A stretch of 38,252 bases of DNA from the IMG/VR virus record IMGVR_UViG_3300032893_000166, positions 1 through 38,252 of that record, one strand, 5' to 3'. Positions within the stretch are counted from its first letter, which is position 1. Every line of letters starts with the position of its first letter. This document shows positions 1 to 38,252 of this stretch, piece after piece. This DNA comes from a virus. A program made the position numbers and the translations under genes. The notes under the pieces were generated by a model. That model had not been told where the DNA came from and made no database searches. It saw only the letters and a program-made list of their open reading frames with translations.

Positions 1-127
1 CTTTCACCTTGCACATTTCCTCCCACGTTGGTGAGCGATACGGAAGTGAAACCGATACATGTTCCCAACCCTCACCATCGCTTGCAATTATTTGTAGGGT
101 ATTTTTTATTTTGATATCTTGGGCTAG
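1..127. repeat. Terminal direct repeat, left copy
   Basis: These 127 bases are identical to the last 127 bases of the window. The open reading frame that leaves the left edge continues in frame from the right edge, so the repeat is best read as the overlap of a circular assembly, with a unique genome of 38125 bp. An odd length of 127 is a common assembler k-mer size, so it need not be a biological terminal repeat. Confidence 0.95.
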
Positions 128-211
128 AACGAAGCAACCATTGTTTCCGTAGCTTTCATCAGAGGCTAAATGGCCTTCTTTAACTCTTAGATTTTCTGGT
201 ACGTGGAACAT
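1..211 (-). CDS. DUF7694-like phage protein, 5' part of the gene crossing the junction
   Basis: The start ATG is at 211 and the frame is open to the window edge; joined across the circle it gives 120 residues ending at 37974. The readable protein has conserved-looking blocks: HVSVSLPYRSPTWEEMC, then VKDLFW, then HPPKSEYVNNHPFCLHLWRP and PPSILVG. This block pattern matches the short family I know as DUF7694, found in many phages and bacteria with no established function. It sits in a leftward run of small accessory genes with an AU-rich leader and no clear Shine-Dalgarno site. Family assignment is from memory of the motif; function is unknown. Confidence 0.85.
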   Translation of the reverse strand, partial: MFHVPENLRVKEGHLASDESYGNNGCFVLAQDIKIKNTLQIIASDGEGWEHVSVSLPYRSPTWEEMCKVK

Positions 212-214
212 TTA

Positions 215-445
215 TTATTTGAATTGAATAGTAATGGGGAGGATTTTAAGTTCACGATTGAAGTCGCCTTTTTTCCAGCCATGCTTTGCACAAAAGTATC
301 TTTTGACATATTTTCGTGCCCCTGCTAGTGATAAAAATACGTCGGCCATTTCAAAATCATCATACGCCTCTTCGATTTCTCCGTTGTGTTTCCAAACAAT
401 CGCCCACGCCTTTATTACTTTTTCTTTTGTCTTAGGAGGGTTCAT
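215..445 (-). CDS. Hypothetical protein, 76 aa
   Basis: ATG start at 445 and stop just upstream of the DUF7694-like gene, with only 3 bases between them, so the two are probably cotranscribed. The protein is soluble-looking, with a basic N-terminus (MNPPKTKEK), an acidic middle (EIEEAYDDFEMAD) and a basic AGARKYVKRYF segment. I recognise no family. A plus-strand frame of 90 residues overlaps it, but it lacks supporting context and runs against all neighbours. Confidence 0.7.
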   Translation of the reverse strand: MNPPKTKEKVIKAWAIVWKHNGEIEEAYDDFEMADVFLSLAGARKYVKRYFCAKHGWKKGDFNRELKILPITIQFK

Positions 446-456
446 ATTTGAACGGG

Positions 457-1401
457 CTATTTATCAAGCTCTTTTAAGATTCCGTATTCAACTATGCCAC
501 TCTTAAGTTTTTTGCAGGTGATAGTTTTTTCTTCATCAGTAATTTCTTTTTTCCATAAGGCTAGGCCAGCAAAAATTCGGTAGGCGACCTTGAGGGAGAG
601 TTTACAAGAGATTGATAGGCCAGCTTCGATACCCCAGCCAGCTTTGATACCCCCCGAGCCAGCTTTGATATCCTCGCCAGCTTCGATACCCTCGCCAGCT
701 TTGATACCCGAGCCAGCTTCGATACCCGAGCCAGCTTTGATACCCTCGCCAGCTTTGATACCCGAGCCAGCTTCGATACCCGAGCCAGCTTTGATACCCC
801 AGCCAGCTTTGATACCCCAGCCAGCTTTGATACCCCAGCCAGCTTTGATACCCCCCGAGCCAGCTTTGATACCCTCGCCAGCTTTGATACCCTCGCCAGC
901 TTCGATACCCCAGCCAGCTTCTATACCCTCGCCAGCTTTGATACCCTCGCCAGCTTCGATACCCCAGCCAGCTTCGATACCCGAGCCAGCTTTGATACCC
1001 CCCGAGCCAGCTTCGATACCCCCCGAGCCAGCTTCGATACCCTCGCCAGCTTCGATACCCTCGCCAGCTTTGATACCCTCGCCAGCTTCGATACCCCAGC
1101 CAGCTTTGATACCCCAGCCAGCTTTGATACCCTCGCCAGCTTTGATATCCTCGCCAGCTTCGATACCCCAGCCAGCTTCGATACCCTCGCCAGCTTTGAT
1201 ACCCTCGCCAGCTTCGATACCCGAGCCAGCCAATGACCGAATAAAACCTTTTATCTTGAGACTCTTGAAAAATACCCAACCCAAGTCTGCTGATATTTCA
1301 AGATTACCATCAAAATCAGTTAAGTCTTCTTTGCCTACGTATTCTTTGTAGTAACTATCAGTGTCTTTAAGGTCTTTTGCTGTAATTATTTTTGTTTTCA
1401 T
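457..1401 (-). CDS. Hexapeptide-repeat protein, probable beta-solenoid
   Basis: A 314-residue protein with three parts: a unique N-terminal region of about 55 residues (MKTKIITAKDLKDTD.. through SLAG), then about 33 copies of a six-residue unit I-(E/K)-A-G-(E/W/S)-G covering roughly residues 58-260, then a C-terminal region of about 55 residues rich in charged and aliphatic residues. A few units are seven residues long (AGSGG). An aliphatic residue every six positions with small residues between is the signature of left-handed beta-helix (hexapeptide) folds, so a rod-like solenoid is likely. The 18-bp DNA unit leaves the other frames open, creating long shadow frames on both strands. Proteins with this type of repeat occur in other environmental phages; the function is not known to me. 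Confidence 0.85.
   Translation of the reverse strand: MKTKIITAKDLKDTDSYYKEYVGKEDLTDFDGNLEISADLGWVFFKSLKIKGFIRSLAGSGIEAGEGIKAGEGIEAGWGIEAGEDIKAGEGIKAGWGIKAGWGIEAGEGIKAGEGIEAGEGIEAGSGGIEAGSGGIKAGSGIEAGWGIEAGEGIKAGEGIEAGWGIEAGEGIKAGEGIKAGSGGIKAGWGIKAGWGIKAGWGIKAGSGIEAGSGIKAGEGIKAGSGIEAGSGIKAGEGIEAGEDIKAGSGGIKAGWGIEAGLSISCKLSLKVAYRIFAGLALWKKEITDEEKTITCKKLKSGIVEYGILKELDK
619..1230. repeat. 18-bp tandem repeat array inside a coding gene
   Basis: About 33 near-identical 18-bp units (core ccagcttcgataccc or ccagctttgataccc, with variable ctc, cag or gag linkers and occasional 21-bp units). The array codes for the hexapeptide repeats of the gene 457-1401. Substitutions are mostly confined to one GAA/AAA codon (E/K) and one GAG/TGG/TCG-type codon, so the array evolves as a coding minisatellite and copy number may vary between strains. 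Confidence 0.95.
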
Positions 1402-1415
1402 ATTTCTCTATAGGG

Positions 1416-1937
1416 TTACCTAAACGCTTCTAACACCTTCTCCTTCCACTCCTCAAGGGCTTTAACCCGATTTTCAAGGACCAAAGTATCAGAGCTTTTA
1501 AGGGTCTTAGGTTCTACATTCTGGTCGCAGAAGCAGAGGAAGGCATCGCCGTCGAACCAGACATCCTCGAAGTAGCCAAGGTTGAACTCGAAGTCACCGT
1601 CCGAGTCGCAGTGCACGTGCGGCACCCTGTGGTGGCCGTCGGCATCTGTCCATATTTGACCAAAAGCAACCGTCCACGATGGTCTTTCAATACTTTTTTC
1701 GTTATTCTTTTTCCAGAGGGCCAATTCCCATAGATTGGCCGGCCGACAACCTTGATTTTTAATTTCCGCCAATACTTCTTCAGAAGTGGCTATTTTTTCC
1801 ATTTTAATTAGCTTCCAGCCCTCGGTTTCTATCTTCTCTGGCCGAGGAAAGTTTGCCTCGATGATATTGGAGTTGATGTAGGAGTAGCCTTTGAGGAGGC
1901 TATCAAGAGTAGGGGATTTTTTGGTGAGGGGTTTCAT
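1416..1937 (-). CDS. Hypothetical protein with C-terminal coiled coil, 173 aa
   Basis: ATG at 1937. The central part holds a compact aromatic and acidic block: CRPANLWELALWKK, then WTVAFGQIWTDADGHHRVPHVH, then GYFEDVWFDGDAFLCF. The last 30 residues (VLENRVKALEEWKEKVLEAF) look like a short coiled coil. No family is recognised. It belongs to the leftward accessory run, 14 bp upstream of the repeat-protein gene in transcription order. Confidence 0.8.
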   Translation of the reverse strand: MKPLTKKSPTLDSLLKGYSYINSNIIEANFPRPEKIETEGWKLIKMEKIATSEEVLAEIKNQGCRPANLWELALWKKNNEKSIERPSWTVAFGQIWTDADGHHRVPHVHCDSDGDFEFNLGYFEDVWFDGDAFLCFCDQNVEPKTLKSSDTLVLENRVKALEEWKEKVLEAFR

Positions 1938-1956
1938 AGTTTGAGGGATTTCATAG

Positions 1957-2196
1957 TTAATGCCTGTTTTTTTCGCGGTTTTGTTGCTCTGTGTCCAATT
2001 CCATTCTCTCCTTCAATTTCCGTAGCCACTCACTGTCAGCCGTTATTTTGAATTCAGTCAACACACTAAACCAAGTACCTATTCTTAGCCTTTTAATCAT
2101 AATATCAAAGCCGGTGCCTTGGATAAATCCTGTACCAGAGTGGCAGTTTTCCCATTTGTGGCTGATTTTGAGGTACTTAAGGTATAGGCGCTTCAT
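1957..2196 (-). CDS. Hypothetical protein, 79 aa
   Basis: ATG at 2196; basic N-terminus (MKRLYLKYLK) and a charged C-terminus with alternating E, R, K and Q residues. It lies 19 bp upstream of the 173-residue gene. No motif or family is recognised. A 70-residue frame on the opposite strand covers the same bases; the minus frame is preferred because it fits the leftward gene run. Confidence 0.6.
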   Translation of the reverse strand: MKRLYLKYLKISHKWENCHSGTGFIQGTGFDIMIKRLRIGTWFSVLTEFKITADSEWLRKLKERMELDTEQQNREKNRH

Positions 2197-2270
2197 GTTT
2201 TAGAAGTTAAAAGATCGGGGTTTTCGTAGATATTGTGGTTTCCATATCTATTTCTTAAACGCTTGTAAGA

Positions 2271-3185
2271 CTATGTTTCATGCTGTAAAGGTATGAGATT
2301 TTTCCAATCTTCTGGGGTAACTATTAAGCCGATATTCTCATCGCTCATAGCCCATGCTTGAGCTTCGGCCACGGTTTTACATTTTTCTACTCCTTCCATG
2401 TGGCGTTTTCTGGTCGAGGGACAATCAAAAAGGCAATAATAGGCATCTTCAGTGAAGATTTCTCCTTGAGGAAATTTATATAGTTTGTAATTCACTGGCT
2501 CGCCGGTAATATCAAACTTATTTACTTCATCAAGTAGTTCTCCTTTTGCTTCTTTAATGAAGGCATCCAAATCGCAAAACTTTGGATTGATGGCTTGAGT
2601 ACGCTGGTCTATATCCTCAATTTTCATTCGGTCGGCAAAGGAAAACTCTTTTGAGATAACTTTGTTGTAAAGTTCCTCGGTAAATCTTACTCCATTGAGG
2701 GAATAAACTCCCCAGCCATCAGGATATTTAATAGCCATTCCGTTTTCATTGTGAAGTTGGCCGCGAGCATTCCTATGTAGTGCAATAGGTCGTTCAGAAA
2801 TCCAACAGATATTTTCATGTGGTAAAAACCACCCAGCATTTTTTGCTATCTTCCAGAGACCGTTTAGTCTATTAGTTTCTTGTTCTAATTTACAAGCCTC
2901 CTTAAAGAAATCATAAAAGGCTAACCAGTTGGCCTCATGTTGACCATATCCGCTGGCCCACACGCTGGCCCCCACGCTGGCCCCCACGCTGGCCCACACG
3001 TGCGATAGGGGGGAATCACACCAAACTATTTTGGGTGTTTTTAATCCAGCAATTTTATATGCCTCTTTTATTCCTTCTTCAGCTTCTTTTCTATTGGCTC
3101 GTTCGGTCGAAAGACCAATATCAGTCCACTTTTTTATGAACTCTGGGAATCGAGCTTCCTGTTGGGGGGTGAGTTTTTCAATCAT
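2271..3185 (-). CDS. DUF6745-like protein with SVGAS microrepeats
   Basis: Start chosen at the ATG at 3185 (MIEKLTPQQEARF); a TTG 21 bases further up would overlap the preceding gene. The 304-residue protein has an N-terminal helical part, a short tandem region reading VWASVGASVGASVWAS near residue 65, then YGQHEANWLAFYDFF, a block NAGWFLPHENICWISERP, and LHNENGMAIKYPDGWGVYSLNGVRF. This combination matches phage and bacterial proteins grouped as DUF6745, in which the same SV(G/W)AS repeats occur. Function is unknown. Family assignment is from motif memory. Confidence 0.8.
   Translation of the reverse strand: MIEKLTPQQEARFPEFIKKWTDIGLSTERANRKEAEEGIKEAYKIAGLKTPKIVWCDSPLSHVWASVGASVGASVWASGYGQHEANWLAFYDFFKEACKLEQETNRLNGLWKIAKNAGWFLPHENICWISERPIALHRNARGQLHNENGMAIKYPDGWGVYSLNGVRFTEELYNKVISKEFSFADRMKIEDIDQRTQAINPKFCDLDAFIKEAKGELLDEVNKFDITGEPVNYKLYKFPQGEIFTEDAYYCLFDCPSTRKRHMEGVEKCKTVAEAQAWAMSDENIGLIVTPEDWKNLIPLQHET
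2952..3000. repeat. 12-bp coding microrepeat
   Basis: Four tandem units of the type cacgctggcccc or cacgctggccca within the DUF6745-like gene. They encode the alternating SVGAS/SVWAS residues. The unit length is a multiple of three, so changes in copy number stay in frame. Confidence 0.85.
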
Positions 3186-3198
3186 GGATATTTTTTTA

Positions 3199-3534
3199 CT
3201 AATCAATCACTTTCCGAGTGGCGATTTGAAACCAATCTTTCTCACGACGTTGAGTAAGACGATAGGTTCCTATAGGAATAACTAAATCACCTTTCAGAGA
3301 GTGTTCTGGATGAGTAGCTTTTGCTTCAGCAAGAAAGTTTACGAGATATGAACCATCGGGGCATTTAATAAGCTCAAAGTCTTTTTCTCGTTCGGCAACG
3401 ATAGTATGGTAATGATTTGTCGCTTCGCCAACAGCAAAGATAAAATCCTTGCCGTGTTTTACTTTTTCACCCACAAAGTCTTTAGAAGAAACTTCAATCA
3501 GTTGCCAATCACCATGTCTTAATACTTTTTTCAT
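3199..3534 (-). CDS. Conserved phage hypothetical protein, 111 aa
   Basis: ATG at 3534. The order of motifs is HGDWQLIEV near the N-terminus, FIFAVGEATNHYHTI in the middle (a His-rich GEATxHYH segment), ATHPEHSL, then PIGTYRLTQRREKDWF and a terminal RKVID. I recognise this as a family seen widely in phage accessory regions (a GE.TGHAH-like motif followed by a REYD-like motif) but know of no assigned function; the His cluster could bind a metal. It starts 2 bp after the stop of the ribbon-helix-helix gene, so both are likely one transcript from the promoter at 3778-3806. Confidence 0.8.
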   Translation of the reverse strand: MKKVLRHGDWQLIEVSSKDFVGEKVKHGKDFIFAVGEATNHYHTIVAEREKDFELIKCPDGSYLVNFLAEAKATHPEHSLKGDLVIPIGTYRLTQRREKDWFQIATRKVID

Positions 3535-3536
3535 AG

Positions 3537-3680
3537 TTATTTTATTTTAATCTTACCTCGTAATAAATCTACACCATCTCGAATTACTTGTGAGCGTGAG
3601 CATTTTAATTTCTTAGCAGTCTTTTTAAGAAACTCTAATTGTTCTTTACTAACCCAGACTCGTTGAACGATGAGCGCCAT
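3537..3680 (-). CDS. Ribbon-helix-helix DNA-binding protein, 47 aa
   Basis: A short frame below the usual length cut-off. The sequence begins MALIVQRVWVSKEQLEFL, a beta-strand followed by a helix, then KKTAKKLKCSRSQVIRDGV, the helix-turn-helix-like second part typical of Arc/CopG/MetJ-type ribbon-helix-helix regulators (pattern .S.SQ.IRD.V..). It is the first gene after a consensus promoter at 3778-3806, so it may repress its own leftward operon. No cognate toxin is evident next to it. Confidence 0.75.
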   Translation of the reverse strand: MALIVQRVWVSKEQLEFLKKTAKKLKCSRSQVIRDGVDLLRGKIKIK

Positions 3681-3777
3681 GATTATTTATTTTTATATTA
3701 CATATCAAATATCTGTACGACTATCTTTTTAACTTTAGGGGTGAACATTGATATATAATTCAATTAATAATACTTCT

Positions 3778-3806
3778 ATTATAGTGCTTTAGGGTACTAC
3801 TGTCAA
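3778..3806 (-). promoter_or_regulatory. Consensus sigma-70 promoter for leftward accessory operon
   Basis: On the minus strand a perfect -35 TTGACA (3801-3806) and a perfect -10 TATAAT (3778-3783) are separated by 17 bases. Transcription would start near 3771 and run through the ribbon-helix-helix gene at 3680 and the accessory genes beyond. The leader of about 90 nt is very AT-rich and contains small inverted repeats (ATTGA/TCAAT) that could be operators. Confidence 0.85.
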
Positions 3807-3825
3807 ACTAGGGTGTTGATAACTT

Positions 3826-4218
3826 TTATAATTTTTTCTCTAAGATTTCATACTTCTCGGCAATCGTTCTAATTTCATCAGCCGTCCATTTTTTTGGTGT
3901 CTGATAGAGTGTATTTAATTCTTGCAAAATGCCATGACCGTATTTTTTCTCTAAATAAATTGCATATTGTGAAAGATTGCCAGACTGCATACGGTTGCAG
4001 TTGAATGAACATTGTGCATTTAAGTTTCGTACGTCATACCAAAGAGCATTGCCGCCGAGCTGGCTGTTGCGTTCAGTGTTTGGAAAAAAGTGACCACAAT
4101 CTAACTGGCCATCAGTCTTGCCACAGGTAACACACTTTTTATCTCGTTTTCTCACAAACAAGGAAATGGCCCGCCAAGCTCGTAGCTTCAAAGATTTAGT
4201 GGTTTCGGGTCTAGACAC
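3826..4218 (-). CDS. ninG: NinG/Rap-family recombination protein
   Basis: The 130-residue protein carries the NinG signature: WRAISLFVRKRDKKCVTCGK, LDCGHFFP near residues 40-46, WYDVRNLNAQCSFNCNRMQSGN and YLEKKYG. The CxxC (CVTC), the DCGH segment and the QCxxxCNR segment would bind zinc. Lambda NinG (Rap) is a structure-specific nuclease acting on recombination intermediates in the Red pathway, and here it accompanies a RecB-like exonuclease and an SSB-like protein in the early operon. It lies directly downstream of a small zinc-ribbon gene. ATG at 4218. Confidence 0.9.
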   Translation of the reverse strand: MSRPETTKSLKLRAWRAISLFVRKRDKKCVTCGKTDGQLDCGHFFPNTERNSQLGGNALWYDVRNLNAQCSFNCNRMQSGNLSQYAIYLEKKYGHGILQELNTLYQTPKKWTADEIRTIAEKYEILEKKL

Positions 4219-4220
4219 GA

Positions 4221-4475
4221 CTAAGGGGTTAAACTCTTGTCTAATGGCAGTTTTGAGGCTTTGAGAGGCATTTTATTTGTTGGCACTTCTTCAAAACGAG
4301 TGATAGCGTGACCAAAGCGTTCACCAATGTATTCCGTTGCTTTTAATAATTTATTTGCTTTTTCTCTTTCTTTCGCCGCTTTGTATTGGCACTTCTGGCA
4401 GATACAGCCATGAATATTCCTCACTACTCGGATTTTTTCTAACTTTCCACCACAACGGTCGCAGAGAGTATACAT
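4221..4475 (-). CDS. Small zinc-ribbon protein, 84 aa
   Basis: The N-terminus has two CxxC pairs, CDRC (residues 5-8) and CICQKC (about 24-29), as in a zinc ribbon, followed by a charged helix (KAAKEREKANKLLKATEYIG). No further family is recognised. It sits 2 bp upstream of ninG and just after the 121-residue gene, so it belongs to the replication-recombination operon that starts near 5535. A nucleic-acid-binding or adaptor role would be typical but is inferred. Confidence 0.75.
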   Translation of the reverse strand: MYTLCDRCGGKLEKIRVVRNIHGCICQKCQYKAAKEREKANKLLKATEYIGERFGHAITRFEEVPTNKMPLKASKLPLDKSLTP

Positions 4476-4478
4476 GAT

Positions 4479-4844
4479 TTATTTTTCTATAATCTGCCTA
4501 GTCTGTTCGTTGTAAAAATATCGCGGTGATTTTTGTGGAACAAAAACTTTTTTATCTTTATTTTTCGCAAAACTCTCTTTTACCATTTGAGATATTCTAT
4601 CCATGTTTGTTCGCTCCTCGGAAGAGGGTTCGTGATATTTTATTTCTTCAAAGTTGTCAGTAGCTTGATATTCTCCGCGCATATCAAAGCTAGCAATATC
4701 TCCTAATGTCCCCGCAAAGTAATCAATCTCTATCGGTTGGGTTCGAGGAATATTTTTATTCATCCAGTCTTTTTTAATTGCTTCAGCTTTTAAGAAAGAA
4801 ACATCGAACGGAGTTTTATTTTTCTTTATGAATATTTTTGCCAT
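4479..4844 (-). CDS. Hypothetical protein, 121 aa
   Basis: ATG at 4844, 1 bp after the stop of the replication initiator and 3 bp before the zinc-ribbon gene. The protein is hydrophilic with a basic N-terminus (MAKIFIKKNKTPFD), a central IEIDYFAGTLGDIASFD segment and a basic C-terminus. No family is recognised. Its tight spacing implies cotranslation with replication genes. Confidence 0.7.
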   Translation of the reverse strand: MAKIFIKKNKTPFDVSFLKAEAIKKDWMNKNIPRTQPIEIDYFAGTLGDIASFDMRGEYQATDNFEEIKYHEPSSEERTNMDRISQMVKESFAKNKDKKVFVPQKSPRYFYNEQTRQIIEK

Positions 4845-4845
4845 T

Positions 4846-5535
4846 TTAATATTTTTTAACGTCGGCTAATTGAGTCTTGATTTCTTCTTCCCATCTTTTT
4901 TCGGCTAGCCATGTGTGAGGATGGGGTATGTATCGTTCTTCTTGCCACTGTTCGGTGTTTTTTTGGGCGGAAACAGCTTCAACGATTTTATTTATCAATT
5001 CTGGTGAAGGTGAAATCTTGCACCATTCTTCCAACGCACGTGGTTTACGCTCTTGCCGTGGATATACACTCCAAAACTTTTCAAAGTCTCTGAAGTCTTC
5101 TGGGGTTGGTTTCCTTTCTTTCAATAAATTTTTGTTTTCAAAGACGCGCTCTTGTGAGCTTTCCTTACCTAACCTAACCTTACCTAACCTAACCTGTGTA
5201 TCCAGTTTGTATACATTTCCAATCCATCCAAGTTCTTCAAGCTCTTTTTGATAAATTGTCGGTTTATATCGGTCCGACTGAATGTAATTATTCTCTTTCC
5301 AGTGGGTTATTACTAAAACACCACTTTCGAAAGGAATTACAAATCCTTTTAAGATAAGAACACTAAGGTCATCATCCATACTTCCTAGTGTTCTCATAAT
5401 CATCTTAGGACTAACAAATCCATCATCATCTGCTTCAATACCTAAATGAAAATAAAGATTTTGAGCCGATTGGGGCATGTCAAGAAACTTATCTGTTCTT
5501 GTTATACTTTTACTAAACATTCTTCGTTGTGCCAT
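4846..5535 (-). CDS. Phage replication initiator (replisome organizer, O-like)
   Basis: 229 residues. The N-terminal part (MAQRRMFSKSITRTDKFLDMP.SAQ.LYFHL, then ADDDGFV) is the winged-helix start typical of phage replisome organizers. A low-complexity linker follows (VRLGKVRLGKE near residues 115-125). The C-terminal domain has FEKFWSVYPRQERKPRALEEW and RYIPHPHTWL, the block common to phage replication proteins that recruit the host helicase. As in lambda O, the linker DNA carries direct repeats (5165-5194) that may be the origin. No polymerase or helicase is encoded, so the protein would hand the origin to host enzymes. Confidence 0.85.
   Translation of the reverse strand: MAQRRMFSKSITRTDKFLDMPQSAQNLYFHLGIEADDDGFVSPKMIMRTLGSMDDDLSVLILKGFVIPFESGVLVITHWKENNYIQSDRYKPTIYQKELEELGWIGNVYKLDTQVRLGKVRLGKESSQERVFENKNLLKERKPTPEDFRDFEKFWSVYPRQERKPRALEEWCKISPSPELINKIVEAVSAQKNTEQWQEERYIPHPHTWLAEKRWEEEIKTQLADVKKY
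5165..5194. repeat. Iteron-like repeats, candidate replication origin
   Basis: Two exact tandem copies of a 15-bp unit (ttacctaacctaacc), each made of three roughly 5-bp subunits, inside the linker-coding part of the initiator gene. In lambda the origin iterons lie at the equivalent place in gene O. The repeats also encode VRLGK twice, so a purely coding explanation is possible. Confidence 0.5.
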
Positions 5536-5570
5536 AAATTATTTACCAAATAATAATTCCCTAACGCGAA

Positions 5571-5601
5571 AGCCTCACCCCCTTTGCGAGTGAGTGAGGC
5601 T
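5571..5601 (-). other. Leader stem-loop upstream of the initiator gene
   Basis: AGCCTCAC (5571-5578) pairs with GTGAGGCT (5594-5601), an 8-bp perfect stem with a 15-base loop, lying between the promoter-like site at 5624-5632 and the initiator start at 5535. There is no real U-tract on either strand, so a regulatory leader structure is more likely than a terminator. Confidence 0.5.
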
Positions 5602-5623
5602 ACCGCGCGCAAAGGTTATCACT

Positions 5624-5632
5624 AGTATACCA
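5624..5632 (-). promoter_or_regulatory. Extended -10 promoter for replication genes
   Basis: The minus strand reads TGGTATACT, an extended -10 (TGn plus TATACT), with no good -35 at the right distance. It lies about 90 bp upstream of the replication initiator and just after the stop of the 64-residue gene. Extended -10 boxes recur in this genome (10408, 10724, 15975, 36775). Confidence 0.55.
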
Positions 5633-5684
5633 TTTTTACTAGCTCAAAAATCTAAAAAGGGGATAAACTTGTGGAAAGAGTGGA

Positions 5685-5879
5685 TTATTTTTCTAGAGCA
5701 TTTTGTCCTTCTGGTATTTCAGTTTCGGGACAAAAAGTAATCACTTGGCCAGCAGGAAATACAATACGTAACGCGTGTTTATCGTCACGAATAAATAATG
5801 TAGTACCAAAAGTAATTAGTTCTTTCGGTAACTCTACTACTTTGTAATTAGGCCAAGGGGATTTTTTCTTTCTTTTCAT
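5685..5879 (-). CDS. Hypothetical basic protein, 64 aa
   Basis: Start placed at the ATG at 5879 (MKRKKKSPWPNYKVVELP), which overlaps the end of the KGG-motif gene by 32 bases. The next in-frame ATG at 5969 would overlap most of that gene in another frame and encode only lysine-rich sequence. The product has a basic head followed by beta-strand-like segments (TTLFIRDDKHALRIVFPAGQ). No family is recognised. Confidence 0.6.
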   Translation of the reverse strand: MKRKKKSPWPNYKVVELPKELITFGTTLFIRDDKHALRIVFPAGQVITFCPETEIPEGQNALEK

Positions 5880-6018
5880 TTTCAAGATTCTTTTTCTTAG
5901 CTTCCCCACCCTTTCGACCATTTTCAATAAAAAATTCTTTGGGATAAAGTTTTTTTGTTTTGTTTCCACCTTTCTTGCCGAGTTTAGAAAAGTATTCGTG
6001 AAGCTCTTGTTTATTCAT
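5848..6018 (-). CDS. KGG-motif small basic protein, 56 aa
   Basis: A short frame starting at the ATG at 6018, the first gene of the leftward early transcript. It contains KLGKKGGNKT and NGRKGGEAKKK, two copies of the KGG-type motif seen in stress-induced bacterial proteins and in phage early proteins. It is strongly basic and may bind nucleic acid. The promoter at 6026-6055 places the transcription start at or within a base of the ATG, so the mRNA is probably leaderless. Confidence 0.7.
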   Translation of the reverse strand: MNKQELHEYFSKLGKKGGNKTKKLYPKEFFIENGRKGGEAKKKNLENEKKEKIPLA

Positions 6019-6025
6019 TTGCTCT

Positions 6026-6055
6026 ATGGTAGCATACGGCTAGATACATGGTCAA
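6026..6055 (-). promoter_or_regulatory. Leftward early promoter
   Basis: Minus strand: -35 TTGACC (6050-6055), 18-base spacer, -10 TACCAT (6026-6031) preceded by TGC (extended -10). Only 7 bases separate the -10 from the ATG at 6018. It forms a divergent pair with the rightward promoter at 6078-6105. Confidence 0.65.
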
Positions 6056-6077
6056 ATTTAAGTTATTAACAGGTAGG

Positions 6078-6119
6078 TTGACTTTAGCAAACGGCTTGCT
6101 ATATTCTCACTATTAGCAA
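6078..6119 (+). promoter_or_regulatory. Rightward early promoter with palindromic operator
   Basis: The -35 TTGACT (6078-6083) and -10 TATATT (6100-6105) have a 16-base spacer. The inverted repeat TAGCAA (6085-6090) / TTGCTA (6096-6101) fills the spacer and touches the -10, and a third half-site TAGCAA lies at 6114-6119. A repressor bound there would block polymerase. No obvious large repressor is encoded nearby; the ribbon-helix-helix protein at 3537-3680 or the KGG protein are candidates. Confidence 0.75.
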
Positions 6120-6133
6120 GTAAATAAAAATCC

Positions 6134-6376
6134 ATGAGTACAAAAATAAACGATGAAGTTCAAGAAGCTCAATACTACAAACGTATTGAGTGGTTAGAAG
6201 AAAAAGGGCTAGAAGATAAAGACGTGATGAGTGATGAGAACGGTAGAGAGTATGTTATCCGCATGGATGAAGATGATGAACAGCGTCCCACTACTCGTCG
6301 TGAGTATTTACCGGTCGAACTCACGTTAGATGGCATTACTAACTTTGTCGGTGTACCTGAACCCGATGAATTTTAA
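6134..6376 (+). CDS. Hypothetical acidic early protein, 80 aa
   Basis: First gene of the rightward early operon, with an ATG 29 bases after the -10 box. The protein is strongly acidic (RMDEDDEQRP, VPEPDEF at the end) with an N-terminal amphipathic helix (AQYYKRIEWLEEKGLEDKD). Acidic first-early proteins of phages often inhibit host enzymes or mimic DNA, but nothing specific is recognised. Confidence 0.75.
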   Translation: MSTKINDEVQEAQYYKRIEWLEEKGLEDKDVMSDENGREYVIRMDEDDEQRPTTRREYLPVELTLDGITNFVGVPEPDEF

Positions 6377-6554
6377 TTCTAAACCTATGTACAAATCTGA
6401 ATGGCGCAAACGCCAAGATTGGGAAAAAAGAGACAGAATATGGGGCTGGATTTCAATGTTCCTTTTAGTGGTTTGTTTTCTGGCAATCATTTATGTCATT
6501 CATGAAAATACAGTCGTTGCCACAATGGTTCGCCTATCAATCTCAAAAAATTAA
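6366..6554 (+). CDS. Single-pass membrane protein, about 62 aa
   Basis: Start placed at the ATG at 6366, which overlaps the stop of the previous gene; an alternative ATG is at 6387. The basic N-terminal part (YKSEWRKRQDWEKRDRIWGW) precedes one hydrophobic segment (ISMFLLVVCFLAIIYVI), giving a likely N-in, C-out topology. No family is recognised. Confidence 0.65.
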   Translation: MNFNSKPMYKSEWRKRQDWEKRDRIWGWISMFLLVVCFLAIIYVIHENTVVATMVRLSISKN

Positions 6555-6555
6555 G

Positions 6556-6720
6556 ATGAAAGAAATCCAAGAATGTAAAAAAATAATCAAACAGTTTGGT
6601 GAATATGCGATGGAACATATGAAAGCCCAAATGGAAGCCCGAACAGAATATATAAAAACTCAAATGGACTTTCGAGATATGATCCTAGAAACAATAAAAA
6701 AACTTAATGAAATTGTATGA
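6556..6720 (+). CDS. Hypothetical coiled-coil protein, 54 aa
   Basis: Start placed at the ATG at 6556 (MKEIQECKKIIKQF), one base after the previous stop; the longer frame from 6493 would overlap the membrane protein. The whole product is a charged amphipathic helix with heptad-like spacing and repeated Met (AMEHMKAQMEARTEYIKTQM). No family is recognised. Confidence 0.65.
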   Translation: MKEIQECKKIIKQFGEYAMEHMKAQMEARTEYIKTQMDFRDMILETIKKLNEIV

Positions 6721-6893
6721 TTATAACTCCACAATATATTTGGAAAAAGAACGGAGAAGGTTACACAACAATTAAAGGTTTTAGAGCCGAACAGACTTTT
6801 GAGAATGGTTTTTTGACCACAAGAGAACGGGTTATAGGGGAGGATAGAAATGAAGTTATTAAACAAATGTTAAACAAAGTATATGTCAAATAA
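6717..6893 (+). CDS. Hypothetical protein, 58 aa
   Basis: A short frame whose ATG overlaps the stop of the preceding gene (ATGA), a sign of translational coupling. The product starts MIITPQYIWKKNGEGY and ends in a basic helix. Its last 11 bases overlap the start of the exonuclease gene. No family is recognised. Confidence 0.65.
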   Translation: MIITPQYIWKKNGEGYTTIKGFRAEQTFENGFLTTRERVIGEDRNEVIKQMLNKVYVK

Positions 6894-7653
6894 GGGCTAC
6901 AGATTTTTGAAGGATGAACACCGCCATCAGATTTTGATTGATGAAGAATGGAAAGACCTTATTGGTATTTCTAGTGTAGTTAAAATCCTCACCAATTTCA
7001 GTCAAGCCGCCTATTATGGTTCTCGGAGAGCCTTGATGGGACTAGGTTACGATCCAAAAGACGCTCCAGAAGCTCTAAAAGGCTTTAGGAACGAAGTAAA
7101 TCGCATACTCACCCTAAACCCCGAAGAACAACAAAAAGCTCTTAAATCAGCGTATACGGCTCACGCAAAATACGCTAAAGACCGGGCTAAGAAGGGTACT
7201 GATAGCCATGAAATCTTGAATAAATGGGCACAGAAGTGTATTGAGGAAAACGAGGGAAAATTTTTGACCACAGGAAGTTTTTTGGCAGATGAACCAAAGG
7301 TGCAAAAATTTCTTGAGCTTGCTATTCCTCATATCGGAAAAGACGCACGGATAATCGCGAGTGAAAAGAAATCATATAGTGAGGAACTTTGGTTGGCTGG
7401 TATCACCGACCTCATTGTAGAAACTGCTGATGGAAAAATCGTTATTCTCGATTTCAAAGATCGGCCGGTAATCTATGAAAACGATTTACTCCAAATGGGA
7501 GGTTATTCGTTTCTTTTTCCTACTCCAATCTCATTCGTGCTTGGTGTTCCTCTTGAGGGCAAAGAAGCTCGCCCGTGGTTTGCGGTGGATAAACTACAAG
7601 AAGCCTTTAAGGGATTATTAACAGCATATAAGTTTCTTAATCAATTCAAATGA
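6883..7653 (+). CDS. PD-(D/E)XK exonuclease, RecB/Cas4-like
   Basis: 256 residues. The nuclease core is readable near the C-terminus: Glu161 (SEKKSY), GITDLI with Asp175, ILDFKD with Asp190 and Lys192, and QMGGY with Gln204 and Tyr208. An upstream GTDSHE with His109 is also typical of this RecB-like group. Phage enzymes of this kind resect double-stranded ends for single-strand annealing. The next gene encodes an SSB-like protein and NinG is in the opposite early operon, so together they form a minimal recombination set. The start ATG overlaps the previous gene; the end overlaps the next by 4 bp (ATGA). Confidence 0.85.
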   Translation: MSNKGYRFLKDEHRHQILIDEEWKDLIGISSVVKILTNFSQAAYYGSRRALMGLGYDPKDAPEALKGFRNEVNRILTLNPEEQQKALKSAYTAHAKYAKDRAKKGTDSHEILNKWAQKCIEENEGKFLTTGSFLADEPKVQKFLELAIPHIGKDARIIASEKKSYSEELWLAGITDLIVETADGKIVILDFKDRPVIYENDLLQMGGYSFLFPTPISFVLGVPLEGKEARPWFAVDKLQEAFKGLLTAYKFLNQFK

Positions 7654-8102
7654 AAACCTTAACAATTACCCAAATGGGCCAACCTAAGACAATTCAGACA
7701 AAGTTTGGCTCCAAAGAAAAGAGTTATTTGAAATGCGTGGAGTTTGGAGATAAGTACGTTAATTTCTGGGTTGGGCCGCAAACAGCTGATTGGGCTATTG
7801 GCAAAAAGGTCGAAGTCGCGGAAGTAAAAATCGAACCCTATAATGGCAAGGATTATTACAACATTGTCCTACCTAAAAAGGATGACGCTATTAAGTCGGA
7901 ACTAGCGGCCCTCCAGCATTTCATTACCGGTCAAACCGCACGAGTAGAGAAAAAACTAGACCAAATTATTCGTCACCTCGGTGGAGAAGAAAGAATAGGC
8001 TATGTCAATGGTCGGCCGGGGCCCTTCACCGAACCGCCACCAGATGAAGAACTGTGGGATGAAAAGGCGTTTAATGATAAGATAGATAATCCAAATACCT
8101 AA
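7650..8102 (+). CDS. OB-fold, probable single-strand DNA-binding protein
   Basis: The first 80 residues alternate hydrophobic strands with glycines (YLKCVEFGDKYVNFWVG, VEVAEVKIEPYNGKDYYNIVLP), as in OB-fold domains. A helix follows (KSELAALQHFITGQTARVEKKLDQIIRHL), then a Pro- and acid-rich tail (PPPDEELWDEKAF). The position directly after the exonuclease, with a 4-bp ATGA overlap, supports an SSB or annealing accessory role. Assignment rests on composition and context rather than a diagnostic motif. Confidence 0.6.
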   Translation: MKTLTITQMGQPKTIQTKFGSKEKSYLKCVEFGDKYVNFWVGPQTADWAIGKKVEVAEVKIEPYNGKDYYNIVLPKKDDAIKSELAALQHFITGQTARVEKKLDQIIRHLGGEERIGYVNGRPGPFTEPPPDEELWDEKAFNDKIDNPNT

Positions 8103-8389
8103 TGAATCTACCTCATGGAATGACCCTAGAGATTGCTGAATGTATGGGCATGGAAGTAGAACGATGGAACAATAAATCGTGTACTGCTGATTTTGGAGTA
8201 GGCGACAATTGGGCGACTCTTTATGCAATTAAGAGTGAAGAAAAAAGAAAAGGCCACGCTACCGAACTTCTAAAAGAAGCAAAGAAACACTATGAGATGA
8301 GAGGTAAAAAATTCGGCGGTAGTATTGCATTAAATGACAACATGAAAAGAATTTATAAGAAATTAGAAATAATTGAATATGATGACTAA
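8102..8389 (+). CDS. Small GNAT-like acetyltransferase
   Basis: 95 residues. NWATLYAIKSEEKRKGHATELLKEA matches GNAT motif A, with (R/K)xxGHA in the acetyl-CoA pyrophosphate loop, and the end (LNDNMKRIYKKLEI) resembles the motif B helix with the N..A...Y.K.GF pattern. It is shorter than most GNAT enzymes (about 150 aa), lacking N-terminal strands, so substrate and activity are uncertain. It overlaps the previous gene by one base. Confidence 0.65.
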   Translation: MNLPHGMTLEIAECMGMEVERWNNKSCTADFGVGDNWATLYAIKSEEKRKGHATELLKEAKKHYEMRGKKFGGSIALNDNMKRIYKKLEIIEYDD

Positions 8390-8390
8390 T

Positions 8391-8582
8391 ATGGAAAATA
8401 TTCTCAAATTTTCGGGCAGTTGCGAACTCTCACCAGAAGTAGCAGAGAAGTTAAAGTTTCAGCAGGATTTCACTGTAACACTGACTGGTGAAGTTCGAGC
8501 AGTTACTGATATTCCAAATGATGATGGAACTAACAAAAAGATTTTTAGATTACGAGTAAGTGAAATTAAAGAAATAATATGA
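8391..8582 (+). CDS. Hypothetical protein, about 63 aa
   Basis: Start set at the ATG at 8391, right after the previous stop; in-frame ATGs at 8379 and 8382 are alternatives. The protein reads as a small beta-rich domain (FTVTLTGEVRAVTDIP, KIFRLRVSEIKEI). Such short strands are common in phage OB-like accessory proteins. No family is recognised. Confidence 0.6.
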   Translation: MENILKFSGSCELSPEVAEKLKFQQDFTVTLTGEVRAVTDIPNDDGTNKKIFRLRVSEIKEII

Positions 8583-8746
8583 GAAAACTAATCTTTGGAA
8601 TAGCCGCTTATCAAGTAATGTGGTGGGGGATGTATTTTTACAAACTAATAACTTATCCTGTTTCTGAACTACTTTTAATTCTTTCAAGTGGGATAGCTAT
8701 GATTGCTATTTCCATAATTGTTGGAGAATGGTCAGCCATAGATTAA
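8579..8746 (+). CDS. Two-TM small membrane protein, 55 aa
   Basis: A short frame overlapping the previous stop (ATGA). Two hydrophobic segments are visible (LIFGIAAYQVMWWGMYFY and LLLILSSGIAMIAISIIVG) around a short polar turn, with an acidic C-terminus. It ends the rightward early operon. A membrane-acting early function such as exclusion is possible but not shown. Confidence 0.6.
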   Translation: MRKLIFGIAAYQVMWWGMYFYKLITYPVSELLLILSSGIAMIAISIIVGEWSAID

Positions 8747-8757
8747 CTAACTTTCCT

Positions 8758-8789
8758 TAGAGTACGCTCCATGAGTAAGACGTACTCTA
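8758..8789. terminator. Stem-loop between convergent operons
   Basis: TAGAGTACG (8758-8766) pairs with CGTACTCTA (8781-8789), a 9-bp perfect stem with a 14-base loop, between the end of the rightward operon and the end of the leftward 61-residue gene. It lacks a clear T-tract on either side, so it may be a weak bidirectional terminator or an mRNA end-protecting hairpin. Confidence 0.5.
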
Positions 8790-8796
8790 GCGAAAA

Positions 8797-8982
8797 TTAA
8801 CTAAGATTCTGTCGTGCACTCGCTCCGGTAGTGGTGGCAATATAGTGAGAAAGCAACCAATTAGCAAACCAAGTAATTGCGCCACCAATAGTTATATCAG
8901 CCCAACTAGGATGGATAAGAGCAATATATCCCAAAACTGCTGTTATGATTGTATGAAGAAGTGACTTTAGAACACTATTCAT
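8797..8982 (-). CDS. Holin-like small membrane protein, 61 aa
   Basis: Two hydrophobic stretches (LLHTIITAVLGYIALI and ITIGGAITWFANWLLSHYIA) separated by a short polar segment, with a Ser/Thr- and Arg-containing tail. Length and topology fit small class II holins, but no signature is present and it is some 2 kb from the lysin gene. It is divergent from the dockerin-like gene; an AT-rich stretch at 8983-9016 serves both. Confidence 0.5.
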   Translation of the reverse strand: MNSVLKSLLHTIITAVLGYIALIHPSWADITIGGAITWFANWLLSHYIATTTGASARQNLS

Positions 8983-9004
8983 TTTATTGTGTTACTTAAT
9001 AATA

Positions 9005-9010
9005 TATAAT
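9005..9010 (+). promoter_or_regulatory. -10 box of a probable leaderless promoter
   Basis: TATAAT lies 6 bases before the ATG at 9017, so transcription would begin at or next to the start codon. The -35 region is weak (AT-rich). The same spacing is seen at 10401, 15989, 24049 and 36768. Confidence 0.6.
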
Positions 9011-9016
9011 CTTACT

Positions 9017-9478
9017 ATGAAAAAATACATTGTGCCAATCGTGTTCGTTCTCTCGCTTTGTTTTGCAGTTTCAGCGTTTGTATATGCCGATACCGCTCCT
9101 ATTACTGACCCCACTTCTCCGGCCTGTATTGCCCATGGAGATGCCAATCACGATGGGTTTGTAAATGGGGCTGATTATCTCATTCTTGATAGTAAAAATC
9201 CGTGGGGAGACGTGAATGGCGATGGAGTAATAGACTCACAAGACTATGCTATTTTAGACGCCAATCAGGGTTTAGATTGTTCAACACTAGTAACTCCGCC
9301 GGCTCCAACTCCGGCTGTAAGTGGCGAAGCCGCTCCTATGGTCGGCGGCGGTGGTGTGGTGCCAGGATATATTTGGCCCTCAAATACAACCACTACAGTA
9401 ATCTACACTCCTCCAGCTACCACTACTATTCCAGCTCAAGAGTTTTATAAATATGATGGTAAGGGAAGTAAGGGGTAA
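9017..9478 (+). CDS. Secreted dockerin-like EF-hand repeat protein
   Basis: Start at the ATG at 9017 (MKKYIVPIVFVLSLCFAVSAFVYA), a clear signal peptide with likely cleavage after VYA; a longer upstream frame is not supported. Residues about 40-85 hold two calcium-loop repeats, GDANHDGFVNGADYL and GDVNGDGVIDSQDYA, the DxNxDG pattern of type I dockerins. A low-complexity Pro/Thr-rich region (PAPTPAVSGEAAP through TTTTVIYTPPATTT) follows. The protein should be exported and could bind a cohesin-like surface partner. It is an isolated rightward gene among leftward ones, as expected for a cargo gene. Confidence 0.8.
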   Translation: MKKYIVPIVFVLSLCFAVSAFVYADTAPITDPTSPACIAHGDANHDGFVNGADYLILDSKNPWGDVNGDGVIDSQDYAILDANQGLDCSTLVTPPAPTPAVSGEAAPMVGGGGVVPGYIWPSNTTTTVIYTPPATTTIPAQEFYKYDGKGSKG

Positions 9479-9482
9479 GATA

Positions 9483-9500
9483 AAGGGGCCGAAGCCCCTT
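9483..9500 (-). terminator. Intrinsic terminator of the three-gene cassette
   Basis: On the minus strand AAGGGGC, a TTCG tetraloop and GCCCCTT form a 7-bp stem, followed by TTATCTT. It lies immediately after the stop of the last gene of the 9506-10110 cassette and may also stop the rightward dockerin transcript from the other side, less efficiently. Confidence 0.75.
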
Positions 9501-9505
9501 AGAAC

Positions 9506-9700
9506 CTAGTGCACGGCCACTTTCCTGGGCCAGTGCTCAAGTACGTAATCGGTCAGCCACCATGGAATGTCGCCTTTCTCACAGAACCGATTAAAGTAAT
9601 ATGAGACTGGCGTTATCTCGGCGTGAGCGGCCGCACGCTCAAAAAGAACTTTCGGTTCGATGTTGAACTCTTTACACGCGTCTACCACGATATTACGCAT
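9506..9700 (-). CDS. Hypothetical protein, 64 aa
   Basis: ATG at 9700 preceded by TAGGAG eight bases upstream, a strong Shine-Dalgarno site unlike most genes here. Residues EPKVLFERAAAHAEITPVSYYFNRF suggest a helical fold. Last gene of a three-gene leftward cassette that is more GC-rich than its surroundings. No family is recognised. Confidence 0.65.
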   Translation of the reverse strand: MRNIVVDACKEFNIEPKVLFERAAAHAEITPVSYYFNRFCEKGDIPWWLTDYVLEHWPRKVAVH

Positions 9701-9709
9701 GGTTTTCTC

Positions 9710-9910
9710 CTACATGGGTTCAAGCTCCACTTCAAACTCCTGAAGGGCAAAGGGCTTTGTGGTATGAGCGAGATAGTAGACAATTAAGTCTCCTACACTT
9801 GCTTCGCCCTCAATGCCTCGTTCCATTCGGTCTCGGTAGCAGAAGAAACGATTTTCTTCGCTCGTTGCCATTTGCACCAGAAGAAGAATTTGGTCTATTG
9901 AAAACAACAT
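9710..9910 (-). CDS. Hypothetical protein, 66 aa
   Basis: ATG at 9910 preceded by GGAGG at a good distance. Middle gene of the cassette, ending 9 bp before the next start. The N-terminal helix (MLFSIDQILLLVQMA) is amphipathic rather than membrane-spanning; the remainder contains acidic residues (EGEASVGDLIVYYLAH, EFEVELEPM). No family is recognised. Confidence 0.65.
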   Translation of the reverse strand: MLFSIDQILLLVQMATSEENRFFCYRDRMERGIEGEASVGDLIVYYLAHTTKPFALQEFEVELEPM

Positions 9911-10110
9911 TACTCGCCTCCGATCCTCTGCTGGACTATCCGCAGACAGTCCGTAGCAACTCCAGGAACATCACCACTTTCAATGGCGTGGTAGACAGCC
10001 TGAATCCACGATGGATTCTTTTCGCCGACCTCCTCGCAAATGCGATAGGCCAGCGTCCAGTTATCACGAATCTTGAAAATCTCCTTGAGAAGTTCAATGG
10101 TGGTTTTCAT
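9910..10110 (-). CDS. Hypothetical protein, 66 aa
   Basis: ATG at 10110 with AGGAGG six bases upstream. First gene of the cassette, overlapping the next by one base. Sequence features include a charged N-terminal helix (TIELLKEIFKIRDNWTLAYRICEEVG) and HAIESGDVPGVATDCLRI. No family is recognised. A 136-residue frame on the plus strand overlaps all three cassette genes but lacks an SD and is judged a shadow. Confidence 0.65.
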   Translation of the reverse strand: MKTTIELLKEIFKIRDNWTLAYRICEEVGEKNPSWIQAVYHAIESGDVPGVATDCLRIVQQRIGGE

Positions 10111-10139
10111 CGAAACCTCCTGTGGTTTGGTCTTTATAT

Positions 10140-10145
10140 ATTATA
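10140..10145 (-). promoter_or_regulatory. -10 box of the three-gene cassette promoter
   Basis: TATAAT on the minus strand lies inside the last codons of the upstream 86-residue gene. Transcription would start near 10133, giving a 22-nt leader with an AGGAGG site ahead of the ATG at 10110. No convincing -35 is visible. Confidence 0.5.
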
Positions 10146-10401
10146 CTCTTTTTATCCCTGTAATTGATCGAGAGGGAATATAGACAATACAACTCCACTC
10201 TTTCATTCTGGGATTTGAAGAATGAGAAGCGGCTAGACAAGTGAACTGACCAAACGAACCTACAAAGTACCCCACTGTTTTTATGTAATCTTTTGATTTT
10301 AGAGCTAAATCTTTTATATCTTCTTCTTCCTCCCACGTATTTTGGTTAAAAGTATCAATCCATAAAATACAATATGATTTTCCCTTAACGAGTTTTTGCA
10401 T
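10141..10401 (-). CDS. Hypothetical protein, 86 aa
   Basis: ATG at 10401, exactly where transcription from the extended -10 box at 10408-10416 should begin, so the mRNA is probably leaderless. The sequence reads YCILWIDTFNQNTWEEEEDIKDL, then DYIKTVGYFVGSFGQFTCLAASHSS and CIVYIPSRSITGIKRV. This strand-rich layout with a C-terminal IP...I resembles small phage proteins of unknown role that I have seen annotated only as hypothetical. Confidence 0.65.
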   Translation of the reverse strand: MQKLVKGKSYCILWIDTFNQNTWEEEEDIKDLALKSKDYIKTVGYFVGSFGQFTCLAASHSSNPRMKEWSCIVYIPSRSITGIKRV

Positions 10402-10428
10402 TGATTTATTATAGCACTGGTATATAAT
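10401..10428 (+). promoter_or_regulatory. Rightward promoter of a short RNA
   Basis: -35 TTGATT (10401-10406), 16-base spacer and perfect -10 TATAAT (10423-10428). The start would be near 10435, and a terminator follows at 10470-10504, leaving no room for a normal gene. Confidence 0.6.
10408..10416 (-). promoter_or_regulatory. Extended -10 promoter, leaderless
   Basis: Minus strand TGCTATAAT, followed by 6 bases and the ATG at 10401. It is back to back with the rightward promoter at 10401-10428, so the two share sequence and might exclude each other. Confidence 0.65.
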
Positions 10429-10434
10429 GAAAAT

Positions 10435-10504
10435 GCAATCATAAATGATTGTGGTGGCAAAGGGAACCGAAACCCCACTTTTAACGAGATGGGGTTTTTG
10501 TTTT
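10435..10504 (+). ncRNA. Candidate small RNA, about 70 nt
   Basis: Bounded by a promoter and an intrinsic terminator. It contains a first hairpin CAATCA (10436-10441), loop TAAA, TGATTG (10446-10451), an unpaired GTGGTGGCAAAGGGAACC stretch and the terminator hairpin. A 21-codon frame (10445-10510) exists but runs through the terminator stem, so coding is unlikely. Target or role cannot be read from the sequence. Confidence 0.5.
10470..10504 (+). terminator. Intrinsic terminator of the rightward small RNA
   Basis: AAACCCCA (10470-10477) pairs with TGGGGTTT (10490-10497), followed by a T-rich tract (TTTTTGTTTT overlapping the stem end). It faces the leftward terminator at 10508-10549. Confidence 0.8.
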
Positions 10505-10507
10505 GAA

Positions 10508-10549
10508 TAAAAAAAACTCCTCTGAACCGGAGGGTGGGGTTCAGAGGAG
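10508..10549 (-). terminator. Strong intrinsic terminator of the leftward late/RNA unit
   Basis: On the minus strand a 12-bp perfect stem, CTCCTCTGAACC with GGTTCAGAGGAG (10517-10528 / 10538-10549), is followed by eight Ts. It is the strongest terminator in the window and marks the end of leftward late transcription and of the RNA at 10508-10717. Confidence 0.92.
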
Positions 10550-10717
10550 AGAGAGGTAGTCAGTCCTTGACTGGGCCAACCGTGGCCAACGAGTGAACTG
10601 TTGATGGGCTAATGATAACCCGTATCCACGGGCAGGAGAGTTGTACAGGCTCTCATTAGTCCACCAATCTGCTGAAAGATTAACACCGTAGCTTCTATTG
10701 AGCAAGCGTGAACGGGC
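10508..10717 (-). ncRNA. Candidate structured RNA, about 210 nt
   Basis: The unit starts after an extended -10 (10724-10732) and ends at the terminator 10508-10549. Between them the bases fold into many short perfect helices: 10561-10565/10569-10573, 10574-10578/10583-10587, a three-way junction (10609-10613/10655-10659 enclosing 10619-10623/10628-10632 and 10636-10640/10650-10654), 10666-10670/10677-10681 and 10691-10694/10704-10707. Almost every segment is paired. A 64-codon TTG-started frame spans it, but its content has no protein-like character and ends in the terminator stem. No known RNA family is recognised. Confidence 0.65.
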
Positions 10718-10723
10718 AGGAAA

Positions 10724-10732
10724 AGTATAGCA
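10724..10732 (-). promoter_or_regulatory. Extended -10 promoter of the 210-nt RNA
   Basis: Minus strand TGCTATACT, partly overlapping the tail of the lysin terminator. No -35 match is seen at 16-18 bases. The same TGC extension occurs at 10408-10416. Confidence 0.55.
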
Positions 10733-10752
10733 CAAAAGCCCCTTTCGGGGCT
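10733..10752 (-). terminator. Intrinsic terminator of the lysin gene
   Basis: Minus strand AGCCCC, loop GAAA, GGGGCT, then TTTG. The stem (10737-10742/10747-10752) is GC-rich with a stable GNRA loop. The U-tract is short, so some read-through into the 210-nt RNA is plausible. Confidence 0.75.
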
Positions 10753-10792
10753 AGTGTGCTTGAAAACTATATCCGTCCGTTGAGGGGCACAT

Positions 10793-11137
10793 TTATTCTA
10801 CCGACCCATTCTTAATCCTGCAAACACGGCTGGCGGTGTAGTCGGCTAATCGGTTACGTTCTATCAGATGAAAGGCGTAGACCATATTGTCGGGCATTAT
10901 ACGGGGATTTAGGCCCATGCTTTCAGCTTCGCCGAAATGAATGTCATTTATTTGGAATAACCCCCAATCAATCGTGCCGTTCTTGTTTCGGTTGGTTGAG
11001 GTAATATCCCATCCCGATTCGCACTCTACGAGCCAATAAAGGGTCGTGGTGGAGATAGAAAGCGGATGATCGGCATAGTAATCGAATACCTCCTTTTCTA
11101 GGGCCTGATGAGGCGTGGTAGAGGCTACGGAGACCAT
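10793..11137 (-). CDS. Lytic transglycosylase-like lysin (SLT fold)
   Basis: The catalytic region reads LYWLVECESGWD, with Glu in ECESGW as the likely general acid, then IDWGLFQINDIHF, the GLFQIN segment typical of lysozyme-like transglycosylases. It would cut the peptidoglycan glycan strand during lysis. From the ATG at 11137 the protein has 114 residues and no export signal. The same frame, however, stays open upstream to a TAG near 11340 and encodes a convincing signal peptide (see 11138-11305) but has no ATG, GTG or TTG there. I give the conservative start. The gene follows the giant RNA and ends in its own terminator. Confidence 0.75.
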   Translation of the reverse strand: MVSVASTTPHQALEKEVFDYYADHPLSISTTTLYWLVECESGWDITSTNRNKNGTIDWGLFQINDIHFGEAESMGLNPRIMPDNMVYAFHLIERNRLADYTASRVCRIKNGSVE

Positions 11138-11305
11138 ATTAGGCGATTGGCTAAATTGGTCGTGAGTTTCATGAGAAACGTTGCCAATGACAACCGTATT
11201 GCCTTTTACGTCAGAGTAAGCAGTCTTGGGTCTAATATCAGCCGAATCGGTAACTATGAGAAGGAAAACAAGAAAAATAACAAGGCTTTTTAAGTATTTG
11301 ATGAT
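11138..11305 (-). other. In-frame N-terminal extension of the lysin with signal peptide
   Basis: Codons upstream of 11137 read KYLKSLVIFLVFLLIVTDSA and continue through DIRPKTAYSDVKGN into the annotated start. This is a typical signal peptide: two lysines, a 15-residue hydrophobic core, a polar end. The only near-cognate starts are ATC codons at 11305 and 11302 (and ATT further in), with AGAGA about 14 bases upstream of the first. Either initiation is non-canonical, or a base is missing or substituted in the assembly. Confidence 0.6.
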
Positions 11306-11314
11306 GGTTAAACT

Positions 11315-12133
11315 ATCTCTTGCCGTGCTAGAGATGGGCTAAATCGAGGATTCTGTGGACTATCCAATAGTTTATGTGACGAAAATCACAACCACCAGTC
11401 CTCCTCGATTTAACCCACCTCGTTCATTATTCGGTCTGCGTGATATTCGACGAGAATCTCACTAGACTTGCCTCGTGTGGTATTTGTTCACGGACTAAGA
11501 TATGGCGGTGACTCAATCATTTCATCACAACGAGGGAGGTCGATGGGCTTTTATTTTTGCAACCTTTACGCTCCCAAGCGTATCAGAAGGGGCTTGCCTG
11601 ACCGTCGGCATCTTGCTCAAAATAGGACACCATTCCCCGCATTGTACAATTTAGAATGGCTGTTTAACCCTCTGGCCTCATTCACAGTTTTGGAGGCACT
11701 TTCGTAGTGTAGATAGAATTGAATTCTTTCCCCTCGAACTTGGTTTCGGTTTGACCTTTCTCCATCCCCAATGCACTATGCCCACTACAGCGTTATTATG
11801 CGACACCATATTTTAGTCAATGAACAAGTGAGATTCCTTTGGTGAAATGCGGTCTAGCAGTACTATGCCACCTACTATATCGTGGTATCCGTTGGGAATT
11901 GGTTGGGAGTACGACTTCCGTTCTTATCCCCTTTCGATGCCTAGGGCATAACAGCATACGGACACGGAACTAGCTAGCTCCCGCCACGCCACCGCACTTC
12001 ATCAAAAGAACCTCCGAGATTCCCTCACAGGCACGATTGAATGGAGTGTCGATCTGGTTTCCCCAAAGGGAAACGAGTCGCCTTATTGATTATTCGGCGA
12101 ACACCTTCAATCGTGCCTGGCAGGGAACCTCAT
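11315..12133 (-). ncRNA. Giant ornate structured RNA, GOLLD/ROOL-like candidate
   Basis: About 815 bases without a credible gene but full of long helices. 5' domain: 12122-12131 pairs with 12016-12025 (10 bp, one G-U), enclosing 12106-12119/12028-12041 (14 perfect bp) and hairpins 12096-12100/12078-12082 and 12068-12074/12057-12063. Middle: 11976-11981/11966-11971, 11945-11949/11937-11941, 11783-11788/11704-11709, 11693-11697/11675-11679, 11654-11659/11630-11635, 11577-11582/11567-11572 and 11530-11535/11471-11476. 3' domain: 11402-11416/11336-11350 (15 bp, one G-U) enclosing a three-way junction; a last hairpin 11330-11335/11315-11320. In three helices the odd pair is G-U on the minus strand but A-C on the plus strand, fixing orientation; two weaker hairpins favour the other strand. 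Its own promoter lies at 12138-12166. GOLLD RNAs are about 800 nt, phage-borne and expressed in lytic growth; homology itself is not proven. Confidence 0.8.
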
Positions 12134-12137
12134 AGTT

Positions 12138-12166
12138 ATTTTACCCCTACTTAAAAAAGTCTACAA
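12138..12166 (-). promoter_or_regulatory. Promoter of the giant RNA
   Basis: Minus strand -35 TTGTAG (12161-12166), 17-base spacer, -10 TAAAAT (12138-12143). The start falls near 12131-12133, exactly at the first base pair of the 5' domain of the RNA, which supports both calls. Confidence 0.65.
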
Positions 12167-12186
12167 GGGCGGTACTTGCCTCATCA

Positions 12187-13029
12187 TTATGAGAACAATC
12201 TTTGTAATGCATTCACAAATATACTCCACCAGTCTTGGGGCTTCGGTGGTAGGATGTTTCGCTCAAACGTGAACGCGTCGATGATATATCCACTATCAAA
12301 GTATTCTTGAGTGATGAATTGATGGCCTCTAAATCCTATCTGGTCGCCCCACGAATTGATAAAATCTATAGAATTAAATCCGTTGACAATTCGGGCCGAT
12401 ACACAACAAACAAAATGATGCCAAAGAGGATTGGGGTTTCCTTTTTGAGGTGGTTGCGGATAGGGAGAAAGCCACGAGGGATTATTTCCGTTCTGTCCAG
12501 TGATTTCCATGATGACAAACCCATAGTCTCGTATCGCTTCGGCAAATGATTCTATATCTCTACCTACCGAAAGCGCTCTCCAGCCGGCCTTTTCAAGAGC
12601 GTTGATAACATTTGTTTGATTTTCCCATGACCTATCAGTGAGATTAGCTTCGGTTGGTGGTTGAGATGGTACAAGGGCTTCATCAGCTACCCCTTTGTTT
12701 ATGACCTGCTTTTCAATTGCTCCTGTTGTTGTCCCACCACCCGGATACACAATATCACTATAGATACTTTTAGCTGAAAGTTCTTTGTATGGTGGTTTAG
12801 AGAGGGCTAGGGCGATTGCGATAGCGTATGAAGCCGATTGTCCCCCACAGCTTGAGCTTTGGCCTTGGTCTTTAATGGGAATATCTAAACCTTTTGTACT
12901 ATCTACTCCCACTGACCAGTTAAAAGGAATAGAAGACCGTCCTACTCTCGAACGAACAATTCGCCGAATTTTTGTCTTGATGGGTGAGTGGATTGCCCCA
13001 TTGCCGTGTTTGTTTTCAGAGAGAATCAT
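12187..13029 (-). CDS. Papain-like (C1) cysteine peptidase
   Basis: 280 residues with a full C1 triad: Gln55 and Cys61 in IKDQGQSSSCGGQSASYA, His204/205 in PLWHHFVCC and Asn225 in DFINSWGDQIG. There is no signal peptide and no obvious propeptide; about 30 basic residues precede the catalytic domain (IKTKIRRIVRSRVGRSS). The C-terminal WWSIFVNALQRLF is amphipathic. The gene overlaps the holin-like gene by ATGA and lies between fibres and lysin, so a lysis role (cutting peptide cross-links or surface protein) or virion maturation are the main options. C1 enzymes are unusual as phage endolysins. Confidence 0.88.
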   Translation of the reverse strand: MILSENKHGNGAIHSPIKTKIRRIVRSRVGRSSIPFNWSVGVDSTKGLDIPIKDQGQSSSCGGQSASYAIAIALALSKPPYKELSAKSIYSDIVYPGGGTTTGAIEKQVINKGVADEALVPSQPPTEANLTDRSWENQTNVINALEKAGWRALSVGRDIESFAEAIRDYGFVIMEITGQNGNNPSWLSPYPQPPQKGNPNPLWHHFVCCVSARIVNGFNSIDFINSWGDQIGFRGHQFITQEYFDSGYIIDAFTFERNILPPKPQDWWSIFVNALQRLFS

Positions 13030-13343
13030 TTAAGTGCGTGTATTTGAGCTTGTAAGTTTGTGAAGATGTAGACAATAAGCGGAAGCACGATGACGATGAT
13101 GACCGCAATCGCTCCGGTCATCCAAGCCCGAGAGAGCTTTAAAGACGTAACGTTTCCATTTGTCTTAGTGGTTTGGTTCTTAATTTCAGAGAGAAACGCT
13201 ACCGTTTCTTTGTGCTTGTCGTGGCTTACACGATTACTCTCGGAAATCTTCTCGAGTGTTTCCTGATGATTACGAGTAATTTTTTCCTCAAGTTCCTTGA
13301 AGCGTAAATCAATCTCTCGGTTGTTGTATGGTTCTTCGATCAT
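13026..13343 (-). CDS. Coiled-coil membrane protein, holin or XhlA-like
   Basis: 105 residues: a highly charged coiled coil (NREIDLRFKELEEKITRNHQETLEKI.., residues 7-70) followed by one TM segment (WMTGAIAVIIVIVLPLIVYIF) and a short tail. This arrangement matches phage haemolysin/holin-associated XhlA-type proteins. It sits immediately upstream of the cysteine peptidase (ATGA overlap) and 2 bp after the fibre gene, a common lysis-cassette position. Confidence 0.65.
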   Translation of the reverse strand: MIEEPYNNREIDLRFKELEEKITRNHQETLEKISESNRVSHDKHKETVAFLSEIKNQTTKTNGNVTSLKLSRAWMTGAIAVIIVIVLPLIVYIFTNLQAQIHALK

Positions 13344-13345
13344 AA

Positions 13346-15139
13346 TTATGGACAGGTTCCCGCAGTAGTTGTCAAGACACCTGCATTGCTCATAACTGTT
13401 TTATAGACCGTACCATTAGCAGAATAGTACTGATCGCAGGAGGGATGGGTGGCCGACCCATGGATGATTGTGGTGGTTCCGCTATTAGCGACTACCACCA
13501 GTGGAGCAATCGGGCTAGTTGAACCAATCCCAACGTTGCCACTTCCATCAATCGTCAATCGGACATTTGTATAGCCATTCGTATAGATACCAAACTTTGT
13601 GTTTGCTGGAGTTCCTTGCTCAAAATCCCCAGAATTATATCCAAAATGGCTATCTTCAGACCAAATAAAATACTCCATGCCAGGGGTACTTTGAGAATAG
13701 CTATCGTTATAAATACCAACTTGCCATGGACTATCATCGGCCGAGTGAATCTGAACAAGATGGTCTGAATTTCCATCAACAGCAAGAGTTTGGGTGTCGC
13801 CGTCTGCACTCGTAATTACTGTCCGGCCAGTAATGTCAAGTTTATCGTTTGGAGTGGTTGTACCAATGCCGACATTTCCACCAGTCAAAACAGTAAAACG
13901 AGGAACGCTATTTAGATTGGCGACGGTAAAAATTGGTGACCTACCAATGTTAGTGGGGCCCACAACGCTCAAGGATGCCGATGGAGTTGAGGTGGCACCA
14001 ATACCAACATTGCCACCATATCTATTTAGTGAAATGGCATTAGCTAAACCATTTGATTGAATCACAAGATTTCCCGAAGCTGAATTGATCGAACCCGAAA
14101 ACGTGGAAGAACCGGTATCGAGAATAGAAAGCGTACCGGTAGCCGTTAGATTGCCACCGAAATAACCAGCACCGTTGACGCCAAGGAGGGCGGCCGGAGT
14201 GGTGGAGCCGATGCCCACATTTCCGCCCGTGTAGTAGATATTTGAACCGGAAGTGACCCATTGACTGCCGGTGATGCCGAGTGTTGAGGTTGCTACCCAT
14301 GTTGGAGCCAGAGACGAGCCGTTTGATTTCAAAATCATGCCACTTGTACCAGGATTGCCATTAAAATTCATGGCTTTGGTAAAGTTCGTGGAAGTTCCAA
14401 CCGATAACCCAAAGGTGGGACTAGAAGTGCCAAGACCTACTTCCCCAGCAAAATAATTCAGGGCATTTGGGTCTACACTTGAGATACCATAAATGTAGCC
14501 TGTATTGTCATCGTGAGTTGAAAGGAGAACATTAGCAGCATCTTGATTTACAACATACCCATTTAAATAGGTCTCAAGTGCTGTATCACCTGCACCACTT
14601 AAATTGATATCTATGGGAAGATTCATTTCAACATTCTGCCCTTCGTTTATGTATGCGGGAGCGTAAGAATGAAACAGCCCTAGACCAGTTGTAGTACCAA
14701 TGCCCACAAAACCGGAGTCTGTAATCGTGAATACCTCATTGGCGTTTTGGTCAAAGGCCCTAAATATCTCACTGCCACTTCCTTCCACGACTAGCTTGCC
14801 TGTAACCGTATTCGTAACCCCAACCTTCATTTGACCTTTCCAAAAAGTATCTCCACTTCCGTCAAATGTATCAATCGTGTTGTTTTGAGTAGTACAACTA
14901 TTATTGATAGCAGTACATCGAAAGTGAACTTGTGTACTCGGATTAGAATCAGCAGGATTGATGACCGAAAGTGTACTATAGACATTTACCGAAGGGTCAG
15001 TTCCATTAACAATGTTGGGTTGAATTAGAGCAGACCCATTTGGAGTAATCCAACTTACGGTACTAGTGGCTAGAGCTAGTAATGGAAACATTAAACCAAG
15101 ACCGACAATGAACGAAAGTATTTTTGTGATTGTTTTCAT
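13346..15139 (-). CDS. Tail-fibre or surface protein with GNVGIG repeats and signal peptide
   Basis: Start at the ATG at 15139 (MKTITKILSFIVGLGLMFPLLALATS), a clear signal peptide; the longer frame from 15235 would run into the neighbour gene. The 597-residue product contains repeated GFVGIGTTT, GNVGIGSTTP, GNVGIGATSTP and GNVGIGTTTP units spaced by 35-60 residues, as in trimeric fibres of phages and in Patescibacteria surface proteins. It ends with a Cys-containing domain (HPSCDQYYSANGTVYKTVM..TAGTCP). A signal peptide on a virion fibre is unexpected because virions assemble in the cytoplasm, so it could instead be exported to the host surface. Confidence 0.8.
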   Translation of the reverse strand: MKTITKILSFIVGLGLMFPLLALATSTVSWITPNGSALIQPNIVNGTDPSVNVYSTLSVINPADSNPSTQVHFRCTAINNSCTTQNNTIDTFDGSGDTFWKGQMKVGVTNTVTGKLVVEGSGSEIFRAFDQNANEVFTITDSGFVGIGTTTGLGLFHSYAPAYINEGQNVEMNLPIDINLSGAGDTALETYLNGYVVNQDAANVLLSTHDDNTGYIYGISSVDPNALNYFAGEVGLGTSSPTFGLSVGTSTNFTKAMNFNGNPGTSGMILKSNGSSLAPTWVATSTLGITGSQWVTSGSNIYYTGGNVGIGSTTPAALLGVNGAGYFGGNLTATGTLSILDTGSSTFSGSINSASGNLVIQSNGLANAISLNRYGGNVGIGATSTPSASLSVVGPTNIGRSPIFTVANLNSVPRFTVLTGGNVGIGTTTPNDKLDITGRTVITSADGDTQTLAVDGNSDHLVQIHSADDSPWQVGIYNDSYSQSTPGMEYFIWSEDSHFGYNSGDFEQGTPANTKFGIYTNGYTNVRLTIDGSGNVGIGSTSPIAPLVVVANSGTTTIIHGSATHPSCDQYYSANGTVYKTVMSNAGVLTTTAGTCP

Positions 15140-15149
15140 ATTATTATAA

Positions 15150-15974
15150 TTAACCGAATGCGAAACAAAATGAATTTGGTTTTTCGGTATTAAATGTGAT
15201 TGGATTTGTACCTGTCCAATTAATGGTTGTATCACTTACACCATTATTCTGTCGTGGAAACCAACCATTTTCGGTGAATAAAACTTGAGGAGCTTTAGAA
15301 AAGGTGAAGGTTTGATTTGTGCCATTAACTAGGCCAGAAGTGGGAGTGAGGAGGGAAAGACCAGAGGAAGGATTTGATGGTAAATTATCTATCCGTGAAT
15401 TTATAGCCGCAAGGTCAGCAAATGATGGGCCCATTGTTGGATTAAAGGCATTGAGTTTTGCTATTCGCTCAATATCATCAATCTTTTGTAATGGTTCTAA
15501 ACCCTTAATGGCTTTAGCATCTAATCTTTCATCTCCTTGTAGTAATTCGAGTTTATTACGAATAGTATCTGCACTATCAGCAACAGCAACCTCTTTAATG
15601 AATTGAGTAACAATTGGCTGTTCTTTTATTACCTCAATCTTCTGAACCTCTGTTCGTCGTTCGATTATTCTATCGACAATAGGAACCTGAATTTTTTGGG
15701 CTATTTCATTCTTATCGTTTTCGGTTAAAACATAAGAATCACCTTTAATTGGTTCTGGAATCAATGGTTGGATTATCTCTCTAAGTTCATCTTCGCTAGG
15801 AGTTTTACCATCACGGACATGAGGTAAGAGAGCTTTAATTTCATCGCGGTTCAGCTTCTTTTCTAGGATTTCTTCTATCTGGAACATATGTTCAAGTAAA
15901 GCCATATCTCCCTTTTTTATGACCTTTGAAAGAGTGATTAACCTATTCTTTTGTTGCTCTGTTAGATTATTCAT
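15150..15974 (-). CDS. Virion-associated fibre-like protein
   Basis: 274 residues. Helical, charged N-terminal half (residues 1-170) with PHVRDGKTPSEDELREII and coiled-coil stretches; a beta-rich C-terminal domain beginning GLVNGTNQTFTFSKAPQVLFTENGWF and ending NSFCFAFG. The C-terminal layout (a short G.VNG.N..FT.S..P strand, then an aromatic-rich end) is common in terminal domains of phage tail fibres and receptor-binding proteins. It lies between the internal virion genes and the GNVGIG fibre. Confidence 0.7.
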   Translation of the reverse strand: MNNLTEQQKNRLITLSKVIKKGDMALLEHMFQIEEILEKKLNRDEIKALLPHVRDGKTPSEDELREIIQPLIPEPIKGDSYVLTENDKNEIAQKIQVPIVDRIIERRTEVQKIEVIKEQPIVTQFIKEVAVADSADTIRNKLELLQGDERLDAKAIKGLEPLQKIDDIERIAKLNAFNPTMGPSFADLAAINSRIDNLPSNPSSGLSLLTPTSGLVNGTNQTFTFSKAPQVLFTENGWFPRQNNGVSDTTINWTGTNPITFNTEKPNSFCFAFG

Positions 15975-15982
15975 GGTATAAT
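15954..15982 (+). promoter_or_regulatory. Rightward leaderless promoter
   Basis: -35 TTGCTC (15954-15959), 17-base spacer, extended -10 TGGTATAAT ending at 15982, then 6 bases and an ATG at 15989. It starts inside the N-terminal codons of the leftward 274-residue gene. Confidence 0.5.
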
Positions 15983-15988
15983 ATTCAT

Positions 15989-16066
15989 ATGTTAATTATA
16001 TTGTTATTGTTATGTGGCGCTATCGCTATGGCTTATAATAAAAAACACGGTAAATCATTATGGTGA
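15989..16066 (+). CDS. Tiny membrane peptide, 25 aa
   Basis: Rightward frame MLIILLLLCGAIAMAYNKKH followed by GKSLW, with one hydrophobic helix, a Cys near its end (LLLLCGA, lipobox-like) and a basic tail. It fills the 83-base gap between two leftward genes and overlaps the end of the next by 9 bases. The promoter just upstream has the same -10/6 nt/ATG layout as other genes here. Short length keeps confidence low. Confidence 0.4.
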   Translation: MLIILLLLCGAIAMAYNKKHGKSLW

Positions 16067-17812
16067 TGATGAATAAGTTGTCTTAAATTTGCCTGTTTTT
16101 GGGTCTACACTTGGTGGTAATTTCTTTGCAGGAACAGATTTCACCGAACTTTCTCCTTCTGGTGCTTCAGCGTTTATAATATTCGGTACTCCATTTGTCA
16201 TTCCACTTGGTAATAGCGCTCGACCTGCACGAGCGGCTTCTTCGTTGGAGATAAATTCAGAGACTTTAGTAAAGGCTTCTGGGTTTGTTATCTTAAGATT
16301 TCTCAAGAAAGAGTCTCGCATTGGATTAGTAAGATTCTCGACAAATGTTTCAAGAGCTTTACCAATCTGATAACCAGCAAATTCAGAAATAACATCTCCT
16401 CCAATCAGACCACCAAGCTTGGCCATACCAAATTTTGCAGCATATCGTGCTACTTGTTGACCAAAAGATACCGGAGCGGCTTTTCCATTCAACGAATCAA
16501 GATAGTCTGCGGCCCGATAATACTTAGAAAGTTCAGCATTAAATTCTTTTATTGGAATATCATCAGGAACATTATCAATCAGCGCTTGGCGTAATGAATT
16601 AGCGATGGCCCTATTAGCAATTGCACTATTATTATCTGAAGCAGCCTTAATTGGATTATAACCTCCATTTTTATCAAAGGTTATTTTTTCATCCAACATA
16701 TTAGTTAAGGTCATTCCTTCCGGATATTTTCTTTCAAGAGCATCGAGTTTTGAATTTATCTTATTCTGAATAAATTCAGCATCATCTGGAGTAACATTGA
16801 AGTCGGTGGTTTTAATATCCGGTGTAGGTAAATCCCCAATAGCTACTTTTGGAGTAGTATAATCAGCAAGTTGCAGTGATGGCCTAAGACCATCGGCGCT
16901 CAATTTTCCTGCACTATCTCGCAATCCCTGTGCGGTCGTTTCTGTAACGTATTTACCATCTTCAATATGGGTAAACGGATCAAGACCATTCTCTGCTAGA
17001 AATTGAGGTGTTTCTGGTGATTTATCAAGAATTGCTCGAGCCTTGTTATAGCTTGCCTTGTTTATTGTCGTCGGTTTTTCCCAATCATCTGCAACAGACT
17101 GCAATTGCGCTGTTTCCTCTGGAGTTCTAACTGGCGGTGTTGGGGGAGCTTCTATGGGAGCTGTAATATCTGGTGCTAATTGTTCCGGTGGAACTTCGTT
17201 TAATTTTTTGTTAACTTTTCCACCACCAGCAAACAGAGTTGCTAATTGAACCGTATTAATAATATTGCTAATTATTTCATCCGCATCAGGATATTTAGCC
17301 ATGAATTTCTGTAGTGCTGGGCCAATAACTGGAGTATTATTTATATCTGTAGCAGCCTGATTTACAATATATTTATTTACAAAATCTGATGCTTGTTTAA
17401 GCACTGGTAATTTACTTACAGCAGACAAAGTTCCTGAAACAGGAGAAAAGGCGGCTTCTCCTAATCCACCCGTCATACTCAATGCTCCTTTAACTTCTTC
17501 ACCTAGATTTCCGTTTGAATTAAATGTCTGTTTGAAGCCTTTACCGATAGTATTTAATCCAGCAGCCTCAATATCGGAGGATTCTTGCATTGGATGAAAA
17601 CCACTAGTTGGTGCAGGTGTAGAAGGAGTATTTTTCAGAACATCTACTTGTCCGGCTGGAATCGTCTGGCCGATTGGAACTGTTGCAGGAGTGATATTGG
17701 GAGAAGTAGGTGAATAAGGGCTAGATATGGCCGTATTTTGGGCTGAAACAGTTCCACCTTTTAAAGATTGTAACTGTTCAGGAGAAATTGTTTGTCCTAT
17801 TTGTGGGTTCAT
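16058..17812 (-). CDS. Internal virion (ejection) protein, 584 aa
   Basis: The N-terminal 110 residues are low-complexity (Pro, Thr, Ser, Gln) with two copies of an IGQTI.P.Q...L element; the middle is helical (residues 110-200, GGLGEAAFSPVSGTLSAVSKL), and a Gly-rich helical segment near the C-terminus (YAAKFGMAKLGGLIGGDVISEFAGYQIGKAL) could insert in membranes. No enzymatic motif is seen. Position after the nozzle protein and beside a second large low-complexity protein fits podovirus ejection proteins. It overlaps the next upstream gene by ATGA. Confidence 0.65.
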   Translation of the reverse strand: MNPQIGQTISPEQLQSLKGGTVSAQNTAISSPYSPTSPNITPATVPIGQTIPAGQVDVLKNTPSTPAPTSGFHPMQESSDIEAAGLNTIGKGFKQTFNSNGNLGEEVKGALSMTGGLGEAAFSPVSGTLSAVSKLPVLKQASDFVNKYIVNQAATDINNTPVIGPALQKFMAKYPDADEIISNIINTVQLATLFAGGGKVNKKLNEVPPEQLAPDITAPIEAPPTPPVRTPEETAQLQSVADDWEKPTTINKASYNKARAILDKSPETPQFLAENGLDPFTHIEDGKYVTETTAQGLRDSAGKLSADGLRPSLQLADYTTPKVAIGDLPTPDIKTTDFNVTPDDAEFIQNKINSKLDALERKYPEGMTLTNMLDEKITFDKNGGYNPIKAASDNNSAIANRAIANSLRQALIDNVPDDIPIKEFNAELSKYYRAADYLDSLNGKAAPVSFGQQVARYAAKFGMAKLGGLIGGDVISEFAGYQIGKALETFVENLTNPMRDSFLRNLKITNPEAFTKVSEFISNEEAARAGRALLPSGMTNGVPNIINAEAPEGESSVKSVPAKKLPPSVDPKTGKFKTTYSSSP

Positions 17813-19887
17813 TTTAATCGGGTAGCACTTCCATCCGTGTTTACAACAAACATCATGCCGTTTGAATTAATAGTTTGAGTAGTAGGAATAGGAACACCAG
17901 CAGCATTTGGAATTAATGAATGAAGGGCATCATTTAAATAACCTTTAACTGTTGCTATTTTGTTTAGACCATCTTTTAATGTATCTCCACCAACAGCCTG
18001 TCCTATCGATTTTTTGAATTGTGGTAGAGAATCTCCAGAAATACTACTTGTAAATTGAGATAGTCTTGAACTACCAGAAATAATTTTTAAACTATTAAGA
18101 GCAGCCTCAAATGTCCCAGTTTGATATGCTTTTACTTTTGAGCCATAATCCGTATTGAATATCTTACTCCAGGGTTCGATTAAAGCCGAACCAATCTTCC
18201 CCGCTGGCCCGAATGGAGCAATTTCAGAAAACTTTGATTGAACCTGGTTAATATTTGCAATAGCAGTATCAAGAGACTGTAAATCGCTTACCTGTGAAGA
18301 AGAAAGAATAGGAATGTTATTCTTTGAGGCATAATTCTGAGCAAGAATTTTAAGATTGTCTGGAATTTTGCTTTGGTCAATATATACATCCCCAGTTGAG
18401 TTGGTAAAGCTCATTGCCGGTTGCAACATTGCAGGAGCTTGAGAAATAATCTGATTAGCGGTTGATGTAGAAGCCGGCTGATTTTCTTGACCAATTTTTG
18501 CTGCTGCTGTAGAGTCCTCATTTTTAGCTACTGCTAGAGCAAACGGACGAATATTATTGGTAAAGTTTCCAATTTGAGTAGTTACTGGTACGCCAAGCTG
18601 TGAAGCAATTGACTGGGCATACGCCACGGGGTCATTTCCATCAGATTTCGGAGCATAGACATTTGCAAAATCCTGAATAGTGCTTTGAGGAGTAAGACTA
18701 GTAGAAGTCGCGCCAGTCATTTTAGCTTTTAAATCATCTTCAAGCGCCTGAAATCCAGCTTGCATAGTAGGAAAAGACTTAAATGTTCCGTCAGGATTTT
18801 TTAGATTACCAGGATTATTATTAGCAACCGCTGGAGTTGTCCCGCCGCCATTAAATGACTGACCGTTATTGTTTCCACCAACAATCTGACCAGTTTTAGC
18901 ATTGAATACAATTGGCTCTCCGGTAGCTGGGTCAGTGGTGATTTGGAAGTTACCGCTTGTAAGATAACCTTGAGCGGCTGAAACCGCATCAGGTACAGTA
19001 GCGGCATTTCCCATGGCTTTAATAACATCCTGTGGGGCGCCATTTTGAGCGGCCTCTACCTGAGCTTGACCAATTAATGTTCGGTCTTGCTTTTGAATAT
19101 CATACTGCTGCTGTTGAACCTGTAGATTTGCTTGGAATTGTCTATCTTGAGCCTTAGTAAATAAATCCTTATTATCATTATAGAATTGTTGAGCAGTTGC
19201 CAATTGTGTCTGAAGGGGAGCAAGTTCTAATTGAACTTTATGGTCTACAATTCCTTGAGCAGCAGTAATATATCCAGAAAGAGCTAATTGTTGGATTGAA
19301 AGATTGGCAATATCAATATTCGCGACACGAGTTAATTCTTGAACTTGGTCTTGTACGCCCGCCTGAGTTGCACCGGAACTGTTTAAAGCTGCAATCTTTT
19401 GCTGTAATTCAAACTTTTTGGCATCAATTTGAGAGGTAATATCTTGCAATTGAAGCGTTTTTTCTGGGATTTGATAATTCTCCTCAAGAGCTGGTTGAGT
19501 CTTTTGAACACCGGTAATACCTTCTACAAGACTTTGGACATCACTTTTTGAGGCATTAAGATTTGCTTCGGCGGTTGCTTCAGCTTGGTCTTGTTGAGAT
19601 TGGATATCTGTTTTGATTTTATTATTCCAAAAATCAGTAGCAGCGCTTGCTCCAATAGGAGAAGTTTCAACTGGATTAGGACTTACAATCGCAGGTTTTG
19701 GAGGTGTTTGAATATCTGTTGCAGAAGGCGAAGTTTCAACTGGAGTATTATTAATAATTGAATTTACATCACTAGGAGTGAGCGGTTTTGAAGGAGAACT
19801 GATACTTCCAGGAGTAACCGGCGCCAGTGTAAGTGGTGTTGTCGATGGTGTTGCCCCTCCCTGATAGACTGTTTTATCGTTTTCCAT
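17809..19887 (-). CDS. Internal virion protein with lysozyme-like domain, 692 aa
   Basis: Residues 1-100 are disordered (Pro/Thr/Ser), 100-280 form long Gln-rich coiled coils (QQDQAEATAEANLNASKSD.., QVQQQQYDIQKQD), and about 355-450 carry a domain starting NNNPGNLKNPDGTFKSFPTM, with FQALEDDL and FANVYAPKSDGNDPVAYAQ. The NNPGN(L/I) .. F..M..GF.AL .. YAP..(E/D)NDP motif string belongs to lysozyme-fold domains in phage virion proteins (P5-type). It would open peptidoglycan during genome entry. The remaining C-terminus is helical. Confidence 0.75.
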   Translation of the reverse strand: MENDKTVYQGGATPSTTPLTLAPVTPGSISSPSKPLTPSDVNSIINNTPVETSPSATDIQTPPKPAIVSPNPVETSPIGASAATDFWNNKIKTDIQSQQDQAEATAEANLNASKSDVQSLVEGITGVQKTQPALEENYQIPEKTLQLQDITSQIDAKKFELQQKIAALNSSGATQAGVQDQVQELTRVANIDIANLSIQQLALSGYITAAQGIVDHKVQLELAPLQTQLATAQQFYNDNKDLFTKAQDRQFQANLQVQQQQYDIQKQDRTLIGQAQVEAAQNGAPQDVIKAMGNAATVPDAVSAAQGYLTSGNFQITTDPATGEPIVFNAKTGQIVGGNNNGQSFNGGGTTPAVANNNPGNLKNPDGTFKSFPTMQAGFQALEDDLKAKMTGATSTSLTPQSTIQDFANVYAPKSDGNDPVAYAQSIASQLGVPVTTQIGNFTNNIRPFALAVAKNEDSTAAAKIGQENQPASTSTANQIISQAPAMLQPAMSFTNSTGDVYIDQSKIPDNLKILAQNYASKNNIPILSSSQVSDLQSLDTAIANINQVQSKFSEIAPFGPAGKIGSALIEPWSKIFNTDYGSKVKAYQTGTFEAALNSLKIISGSSRLSQFTSSISGDSLPQFKKSIGQAVGGDTLKDGLNKIATVKGYLNDALHSLIPNAAGVPIPTTQTINSNGMMFVVNTDGSATRLK

Positions 19888-19888
19888 A

Positions 19889-21667
19889 TTAATTATAATT
19901 ACCGTAATTAGCTAAGTTCAGATTGGGTACTTCCTCAATGTTAAGGTCAATAAATTCGTTATTGCCAGTAAACAACATACAAACTTTTATCTGAATCCAA
20001 CCAGAACTAGTTGTGATATTAAACATTGGGTTGGTATTACTTTGATTTGTCAGGGTTCCTACCCACTTCCAATGCTGGAAGCGCACCTTACTCGTTCCAT
20101 TTGAGGCCCCTAAGGTATCATCAAGAGTAACTACCCATGTACCAGAGTTATTATTGATTGAAGTAATAACTGCACATTTTCCCGAACCTGGGCCCTGTGT
20201 TCCCTCTACTTCTTCACCTTGTGAATAGGCTGATATATCAGTCGTGGTAGTAAAACTTGTAGAAGAAGTCCACGTCACAGTAACCGGTTCAAGAGCAGGG
20301 ATATCTTGCGAGCGCGCCTTTACGATAACTCGGTCGGTACTGTTTAAAAGTTTTCGTATTCTTAAAAATGTCCTTCCAAATGCATCCTGCACTCTCGGAG
20401 AAAGAATTTTATTTGTTACAAAATATCCATATTTTTGGATAGTATCAAGAGAATCATTTGTCCACGCGGCGCTTACTGTGCTTGAGGTGGAATCGCTAAA
20501 ATAATCAGCACCCGCGATTAAAGTACCTACAATTGGTGAACCAATATCAGGAACTTTGATATTTGCAAGTGCTCCGACACGTGAAATCCTATTTTGGCCA
20601 TAATCATTAATCGTGGCCCCGATAATTGTATATTGAGTGAGGGCATTTTTATGATACCAACCCATGTCTACGTCATATTCCCAAATACCAGAGGGCAATG
20701 ATTCTTGAATAGTCTTATTTAAATCGTAATTTTCATTGTTAATGAGTATATTGATACGTCCATCAACCAAGGTTATTCCATTAGGATGAATCCAACGATT
20801 ATTAAGAAGAGTATTAGGATTTTTGAGATATTTGAATTGCTTTATCGGCAATCTTCCGTTAGGTGCAAGCACAAAAGCTTGACCATTAAAGTATTGAAGC
20901 TTTCCATCCATATCAATAATATAAAGCACGCCATCTTTTACAATTCCTGCAAGAGCACCGCGAGAATCTAGTGGATGAATATCTGTCGGAGTATCGGCCG
21001 TTGCTCCATCCCAGCTATATACATAGCCCTGACCATTTTGTTGATTAAAAGTTAAAATCCATAAAAGATTTGAGGTCTGCACTAGAGAAGTAATAACTAA
21101 ATCCTTATTCTTTATCAAGAAGCTATTCGACCCACTTGTTGCGAATGATTCACCGGTATCCATTGAGATAATCTGCTGGTTTGTCGTTACAATATAAAGT
21201 CGATTAAGTTTCAGAAAATTCAACATCTTCGAATTAACTGAAACACTCAAACTCGAAAGACCTGTCCATGTTGTAGTATCTAAACGCCAAAAACTAGCTG
21301 ACCCACTTCCAACTGCATATAATCGATTATTAAATACTTCTAAATCGGAGATATCTGAAGAGAAAGAATTTCCTGGAGAGTTTGTTTGAGCATCTTTTAC
21401 AAAAGCAGTCTCAAGATTTCCGCCGGCCGCTCGAAATATATAGTTACCAGCAATAGTGTATAAATTGGAGAGATATTCTTTAAAAGCAACAGGAGTCCCA
21501 AAATCAGTTATACCATTTGTGGTAATAACCATTCTCGGTGATACTTTCGTTTTTCCAAGCTGTTCGGTGAGATTAAGATTAAAAGATGAAAAAAGGCTTC
21601 CGACAACATCGCTTCGGTTATTTTGTTCCCATAATCGTCCACCCGATACGCTTGGTAAAGTAATCAT
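19889..21667 (-). CDS. Tail nozzle / stabilization protein (beta-propeller)
   Basis: 592 residues made mostly of repeated short strands with propeller-like blade motifs (NLYTIAGNYIFRAAG, NRLYAVGSGSASFWRLDT, GVLYIIDMDGKLQYFNG, GIWEYDVDMGWYHKN). This resembles podovirus nozzle or stabilization proteins (T7 gp12, P22 gp10 class) that extend the tail tube. It is followed in transcription by the internal virion genes and preceded by tail decoration genes, as expected. Confidence 0.72.
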   Translation of the reverse strand: MITLPSVSGGRLWEQNNRSDVVGSLFSSFNLNLTEQLGKTKVSPRMVITTNGITDFGTPVAFKEYLSNLYTIAGNYIFRAAGGNLETAFVKDAQTNSPGNSFSSDISDLEVFNNRLYAVGSGSASFWRLDTTTWTGLSSLSVSVNSKMLNFLKLNRLYIVTTNQQIISMDTGESFATSGSNSFLIKNKDLVITSLVQTSNLLWILTFNQQNGQGYVYSWDGATADTPTDIHPLDSRGALAGIVKDGVLYIIDMDGKLQYFNGQAFVLAPNGRLPIKQFKYLKNPNTLLNNRWIHPNGITLVDGRINILINNENYDLNKTIQESLPSGIWEYDVDMGWYHKNALTQYTIIGATINDYGQNRISRVGALANIKVPDIGSPIVGTLIAGADYFSDSTSSTVSAAWTNDSLDTIQKYGYFVTNKILSPRVQDAFGRTFLRIRKLLNSTDRVIVKARSQDIPALEPVTVTWTSSTSFTTTTDISAYSQGEEVEGTQGPGSGKCAVITSINNNSGTWVVTLDDTLGASNGTSKVRFQHWKWVGTLTNQSNTNPMFNITTSSGWIQIKVCMLFTGNNEFIDLNIEEVPNLNLANYGNYN

Positions 21668-21903
21668 GCTATTTGTAATCCATTGCTTATGGTTATCTTA
21701 GTCGTAGGTGAACCGCCATTAGAAGTGGCCACGTAATAATCATTCGACCCTACTAAGGGTTTCACTGTAACGGGGATTTTTAAAAATCCTCTACCAGTAA
21801 GCGCCTGGTCTACTTCTAATGGAATACTGAAAGCACTTTTAAGGGCTTCAATATCCTTTTCAAGTTTGGTTATTCTATTGTTTAATCGAGTAATTTCGTC
21901 CAT
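21664..21903 (-). CDS. Small virion-associated protein with coiled coil, 79 aa
   Basis: Start placed at the ATG at 21903 (MDEITRLNNRITKLEKDIEAL); the longer frame overlaps the preceding gene. Residues 1-27 form a heptad coiled coil, likely a trimerisation stem, followed by a small beta domain (GFLKIPVTVKPLVGSNDYYVATSNGG.., ending TISNGLQIA). It overlaps the nozzle gene start by 4 bp. Probably a tail decoration protein. Confidence 0.65.
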   Translation of the reverse strand: MDEITRLNNRITKLEKDIEALKSAFSIPLEVDQALTGRGFLKIPVTVKPLVGSNDYYVATSNGGSPTTKITISNGLQIA

Positions 21904-21904
21904 G

Positions 21905-22771
21905 TTAATCTCTATTTTGATTAGTCCATGATGAAATACTTTTAGTAATTTTGTGCCACAATTCACCAATAGTAGCTAAAGAAACTAGACGGCCAGCACC
22001 ATTTAGAATTGAATCAGAAAATGCTCGAATTAATGCTTGAGATTTTGCCAATGAAACTGAGCGAGAGGCGCCATTCATAATTGAATCTGAAAGATTAGCT
22101 GTTTGTGCTATAGAATCACCAGAATAAAAAGCAACCATGATTGATTTACCACTTTTAGTTGTATCACTATTTGTTACTGTCATCGCAAAGGAGCCCGCAG
22201 GAATGATTCCGAGACCAGAATTATATCCTTGAGTATCAAATAAAGCGGTAGCATATACTCCTGAAATATGATTTGCGTTGACTGCTGTTGAATTAGTACC
22301 AGCACTCCAAGGGGTATTAGTATCTCCAATGTTTATAACAAATAAAGCGGCCCAATCAGCATCTCTTGTGGTTGTGAGAGAGGTAGCAAATGATGAAGCA
22401 TTAGAAGATGAGGTGGTGGTTATATCTGGTTCTGTTCCAGTATTAGTATTATTATATGAGACAGCAATTGCTTGAGCTGGGTCACTTCCAGCAGTATTCT
22501 CACTTACTACAATATTATGTGTTCCGGTAGCTGGATTCTTGAGAACAAATAAATAAGAAGAATTTTGTCCTCCTCCTCCATTATTTACTGCCATTGTCAT
22601 TGACACGCCGTTATAAGTCACTGTCGGAGTAGGAAATCCTCCTCCTGGAGATGAAGTTTGCACAAATACCAAAAGAAGATTTCCTGAATTATTGTGAGAA
22701 ATAGTGATATTTCCCCCCGAGTTATTCAGGTTTCCGTTTCCAGTACTTGTTACATCTCTTGTGATAGCCAT
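21905..22771 (-). CDS. Beta-sandwich tail protein, 288 aa
   Basis: Start placed at the ATG at 22771 (MAITRDVTSTGNGNLNNSGG), because the upstream in-frame codons overlap the previous gene. The first 220 residues are Ser/Thr/Gly-rich strands of Ig-like or lectin-like type (LLLVFVQTSS, TVTYNGVSMTMAV, NIVVSENTAGSDPAQAIAVSY), and residues 225-275 contain two near-repeats, SDSIMNGASRSVSLA and SDSILNGAGRLVSLA. It is likely a tail-attached or receptor-facing protein; no specific family is recognised. Confidence 0.65.
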   Translation of the reverse strand: MAITRDVTSTGNGNLNNSGGNITISHNNSGNLLLVFVQTSSPGGGFPTPTVTYNGVSMTMAVNNGGGGQNSSYLFVLKNPATGTHNIVVSENTAGSDPAQAIAVSYNNTNTGTEPDITTTSSSNASSFATSLTTTRDADWAALFVINIGDTNTPWSAGTNSTAVNANHISGVYATALFDTQGYNSGLGIIPAGSFAMTVTNSDTTKSGKSIMVAFYSGDSIAQTANLSDSIMNGASRSVSLAKSQALIRAFSDSILNGAGRLVSLATIGELWHKITKSISSWTNQNRD

Positions 22772-22772
22772 A

Positions 22773-23309
22773 TTAAAGATTGATAGTCCACGAAACTGTA
22801 AGAGTATCATTACTCAACAGAACAGCCGATGAAGATATATTTGCTTCCACAAAAAGATTACCATTAGAAGGAGCATCAAATATCGCCGCAGAAACTATCG
22901 TAGCTGAAGCTCCAGCGGTAAATGTTTTTGATAGGACATAAGAGGCGGCCCCATCGAGTGTTGAAGGTACTGTATAGCTTCCCACCGTTCCAAGTGCTCT
23001 TGTAAGGCCCGAAACGGCTGTTTCCCCGCTTAAAACCGTATCGGTCTTAGCTGGCGTTAGGCTACTCGTAGATAAAGCAATATACAGCGGTGGAAGTGGC
23101 GAAGAAATGCTATTTTGAGCCGAGCCAGCGATTAATGAAGCAATTAAATCTGCTCCTTTGTTCACTCGTGAGTTAAATCCAAATGATTTACTAATAATTG
23201 AATCACCACGTTTATGCTTTACTTCAATTTTGTTGAAGCCACTGATTCCAATAGTAAAACCAATTCGAGCACCAAGTTTTGTGTGTAAAAGTTTTTTAAT
23301 TATCTCCAT
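22773..23309 (-). CDS. Structural tail-associated protein, 178 aa
   Basis: Basic N-terminal segment, then a conserved-looking block LYIALSTSSLTPAKTDTVLSGE, GLTRALG, YVLSKTFTAGASATIVSAAIFDAP and LFVEANISSSAVLLSNDTLTVSWTINL at the end. This string is typical of a family of podovirus tail proteins in environmental genomes. It overlaps the connector gene by 10 bp. Confidence 0.7.
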   Translation of the reverse strand: MEIIKKLLHTKLGARIGFTIGISGFNKIEVKHKRGDSIISKSFGFNSRVNKGADLIASLIAGSAQNSISSPLPPLYIALSTSSLTPAKTDTVLSGETAVSGLTRALGTVGSYTVPSTLDGAASYVLSKTFTAGASATIVSAAIFDAPSNGNLFVEANISSSAVLLSNDTLTVSWTINL

Positions 23310-24049
23310 AAAAATTGTTTTCCGCTTAATCTAATATGGTCATCCTTATTTCTAAGGGCAACATCTTCGGCTAAAGCTTCTGATTGGTCATCTACCATCT
23401 TACCTAGAGCTTGCGCCGGAGTAAGAGAATTCATAATGGCATAGTCCCTAGAAGCAATCAGAGCCACAAGACGATGATGAATTGAGTAGAATCCAGGAGT
23501 TTTAGTAGTATCGGCGACCGTAAAATATGAAGGTGGTCTTTGGAAATAAACTTTTAATCCATTGGTGGAAGTTACTGAAGTTGCCAAGGGTTTAGGATAA
23601 AGAAAAATTGAATTAGCGATTTTGTCATAATATTCTGGTAATCCTGCTTGCTTTAGAAAATCTGTAAGCGATTCATCATAAATATTGGCCATGTCAATTG
23701 GCTTTAAAAGCCGCCAAGCTCCGGTATTGTCGAGCACTTCAACTCTTAAAATCTTTAAGAAAGTTATATCAAATGCATAGTCTTGTTGTTCCGAACCAAG
23801 CGTCGTAATAAGACTAGTGGTAGCAATTGGAAAATCAGTATTGTTATTATCATCCCATTGCCACTGGCCATCCGCCTTCATTAAAATTGAGGCAACAGTA
23901 TTCTGTGCTTCATTTAGTAATCTGGTGAACGTTGCGAGAAGATTAGTATTACCGGAAATTCTTCCATAACCTTCATCACCGAATATATTGGTTTCACATT
24001 CTTGGATAAGACCCTGCTTTCCAGAAACATCATTGAACATTAACGACAT
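23300..24049 (-). CDS. Head-tail connector (gp4-like adaptor)
   Basis: 249 residues. The start MSLMFNDVSGKQGLIQECE, a helical NLLATFTRLLNEAQNTVASIL, WQWDDNNNTDFPIATTSL and SIFLYPKP, then PPSYFTVADTTKTPGF..HHRLVALIASRDYAI, form the pattern of podovirus adaptor proteins that bind the portal ring and the nozzle. It is the first tail gene after the glycan cluster and has its own -10 box 6 bases upstream of the ATG. Confidence 0.75.
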   Translation of the reverse strand: MSLMFNDVSGKQGLIQECETNIFGDEGYGRISGNTNLLATFTRLLNEAQNTVASILMKADGQWQWDDNNNTDFPIATTSLITTLGSEQQDYAFDITFLKILRVEVLDNTGAWRLLKPIDMANIYDESLTDFLKQAGLPEYYDKIANSIFLYPKPLATSVTSTNGLKVYFQRPPSYFTVADTTKTPGFYSIHHRLVALIASRDYAIMNSLTPAQALGKMVDDQSEALAEDVALRNKDDHIRLSGKQFLWR

Positions 24050-24055
24050 GAATAA

Positions 24056-24088
24056 AGTATAAATCCTTCTTTAAAAAAGAAGGGATTT
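24056..24088 (-). promoter_or_regulatory. Leaderless -10 box with adjoining hairpin before the connector gene
   Basis: Minus strand TATACT (24056-24061) lies 6 bases before the ATG at 24049. Immediately upstream a 12-bp near-perfect hairpin (24061-24072 / 24076-24088, one bulge) closes over three As. The hairpin could end transcripts from the glycan cluster while the -10 restarts transcription of the tail genes. No -35 is visible. Confidence 0.45.
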
Positions 24089-24117
24089 ACTTACACATAA
24101 CCAGTTTTTGCGGCTTA

Positions 24118-25221
24118 TTATAAGCCCTTTATTACTTTATCTATTGCAGAAGAAAATTCCTCTCCGTATTGCCAATTTTCTTTTATGTAATTGAAAGCGT
24201 TTTGTCCAAGTAATTTTCTCTTATCTTCATGGAGTACTAAATCTTCCAGAGCATCAAACCATTCGCTCGGTTGTACTAATAGACCTGTTTGTTCGTGAAT
24301 AATAGTATCTCGGTCAAAGCAAGGAACAAAATAGGGATAAACTCGTGAAGCAATTGTGGGAATTTTATACATTGAATATTCCATCCATTTGATATGTGTC
24401 TTGCCTCTTGTGAAAGCATTATCAGCTAAAGGCGCTAATCCAATATCCCATTTCATTTCAGACAGTAGTTTTGGATATTCTTTAAATCCCCAACTTGAAG
24501 GAAGGATGTCGCTTCGTAGGCGAGTCGACTCACTGAAAACTTTAAATAAATCAAGATTGCTTTTTCCAATTGAGCCCATACTTTCAAAATAAACGTGAGG
24601 ATACTTGTCCATTATCTTTGCCAGCGCTGGAAACATCATCTTTAAGTCATCATAATGAGAATTTGAACCAGCATAGCCAATTACAATTTTTGATTTATCT
24701 TTCTTTGCTGGTTTGAAATTCCAGTCTTTTAATTCATTCATATTTGGAACAATAAATATCTTCTTTTCAAGACCGAAAACTTGTTTCATATGTCTAGCAA
24801 CACGTTGTTTAAGTGGTTCTGTGGAAACAGTGATTGCATCAGCAAAAGAAAGAATCGTCGAAACAAAAGCTTTATCCTTTTTGGTAGGCTTAAATTTATC
24901 GTAGAGGGGATGCGTTGGAAGAACATCTAAATAGTTGTCATCAAGGTCAATAACTACCTTTTTCTTGAATTTATCCCGATTAAAGAACATTTGAGAAGCT
25001 TGGTGTGGGTCAGAAAAATAAGAGGCCCAGAATATATCATATTCCTTGAAGATATCGGCCCATTTCTTTTTATCTAAGTTTATTCCTACAATGTCCTTTT
25101 CGTGTCCTTTAAGGTACTGATGGGGTTTAACGATTCGATAGTAACCTACTCCTCCATATCCATCTTCAATTTTTCTCTGGACATTTGCCGCAAAGTCATT
25201 CCTAAAAAAAAGTATCTTCAT
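24118..25221 (-). CDS. GT4-like (GT-B) glycosyltransferase, 367 aa
   Basis: The C-terminal nucleotide-sugar domain shows KIVIGYAGSNSHYDDLKMMFPALAKI, a DIGLAPL segment, GKTHIKWMEYSMYKIPTIAS and a terminal TGLLVQPSEWFDALEDLV, the usual order of GT-B family 4-like enzymes. The N-terminal half has IVKPHQYL and VIDLDDNYLDVLPTHP. It is the last gene of the glycan cluster, overlapping its neighbour by 4 bp. Confidence 0.85.
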   Translation of the reverse strand: MKILFFRNDFAANVQRKIEDGYGGVGYYRIVKPHQYLKGHEKDIVGINLDKKKWADIFKEYDIFWASYFSDPHQASQMFFNRDKFKKKVVIDLDDNYLDVLPTHPLYDKFKPTKKDKAFVSTILSFADAITVSTEPLKQRVARHMKQVFGLEKKIFIVPNMNELKDWNFKPAKKDKSKIVIGYAGSNSHYDDLKMMFPALAKIMDKYPHVYFESMGSIGKSNLDLFKVFSESTRLRSDILPSSWGFKEYPKLLSEMKWDIGLAPLADNAFTRGKTHIKWMEYSMYKIPTIASRVYPYFVPCFDRDTIIHEQTGLLVQPSEWFDALEDLVLHEDKRKLLGQNAFNYIKENWQYGEEFSSAIDKVIKGL

Positions 25222-25862
25222 TTGTTTGGGTCATTAAAATTACCATCAAAGTTAAGGTGATTATGCAAAGATACAATTCCTCCTCTATTTACTGAACCAT
25301 CGGGTTGCCATTCATATTCAAAGACTAGTTCATTCAATATGACTCCTGATTTATCTATTGCTGGCATAAAAGACAATTGGTCACGACGAGAGAAACGACA
25401 ATAATCTGCCCACCATGCTTCATTAAGAGCTTGAGTTCGTTTGTTATTTCTTCTGACAATGAAACCAGCCTCAACCAATCCTTTGTGTTTTGCATATTCA
25501 TGGTCTTCATAGTATTTGGCCTGCTCAATAATCAATTCTGGATTATCTAGTTTTAATTTCGCACACTCCATTGCCTCATCATAGATACAATCTCTCAGAT
25601 TATGTTTAAAGCAGGCAATATCGTATCCACCCATAAATTTATCAACAATTTCTTCAGGAGACATTAACAGTTTTCTATTGCCGTCGATATAAATGGTAAA
25701 TTCACTGTCAAAATACTTATGCGAGAGAATTTTTTGAATCCGTGAATTACGTCTCGGGTCTTTAAATCTATCGTATGAATCTATAAAACGAGTAATCGGC
25801 CAATTCTGTTCAATAATTGGGTCTTTGTTATTAGTAATGCAAGTATAAAGACTTATTGACAT
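25218..25862 (-). CDS. TOD1/MUCI70-type glycosyltransferase (DUF616-like)
   Basis: 214 residues: start SISLYTCITNNKDPI, then RNSRIQKILSHKYF, FTIYIDGNRKLL (the DxN/DG metal-site region), DIACFKHNLRDCIYDEA, QAKYYEDHEYAKHKGLVEAGFIVRRNN and EAWWADYCRFSRRDQLSF. This motif series is that of the TOD1/MUCI70 (DUF616) glycosyltransferase-like family. It probably transfers a sugar in the same pathway as the neighbouring enzymes. Confidence 0.85.
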   Translation of the reverse strand: MSISLYTCITNNKDPIIEQNWPITRFIDSYDRFKDPRRNSRIQKILSHKYFDSEFTIYIDGNRKLLMSPEEIVDKFMGGYDIACFKHNLRDCIYDEAMECAKLKLDNPELIIEQAKYYEDHEYAKHKGLVEAGFIVRRNNKRTQALNEAWWADYCRFSRRDQLSFMPAIDKSGVILNELVFEYEWQPDGSVNRGGIVSLHNHLNFDGNFNDPNK

Positions 25863-26074
25863 AGTTTCTTAATCAATTCTTCAATTTCCACTTTTTTAAT
25901 TTCTGGTACAAATGATTTCCAATATTCTGCATTAATGGAATGAGAATATTCTTTACCATTAATGGACGTTTTCCATGTAAGGACAAACATTGGTTTTCCA
26001 TTAAATGATTTGAAGTTACTTTGTTCAACAATAAAACTAACCTCTTTATTTAAAATTTGTTCCAACCATTTCAT
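25853..26074 (-). CDS. Hypothetical protein, 73 aa
   Basis: Overlaps the next gene by 10 bp and the aminotransferase by 4 bp (ATGA), so it is cotranslated within the glycan cluster. The sequence alternates strands and turns (VSFIVEQSNFKSFNGKPMFVLTWK) and ends in a basic-acidic helix (EIKKVEIEELIKKL). No family is recognised. Confidence 0.65.
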   Translation of the reverse strand: MKWLEQILNKEVSFIVEQSNFKSFNGKPMFVLTWKTSINGKEYSHSINAEYWKSFVPEIKKVEIEELIKKLCQ

Positions 26075-26946
26075 ATCTTTAAATAATGACCCCGTTCTGA
26101 ATAATACTTTGCATTAGAAGATTGGCATTTACCACCATACATCGGGAAAGAAGAAAGAGGTTTAAAGAATGGTCTAGTCTCTCCGTCTTTAATCATCCAC
26201 CAGCCCTTTATAACAAAAGTTGTGAGAGGTTCACCCTCAAAATAATCAAGCACCCATACTGCATCATGGATATTCTTGCCGTAAAATTCCTTTTCTAGCT
26301 TTCGACGTCTATCTCGTTCTTTAGGATAACCTCGCAGTGAACCAAGAATCATCTCTGCTTGCGATTCTGGCATTCGATAATTATATCCTATTTCTTCGTG
26401 AAAGTAATCGTGTTTATCTCCAAAGGCCATATTCTTTAGATAATTGATTCTATCGGCGTACTCTTTTTTGTTTGTAGTGCATATTCCACCCTCCTCACCA
26501 TGGATTATCTTGTTTTTATAGAATGAATAGCAGGTTATATCCGCCTTAGACGAACGCACAGCGCCCTGGGCTTCACAAGCATCCTCTATGACCTTTAAAC
26601 CATGTCTATGGGCAATTTTGAGGATTTCAGGCATATTGCAGAGCCTTCCATAGATATGGACAGGCATAATTGCCTTAGTTTTTGGTGTAATCTTGGCTTC
26701 AATAAGCTTCCAGTCTATGCAAAGAGTAATATCGCAATCGACAAACACAGGTGTAGCACCACAATAAGAAACAGCGAACCCACAAGCCGCCATTGTAAAG
26801 TCGGGGACAATAACTTCATCGCCTGGTTTAATACCAAGAGCAAGTAAACCCAAATGCAGAGCAGCAGTACCGCTATTACAGGTAACAGCATATTTTGAAT
26901 CAGTAAACTTTGCATATTTTTCTTCAAGTTGTTTATAATATTCCAT
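26071..26946 (-). CDS. DegT/DnrJ/EryC1 sugar aminotransferase, short N-terminus
   Basis: PLP-dependent fold type I enzyme: NSGTAALHLGLLALGIKPGDEVIVP, FVDCDITLCID, IYGRLCNMPEILKIA, EDACEAQGA and the lysine loop SFYKNKIIHGEEGG with the Schiff-base Lys146, then GYNYRMPESQAEM. These enzymes transaminate keto-sugars to amino-sugars. At 291 residues it is shorter than the usual 360-400: about 30-40 N-terminal residues and part of the C-terminus are missing. An in-frame TAA lies 9 bases upstream of the ATG, so no longer start exists. The moron-like gene abuts this shortened end. Confidence 0.85.
   Translation of the reverse strand: MEYYKQLEEKYAKFTDSKYAVTCNSGTAALHLGLLALGIKPGDEVIVPDFTMAACGFAVSYCGATPVFVDCDITLCIDWKLIEAKITPKTKAIMPVHIYGRLCNMPEILKIAHRHGLKVIEDACEAQGAVRSSKADITCYSFYKNKIIHGEEGGICTTNKKEYADRINYLKNMAFGDKHDYFHEEIGYNYRMPESQAEMILGSLRGYPKERDRRRKLEKEFYGKNIHDAVWVLDYFEGEPLTTFVIKGWWMIKDGETRPFFKPLSSFPMYGGKCQSSNAKYYSERGHYLKI
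26910..26939 (+). promoter_or_regulatory. Rightward promoter of the moron-like gene
   Basis: -35 TTGCAT (26910-26915), 18-base spacer and perfect -10 TATAAT (26934-26939), read opposite to all surrounding genes. It overlaps the first codons of the leftward aminotransferase. Confidence 0.6.
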
Positions 26947-26957
26947 AGGAGGTCTTT

Positions 26958-27131
26958 ATGCATACTGCTCTTTTTCAAGTAACCGAGAGATATCGAATTT
27001 CATCTCAATCAATTTTTCAGGCTGTTTTTGAAACTCGCTGGGAACAATGTTATAAAAGTTTTCGATTGAGTTTCAGGGCACCTGAAGAAGTGATTGAGTT
27101 TTGCTGGTATCTCTTGGAGAAGCCCCATTAG
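26958..27131 (+). CDS. Moron-like small protein, 57 aa
   Basis: Rightward frame in a leftward cluster, with AGGAGG 5 bases before the ATG (one of very few strong SDs here) and an intrinsic terminator overlapping its stop. The protein begins MHTALFQVTERYRISSQSIF and ends EEVIEFCWYLLEKPH; it is basic and aromatic with no TM or recognisable family. Independent promoter, SD and terminator in opposite orientation are the definition of a phage moron, so it may act on the host or on rival phages, but its function is unknown. Confidence 0.65.
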   Translation: MHTALFQVTERYRISSQSIFQAVFETRWEQCYKSFRLSFRAPEEVIEFCWYLLEKPH

Positions 27132-27141
27132 GGGCTTTTTT
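27121..27141 (+). terminator. Intrinsic terminator of the moron-like gene
   Basis: AGCCCC (27121-27126), loop ATTA, GGGGCT (27131-27136) followed by six Ts. On the minus strand there is no T-tract, so it works only rightward. The TAG stop of the small gene lies inside the loop. Confidence 0.85.
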
Positions 27142-28093
27142 CGTATGGCCATTTATTTCCATTGACATAATAATAATCAATGGTTTTTTGCAGAGCTTCT
27201 TTAAGAGAAGTCTGAGGACGATACTTAATGACAGAATAGATTTTAGTATTATCAGACTGAAGATGATTAATATCCCATGGCCGAAAACGCTTAGGGTCTA
27301 TTTCGATTTCAGCTTTGACATTCATAAGTTGTCCAATTAAATAAGCTAAGTCGTATATTTGTATTCCTTCTTCGCTTCCCATGTTATATACCTCTCCATA
27401 TTGGCCCTTCTCTAAAAGCTCAACAGCCATTCGTACTGCATCACCGGCATATTGAAAATCTCTAAAAGAATTATTGCCTAATTTTACTTTCCGACCTTTT
27501 GTTAGCTGTTCAATAATGACCGGAATAACATATTCATGGGTTTCTCGCTCGCCTACACAATTAAATTGCCGTAAGGCAATCACTGGTGTCTTAGCTTCTT
27601 TAAAACGAGCTTGGACAAGAGAATCTATCGCCAATTTCGATGCTCCATAGGTAGAGTGAGGCCGAGGAGGATAATTTTCATCAATTTTATGGTCCGGGGC
27701 GTCTCCGTAAATTTCGGCGCTAGAAACCTGCAAAATGCCTCGTACACCGGCATCTTGAGATGCATTAATGACTTTCAAGGCTCCAAAAGCATTGATATCG
27801 AACACCCTAAGTGGTCTTTCAAATGAAACAGGAACATATGGCTCGGCTACATAATTGAAAACATATTCAGCTTTGAATTCTTTAAGAATTTTATAAAGTT
27901 CCCATTCACTGCCTGTGATATCACACCATTGAAATTTAGCTTTTGGATGGATAAATTCTCTTTTACCAGCAATTAAATTATCTAACACCAAAACATCACA
28001 ATTTCTATCCTCGATAAGGTGGTCTACTAAATGAGAACCTAAAAATCCTGCTCCTCCAAACACCACCACTTTTTTATCTTGTATCTCTATCAT
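27128..28093 (-). CDS. NAD-dependent sugar epimerase/dehydratase
   Basis: 321 residues with the extended short-chain dehydrogenase features: GGAGFLGSHLVDHL at residues 14-27 for NAD binding, the catalytic SSAEIYGD, and YGASKLAIDSL with the YxxxK pair. A typical substrate block IPVIIEQLTKG follows and PQTSLKEALQKTIDYY ends it, as in UDP-glucose 4-epimerase and dTDP-glucose dehydratase relatives. It probably makes the keto- or epimer sugar used by the aminotransferase next door. Confidence 0.9.
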   Translation of the reverse strand: MIEIQDKKVVVFGGAGFLGSHLVDHLIEDRNCDVLVLDNLIAGKREFIHPKAKFQWCDITGSEWELYKILKEFKAEYVFNYVAEPYVPVSFERPLRVFDINAFGALKVINASQDAGVRGILQVSSAEIYGDAPDHKIDENYPPRPHSTYGASKLAIDSLVQARFKEAKTPVIALRQFNCVGERETHEYVIPVIIEQLTKGRKVKLGNNSFRDFQYAGDAVRMAVELLEKGQYGEVYNMGSEEGIQIYDLAYLIGQLMNVKAEIEIDPKRFRPWDINHLQSDNTKIYSVIKYRPQTSLKEALQKTIDYYYVNGNKWPYEKSP

Positions 28094-28587
28094 TTTATCG
28101 CTGTGATAGTGATATCACGTTCTGGACGATTATGGGTTCCCCCATCCTCTCTTGAAATTGAAGTAAATCCAGCTTGTCTAAGGAGCGGTTCAAGGGTTTC
28201 ATAACACCATGCCCATTTGTGGCCCCTCATATTAGCCCAACCAAATAATTGCATTACTCCATTAGTTCCATTAATTGTCTCTGGTTCGGTTGATTGATAG
28301 ATTGTACCAGCTATCTTTTTTAAATCACCAGTTTCGATAATAAGTTTTCCGCCAGTTTTAAGCCAGGAATTCCACTTTCTTAATAAAAGTGGCATCTCCA
28401 GAGAATCTATATACATCGCAAAATGCAAGAGTAATATTTCATCAAGACTATTCTCTTTCCATTTTAAGGTAAATATATTTGCCTTTCTATCAATTTTACC
28501 CTGAAACATCGATTGGTTATCAATGTTTAAATACCCTTCTCGATAATCATTCCCGCAGGCGAGATTTATTTTAGTAACTTTTTCCAT
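28090..28587 (-). CDS. SAM-dependent methyltransferase, type 11-like
   Basis: 165 residues: KINLACGNDYREGYLNID is motif I (LxxGxG-like, here ACGN), LDEILLLHFAMY is motif IV, and KTGGKLIIETGD is motif V/VI. Overlap of 4 bp with the epimerase places it in the glycan pathway, where it could methylate a sugar or a glycan precursor. The target cannot be read directly. Confidence 0.85.
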   Translation of the reverse strand: MEKVTKINLACGNDYREGYLNIDNQSMFQGKIDRKANIFTLKWKENSLDEILLLHFAMYIDSLEMPLLLRKWNSWLKTGGKLIIETGDLKKIAGTIYQSTEPETINGTNGVMQLFGWANMRGHKWAWCYETLEPLLRQAGFTSISREDGGTHNRPERDITITAIK

Positions 28588-29411
28588 ATTTTTAAGTGTT
28601 CATCACAATATTTTTTCCATATCCAATTCTCAACAGGATTTACTGATAGTTCTTTAAAAATCTTATTCAATTCTTTTTGAGTATCAAACGGATAATCGAC
28701 ACCGATATCAATATTAAAGCCTATATTTGGAGCAATTATCCTTAATCCAGCATTTTTTGCATCTAAAATTCCCATTGAACCTTCATCTTTACCGAAATAG
28801 AGATTATAGTCTGAAGATTCAAGAATTCTTTGATAATTTACATCGTCGAAGTTTGCAAAATAGTCAACTTGCAATCCTTCAGCCACTAATGGCACAAGAA
28901 TATCTCGCCATCCACTACCCATAATTCTAAATGCCCATTTTTTATGGTCTAGCGTTTTTACTAATTCTTTAAGCATCCATTCTCGCTTGCAACCATCTGG
29001 ATAAACATTTGTAAGAATTGAAACAATTTGATAGCGACGAGGGTTATTGTCATGGGCTGGTAAGACCACCCCAAGCTTTTTATCATTAAATCCTTTGCCC
29101 GAAAGCTTAATTAAAGTATCCATCGACATACAGATTCCGTAATCTGCTGTGCTCATGGCGACTTTCAGATTTGCCTCCTTATAAGGAGTATCGACATGAG
29201 TAATCATCAGAGTATTAATCGTATCCACATGACGATATGAAGCATAATTTATATGATGATTGATATCAGCATCTTTATTGGGAACATTGTCTACTGTCAC
29301 TTCTATGCCCTTTCGTTTCTTTAATTCATCGCGCATTCGATAAGCAAACTTTGAGAGAATGCCGTCAAATCTTCCTAATTCATAGTTTACTAGGTGAATT
29401 TTAATAGCCAT
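28566..29411 (-). CDS. GT-B-like glycosyltransferase, 281 aa
   Basis: Start placed at the ATG at 29411 (MAIKIHLVNYELGRFDG), just inside the previous gene; a longer frame from 29438 adds residues that are less protein-like. Sequence: a Rossmann-like N-terminus, DTPYKEANLKVAMSTADYGI, VSILTNVYPDGCKREWMLKELVKTL, FDDVNYQRILESSDYNLYFGKDEGSMGILDAKNAGLRIIA. The second half matches a GT-B donor domain with an E/D-G-S-MG-DA loop. It is the first enzyme of the cluster in transcription order. Confidence 0.75.
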   Translation of the reverse strand: MAIKIHLVNYELGRFDGILSKFAYRMRDELKKRKGIEVTVDNVPNKDADINHHINYASYRHVDTINTLMITHVDTPYKEANLKVAMSTADYGICMSMDTLIKLSGKGFNDKKLGVVLPAHDNNPRRYQIVSILTNVYPDGCKREWMLKELVKTLDHKKWAFRIMGSGWRDILVPLVAEGLQVDYFANFDDVNYQRILESSDYNLYFGKDEGSMGILDAKNAGLRIIAPNIGFNIDIGVDYPFDTQKELNKIFKELSVNPVENWIWKKYCDEHLKIWKKLLK

Positions 29412-29700
29412 TTTCTCGATAGAAGGCATCGTGGCCATCTTGGGTTTGTAAAGACTTTAAAATATGTTGAACGTACGCTAGGGCTTCGGTACGTGAGCGG
29501 TGTTTGGCATGAGACCCATTGGGTAATTCTATGGTATAGCCTGGGTCTGAATCATCCTTAATTTCATATCGAGGAATTGGACATACATCTATTCCATCCA
29601 GCTTGATATTTGCTATTTGTGGACGGTTAGGATTAGGGACAATCGATAGTCTTGGGTCAATTGCTTTTAGCTCATTTTCAAAATCAGGTATAACAATCAT
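29401..29700 (-). CDS. Hypothetical protein, 99 aa
   Basis: ATGA-type overlap with the preceding small gene and 11-bp overlap with the glycosyltransferase. It contains PDFENELKAIDPRLSIVPN, GIDVCPIPRYEI and HRSRTEALAYVQHILKSLQ. Mostly beta-strand and short helix; the neighbourhood suggests a capsid-accessory or glycan-related role. No family is recognised. Confidence 0.7.
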   Translation of the reverse strand: MIVIPDFENELKAIDPRLSIVPNPNRPQIANIKLDGIDVCPIPRYEIKDDSDPGYTIELPNGSHAKHRSRTEALAYVQHILKSLQTQDGHDAFYRENGY

Positions 29701-29912
29701 TTTTCTTTTATTAATTCTTTATATGTTTCTTCCGCATTAATAATTAAAAGCAGACACGCGGCCGCGATATCAGAGACTTTTCTTGATTTAGGAGTAACAG
29801 CCGTTCCGTAATTTTGGCCATCATATTGAAAAGTATACCCGATTTTTCCGTTCTTTATGAGAATGTCTATATCAAAGCCCTGTGGCATTGACAGAGTAGT
29901 GACCTCGTTCAT
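29697..29912 (-). CDS. Hypothetical protein, 71 aa
   Basis: Start placed at the ATG at 29912 (MNEVTTLSMPQGFDIDILIK); the longer frame would cross the capsid terminator and run into the capsid gene. Beta-strands then a helix (SDIAAACLLLIINAEETYKELI). It lies just downstream of the capsid terminator, so its expression probably needs read-through. No family is recognised. Confidence 0.65.
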   Translation of the reverse strand: MNEVTTLSMPQGFDIDILIKNGKIGYTFQYDGQNYGTAVTPKSRKVSDIAAACLLLIINAEETYKELIKEK

Positions 29913-29933
29913 TGGATTAATTATATACCCAGC

Positions 29934-29960
29934 AAAAAACCACGCAAGGTCTCTGCGTGG
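29934..29960 (-). terminator. Intrinsic terminator after the capsid gene
   Basis: Minus strand CCACGCA with TGCGTGG (29954-29960 / 29940-29946), 7-base loop, followed by TTTTTT. A terminator right after the major capsid gene would make capsid mRNA far more abundant than the downstream glycan and tail genes. Confidence 0.88.
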
Positions 29961-29976
29961 CTCTTTGTGTACAACC

Positions 29977-30942
29977 TTAGAAGGTTGCAGTTGTTGCACC
30001 CGCTGTAGAACTAGCAATGGATACAATCCAGCTACTGTTCAATGTCTTAACGGCAAATGGCATTTTCCAGCCAACTGTCGAAAACATATTCAGAGGGTTA
30101 GAAGTGTCATTCGGGCCTGGATTCTTCACAATAACCACTGGGGCTGTGATAGAACCAAGATTAACAACACCATAGGCATTCTTGCCAAAGATATAGGTCT
30201 CGTAGACGTTTGCTACGTTGCTTACAGCGGCCGAAAAGCCGCCAGAAAGAGTAACGTATTGGTTGTTCGTTTCTACGAACTCTACACCATGGAGCTTACC
30301 TACAACACCACGCTCGATTGCATCAGAGGTGGTATAGCGGTGAGCATCGAGCCATTCACTATTACCAAAAAGGTCATAGGAGTTTGCTGGCCCAATAATA
30401 CCGCGATACAAGCCTGATTCAAACCGCTGGGCTTTGTTTAACTTGAGGGTGCGAACTGCGCGACGAACTTCAAGACCGGTAAACACGTCTGAGGTGTGAA
30501 TGTTCGAGAAGTTAGAAGCGGCGGTTGCCGTAACGACAGTCTGACTTGTTGCGCCAGAGTGTAATTCATTACGAATGAGCTGGTCGATAGATTCACCGGC
30601 ATTCTGGCCATGAACTTCGATATGCTCTTTCAAACCCACATCAATCTGGGTCATTGAGAATAGCGATGATACGTTAGTAACATTGCCGTATTCTGCAAGG
30701 GTCGCAGATACCTGGGTAGCAGTCATTGCTACTTCCGCAGGATTTGTTGCTTCTGAAAGGGCGGTCGTAATGAGGGCAAGCGGTGAAAACCGTGTCCATC
30801 GTACGACAGCACCACTATTCAGTGGCACATTTTTGACTTGTGCGCCGAAGTCGTGACGAAGCTCAATCTTTGCTCGGTCTAAAAAGACTTTGTCGTAATA
30901 GACCTGTACAGGAGTGATTAAGCTACTAGCTGCGGTTGCCAT
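29977..30942 (-). CDS. N4 gp56-family major capsid protein
   Basis: 321 residues. The N-terminal half carries the N4_gp56-like signature: VQVYYDKVFLDRAKIELRHDFG, VVRWTRFSPLALITTALSEATNP, VSATLAEYGNVTNVSSL; then a helix (VRRAVRTLKLNKAQRFESG), GIIGPANSYDLFGNSEWLDAHRY and a C-terminal strand-rich part ending STAGATTATF. The HK97-fold capsid protein forms the head shell. It is preceded by a scaffold-like gene and followed by a strong terminator. In N4-like podoviruses this protein occurs with the portal type found here. Confidence 0.85.
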   Translation of the reverse strand: MATAASSLITPVQVYYDKVFLDRAKIELRHDFGAQVKNVPLNSGAVVRWTRFSPLALITTALSEATNPAEVAMTATQVSATLAEYGNVTNVSSLFSMTQIDVGLKEHIEVHGQNAGESIDQLIRNELHSGATSQTVVTATAASNFSNIHTSDVFTGLEVRRAVRTLKLNKAQRFESGLYRGIIGPANSYDLFGNSEWLDAHRYTTSDAIERGVVGKLHGVEFVETNNQYVTLSGGFSAAVSNVANVYETYIFGKNAYGVVNLGSITAPVVIVKNPGPNDTSNPLNMFSTVGWKMPFAVKTLNSSWIVSIASSTAGATTATF

Positions 30943-30951
30943 AAATGATAA

Positions 30952-31434
30952 TTATTGTTCAGTGTGAGGCAATATTTTAGCCAATTCTTCTTTAGACATT
31001 TTTCTAAGGTCTGCTTCAGTAAACTTTCGTTCAATATCTGAAGCCCCAGTCGAATCCACAACTTTTGCGGCGGCATCTTCTGCCAATCGCTGTTCTTTAG
31101 CCGCTTTGAGTCCTAATACTAAAGGATTTTTTTCATCTTCCAGTATTTTTGCTCCACCATTGTGCATAATTAAATCAATTTCTGATTCATTAAAGCCTTG
31201 ACGATAAAGTTTAAACTCATCAGCTTTGAGTATGTCTGAAGGTTTTGGTGCTACTGTCTCACTAATCGCAGATTTTTCCTTGAGAGCTTTAGCTTCTGCC
31301 TCGGCTTTCTTGGTGCGCTCGTATAACTTTTTATTAGTTTCTTCGAGTCTGCTTGCACGCTCCTCTGCTGTTTCACCGGCTACAGGGGCGCCGTCAACAT
31401 TTGTAGAGTCGTTGGTCTCAATTTGCTCTGCCAT
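30952..31434 (-). CDS. Probable scaffolding protein
   Basis: 160 residues, highly charged, with a long central coiled coil (residues 25-55, ERASRLEETNKKLYERTKKA) and a helical C-terminus. Position immediately upstream of the capsid gene and after the portal genes is the usual place of scaffolds, which guide capsid assembly and are then lost. Composition is consistent; there is no diagnostic motif. Confidence 0.75.
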   Translation of the reverse strand: MAEQIETNDSTNVDGAPVAGETAEERASRLEETNKKLYERTKKAEAEAKALKEKSAISETVAPKPSDILKADEFKLYRQGFNESEIDLIMHNGGAKILEDEKNPLVLGLKAAKEQRLAEDAAAKVVDSTGASDIERKFTEADLRKMSKEELAKILPHTEQ

Positions 31435-31489
31435 ATATAAGCTATATGTTAGATGGTTTAGAGAGTTTTCCTTCTCGTAGACTGGCTTT

Positions 31490-31627
31490 TTAAATGAGGT
31501 AGCCGTGTCTTAATGCCCTCAAGAATTTAGCGATTGCGACTGCCTGCTTTTGAGGCTTACCAGCAGCAATTTCTGTACGAATATTTTTACTGATGGTCTT
31601 TTTAGATTTTCCTTTAGCAAGTGGCAT
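31490..31627 (-). CDS. Small conserved basic phage protein, 45 aa
   Basis: A short frame, MPLAKGKSKKTISKNIRTEI, followed by AAGKPQKQAVAIAKFLRALR and a short tail. The KGKSKKTISKNI.TE...GKPQKQAVAIA string is very widely shared among phage genomes near portal and capsid genes, although its job is unknown. It lies 1 bp from the preceding gene (31629) in the late operon and is below most length cut-offs. Confidence 0.78.
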   Translation of the reverse strand: MPLAKGKSKKTISKNIRTEIAAGKPQKQAVAIAKFLRALRHGYLI

Positions 31628-31628
31628 A

Positions 31629-31814
31629 TTAGTGTTGTTTAAAAGCTCCAAATTTTGGTTTTTCTCCTCGATGAGCAGCTAATTTATTTTGTAATGCACC
31701 AATAGCCGCCCCTTTACCTTCTTTCTTTTCAATTTTCTTGAAATTTCCGGAAGTTTTCTTTTGGCCTAATGCTTTTACTATTCCTCGGCCTTGTGGTTTA
31801 GTTTTATAAGACAT
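31629..31814 (-). CDS. Small basic late protein, 61 aa
   Basis: Lysine-rich, MSYKTKPQGRGIVKALGQKK, with GKGAAIGALQNKLAAHRGEKP. Such short basic proteins sit between portal and capsid in many podovirus-like genomes and may bind DNA or the capsid interior. Two bp after the previous stop and one bp before the next start. Confidence 0.7.
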   Translation of the reverse strand: MSYKTKPQGRGIVKALGQKKTSGNFKKIEKKEGKGAAIGALQNKLAAHRGEKPKFGAFKQH

Positions 31815-31816
31815 GA

Positions 31817-32170
31817 TTATGTATGGTCTTCAAATTGGTCTCGACCTTTTTCTGGGATATCCTGATTAACTTGAGGATATTTATATTTCTTTGACAGATT
31901 TTCTTCGCTACTAGTAATGTTCAGAGTTGTATCAGAATTATGAACATCAACATTTGAATTAGTCGGTGGAACCATTCCTCCTTCCATTCCGAAACCAATA
32001 TTTACTATGGGCTGTCCAACAGTACCAGCGGTTTCCTTTGTGTCTAATGGGCCCGGTTGAGCAAAGTTATATTCCCCAGCTCCCATCGTCGGCTCGGGAT
32101 TAACCGTTCCTGGTAATCGAATATCATTGTTGTCATCCGGCGTTATCCCTACTTCATATTTATTATTCAT
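31817..32170 (-). CDS. Hypothetical late protein, 117 aa
   Basis: Acidic, Asn/Pro/Gly-rich with few hydrophobic runs (GITPDDNNDIRLPGTVNPEP, GFGMEGGMVPPTNSNVDVHN), so probably largely disordered. Overlaps the upstream gene by 4 bp. Position in the head-assembly region suggests a scaffold- or head-associated accessory. Confidence 0.65.
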   Translation of the reverse strand: MNNKYEVGITPDDNNDIRLPGTVNPEPTMGAGEYNFAQPGPLDTKETAGTVGQPIVNIGFGMEGGMVPPTNSNVDVHNSDTTLNITSSEENLSKKYKYPQVNQDIPEKGRDQFEDHT

Positions 32171-32415
32171 TGGAATATATTTGGTTTAATATCTTTTAAT
32201 TTTTCTGGCCTGATTAAGCCCGAACTACGTACAAATCCGATTAAGCTTTCGTAAGCAAGCCGTCTAGCAATGACTTCGGCTTTTACGTGCTCAGCTGGTT
32301 GCTTTGTATCAATCGTGCTCATATCTTTGAGCGGATTGATAAACTCTAAAATGATATCTTCAACCTGATACCATTCTGGGTCTTGGTAAAATCGTGCTTG
32401 TACAGTCTTAGGCAT
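32167..32415 (-). CDS. Hypothetical late protein, 82 aa
   Basis: Compact, mixed helix and strand (VQARFYQDPEWYQVEDIILEFINPLKD, VIARRLAYESLIGFVRSSGL). One-base overlap with the 138-residue gene. No family is recognised; head-region location. Confidence 0.65.
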   Translation of the reverse strand: MPKTVQARFYQDPEWYQVEDIILEFINPLKDMSTIDTKQPAEHVKAEVIARRLAYESLIGFVRSSGLIRPEKLKDIKPNIFQ

Positions 32416-32831
32416 TAGATTCCTTGTGATTCCTCATTTTCTTCTTCTATCGAACAGCCAATATAACTCCCTTCGGCCTTTGCACTGGCTTTATTGTCAT
32501 TTTCGGTATTGCGAGTGATATCTTTGTAGATTGAGGTCGCTCCCTCTCGACGAGCATATTTTATCTGTCCAAACTGATTGGCGACATTTCCCTGTTCTTC
32601 TTGGGTAACTGTTTCACTTTCAAAGTTACCGATACTCGGGTCATTATCTCTCGTAAAATTTCTTTCTTGAGGAAATGGCTTATTATCACTACCATTTACA
32701 TCCAATCGCTGATTGGTTTCGCCAGGATTAACGGCGTTATTCATTATCTGACCACCCCAATCGTCTCTCTTGAAATTATCTTCTATTGGCATTGGTTTTG
32801 ACGGATTGCCTCCCGTTAAATCGTAATTCAT
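32415..32831 (-). CDS. Hypothetical late protein, 138 aa
   Basis: Very hydrophilic, rich in Asn, Asp, Glu and Arg (DNFKRDDWGGQIMNNAVNPGE, RNFTRDNDPSIGNFESETVTQE), with no membrane or signal segment; likely disordered. The NPGE region recurs as GNFESETV. It follows the portal gene with a 4-bp overlap. Confidence 0.65.
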   Translation of the reverse strand: MNYDLTGGNPSKPMPIEDNFKRDDWGGQIMNNAVNPGETNQRLDVNGSDNKPFPQERNFTRDNDPSIGNFESETVTQEEQGNVANQFGQIKYARREGATSIYKDITRNTENDNKASAKAEGSYIGCSIEEENEESQGI

Positions 32832-34690
32832 TGTGTTAATTGTTTAGGTTTAATTTGCTGAACTGGCGACAGAATTTGACCATTTGGTTGATTCGGCGCG
32901 TTCGGCAATTGACCTTGGTTTTGTAATTCTGTCGCTTGATTATCAGCGAACTCTATTTCGGCTGGAGAAATACCAAGATTTTCTGCTGCTTTATAGAACA
33001 TCATCTTCATGCGTGGGTCTTGGAGCGTAGCGGGATTTTGTAAGAGACCAAAGAGTGCTTGGATAGCTGCTACAGTTCTATTCGGGTCAGCTTGTTCGTT
33101 ATCGATATTAAAATCAAAATCAAATTCCGCATCATCATAGAAAGATTCTTTGATTCTCAAAAATCTATTCACTCCAAGAGACTTATATTCTTGGAGAGCC
33201 TTTTCTCTAATCTGATTTTGGATATCTGGTGTAATCCGGCCATTATTCATTGCAATTTTTACAAGAACTTTATTAGTATGCAATTCAGCAGCCGCTTTAT
33301 CTAATTTATCTAATTCTTGAGAGGTTCCTGTAAAACGCATGATATGTTCAGGCGTTAAATCTTTAATGAGCTGCGGAAGAACTAAATCATTAAAGAATGA
33401 CCGTAGAAATAAGGCGAGATTCTGACGCTTGAATTGATACACTCCAGTAGCTTGAGCTACCGCGATTTGTGTCGTCCCAAGTGGAGTTGTAGAAGGGGGC
33501 GCATCGCCTCTAATTGCCTCGTAGGAGAACGTAAGCTTGTCTACCTGATTCCCATAGCTTTCTTCTTCATCGTTGAAAGCGGGGAGATTTCGCTCCTCGT
33601 TTTCTACCGGCTCAATTCCATTAGGCGAAATTAATAAATCACCATTTTCCAAATCAGTAAGAACATTTCTTACCAATGTTTTATCTTTCGTCTGGAATAA
33701 ATGAAGAGTTGACAGTTCCATTGAAACCCGTCGCTGATTTTTTATTTCATTAAATCTTGTTTGAACATCAAAAAGCGTCTCTACCACACCCATTCCCAAC
33801 CAGCGACCTTTAATTTTGTTGTAGTGAAAATCTTTAAATGGATAATCTCCACGCCAAATTGATTTAAACAATACAACACCCATTTCATTTGGAACCTGAC
33901 CTTGGGCATTACGCTGAAGAAAATCTGGGCCAGCAACGATAAATAATGATTTTACCGTTTTATCTCCTTCTGCGCCTTTTGTGCCATCAATCCACCAACG
34001 TGGTACTTCACCATAGCGTTTATATACCTTAATCTGCGGTGAAGAACGCATGATATTAAGATTCCCTGATTGGTCTTCAAATGGTTGAGCGGCTTGTGTA
34101 GTAGCAAAACGCTGAATCGCAAGCTCAACATTATCCCAATTGGTCTCTCGCAATTGAGTATCGGTCATGTAGTGAACTGTCGTGATAAAACGAGATTCTT
34201 TTGCGGTATCTACTGAGGAGTCAAGAATTGTTCGGCGTAAATCACATACCCGAGCGCCGTCTTTGGTCTTTTCAAGTAGTATTGAACCATATCGAGGTGC
34301 TTCTTCGGCAATCTGATTTAGGATTTGGCCCATTTCTGATTTCTTGAGCCATTGGCGTAATTCTTTTTCTAACAAATAAGTTGGGAAATAAGAAGAATCG
34401 TTCGTGGGGATTAAACGAATGTCTTTTGTATCGATATTGAGCATTTTGCTCGCTACTTCTACGGCCGGAGTAACAATGTTATAAAACAATTTTTCTCGAT
34501 TTAGATAAAGGGCTGCATTTTCATATCGATTGCTCAAGTATAAAAATATCCGCTTGAGAGTGAGATATTGGTTAAAAGCATAGCCTGGAACCGGAGAAAT
34601 GAAATTGTAAAGAAACTGGTCAGTTTCAAATCGAATAGTCGCAAAAATAGATTGTGGCTGACTAGTAGGGAGAGGTTGGGTAGGGTCCAT
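32828..34690 (-). CDS. Portal protein
   Basis: 620 residues, the size of podovirus portals. Recognisable segments include GSILLEKTKDGARVCDLRRTILDSSVD, SRFITTVHYMTDTQLRE, WLGMGVVETLFDVQTRFNEIKNQRRVSMEL, GDAPPSTTPLGTTQIAVAQATG and FFNDLVLPQLIKDL, all typical of the wing/stem architecture of the gp8/N4-like portal family. It forms the dodecameric ring through which DNA is packaged and ejected. Its location directly after terminase genes supports the call. Confidence 0.88.
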   Translation of the reverse strand: MDPTQPLPTSQPQSIFATIRFETDQFLYNFISPVPGYAFNQYLTLKRIFLYLSNRYENAALYLNREKLFYNIVTPAVEVASKMLNIDTKDIRLIPTNDSSYFPTYLLEKELRQWLKKSEMGQILNQIAEEAPRYGSILLEKTKDGARVCDLRRTILDSSVDTAKESRFITTVHYMTDTQLRETNWDNVELAIQRFATTQAAQPFEDQSGNLNIMRSSPQIKVYKRYGEVPRWWIDGTKGAEGDKTVKSLFIVAGPDFLQRNAQGQVPNEMGVVLFKSIWRGDYPFKDFHYNKIKGRWLGMGVVETLFDVQTRFNEIKNQRRVSMELSTLHLFQTKDKTLVRNVLTDLENGDLLISPNGIEPVENEERNLPAFNDEEESYGNQVDKLTFSYEAIRGDAPPSTTPLGTTQIAVAQATGVYQFKRQNLALFLRSFFNDLVLPQLIKDLTPEHIMRFTGTSQELDKLDKAAAELHTNKVLVKIAMNNGRITPDIQNQIREKALQEYKSLGVNRFLRIKESFYDDAEFDFDFNIDNEQADPNRTVAAIQALFGLLQNPATLQDPRMKMMFYKAAENLGISPAEIEFADNQATELQNQGQLPNAPNQPNGQILSPVQQIKPKQLTQ

Positions 34691-34757
34691 ACCCTACTAT
34701 CACATAATCCTCAAAAAGAAATCGATTTACTAACAGCTACATTAAATAAATGGCTAA

Positions 34758-35120
34758 TTATATGATTGTTTTAGAAGTCGTACTTGCACCAGATTTAATC
34801 ATCTTAAATAGTTCATCCATGACATTCTGTTCCCATTCTCTAAAGATTTCAGAATTGACATGCACAACCCCCTTTTTCACTAGTGGATTAGCAATACCAT
34901 ATATTTCTGTTCTTATTACCCATCTTTGAATTGCTGGATAACTTAAATTTCTGGCAAATTTTATGAACAAATAATCTTTTATGTCGGTATGAGAATAATC
35001 AAGCAGTTTATATCGCCGCCATATTTCTATCCATGTTCCTTCTGGGACAGAATATTCTTTGGCGAATCGTTTATCTGGGTCAATATTGAATAGTTTGCTA
35101 TGTGTAATGTCAAGAATCAT
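34758..35120 (-). CDS. Hypothetical terminase-associated protein, 120 aa
   Basis: Overlaps the terminase gene by 4 bp. Helical, with FNIDPDKRFAKEYSVPEGTWIEIWRRYKLLDYSH and NLSYPAIQRWVIRTEIY, a helix-turn-helix-like look, and a Gly/Ser/Thr tail. It could be a packaging accessory; the known small-terminase candidate lies upstream instead. No named family is recognised. Confidence 0.6.
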   Translation of the reverse strand: MILDITHSKLFNIDPDKRFAKEYSVPEGTWIEIWRRYKLLDYSHTDIKDYLFIKFARNLSYPAIQRWVIRTEIYGIANPLVKKGVVHVNSEIFREWEQNVMDELFKMIKSGASTTSKTII

Positions 35121-36400
35121 TTAAAACTTTTATCTTTAGTCCTATTTTGTTCAATTCTACCCAGTAAAAATACATCAGTTCTTACCGGCTCACGAATACC
35201 CCATACTGCCAGCGCCAAACTCATCACGCGGTCATCGTGAAGACCTTCAGGAACTCTGACTTTTATCTTACCATTCTCTAAAACATATTGAAAAGATTCA
35301 AGTTCAGTGAGTAAACCTGGGTCATCAGGAATTTTTATTTTATCTTGTTCCAATAGAATTGCTAAATTGTTTAAAAGGTTTTGGCGTGAGGTTTCCGTGA
35401 ATTTAAAACCTTTTCCTTCTTCTCCACCAATATTTAATCCTCTAGATTTTAAATCTTCAATAATGGGGTCACCTATTCCTGTCGAATCTGGCCAAATTAA
35501 AGCATTGTTATATCTCCGAGCAGTCGCTTCTATTTTTGCCTTCTGTAAATTCCAATCAACCTGATTAAATCTATCTTGTGGGTATACCACAAAATAATTT
35601 AGATTAAATGGCGTAAGAACTGTCCAATCATTGTATTTTGCCAAATCTACTCCTAATTGAAAATCTCCACTATCGGGTAAGATGACATCTTTAGGATAGA
35701 TATTATTTCGCACTCGTTTAAAGAATTGAGCCGCACCATCAAGAAATTGCACTTCATATTCTTGGGAATATAGTGCAGTAGGAGTATTTCGTTTGATTTC
35801 TGCCAATTCTTCTTGAGTAAAAACTTGAGTATCTCTCACGCCTTTTACGCTCCAAAACCACAAAGGATTTTCTTTAGCCATTTCTAAAAGCTTCCAAGAA
35901 TGATTTTTGCCTTTAGGAGTAAAGACAAATGTTGCTGTTCCCCCATTTTCCATTAGAACTGGCTGAAAGATTGCCGTCCATATTTCTTCTGGTTCTTCAG
36001 AGAATTCATCAAAGACTACATCGAAAGGGTTTGTACCGCGATGTTTGTCATAATCTTCGGCGCCGATAAATCTTTGAATAACACAATTCTTGTAATAAAT
36101 CGCTAATTCGCTATCATTTTTCTTATCGATAATTTCTATCGGAACGTGGTCGTTGATTAACGCATCCCATATGACTTGTTTTGCTTGTCTATAGGTTGGT
36201 AGAACGTAATAGCATACTCCTGCTGCGTTTCGGTCTATAATTCGTCCTATTTGCTTATTTAAAGCGCTTCGAGATTTTTTAGCACGGCGATGCCAAACGA
36301 GAATCGCAAAGCGATGATTGTCCTTAAGATAATCAATAACGTAATTATCCTGTGGACGTTGGAGTTTCAGGTTGTGAGGTATCGTTATTTCCTTGGTCAT
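35117..36400 (-). CDS. terL: Large terminase (TerL), atypical Walker A
   Basis: 427 residues from the ATG at 36400. The ATPase half has a P-loop region WHRRAKKS (about 36-43), in which the glycine usual before the final K-S/T (RRxGKS/T) is replaced by Lys, and a Walker B FDVVFDEF (about 126-133). The RNase-H-like nuclease half shows LGVDLAKYNDW, IWPDSTGIGDPI and GLHDDRVMSLALAVWG with the acidic metal-binding residues. It packages DNA into the prohead with the putative small subunit upstream, which it overlaps by 56 bp. Confidence 0.92.
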   Translation of the reverse strand: MTKEITIPHNLKLQRPQDNYVIDYLKDNHRFAILVWHRRAKKSRSALNKQIGRIIDRNAAGVCYYVLPTYRQAKQVIWDALINDHVPIEIIDKKNDSELAIYYKNCVIQRFIGAEDYDKHRGTNPFDVVFDEFSEEPEEIWTAIFQPVLMENGGTATFVFTPKGKNHSWKLLEMAKENPLWFWSVKGVRDTQVFTQEELAEIKRNTPTALYSQEYEVQFLDGAAQFFKRVRNNIYPKDVILPDSGDFQLGVDLAKYNDWTVLTPFNLNYFVVYPQDRFNQVDWNLQKAKIEATARRYNNALIWPDSTGIGDPIIEDLKSRGLNIGGEEGKGFKFTETSRQNLLNNLAILLEQDKIKIPDDPGLLTELESFQYVLENGKIKVRVPEGLHDDRVMSLALAVWGIREPVRTDVFLLGRIEQNRTKDKSFK

Positions 36401-36668
36401 CAAAAGAAATACGTTTAATAATTAAATCGCCTTTAAGGTGTAAATCATTTTCGTTAGTAGGGTTACCTTCTGCCATTCTCCAAGTTAATTCTGTTGGCAA
36501 AGAAGCCAAATATTCTATCTTTTCATCATCTGGTAATGATTCCAAATATTCTCTAGCAAATTCTTTTAAAGTTTTTCCTTTTGGGCGGCCATGAGGATTA
36601 CCACTTTGGCCTTTTTTCCATTTATAAGGTTCGAGCTGTTTTGGTAAGTGTTTAACAGGTTCTTCCAT
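36345..36668 (-). CDS. DUF5681-like, putative small terminase
   Basis: Start placed at the ATG at 36668 (MEEPVKHLPKQL); a TTG 21 bases upstream lies in the promoter. The signature KWKKGQSGNPHGRPKGKTLKEFAREYL is DUF5681-like, a short domain often next to large terminases. The remaining half is acidic. 107 residues, just before TerL. The small-subunit role is inferred from position; the family has no proven function. Confidence 0.7.
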   Translation of the reverse strand: MEEPVKHLPKQLEPYKWKKGQSGNPHGRPKGKTLKEFAREYLESLPDDEKIEYLASLPTELTWRMAEGNPTNENDLHLKGDLIIKRISFDDQGNNDTSQPETPTSTG

Positions 36669-36677
36669 ATTAGTGGA

Positions 36678-36707
36678 AGTATAACACAATTTTATATTGT
36701 CAATGAA
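36678..36707 (-). promoter_or_regulatory. Late-operon promoter
   Basis: Minus strand TGTTATACT (extended -10; TATACT at 36678-36683), with either TTCATT at 18 bases (36702-36707) or TTGACA at 14 bases (36698-36703) as -35. The transcription start lies within a few bases of the ATG at 36668, so the first late gene may be leaderless. Confidence 0.55.
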
Positions 36708-36768
36708 CTTTTCCCATCACAAACCCTACCACCCCACAAATAACAACAACCAGGTTATGCCAATTCAT
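36700..36768 (-). CDS. Tiny membrane peptide, 22 aa
   Basis: Leftward frame MNWHNLVVVICGVVGFVMGK followed by VH. One hydrophobic helix with a basic end. Six bases separate its ATG from the TATACT box at 36775-36780. It overlaps the late promoter and precedes the terminase operon. Short; the call relies on the conserved promoter-to-ATG spacing and the hydrophobic composition. Confidence 0.4.
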   Translation of the reverse strand: MNWHNLVVVICGVVGFVMGKVH

Positions 36769-36774
36769 TGAGTA

Positions 36775-36783
36775 AGTATATCA
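36775..36783 (-). promoter_or_regulatory. Extended -10 leaderless promoter
   Basis: Minus strand TGATATACT followed by 6 bases and the ATG at 36768. The TGA of the box is also the stop codon of the zinc-ribbon frame upstream. Confidence 0.5.
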
Positions 36784-36979
36784 TTTTTCTTTATTTAATT
36801 CTTCACGGGTAATACCACAGCGACAACAAAAATCGAGTTGAAGAGTAAACATCTCTCCATACGGGGCATATACTCCGTTTCTATCAAATGAGGATTTAAT
36901 CAAAAACTTATGTCCCCATAACCTACAAAATGCCTTCTTTACGAAGTTTCTTCTCCCACTCTGGTTGTTCTTTAGTCAT
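36781..36979 (-). pseudogene. Zinc-ribbon protein split by a frame change or odd start
   Basis: An 18-codon frame (36979-36923) begins at an ATG that overlaps the methyltransferase stop and runs MTKEQPEWEKKLRKEGIL. The +1 frame carries VKKAFCRLWGHKFLIKSSFD onward to CCRCGITREELNKEK (36942-36781), a Cys/His pattern typical of short phage zinc-ribbon proteins, but has no ATG, GTG or TTG at its head. Joining the two frames around AAAG would give a natural 67-residue protein. Possible causes: a sequencing or assembly indel, a programmed +1 shift, or initiation at GTA. Confidence 0.55.
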
Positions 36980-37467
36980 ATTTTCATGAAAACTAGCCAC
37001 AAAGTCTTATAATTCGATCCAGCTCGGGTCCCAAATAGGGGTTTAGCCGGAAAAAAGTGAATTAACTGATCAATTTTTTTGTCACTTTCGGCCCACTTAA
37101 ATATCAATACTCCTTTTTTCTTCAGTACTCGCCAACATTCTGAAAAACCGAGAGCTAGCTCTTTTTCCCAGCTGGCGATTGTGAATCGACCATACCGTTC
37201 TGCAATCACCCCCCCCTCTTCTTTATTTCGTATCGTATGCGGAGGATCAAATACCACCATATTGAACCTATTATTTTTGAATGGAAGATCGGTAAAATCC
37301 GCTTGAATATCTGGCTCAATACTGAATTGTGGCCGTACCTTCATGAATCCTTTTTGGCGAATCCTCTTATCGACATATAGAGCATACGGATATTTCTTTT
37401 CAAACCACATCATCCGGCCCCCACAACAGGCATCTAAAATTACTTTGCTTTCCTTTTCTTTAGTCAT
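36976..37467 (-). CDS. SAM-dependent methyltransferase (DPPH type)
   Basis: 163 residues. DACCGGRMMWF is a motif I variant, ADFTDLPFKNNRFNMVVFDPPH contains the catalytic DPPH (related to the DPPY/NPPY of amino-methyltransferases), and WRVLKKKGVLIFKW is motif VI. The DPPH variant is used by phage DNA- or protein-modifying enzymes. Substrate unknown; DNA protection against host restriction is the leading guess. ATGA overlap with its upstream neighbour. Confidence 0.82.
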   Translation of the reverse strand: MTKEKESKVILDACCGGRMMWFEKKYPYALYVDKRIRQKGFMKVRPQFSIEPDIQADFTDLPFKNNRFNMVVFDPPHTIRNKEEGGVIAERYGRFTIASWEKELALGFSECWRVLKKKGVLIFKWAESDKKIDQLIHFFPAKPLFGTRAGSNYKTLWLVFMKI

Positions 37468-37733
37468 GGTGTTGGGGTATTAGGGGTAAAAAGAGAAAGA
37501 AAATGACGCTTTGCATTAAAGAAACCAGCTAAATATTCTTCGGAGTGATTTGCGTCAATTAAGGTTCCTTTGATTTTTTCTATTATCTGCTGTTCTCGCT
37601 CCTCCATCTTAGAGAGCCACCAGTCGGCGATTGAATCCCTATGTGGCCAATAAAGGCCGCCGGCTTTAATGAATGACTTAGACCATTGTTTATCGAACTC
37701 CTCTCGTAGCTCTTTATGTGTTTGGGGGGACAT
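37464..37733 (-). CDS. Hypothetical protein, 89 aa
   Basis: Start placed at the ATG at 37733 (MSPQTHKELREEFDKQ), one base after the previous stop; the longer frame at 37757 overlaps that gene. Charged helices (EEFDKQWSKSFI, KMEEREQQIIEKIK) and an aromatic C-terminal segment (YLAGFFNAKRHFLSLF). No family is recognised. Overlaps the methyltransferase start by 4 bp. Confidence 0.65.
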   Translation of the reverse strand: MSPQTHKELREEFDKQWSKSFIKAGGLYWPHRDSIADWWLSKMEEREQQIIEKIKGTLIDANHSEEYLAGFFNAKRHFLSLFTPNTPTP

Positions 37734-37734
37734 G

Positions 37735-37950
37735 TTAGAAAGGTGATTGGAAACCAATTTTATCTCCCAATAATGGGTCTTCGGCGATGGCTTTTATTCC
37801 CTCTGGCGAACTGGCAGTTATCCAGCAATCCGCTTTGCACTTCTCGCAGATTGGAAGATTTTCGGGCTTTTTTGCTCCGCCACGCCTAGTCTCATCTTTC
37901 CAATTTCCGTCACCATATAGGCAAACTCCACACACGATTTTTGGTTCCAT
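37735..37950 (-). CDS. Small zinc-binding protein, 71 aa
   Basis: Two Cys pairs, CGVC (residues 7-10) and CEKC (about 35-38) plus Cys42, suggest one zinc site. ATG at 37950 in an AT-rich leader shared in form with the DUF7694 gene (ATAATAAA). No family is recognised. Confidence 0.65.
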   Translation of the reverse strand: MEPKIVCGVCLYGDGNWKDETRRGGAKKPENLPICEKCKADCWITASSPEGIKAIAEDPLLGDKIGFQSPF

Positions 37951-37973
37951 ATTTATTATTTGAAGTGATAAGA

Positions 37974-38252
37974 TTATTTTGGTTTGATGCCTACTAAAAT
38001 TGAGGGTGGCGTATCAACCTTGTCCGGCGGTCGCCAAAGGTGTAGGCAAAATGGATGATTATTGACATATTCAGATTTTGGTGGATGGTACTGAATGACG
38101 CAATCTTCATCGTCCCAAAATAAATCTTTCACCTTGCACATTTCCTCCCACGTTGGTGAGCGATACGGAAGTGAAACCGATACATGTTCCCAACCCTCAC
38201 CATCGCTTGCAATTATTTGTAGGGTATTTTTTATTTTGATATCTTGGGCTAG
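37974..38252 (-). CDS. DUF7694-like phage protein, 3' part of the gene crossing the junction
   Basis: This is the continuation of the gene starting at 211 in circular coordinates. The bases to the right of 38125 repeat the gene's first part; the unique part ends at a TAA at 37974. The readable C-terminal block is VKDLFWDDEDCVIQYHPP through CLHLWRPPDKVD and SILVGIKPK. See the left-edge entry for the family. Confidence 0.85.
   Translation of the reverse strand, partial: LAQDIKIKNTLQIIASDGEGWEHVSVSLPYRSPTWEEMCKVKDLFWDDEDCVIQYHPPKSEYVNNHPFCLHLWRPPDKVDTPPSILVGIKPK
38126..38252. repeat. Terminal direct repeat, right copy
   Basis: Exact second copy of bases 1-127. It covers part of the minus-strand gene that spans the circle junction. 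See the left copy for the interpretation. Confidence 0.95.

Follow-up and report, generated by a model that had tools for sequence, protein, structure and literature searches.

Results

A predicted short transcription unit downstream of the lysin gene

In the 38,252-nt virus record IMGVR_UViG_3300032893_000166, the whole of which was analysed and is called the window here, a minus-strand segment between the lysin gene and an operon of small genes is a probable ordinary phage small-RNA unit, whose interest lies in its recurrent promoter architecture. More specifically, we give an even chance to the reading that a promoter fused to the lysin terminator produces this segment, RNA2, as a short, separate non-coding RNA of the phage. 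The segment ends in a strong terminator and carries no coding signal, and its promoter/terminator architecture recurs in related records.

The window contains a terminase (PHROG match, 2.7e-31) and, on the minus strand, genes that are presumably portal- and capsid-like, judging from synteny and size. The lysin frame has its first ATG at 11137 and stays open further upstream; its Pfam matches (Lys, 2.6e-4; SLT, 2.1e-3) are both below the curated cut-off, and its distant relatives are found in G074 and G075. Along the minus strand, the lysin stop is followed by a hairpin, an extended −10, a body of ~168 nt, and the strong terminator, and then by the next operon (Table 1). Strong Shine-Dalgarno sites, which most genes of the phage lack, precede three of the four small genes that follow RNA2 (9506-10110, minus).

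Table 1. Coordinates of the features at the RNA2 locus and of its surroundings
Feature	Position	Strand	Basis and remarks
Window	1-38,252		Whole virus record
Lysin gene, lysozyme/SLT-like	10793-11293	minus	Pfam, frame, relatives; N terminus signal-peptide-like
Hairpin AGCCCC-GAAA-GGGGCT + TTT	10737-10752	minus	Putative weak terminator closing the lysin transcript; directly fused with the promoter that follows
Extended −10 TGCTATACT	10724-10732	minus	Without good −35; predicted RNA2 start ~10718
64-codon TTG frame	10541-10735	minus	Judged not a gene from dicodon score, no usable Shine-Dalgarno, start position
RNA2, predicted short non-coding transcript, ~210 nt	10508-10718	minus	Promoter/terminator bounds, coding score, fold
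Long imperfect hairpin, arms 10601-10624 / 10644-10667	10601-10668	minus	Fold z-score; inverted repeat I1
CU-rich stretch ACUACCUCUCU, predicted unpaired	10550-10560	minus	Unpaired probabilities; candidate seed just before the terminator
Strong intrinsic terminator	10509-10549	minus	Stem 10517-10549, U8 10509-10516; top score of 3 in the window
Predicted convergent small RNA, ~70 nt	10434-10505	plus	Terminator 10469-10498; promoter TTGATT-16-TATAAT 10401-10428
Extended −10 TGCTATAAT of the next operon	10408-10416	minus	String search and sequence
Next operon, small genes	10401 to 9506	minus	Downstream of RNA2
86-aa gene, first of the next operon	10141-10401	minus	Nearly leaderless

The terminator comprises 12 perfect pairs, a 9-nt loop, and eight T. 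With a score of 36.3, it is the highest of only three candidates on the two strands of the window, while the best scores in five block shuffles range from 0 to 28.1, confirming the earlier note's description of a 12-bp terminator that is the strongest present. RNA2 thus has the Rho-independent terminator with a long U tail (U8) that is expected of a phage small-RNA unit.

A dicodon model, for which long frames from the window and from relatives served as the training set, gives the 64-codon frame 0.05, as compared with roughly 0.2-0.7 for window genes with clear homologues. This difference carries a caveat, since low scores can also come from short early-type genes that relatives carry in this region (0.12, G013). 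The frame opens with a TTG in the region of the post-lysin hairpin, before the point at which the transcript is predicted to start; no Shine-Dalgarno sequence was found at a usable place, and the frame has no PHROG match. The low dicodon score and the lack of a usable ribosome-binding site are as expected of a phage small-RNA unit, and the evidence that the RNA2 segment is non-coding is strong but not absolute.

A terminator-fused extended −10 recurs in relatives

The post-lysin hairpin is followed by just TTTTGTGC, and terminator-like matches of its kind are at chance level in the window (4 found versus 3.8 expected in shuffles). The extended −10 proposed in the earlier note is present behind it, as a fair match in a short intergenic stretch, but no good −35 was found upstream, and as a string alone it is near chance (7 such sites versus 3.5 expected). 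For the own promoter expected of a small-RNA unit, RNA2 has as its candidate an extended −10 alone, near chance as a string, which together with the hairpin forms a composite that is enriched in relatives.

We oriented 41 records (1,277,706 bases, window included) by their late genes. In these records, TGnTATAMT is over twofold more frequent on the late strand (104 sites) than on the other strand (46 sites). A GC hairpin and T's directly precede 8 of the 104 late-strand sites, as compared with 49 of 3000 random positions (~1.7 expected). The eight composites are in the window (G000), G003, G033, G053, G054 (two), G058, and G072, and two more, in G003 and G071, are on the other strand. Furthermore, 3 of 8 records (G000, G009, and G053; 0.07 expected) carry TGnTATAMT in the interval from −20 to +100 relative to the last late gene, a count for which the eight late ends were hand-chosen after the G009 site had been noticed by eye.

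In G054, the lysin gene is followed by a terminator and then by TTTTGTGCTATAAT, almost identical to the window's TTTTGTGCTATACT, and the small gene driven by this composite lies 33 nt further along. Composites likewise drive genes almost directly at the second G054 site, in G072, and in G071, where the gene is a lysin almost without leader. The composites of G053 and G058 precede a lysin-gene leader of 170-250 nt. An extended −10 (promoter 4126) sits where the last late gene of G009 ends; behind it come ~260 nt lacking any coding frame (z −3.1 for this non-coding body), a strong terminator (4365-4396, score 34.2), and then a further extended −10 and the next gene, an order of elements identical to that of the window. 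An extended −10 followed by a strong terminator at 60-420 nt is found at 6 of the 104 late-strand sites versus 63 of 4000 random positions; among those six sites, an intervening frame of at least 60 codons is absent only in G000, G009, and G072.

An iterated lysin profile built from four seeds matched 18 frames in related records, most of which lack both elements, composite and extended −10, in their vicinity, indicating that the arrangement is recurrent, not universal. Nothing comparable was seen at the lysin-like loci L165, L166, and L168.

The excess stability of the segment is carried by two hairpins

The whole 210 nt folds better than its dinucleotide shuffles (z −3.39, 1 of 200 as good; z −3.48, 1 of 300, on repeat), a level (z −3.4) that is reached by 1 of 51 coding 210-nt windows of the late strand. 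The excess stability is carried by the terminator, which alone has a z of −7.0, and by the 68-base hairpin 10601-10668 (z −4.29; 0 of 300 shuffles as stable, for an element selected after the fact), the sole body element that folds better than shuffles. The 5′ 49 nt have a z of +0.4. The comparison with shuffles suggested in the earlier note thus favours the segment as a whole but not its body without the terminator (10551-10717), which has a z of −1.23 and is equalled by 36 of 300 shuffles. The bases had been described as almost fully paired, with a three-way junction; the paired fraction is 58%, as compared with 55% in 100 mononucleotide shuffles, and the junction is rejected, since at −20.9 kcal/mol versus −28.7 kcal/mol it is 7.8 kcal/mol less stable than a single long hairpin. 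To call the segment a richly folded RNA is overstated. The strand is not given by the fold alone, because the whole segment is nearly as stable when folded as its plus strand (z −2.6, versus −3.5 for the minus strand).

In a sliding scan of the window, 10426-10575 (z −5.3) and 10501-10650 (z −4.0) are among the better minus-strand windows, ranking behind the giant RNA and the repeat gene. The repeat gene (457-1401, minus) encodes a 314-aa protein made mostly of ~35 six-residue repeats, G-I-E/K-A-G-x, in 18-base DNA units, and gives the strongest folding of the window (600-1300, minus; z −9.9).

The CU-rich stretch ACUACCUCUCU pairs with 52 tested gene starts of the window no better than its own shuffles do in a duplex test, nor does RNA2 as a whole pair above the level of shuffles with either the plus-strand RNA or the giant RNA.

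Neighbouring RNAs

The giant RNA region (11294-12186, minus; ~890 nt, non-coding; z −8.8 versus shuffles) precedes the lysin gene, which separates it from RNA2, all on the same strand, as the earlier note had placed them. A 32-nt piece of the giant RNA is 87.5% identical to G051 near position 7553, in a structured gap upstream of the terminase region, and shorter pieces match G037 and G003; judged by these matches, the giant RNA may possibly belong to an RNA family. The 10-mer TTAGCCCATC, common to RNA2 and the last hairpin of the giant RNA, occurs 5 times in the 41 records versus 2.4 for shuffled motifs and is not convincing as a shared motif.

On the plus strand, the terminator of the predicted ~70-nt RNA is the second best in the window, and its promoter is one of 6 promoter-like sites found versus 6.2 expected. 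That promoter overlaps the divergent promoter of the 86-aa gene.

Structured non-coding gaps were also seen elsewhere in the relatives. G003 (oriented 19786-20583) and G035 (oriented 339-681) share 111 bases at 72% (E 2e-9) in such gaps upstream of the terminase. In G013, a 333-nt gap after a holin-like gene (L051, 15075-15407, minus; z about −6) is closed by a long outer stem and runs up to a gene that has a strong Shine-Dalgarno site.

Search for homologues of RNA2

The terminase search of IMG/VR yielded 41 loci and the capsid-like search 80. BLAST with the RNA2 segment in related records (30 + 50 records) returned only chance matches of 14-32 bases; 50 of 74 capsid-relative loci were searched with RNA2, the other 24 being mostly short contigs. 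No homologue was found by a 20-mer search of IMG/VR or by nhmmer in 18 records. A covariance model, as the earlier note had proposed, recovered no homologue either: built from the single sequence given twice and hence without covariation, it matched just itself and its own antisense palindrome in 18 relatives, and nothing in 50 further records (some overlapping the 18; no positive control). Nothing was found for the RNA2 locus in phage GenBank records by distant blastn, or in IMG/VR by way of the lysin, the peptidase-like neighbour, or a downstream small gene; among genome contigs searched with a major-capsid-like alignment, there was no genome with the capsid-like protein and nothing for the locus.

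The window has no Rfam match at the gathering threshold, sub-threshold matches in 10400-12300 are at chance level, and Rfam on six pieces of relatives gave two tRNAs and nothing else; GOLLD, ROOL, and other Rfam RNAs are rejected as the identity of RNA2, there being no covariance-model match. In the relatives closest in gene content (G013, G009, G005, and G031), there is other DNA at the place of RNA2, or the record ends before it. A partly narrow literature search on lysis-linked phage RNAs found no description of the locus.

Discussion

We propose that the late (structural/lysis) transcript would end after the lysin gene at the hairpin fused to the extended −10, which would restart transcription, and that RNA polymerase would then transcribe ~210 nt before stopping at the window's strongest terminator, leaving the next operon insulated and starting from its own promoter. 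In the product, flexible short parts would accompany a single long hairpin, and a CU-rich single strand would lead up to the terminator hairpin, which carries the U8 tail. Such a layout is the usual one for a bacterial or phage regulatory small RNA. We infer promoter activity, transcript ends, and stability for RNA2; as a stable terminated transcript, it may base-pair with mRNA, a function that is a guess. Of the interpretation in the earlier note, the separate short non-coding transcript (~10718 to ~10508) is retained, given the architecture repeated in relatives and the non-coding frame, while the three-way-junction RNA is abandoned.

The main rival, somewhat unlikely in our judgement, is an ordinary 3′ UTR: the late mRNA would read through the weak post-lysin hairpin and end at the strong terminator, so that the 210 nt would form an untranslated tail on the lysin/late mRNA, shielded at its 3′ end by the hairpin, and no separate RNA would exist. 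No other clear late-strand terminator lies between the late genes and the next operon, the post-lysin hairpin has the short tail and the chance-level frequency described above, and in G003, G009, and G019 a strong terminator also lies 220-480 nt past the last called late gene (in G003, the stretch before it seems on inspection to contain a small gene with a Shine-Dalgarno site). However, an extended −10 exactly behind the hairpin, in a composite enriched in relatives, is not what a plain 3′ UTR would call for. The post-lysin promoter could instead serve the operon 10401-9506, with RNA2 as an attenuated leader whose terminator is a gate opened by an anti-terminator protein or an RNA switch. Q opens lambda tR′ in this way, by anti-termination. 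The small gene close behind the post-lysin composite of G054, the leaders behind those of G053 and G058, and the strong Shine-Dalgarno sites after RNA2, unlike most of the phage, speak for such a leader; we nevertheless regard it as improbable, since an extended −10 of its own stands before the downstream gene, the predicted fold shows a stable terminator stem with no competing antiterminator pairing seen in it, and no antiterminator gene was identified.

The near-equal folding of the two strands, together with the divergent and convergent signals crowded at the locus, would also fit a double-stranded DNA element (an origin, packaging, or recombination site) whose palindromes act as DNA, but we found one 10-nt direct repeat only and no iterons, and the terminator T run is on one strand only, making such an element very improbable. 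Least probable of all is a small protein gene: the frame is open for 64 codons, but its dicodon score, its TTG in the hairpin region, and the lack of a PHROG match argue against it.

Phage small RNAs are listed in a review (PMC12197685), and lambdoid phages make small RNAs between PR′ and tR′ (PMC7873438). Like StxS and the other PR′-tR′ RNAs, RNA2 would be a short transcript running from a phage promoter to a strong terminator at a lysis/late junction, upstream of another operon (PMC7873438). In contrast, theirs, as described there, is a default-terminated late leader with its promoter before the late genes, whereas the RNA2 promoter follows the lysin gene, the genes past RNA2 are small and non-late, and there is no Hfq or Q evidence for RNA2. 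RNA2 sits after the lysin gene and not between a late promoter and late genes, with the small-gene set 10401-9506 downstream, and because its position differs we do not assign it to the PR′-tR′ class.

Small-RNA dyads between lysis genes and the late promoter are described for at least eight lambdoid phages of one strain (PMC7873438). Like AgvB/EcOnc06 and AsxR/EcOnc27, RNA2 and the ~70-nt plus-strand RNA would be two short RNAs by lysis genes, predicted on opposite strands with convergent terminators, and may by analogy form a comparable dyad; RNA2 differs in coming from an unrelated phage lineage, in its place after the lysin gene, and in being predicted only (PMC7873438). GOLLD and ROOL are likewise non-coding phage RNA regions without an assigned function, and GOLLD expression rises during phage lysis (PMC12286853), but these RNAs are large and heavily folded, whereas RNA2 has 210 nt, one notable hairpin, and no Rfam match. 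By analogy, RNA2 would most likely work at most like the PR′-tR′ RNAs or the small-RNA pairs of lysis genes.

More broadly, we put forward tentatively, as an unlikely extension, that an uncultivated tailed-phage family may use terminator-fused extended −10 units, several of them round the lysin gene, to emit short non-coding RNAs or structured leaders, with position and architecture conserved and sequence and fold free, and that RNA2 and its plus-strand partner would be a fast-evolving regulatory member. RNA2 by itself is an ordinary kind of phage feature. If real, it would be an added case of a small-RNA unit adjacent to lysis genes, from a phage family in which no cultured member was found, and the terminator directly fused to an extended −10 would be usable for finding transcript boundaries in such genomes.

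Follow-up and report, generated by a model that had tools for sequence, protein, structure and literature searches.

Few giant structured RNAs are known and their roles are open; here we describe a new and independent one from uncultivated phages. The expression of GOLLD rises in lytic growth and its cage consists of 14 copies, ROOL forms an RNA-only homo-oligomeric cage and the pRNA of phi29 is a phage RNA built around a three-way junction. In GOLLD the 3' region is universally conserved and the 5' region is variable (PMC12286853). GOLLD and ROOL are often found near tRNA islands, the linker of GOLLD sometimes holds tRNAs and both RNAs form cages, with ROOL being described as a large ornate RNA of phages and prophages which is often located near tRNAs and whose function is unknown (PMC12286853). 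OLE is reported mostly from Bacillota extremophiles (PMC12054373).

The DNA analyzed here, referred to as the window, comprises all 38,252 nucleotides of the IMG/VR record IMGVR_UViG_3300032893_000166. It derives from a virus of bacteria and encodes a structured RNA between two genes of the lysis region. We regard it as the largest representative found of a new class of RNAs that have a 78-nt module in common. In common with GOLLD it is phage-encoded, about 800 nt long and composed of many arms, it combines a conserved with a variable region and tRNA-like elements are located beside or within some members of the class. In contrast to GOLLD, with its conserved 3' region, conservation is confined to the 78-nt tip of an arm close to the 5' end, and the GOLLD covariance model does not match. 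Like ROOL the window RNA is large, ornate and of phage origin and like OLE it is large, structured and non-coding, but it matches neither of the two models. A three-way junction is also present in the phi29 pRNA, whereas loops and size differ and an Rfam match is missing; as the terminase of the window matches a general large-terminase PHROG, packaging of the phi29 type is not indicated. A tmRNA adjoins the module in one other locus (L209), where it is a separate Rfam match, whereas in the window RNA a T-arm as in tRNAs is missing in the vicinity of the module.

Results

Fold and Genomic Context of the RNA

The intergenic gap between the two flanking genes has a length of 881 nt (11306-12186), of which 827 nt are occupied by the structured RNA (Table 1). 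Folding of the minus strand from 11300 to 12150 resulted in an MFE of -301.8 compared with -247.8 +/- 5.9 for shuffled sequences (z -9.2), and the RNA itself (11311-12137) reached -298.2, which corresponds to a z of -7.0 with 100 shuffles, none of them as low, and of -9.1 with 60 shuffles. The fold of the plus strand likewise lies well outside the shuffled range (z -6.6 to -6.8), which perfect stems would lead one to expect, and is about 22 kcal/mol weaker than that of the minus strand. No protein-like ORF was found in this region: no ORF exceeds 79 aa and the one of 79 aa has no Pfam match. The original prediction of a giant, non-coding structured phage RNA on the minus strand is therefore borne out by the range of z values from -7.0 to -9.2, the better fold of this strand and the absence of protein-like reading frames.

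Table 1. Position and properties of the structured RNA, its elements and the neighboring genes in the window.
Feature	Position	Strand	Properties
Whole structured RNA	11311..12137	-	Five arms with a total of about 827 nt; the ends are those of the closing helix and not measured RNA ends
Closing helix, 5' strand AACTAT	12132..12137	-	Pairs with 11316-11311; mean pair probability 0.92; alone too short for significance
Closing helix, 3' strand ATAGTT	11311..11316	-	Partner of 12137-12132
Arm A	12016..12131	-	24-bp stem GAGGUUCCCUGCCAGGCACGAUUGAA (12131-12106/12041-12016), pair probability 1.00; inverted repeat I1; tip is the three-way-junction module
Three-way-junction module (P1, P2, P3)	12035..12112	-	78 nt at the tip of arm A; 76.9 bits with covariance model R1, full-length match; 12 members
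P3 hairpin (GUUUCCC/GGGAAAC)	12054..12077	-	Sequence not conserved; pair probability 0.95
P2, 3' strand GGCGA	12078..12082	-	Partner 12100-12096; pairs 100% formed in 12 members, 3/5 with two-sided changes
P2 loop GAAUAAUCAAUAA	12083..12095	-	13 nt; identical in 11/12 members; GAAUAUUCAAAUAA in L221/G046
Arm B	11830..12014	-	23-bp stem (12014-11991/11853-11830), pair probability 0.99; base GAGGUUC/GAAUCUC as in arm A; interior poorly determined
Arm C	11484..11827	-	22-bp long-range stem (11827-11804/11507-11484) spanning 344 nt, pair probability 0.96; inverted repeat I2, 86% over 22 nt; large interior of low certainty
Arm D	11434..11467	-	12-bp hairpin, pair probability 0.93
Loop-like unpaired segment GAAUAAUGAACGA	11420..11432	-	Between arms D and E; 10/13 as in the module loop; direct repeat D1, 82% over 17 nt
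Arm E	11331..11421	-	20-bp stem GAGGUGGGUUAAAUCGAGGA (11421-11402/11350-11331), pair probability 0.99; inverted repeat I3; GAGGU/AUCUC base as in arms A and B
Papain-like peptidase, upstream neighbor	12187..13029	-	280 aa; Peptidase_C1 E 0.083 near full length; cathepsin K E 0.06 over 45-240; probable lysis-region gene
Lysozyme/SLT-like protein, downstream neighbor	10793..11305	-	Lys E 0.0006, SLT E 0.0045, both below Pfam cut-offs

In detail, the RNA is predicted to form one multiloop from which five arms project and which is shut by the 6-bp helix AACUAU/AUAGUU. The stems of arms A, B, C and E are firm (0.96-1.00), whereas the pairing probability is low inside arm B and in much of the interior of arm C, where windows of 300 nt do not fold better than their shuffled counterparts (z +1.1 to -1.6). 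The dozens of long helices described originally were therefore an overstatement, with about ten being firm. As single long imperfect helices of up to 29 bp also arise in shuffled sequences, it is the total energy that stands out. Arms A, B and E have the base motif 5'-GAGGU...AUCUC-3' in common, with a G-U at the fourth pair in each of them. One base motif on three long stems looks non-random. The original prediction had noted three stems with a pair that is G-U on the minus strand, and these are probably the fourth pairs of arms A, B and E, one in each arm.

None of the Rfam 15 covariance models reached its gathering score anywhere in the window, and at E values of up to 10 only chance matches were obtained over 11150-12300. 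GOLLD, ROOL, OLE, tmRNA, phi29 pRNA and group I/II introns were each without a covariance match. A tRNA or tmRNA within the window RNA was rejected, as neither the covariance models nor ARAGORN made a call and a T-arm scan was negative. Across the window, its relatives and the module loci, real Rfam matches were confined to L209 (one tmRNA, one tRNA) and L047 (two tRNAs), and the lines for miRNA, snoRNA and lncRNA are due to chance. Of the two possibilities that had been proposed, an extension of GOLLD or ROOL was not confirmed by either covariance model, and the absence of any known family, including introns and tmRNA in the RNA region, speaks for a new RNA.

An own promoter of the RNA, which had been proposed to end exactly at the first base of the 5' helix, could not be substantiated. 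The sequence TTGTAG-17-TAAAAT is a weak match with 8/12 consensus positions, which is below the 9/12 cut-off of the promoter scan, and with the normal spacing of the -10 element transcription would start near 12131 in arm A rather than where the closing helix begins. The gene upstream of the RNA, which codes for the papain-like peptidase, has homologues in G013, G060 and G070. The lysozyme-like reading frame downstream (frame 1) is open up to 11305 and has a signal-peptide-like start without ATG, GTG or TTG (codons ATC ATC AAA), which may reflect either the use of a rare start codon or a misassembly (window 11303-11335, minus strand). A second non-coding gap with a strong fold on both strands is located at 10402-10792 (z -5.8 plus, -6.6 minus). 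Elsewhere in the window, the minus strand encodes a protein of the NinG family (3826-4218, Pfam E 3.8e-15), whose name comes from a protein of phage lambda.

Identification of a Conserved Module in Other Phages

Relatives of the window phage were gathered by terminase and major capsid protein, which yielded about 120 loci with the module being present in G054 and G046 only. The route via the neighboring genes (tape measure and papain-like gene) returned no homologues among viral contigs. A DNA search with the whole RNA revealed a match of E 1.5e-5 over 32 nt in G054 (62% capsid identity), which corresponds to the hairpin loop GAAUAAUCAAUAA within a conserved helix; all other matches in the relatives were short and at chance level. 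Scanning IMG/VR for this loop together with its GGC gave 22 matches, of which roughly half were coding or unrelated and the other half non-coding with a complementary outer helix. The covariance model R1, built from six of the loop matches, recovered five others (E 1e-5 to 1e-8) and additionally G046, whose loop GAAUAUUCAAAUAA could not be caught by the pattern. In total, R1 matches the window and 11 other phage contigs of IMG/VR at an E value of about 5e-6 or better, and 6 of these 12 were not part of the training of R1. Nine members other than the window and G054 were found by the loop search.

Wider pattern scans provided no further clear members; the new loci were rejected as coding or without P1, with the exception of L308, which is again the copy of G046. 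The same reasons led to the rejection of the loop matches L200, L202, L204-L206, L208, L211, L212, L216, L217 and L219. L199, with P2 in non-coding DNA and without P1, was omitted and L314, which is non-coding with a U-A closing pair of P2, was not counted. The unpaired segment GAAUAAUGAACGA between arms D and E scores only 6.8 bits with R1 (E 1.8) and its similarity to the module loop may therefore be due to chance.

The class is defined by a P1 with GG/CC, a P2 with a loop of 13-14 nt (GAAUAWUCA(A)AUAA), a P3 hairpin and a length of about 71-82 nt, all of which are found in the window. A hairpin at the position of P3 is clear in all of the 11 folded members except L214. To judge the module as RNA we used a 12-sequence alignment, in which P1 and P2 make up the covariation count and P3 was left out. 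Two-sided changes occur in 10 of the 15 modelled pairs (P1 7/10, P2 3/5). Standard pairs account for 96.6% of the pair cells compared with 77.1% in shuffled and 29-42% in slid alignments, and on none of five covariation measures was the observed value reached by any of 500 shuffles. Fitting of the alignment to the structure favors pairing to some degree, yet it does not account for a difference as large as that from the slid control. The non-Watson-Crick cells are 13 G-U versus 1 A-C, which argues for selection of the module as RNA on its own strand, the minus strand in the window, and in most loci the module lies on the strand of the likely neighboring genes. The invariance of the loop is partly an effect of ascertainment because most members were found through the exact loop. 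Covariation in homologues, which had originally been named as a test of the helices, was thus found for the 78-nt tip of arm A, and the other helices had no detectable homologue.

The module is rare, with 12 contigs among 2.9 million, and the other 11 carriers are uncultivated phages, most of which are unrelated. No match was obtained in named phages, whether the query was the complete RNA, the module or the hairpin of the loop. The 84,980 prokaryote genomes of GTDB contain a single copy of the exact 19-mer, which is located where an ORF next to a transposase-like gene ends and which lacks P1. A terminase scan of genome contigs in search of the host found no relative. According to R1 the nearest relatives of this phage, G009, G013 and G005, lack the module, and we therefore assume that it is gained or lost often. 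Among the carriers, the major capsid protein of the window is present in G054 and G046 only; no gene is common to all carriers and the remaining sharing consists of scattered genes of low identity. The neighbors of the module in the other phages are quite different genes and not lysis genes.

Sequences Flanking the Module

Outside the module, no sequence is common to the members, and DNA searches against named phages, relatives and module loci detected no homologues, so that the other ~750 nt of the window RNA are described by single-sequence folding. P1 usually runs into a long arm whose sequence has diverged and whose pairing has been kept. The own flanks of the 12 members pair with a mean of -21.5 kcal/mol compared with -12.8 kcal/mol for flanks swapped between phages, and the own-flank pairing ranks first in six of them (window, G046, G086, G087, G090 and G094) and second in G091. 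The own-flank duplex of the window (-36.3 kcal/mol) is more stable than any of the swaps. The long arm is unclear in G054, where a long helix encloses a further domain, and in G088, G089, G092 and G093.

Further arms are present in at least four loci, namely the window, G088, G090 and G094. The arms beside the module have z values of -8.0 in sense and -3.0 in antisense orientation in G090, -5.5 in G094 and -5.4 in G088, and the small members G087 and G046 look like one capped arm. In 3 of the 12 loci the module is flanked by tRNA-like or tmRNA elements. In L209 the module (2768-2838) is followed after 8 nt by a tmRNA (2846-3307, Rfam 73.8 bits) and then by a tRNA-Tyr; this group lies between two large genes, homologues of which are adjacent in G094. 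In G054, a 20-bp helix encloses the module and a tRNA-like fold (~31025-30960 minus; ~840-900 in L218), whose T-arm (GCAGGTTCGAATCCTGC) is canonical and whose acceptor-like stem comprises 6 bp. The tRNA-like fold after the module in G088 was read by eye and is not called by ARAGORN.

Discussion

We have very little doubt that the window encodes a real structured RNA with a conserved module. As the overall best explanation we propose, as a reasonably likely reading, a non-coding RNA with several arms and a length of about 830 nt, which is encoded by the phage and would serve as scaffold and docking module for a host factor. The neighbors of the module differ from phage to phage, from which we infer a separate RNA, and an action in trans rather than in cis is quite likely. 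The RNA would be read from the minus strand together with the flanking genes and its arms would form a rigid scaffold, either open or self-assembling like ROOL and GOLLD, whereas the module with its invariant 13-nt loop would be the docking site for a partner. Because the phages with this module share no common gene, the partner is presumably encoded by the host. It would most likely be a conserved host factor, either RNA or protein, and the tRNA-like and tmRNA neighbors in three loci make the translation or tRNA machinery plausible. During infection the RNA might recruit, sequester or decoy this factor. The docking of a host factor is the more tentative part of this proposal, and we consider it slightly less likely than not. 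Whether the members represent a new class of multi-arm scaffolds of about 120-830 nt, which address a common host factor in unrelated uncultivated phages by one mobile docking module and are sometimes fused to a tRNA-like element or located beside a tmRNA, appears evenly balanced to us.

It is conceivable that the RNA acts in cis as a 5' UTR, which delays or times the translation of the lysozyme-like gene as an endolysin, and that the ribosome binds close to the closing helix. Only 5 nt separate ATAGTT (11316-11311), one strand of this helix, from the earliest possible codon (11305), a stretch AAGAGA is located just upstream, RNA and gene are on the same strand and a clear promoter or terminator of the RNA's own is not apparent. 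However, a leader of 827 nt is hardly justified by a helix of 6 bp, close relatives do without the RNA at the same place and elsewhere the module is found beside non-lysis genes and, in L209, a tmRNA, which makes a leader function unlikely. Somewhat less remote, but still rather doubtful, is an RNA-only assembly similar to ROOL and GOLLD, in which copies would associate with each other by contacts of loops or arms into a closed multimer and the module loop would be the intermolecular contact. The size, the phage origin, the closed multi-arm architecture and the tRNA-like elements recall the GOLLD and ROOL cages (PMC12286853), and the base motif shared by three arms also counts in favor of this reading. 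On the other hand, neither of the two covariance models matches, the small members G087 and G046 have the appearance of a single capped arm, and the loop is not self-complementary and has no complement at a consistent place within 800-900 nt. Pairing of the loop elsewhere in cis was rejected as well, since the complements of 6-10 nt occur at no consistent place.

A decoy or counter-defence RNA, with a module that would imitate or titrate away a host component of immunity or stress response which binds RNA, would agree with a loop that is invariant amid otherwise free sequence, and with an occurrence in unrelated phages without a shared gene, as expected for a small module spreading within the phages of one host group. 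We regard this as the least probable of the alternatives, as none of the Rfam families is similar and the exact stem-loop, found once in the GTDB genomes, touches an ORF and lacks P1; a host RNA with the same stem-loop that could be mimicked was therefore not seen. Finally, only the module might be functional and the rest might be intergenic DNA with inverted repeats, for example decayed or recombining, that folds well by chance. This would account for the restriction of homologues to the module, for the good fold of the plus strand (z -6.8) and for the interior of arm C, which locally does not fold better than shuffled sequence. It is improbable in view of the end-to-end closure, the advantage of about 22 kcal/mol for the minus strand, the base motif repeated in three arms (A, B and E), in which the G-U occupies the identical pair, and the multi-arm folds that recur beside the module in G088, G090 and G094. 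Our preferred reading of a scaffold that would dock a host factor offers a direct approach: the 78-nt conserved handle with its fixed loop can be synthesized, probed and used as bait, and the sharing of the module without a common gene makes the question of the addressed host factor directly testable.

The position after the papain-like gene may serve as a slot for structured RNAs, because G013 has another folded RNA after its papain-like gene. In this close relative, a holin-like ORF comes next to the papain-like gene and precedes an RNA of about 320 nt (35090-35405 minus, in L053), which is strongly folded, apparently unrelated and shut by a long helix ending TTCCTCCACCTTACACACATCT; the whole gap has a z of -13.2 and no Rfam match. 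Its hairpin loop begins with GAAUAAU, but this RNA was provisionally rejected as a divergent member of the class, as it reaches only 4.2 bits with R1. Strongly folded non-coding gaps were also observed in two other phages. The 1-kb gap of G011 (7353-8376 minus, in L050; z -10.3) contains a tRNA-like fold (TGGACCCT...AGCGGTTCGAATCCGCTAGGGTCCA) with an anticodon arm that looks broken and without a tRNA call by Rfam or ARAGORN, and a gap of 420 nt in G014 (6976-7395, in L062) has z values of -10.0 on the plus and -13.1 on the minus strand.
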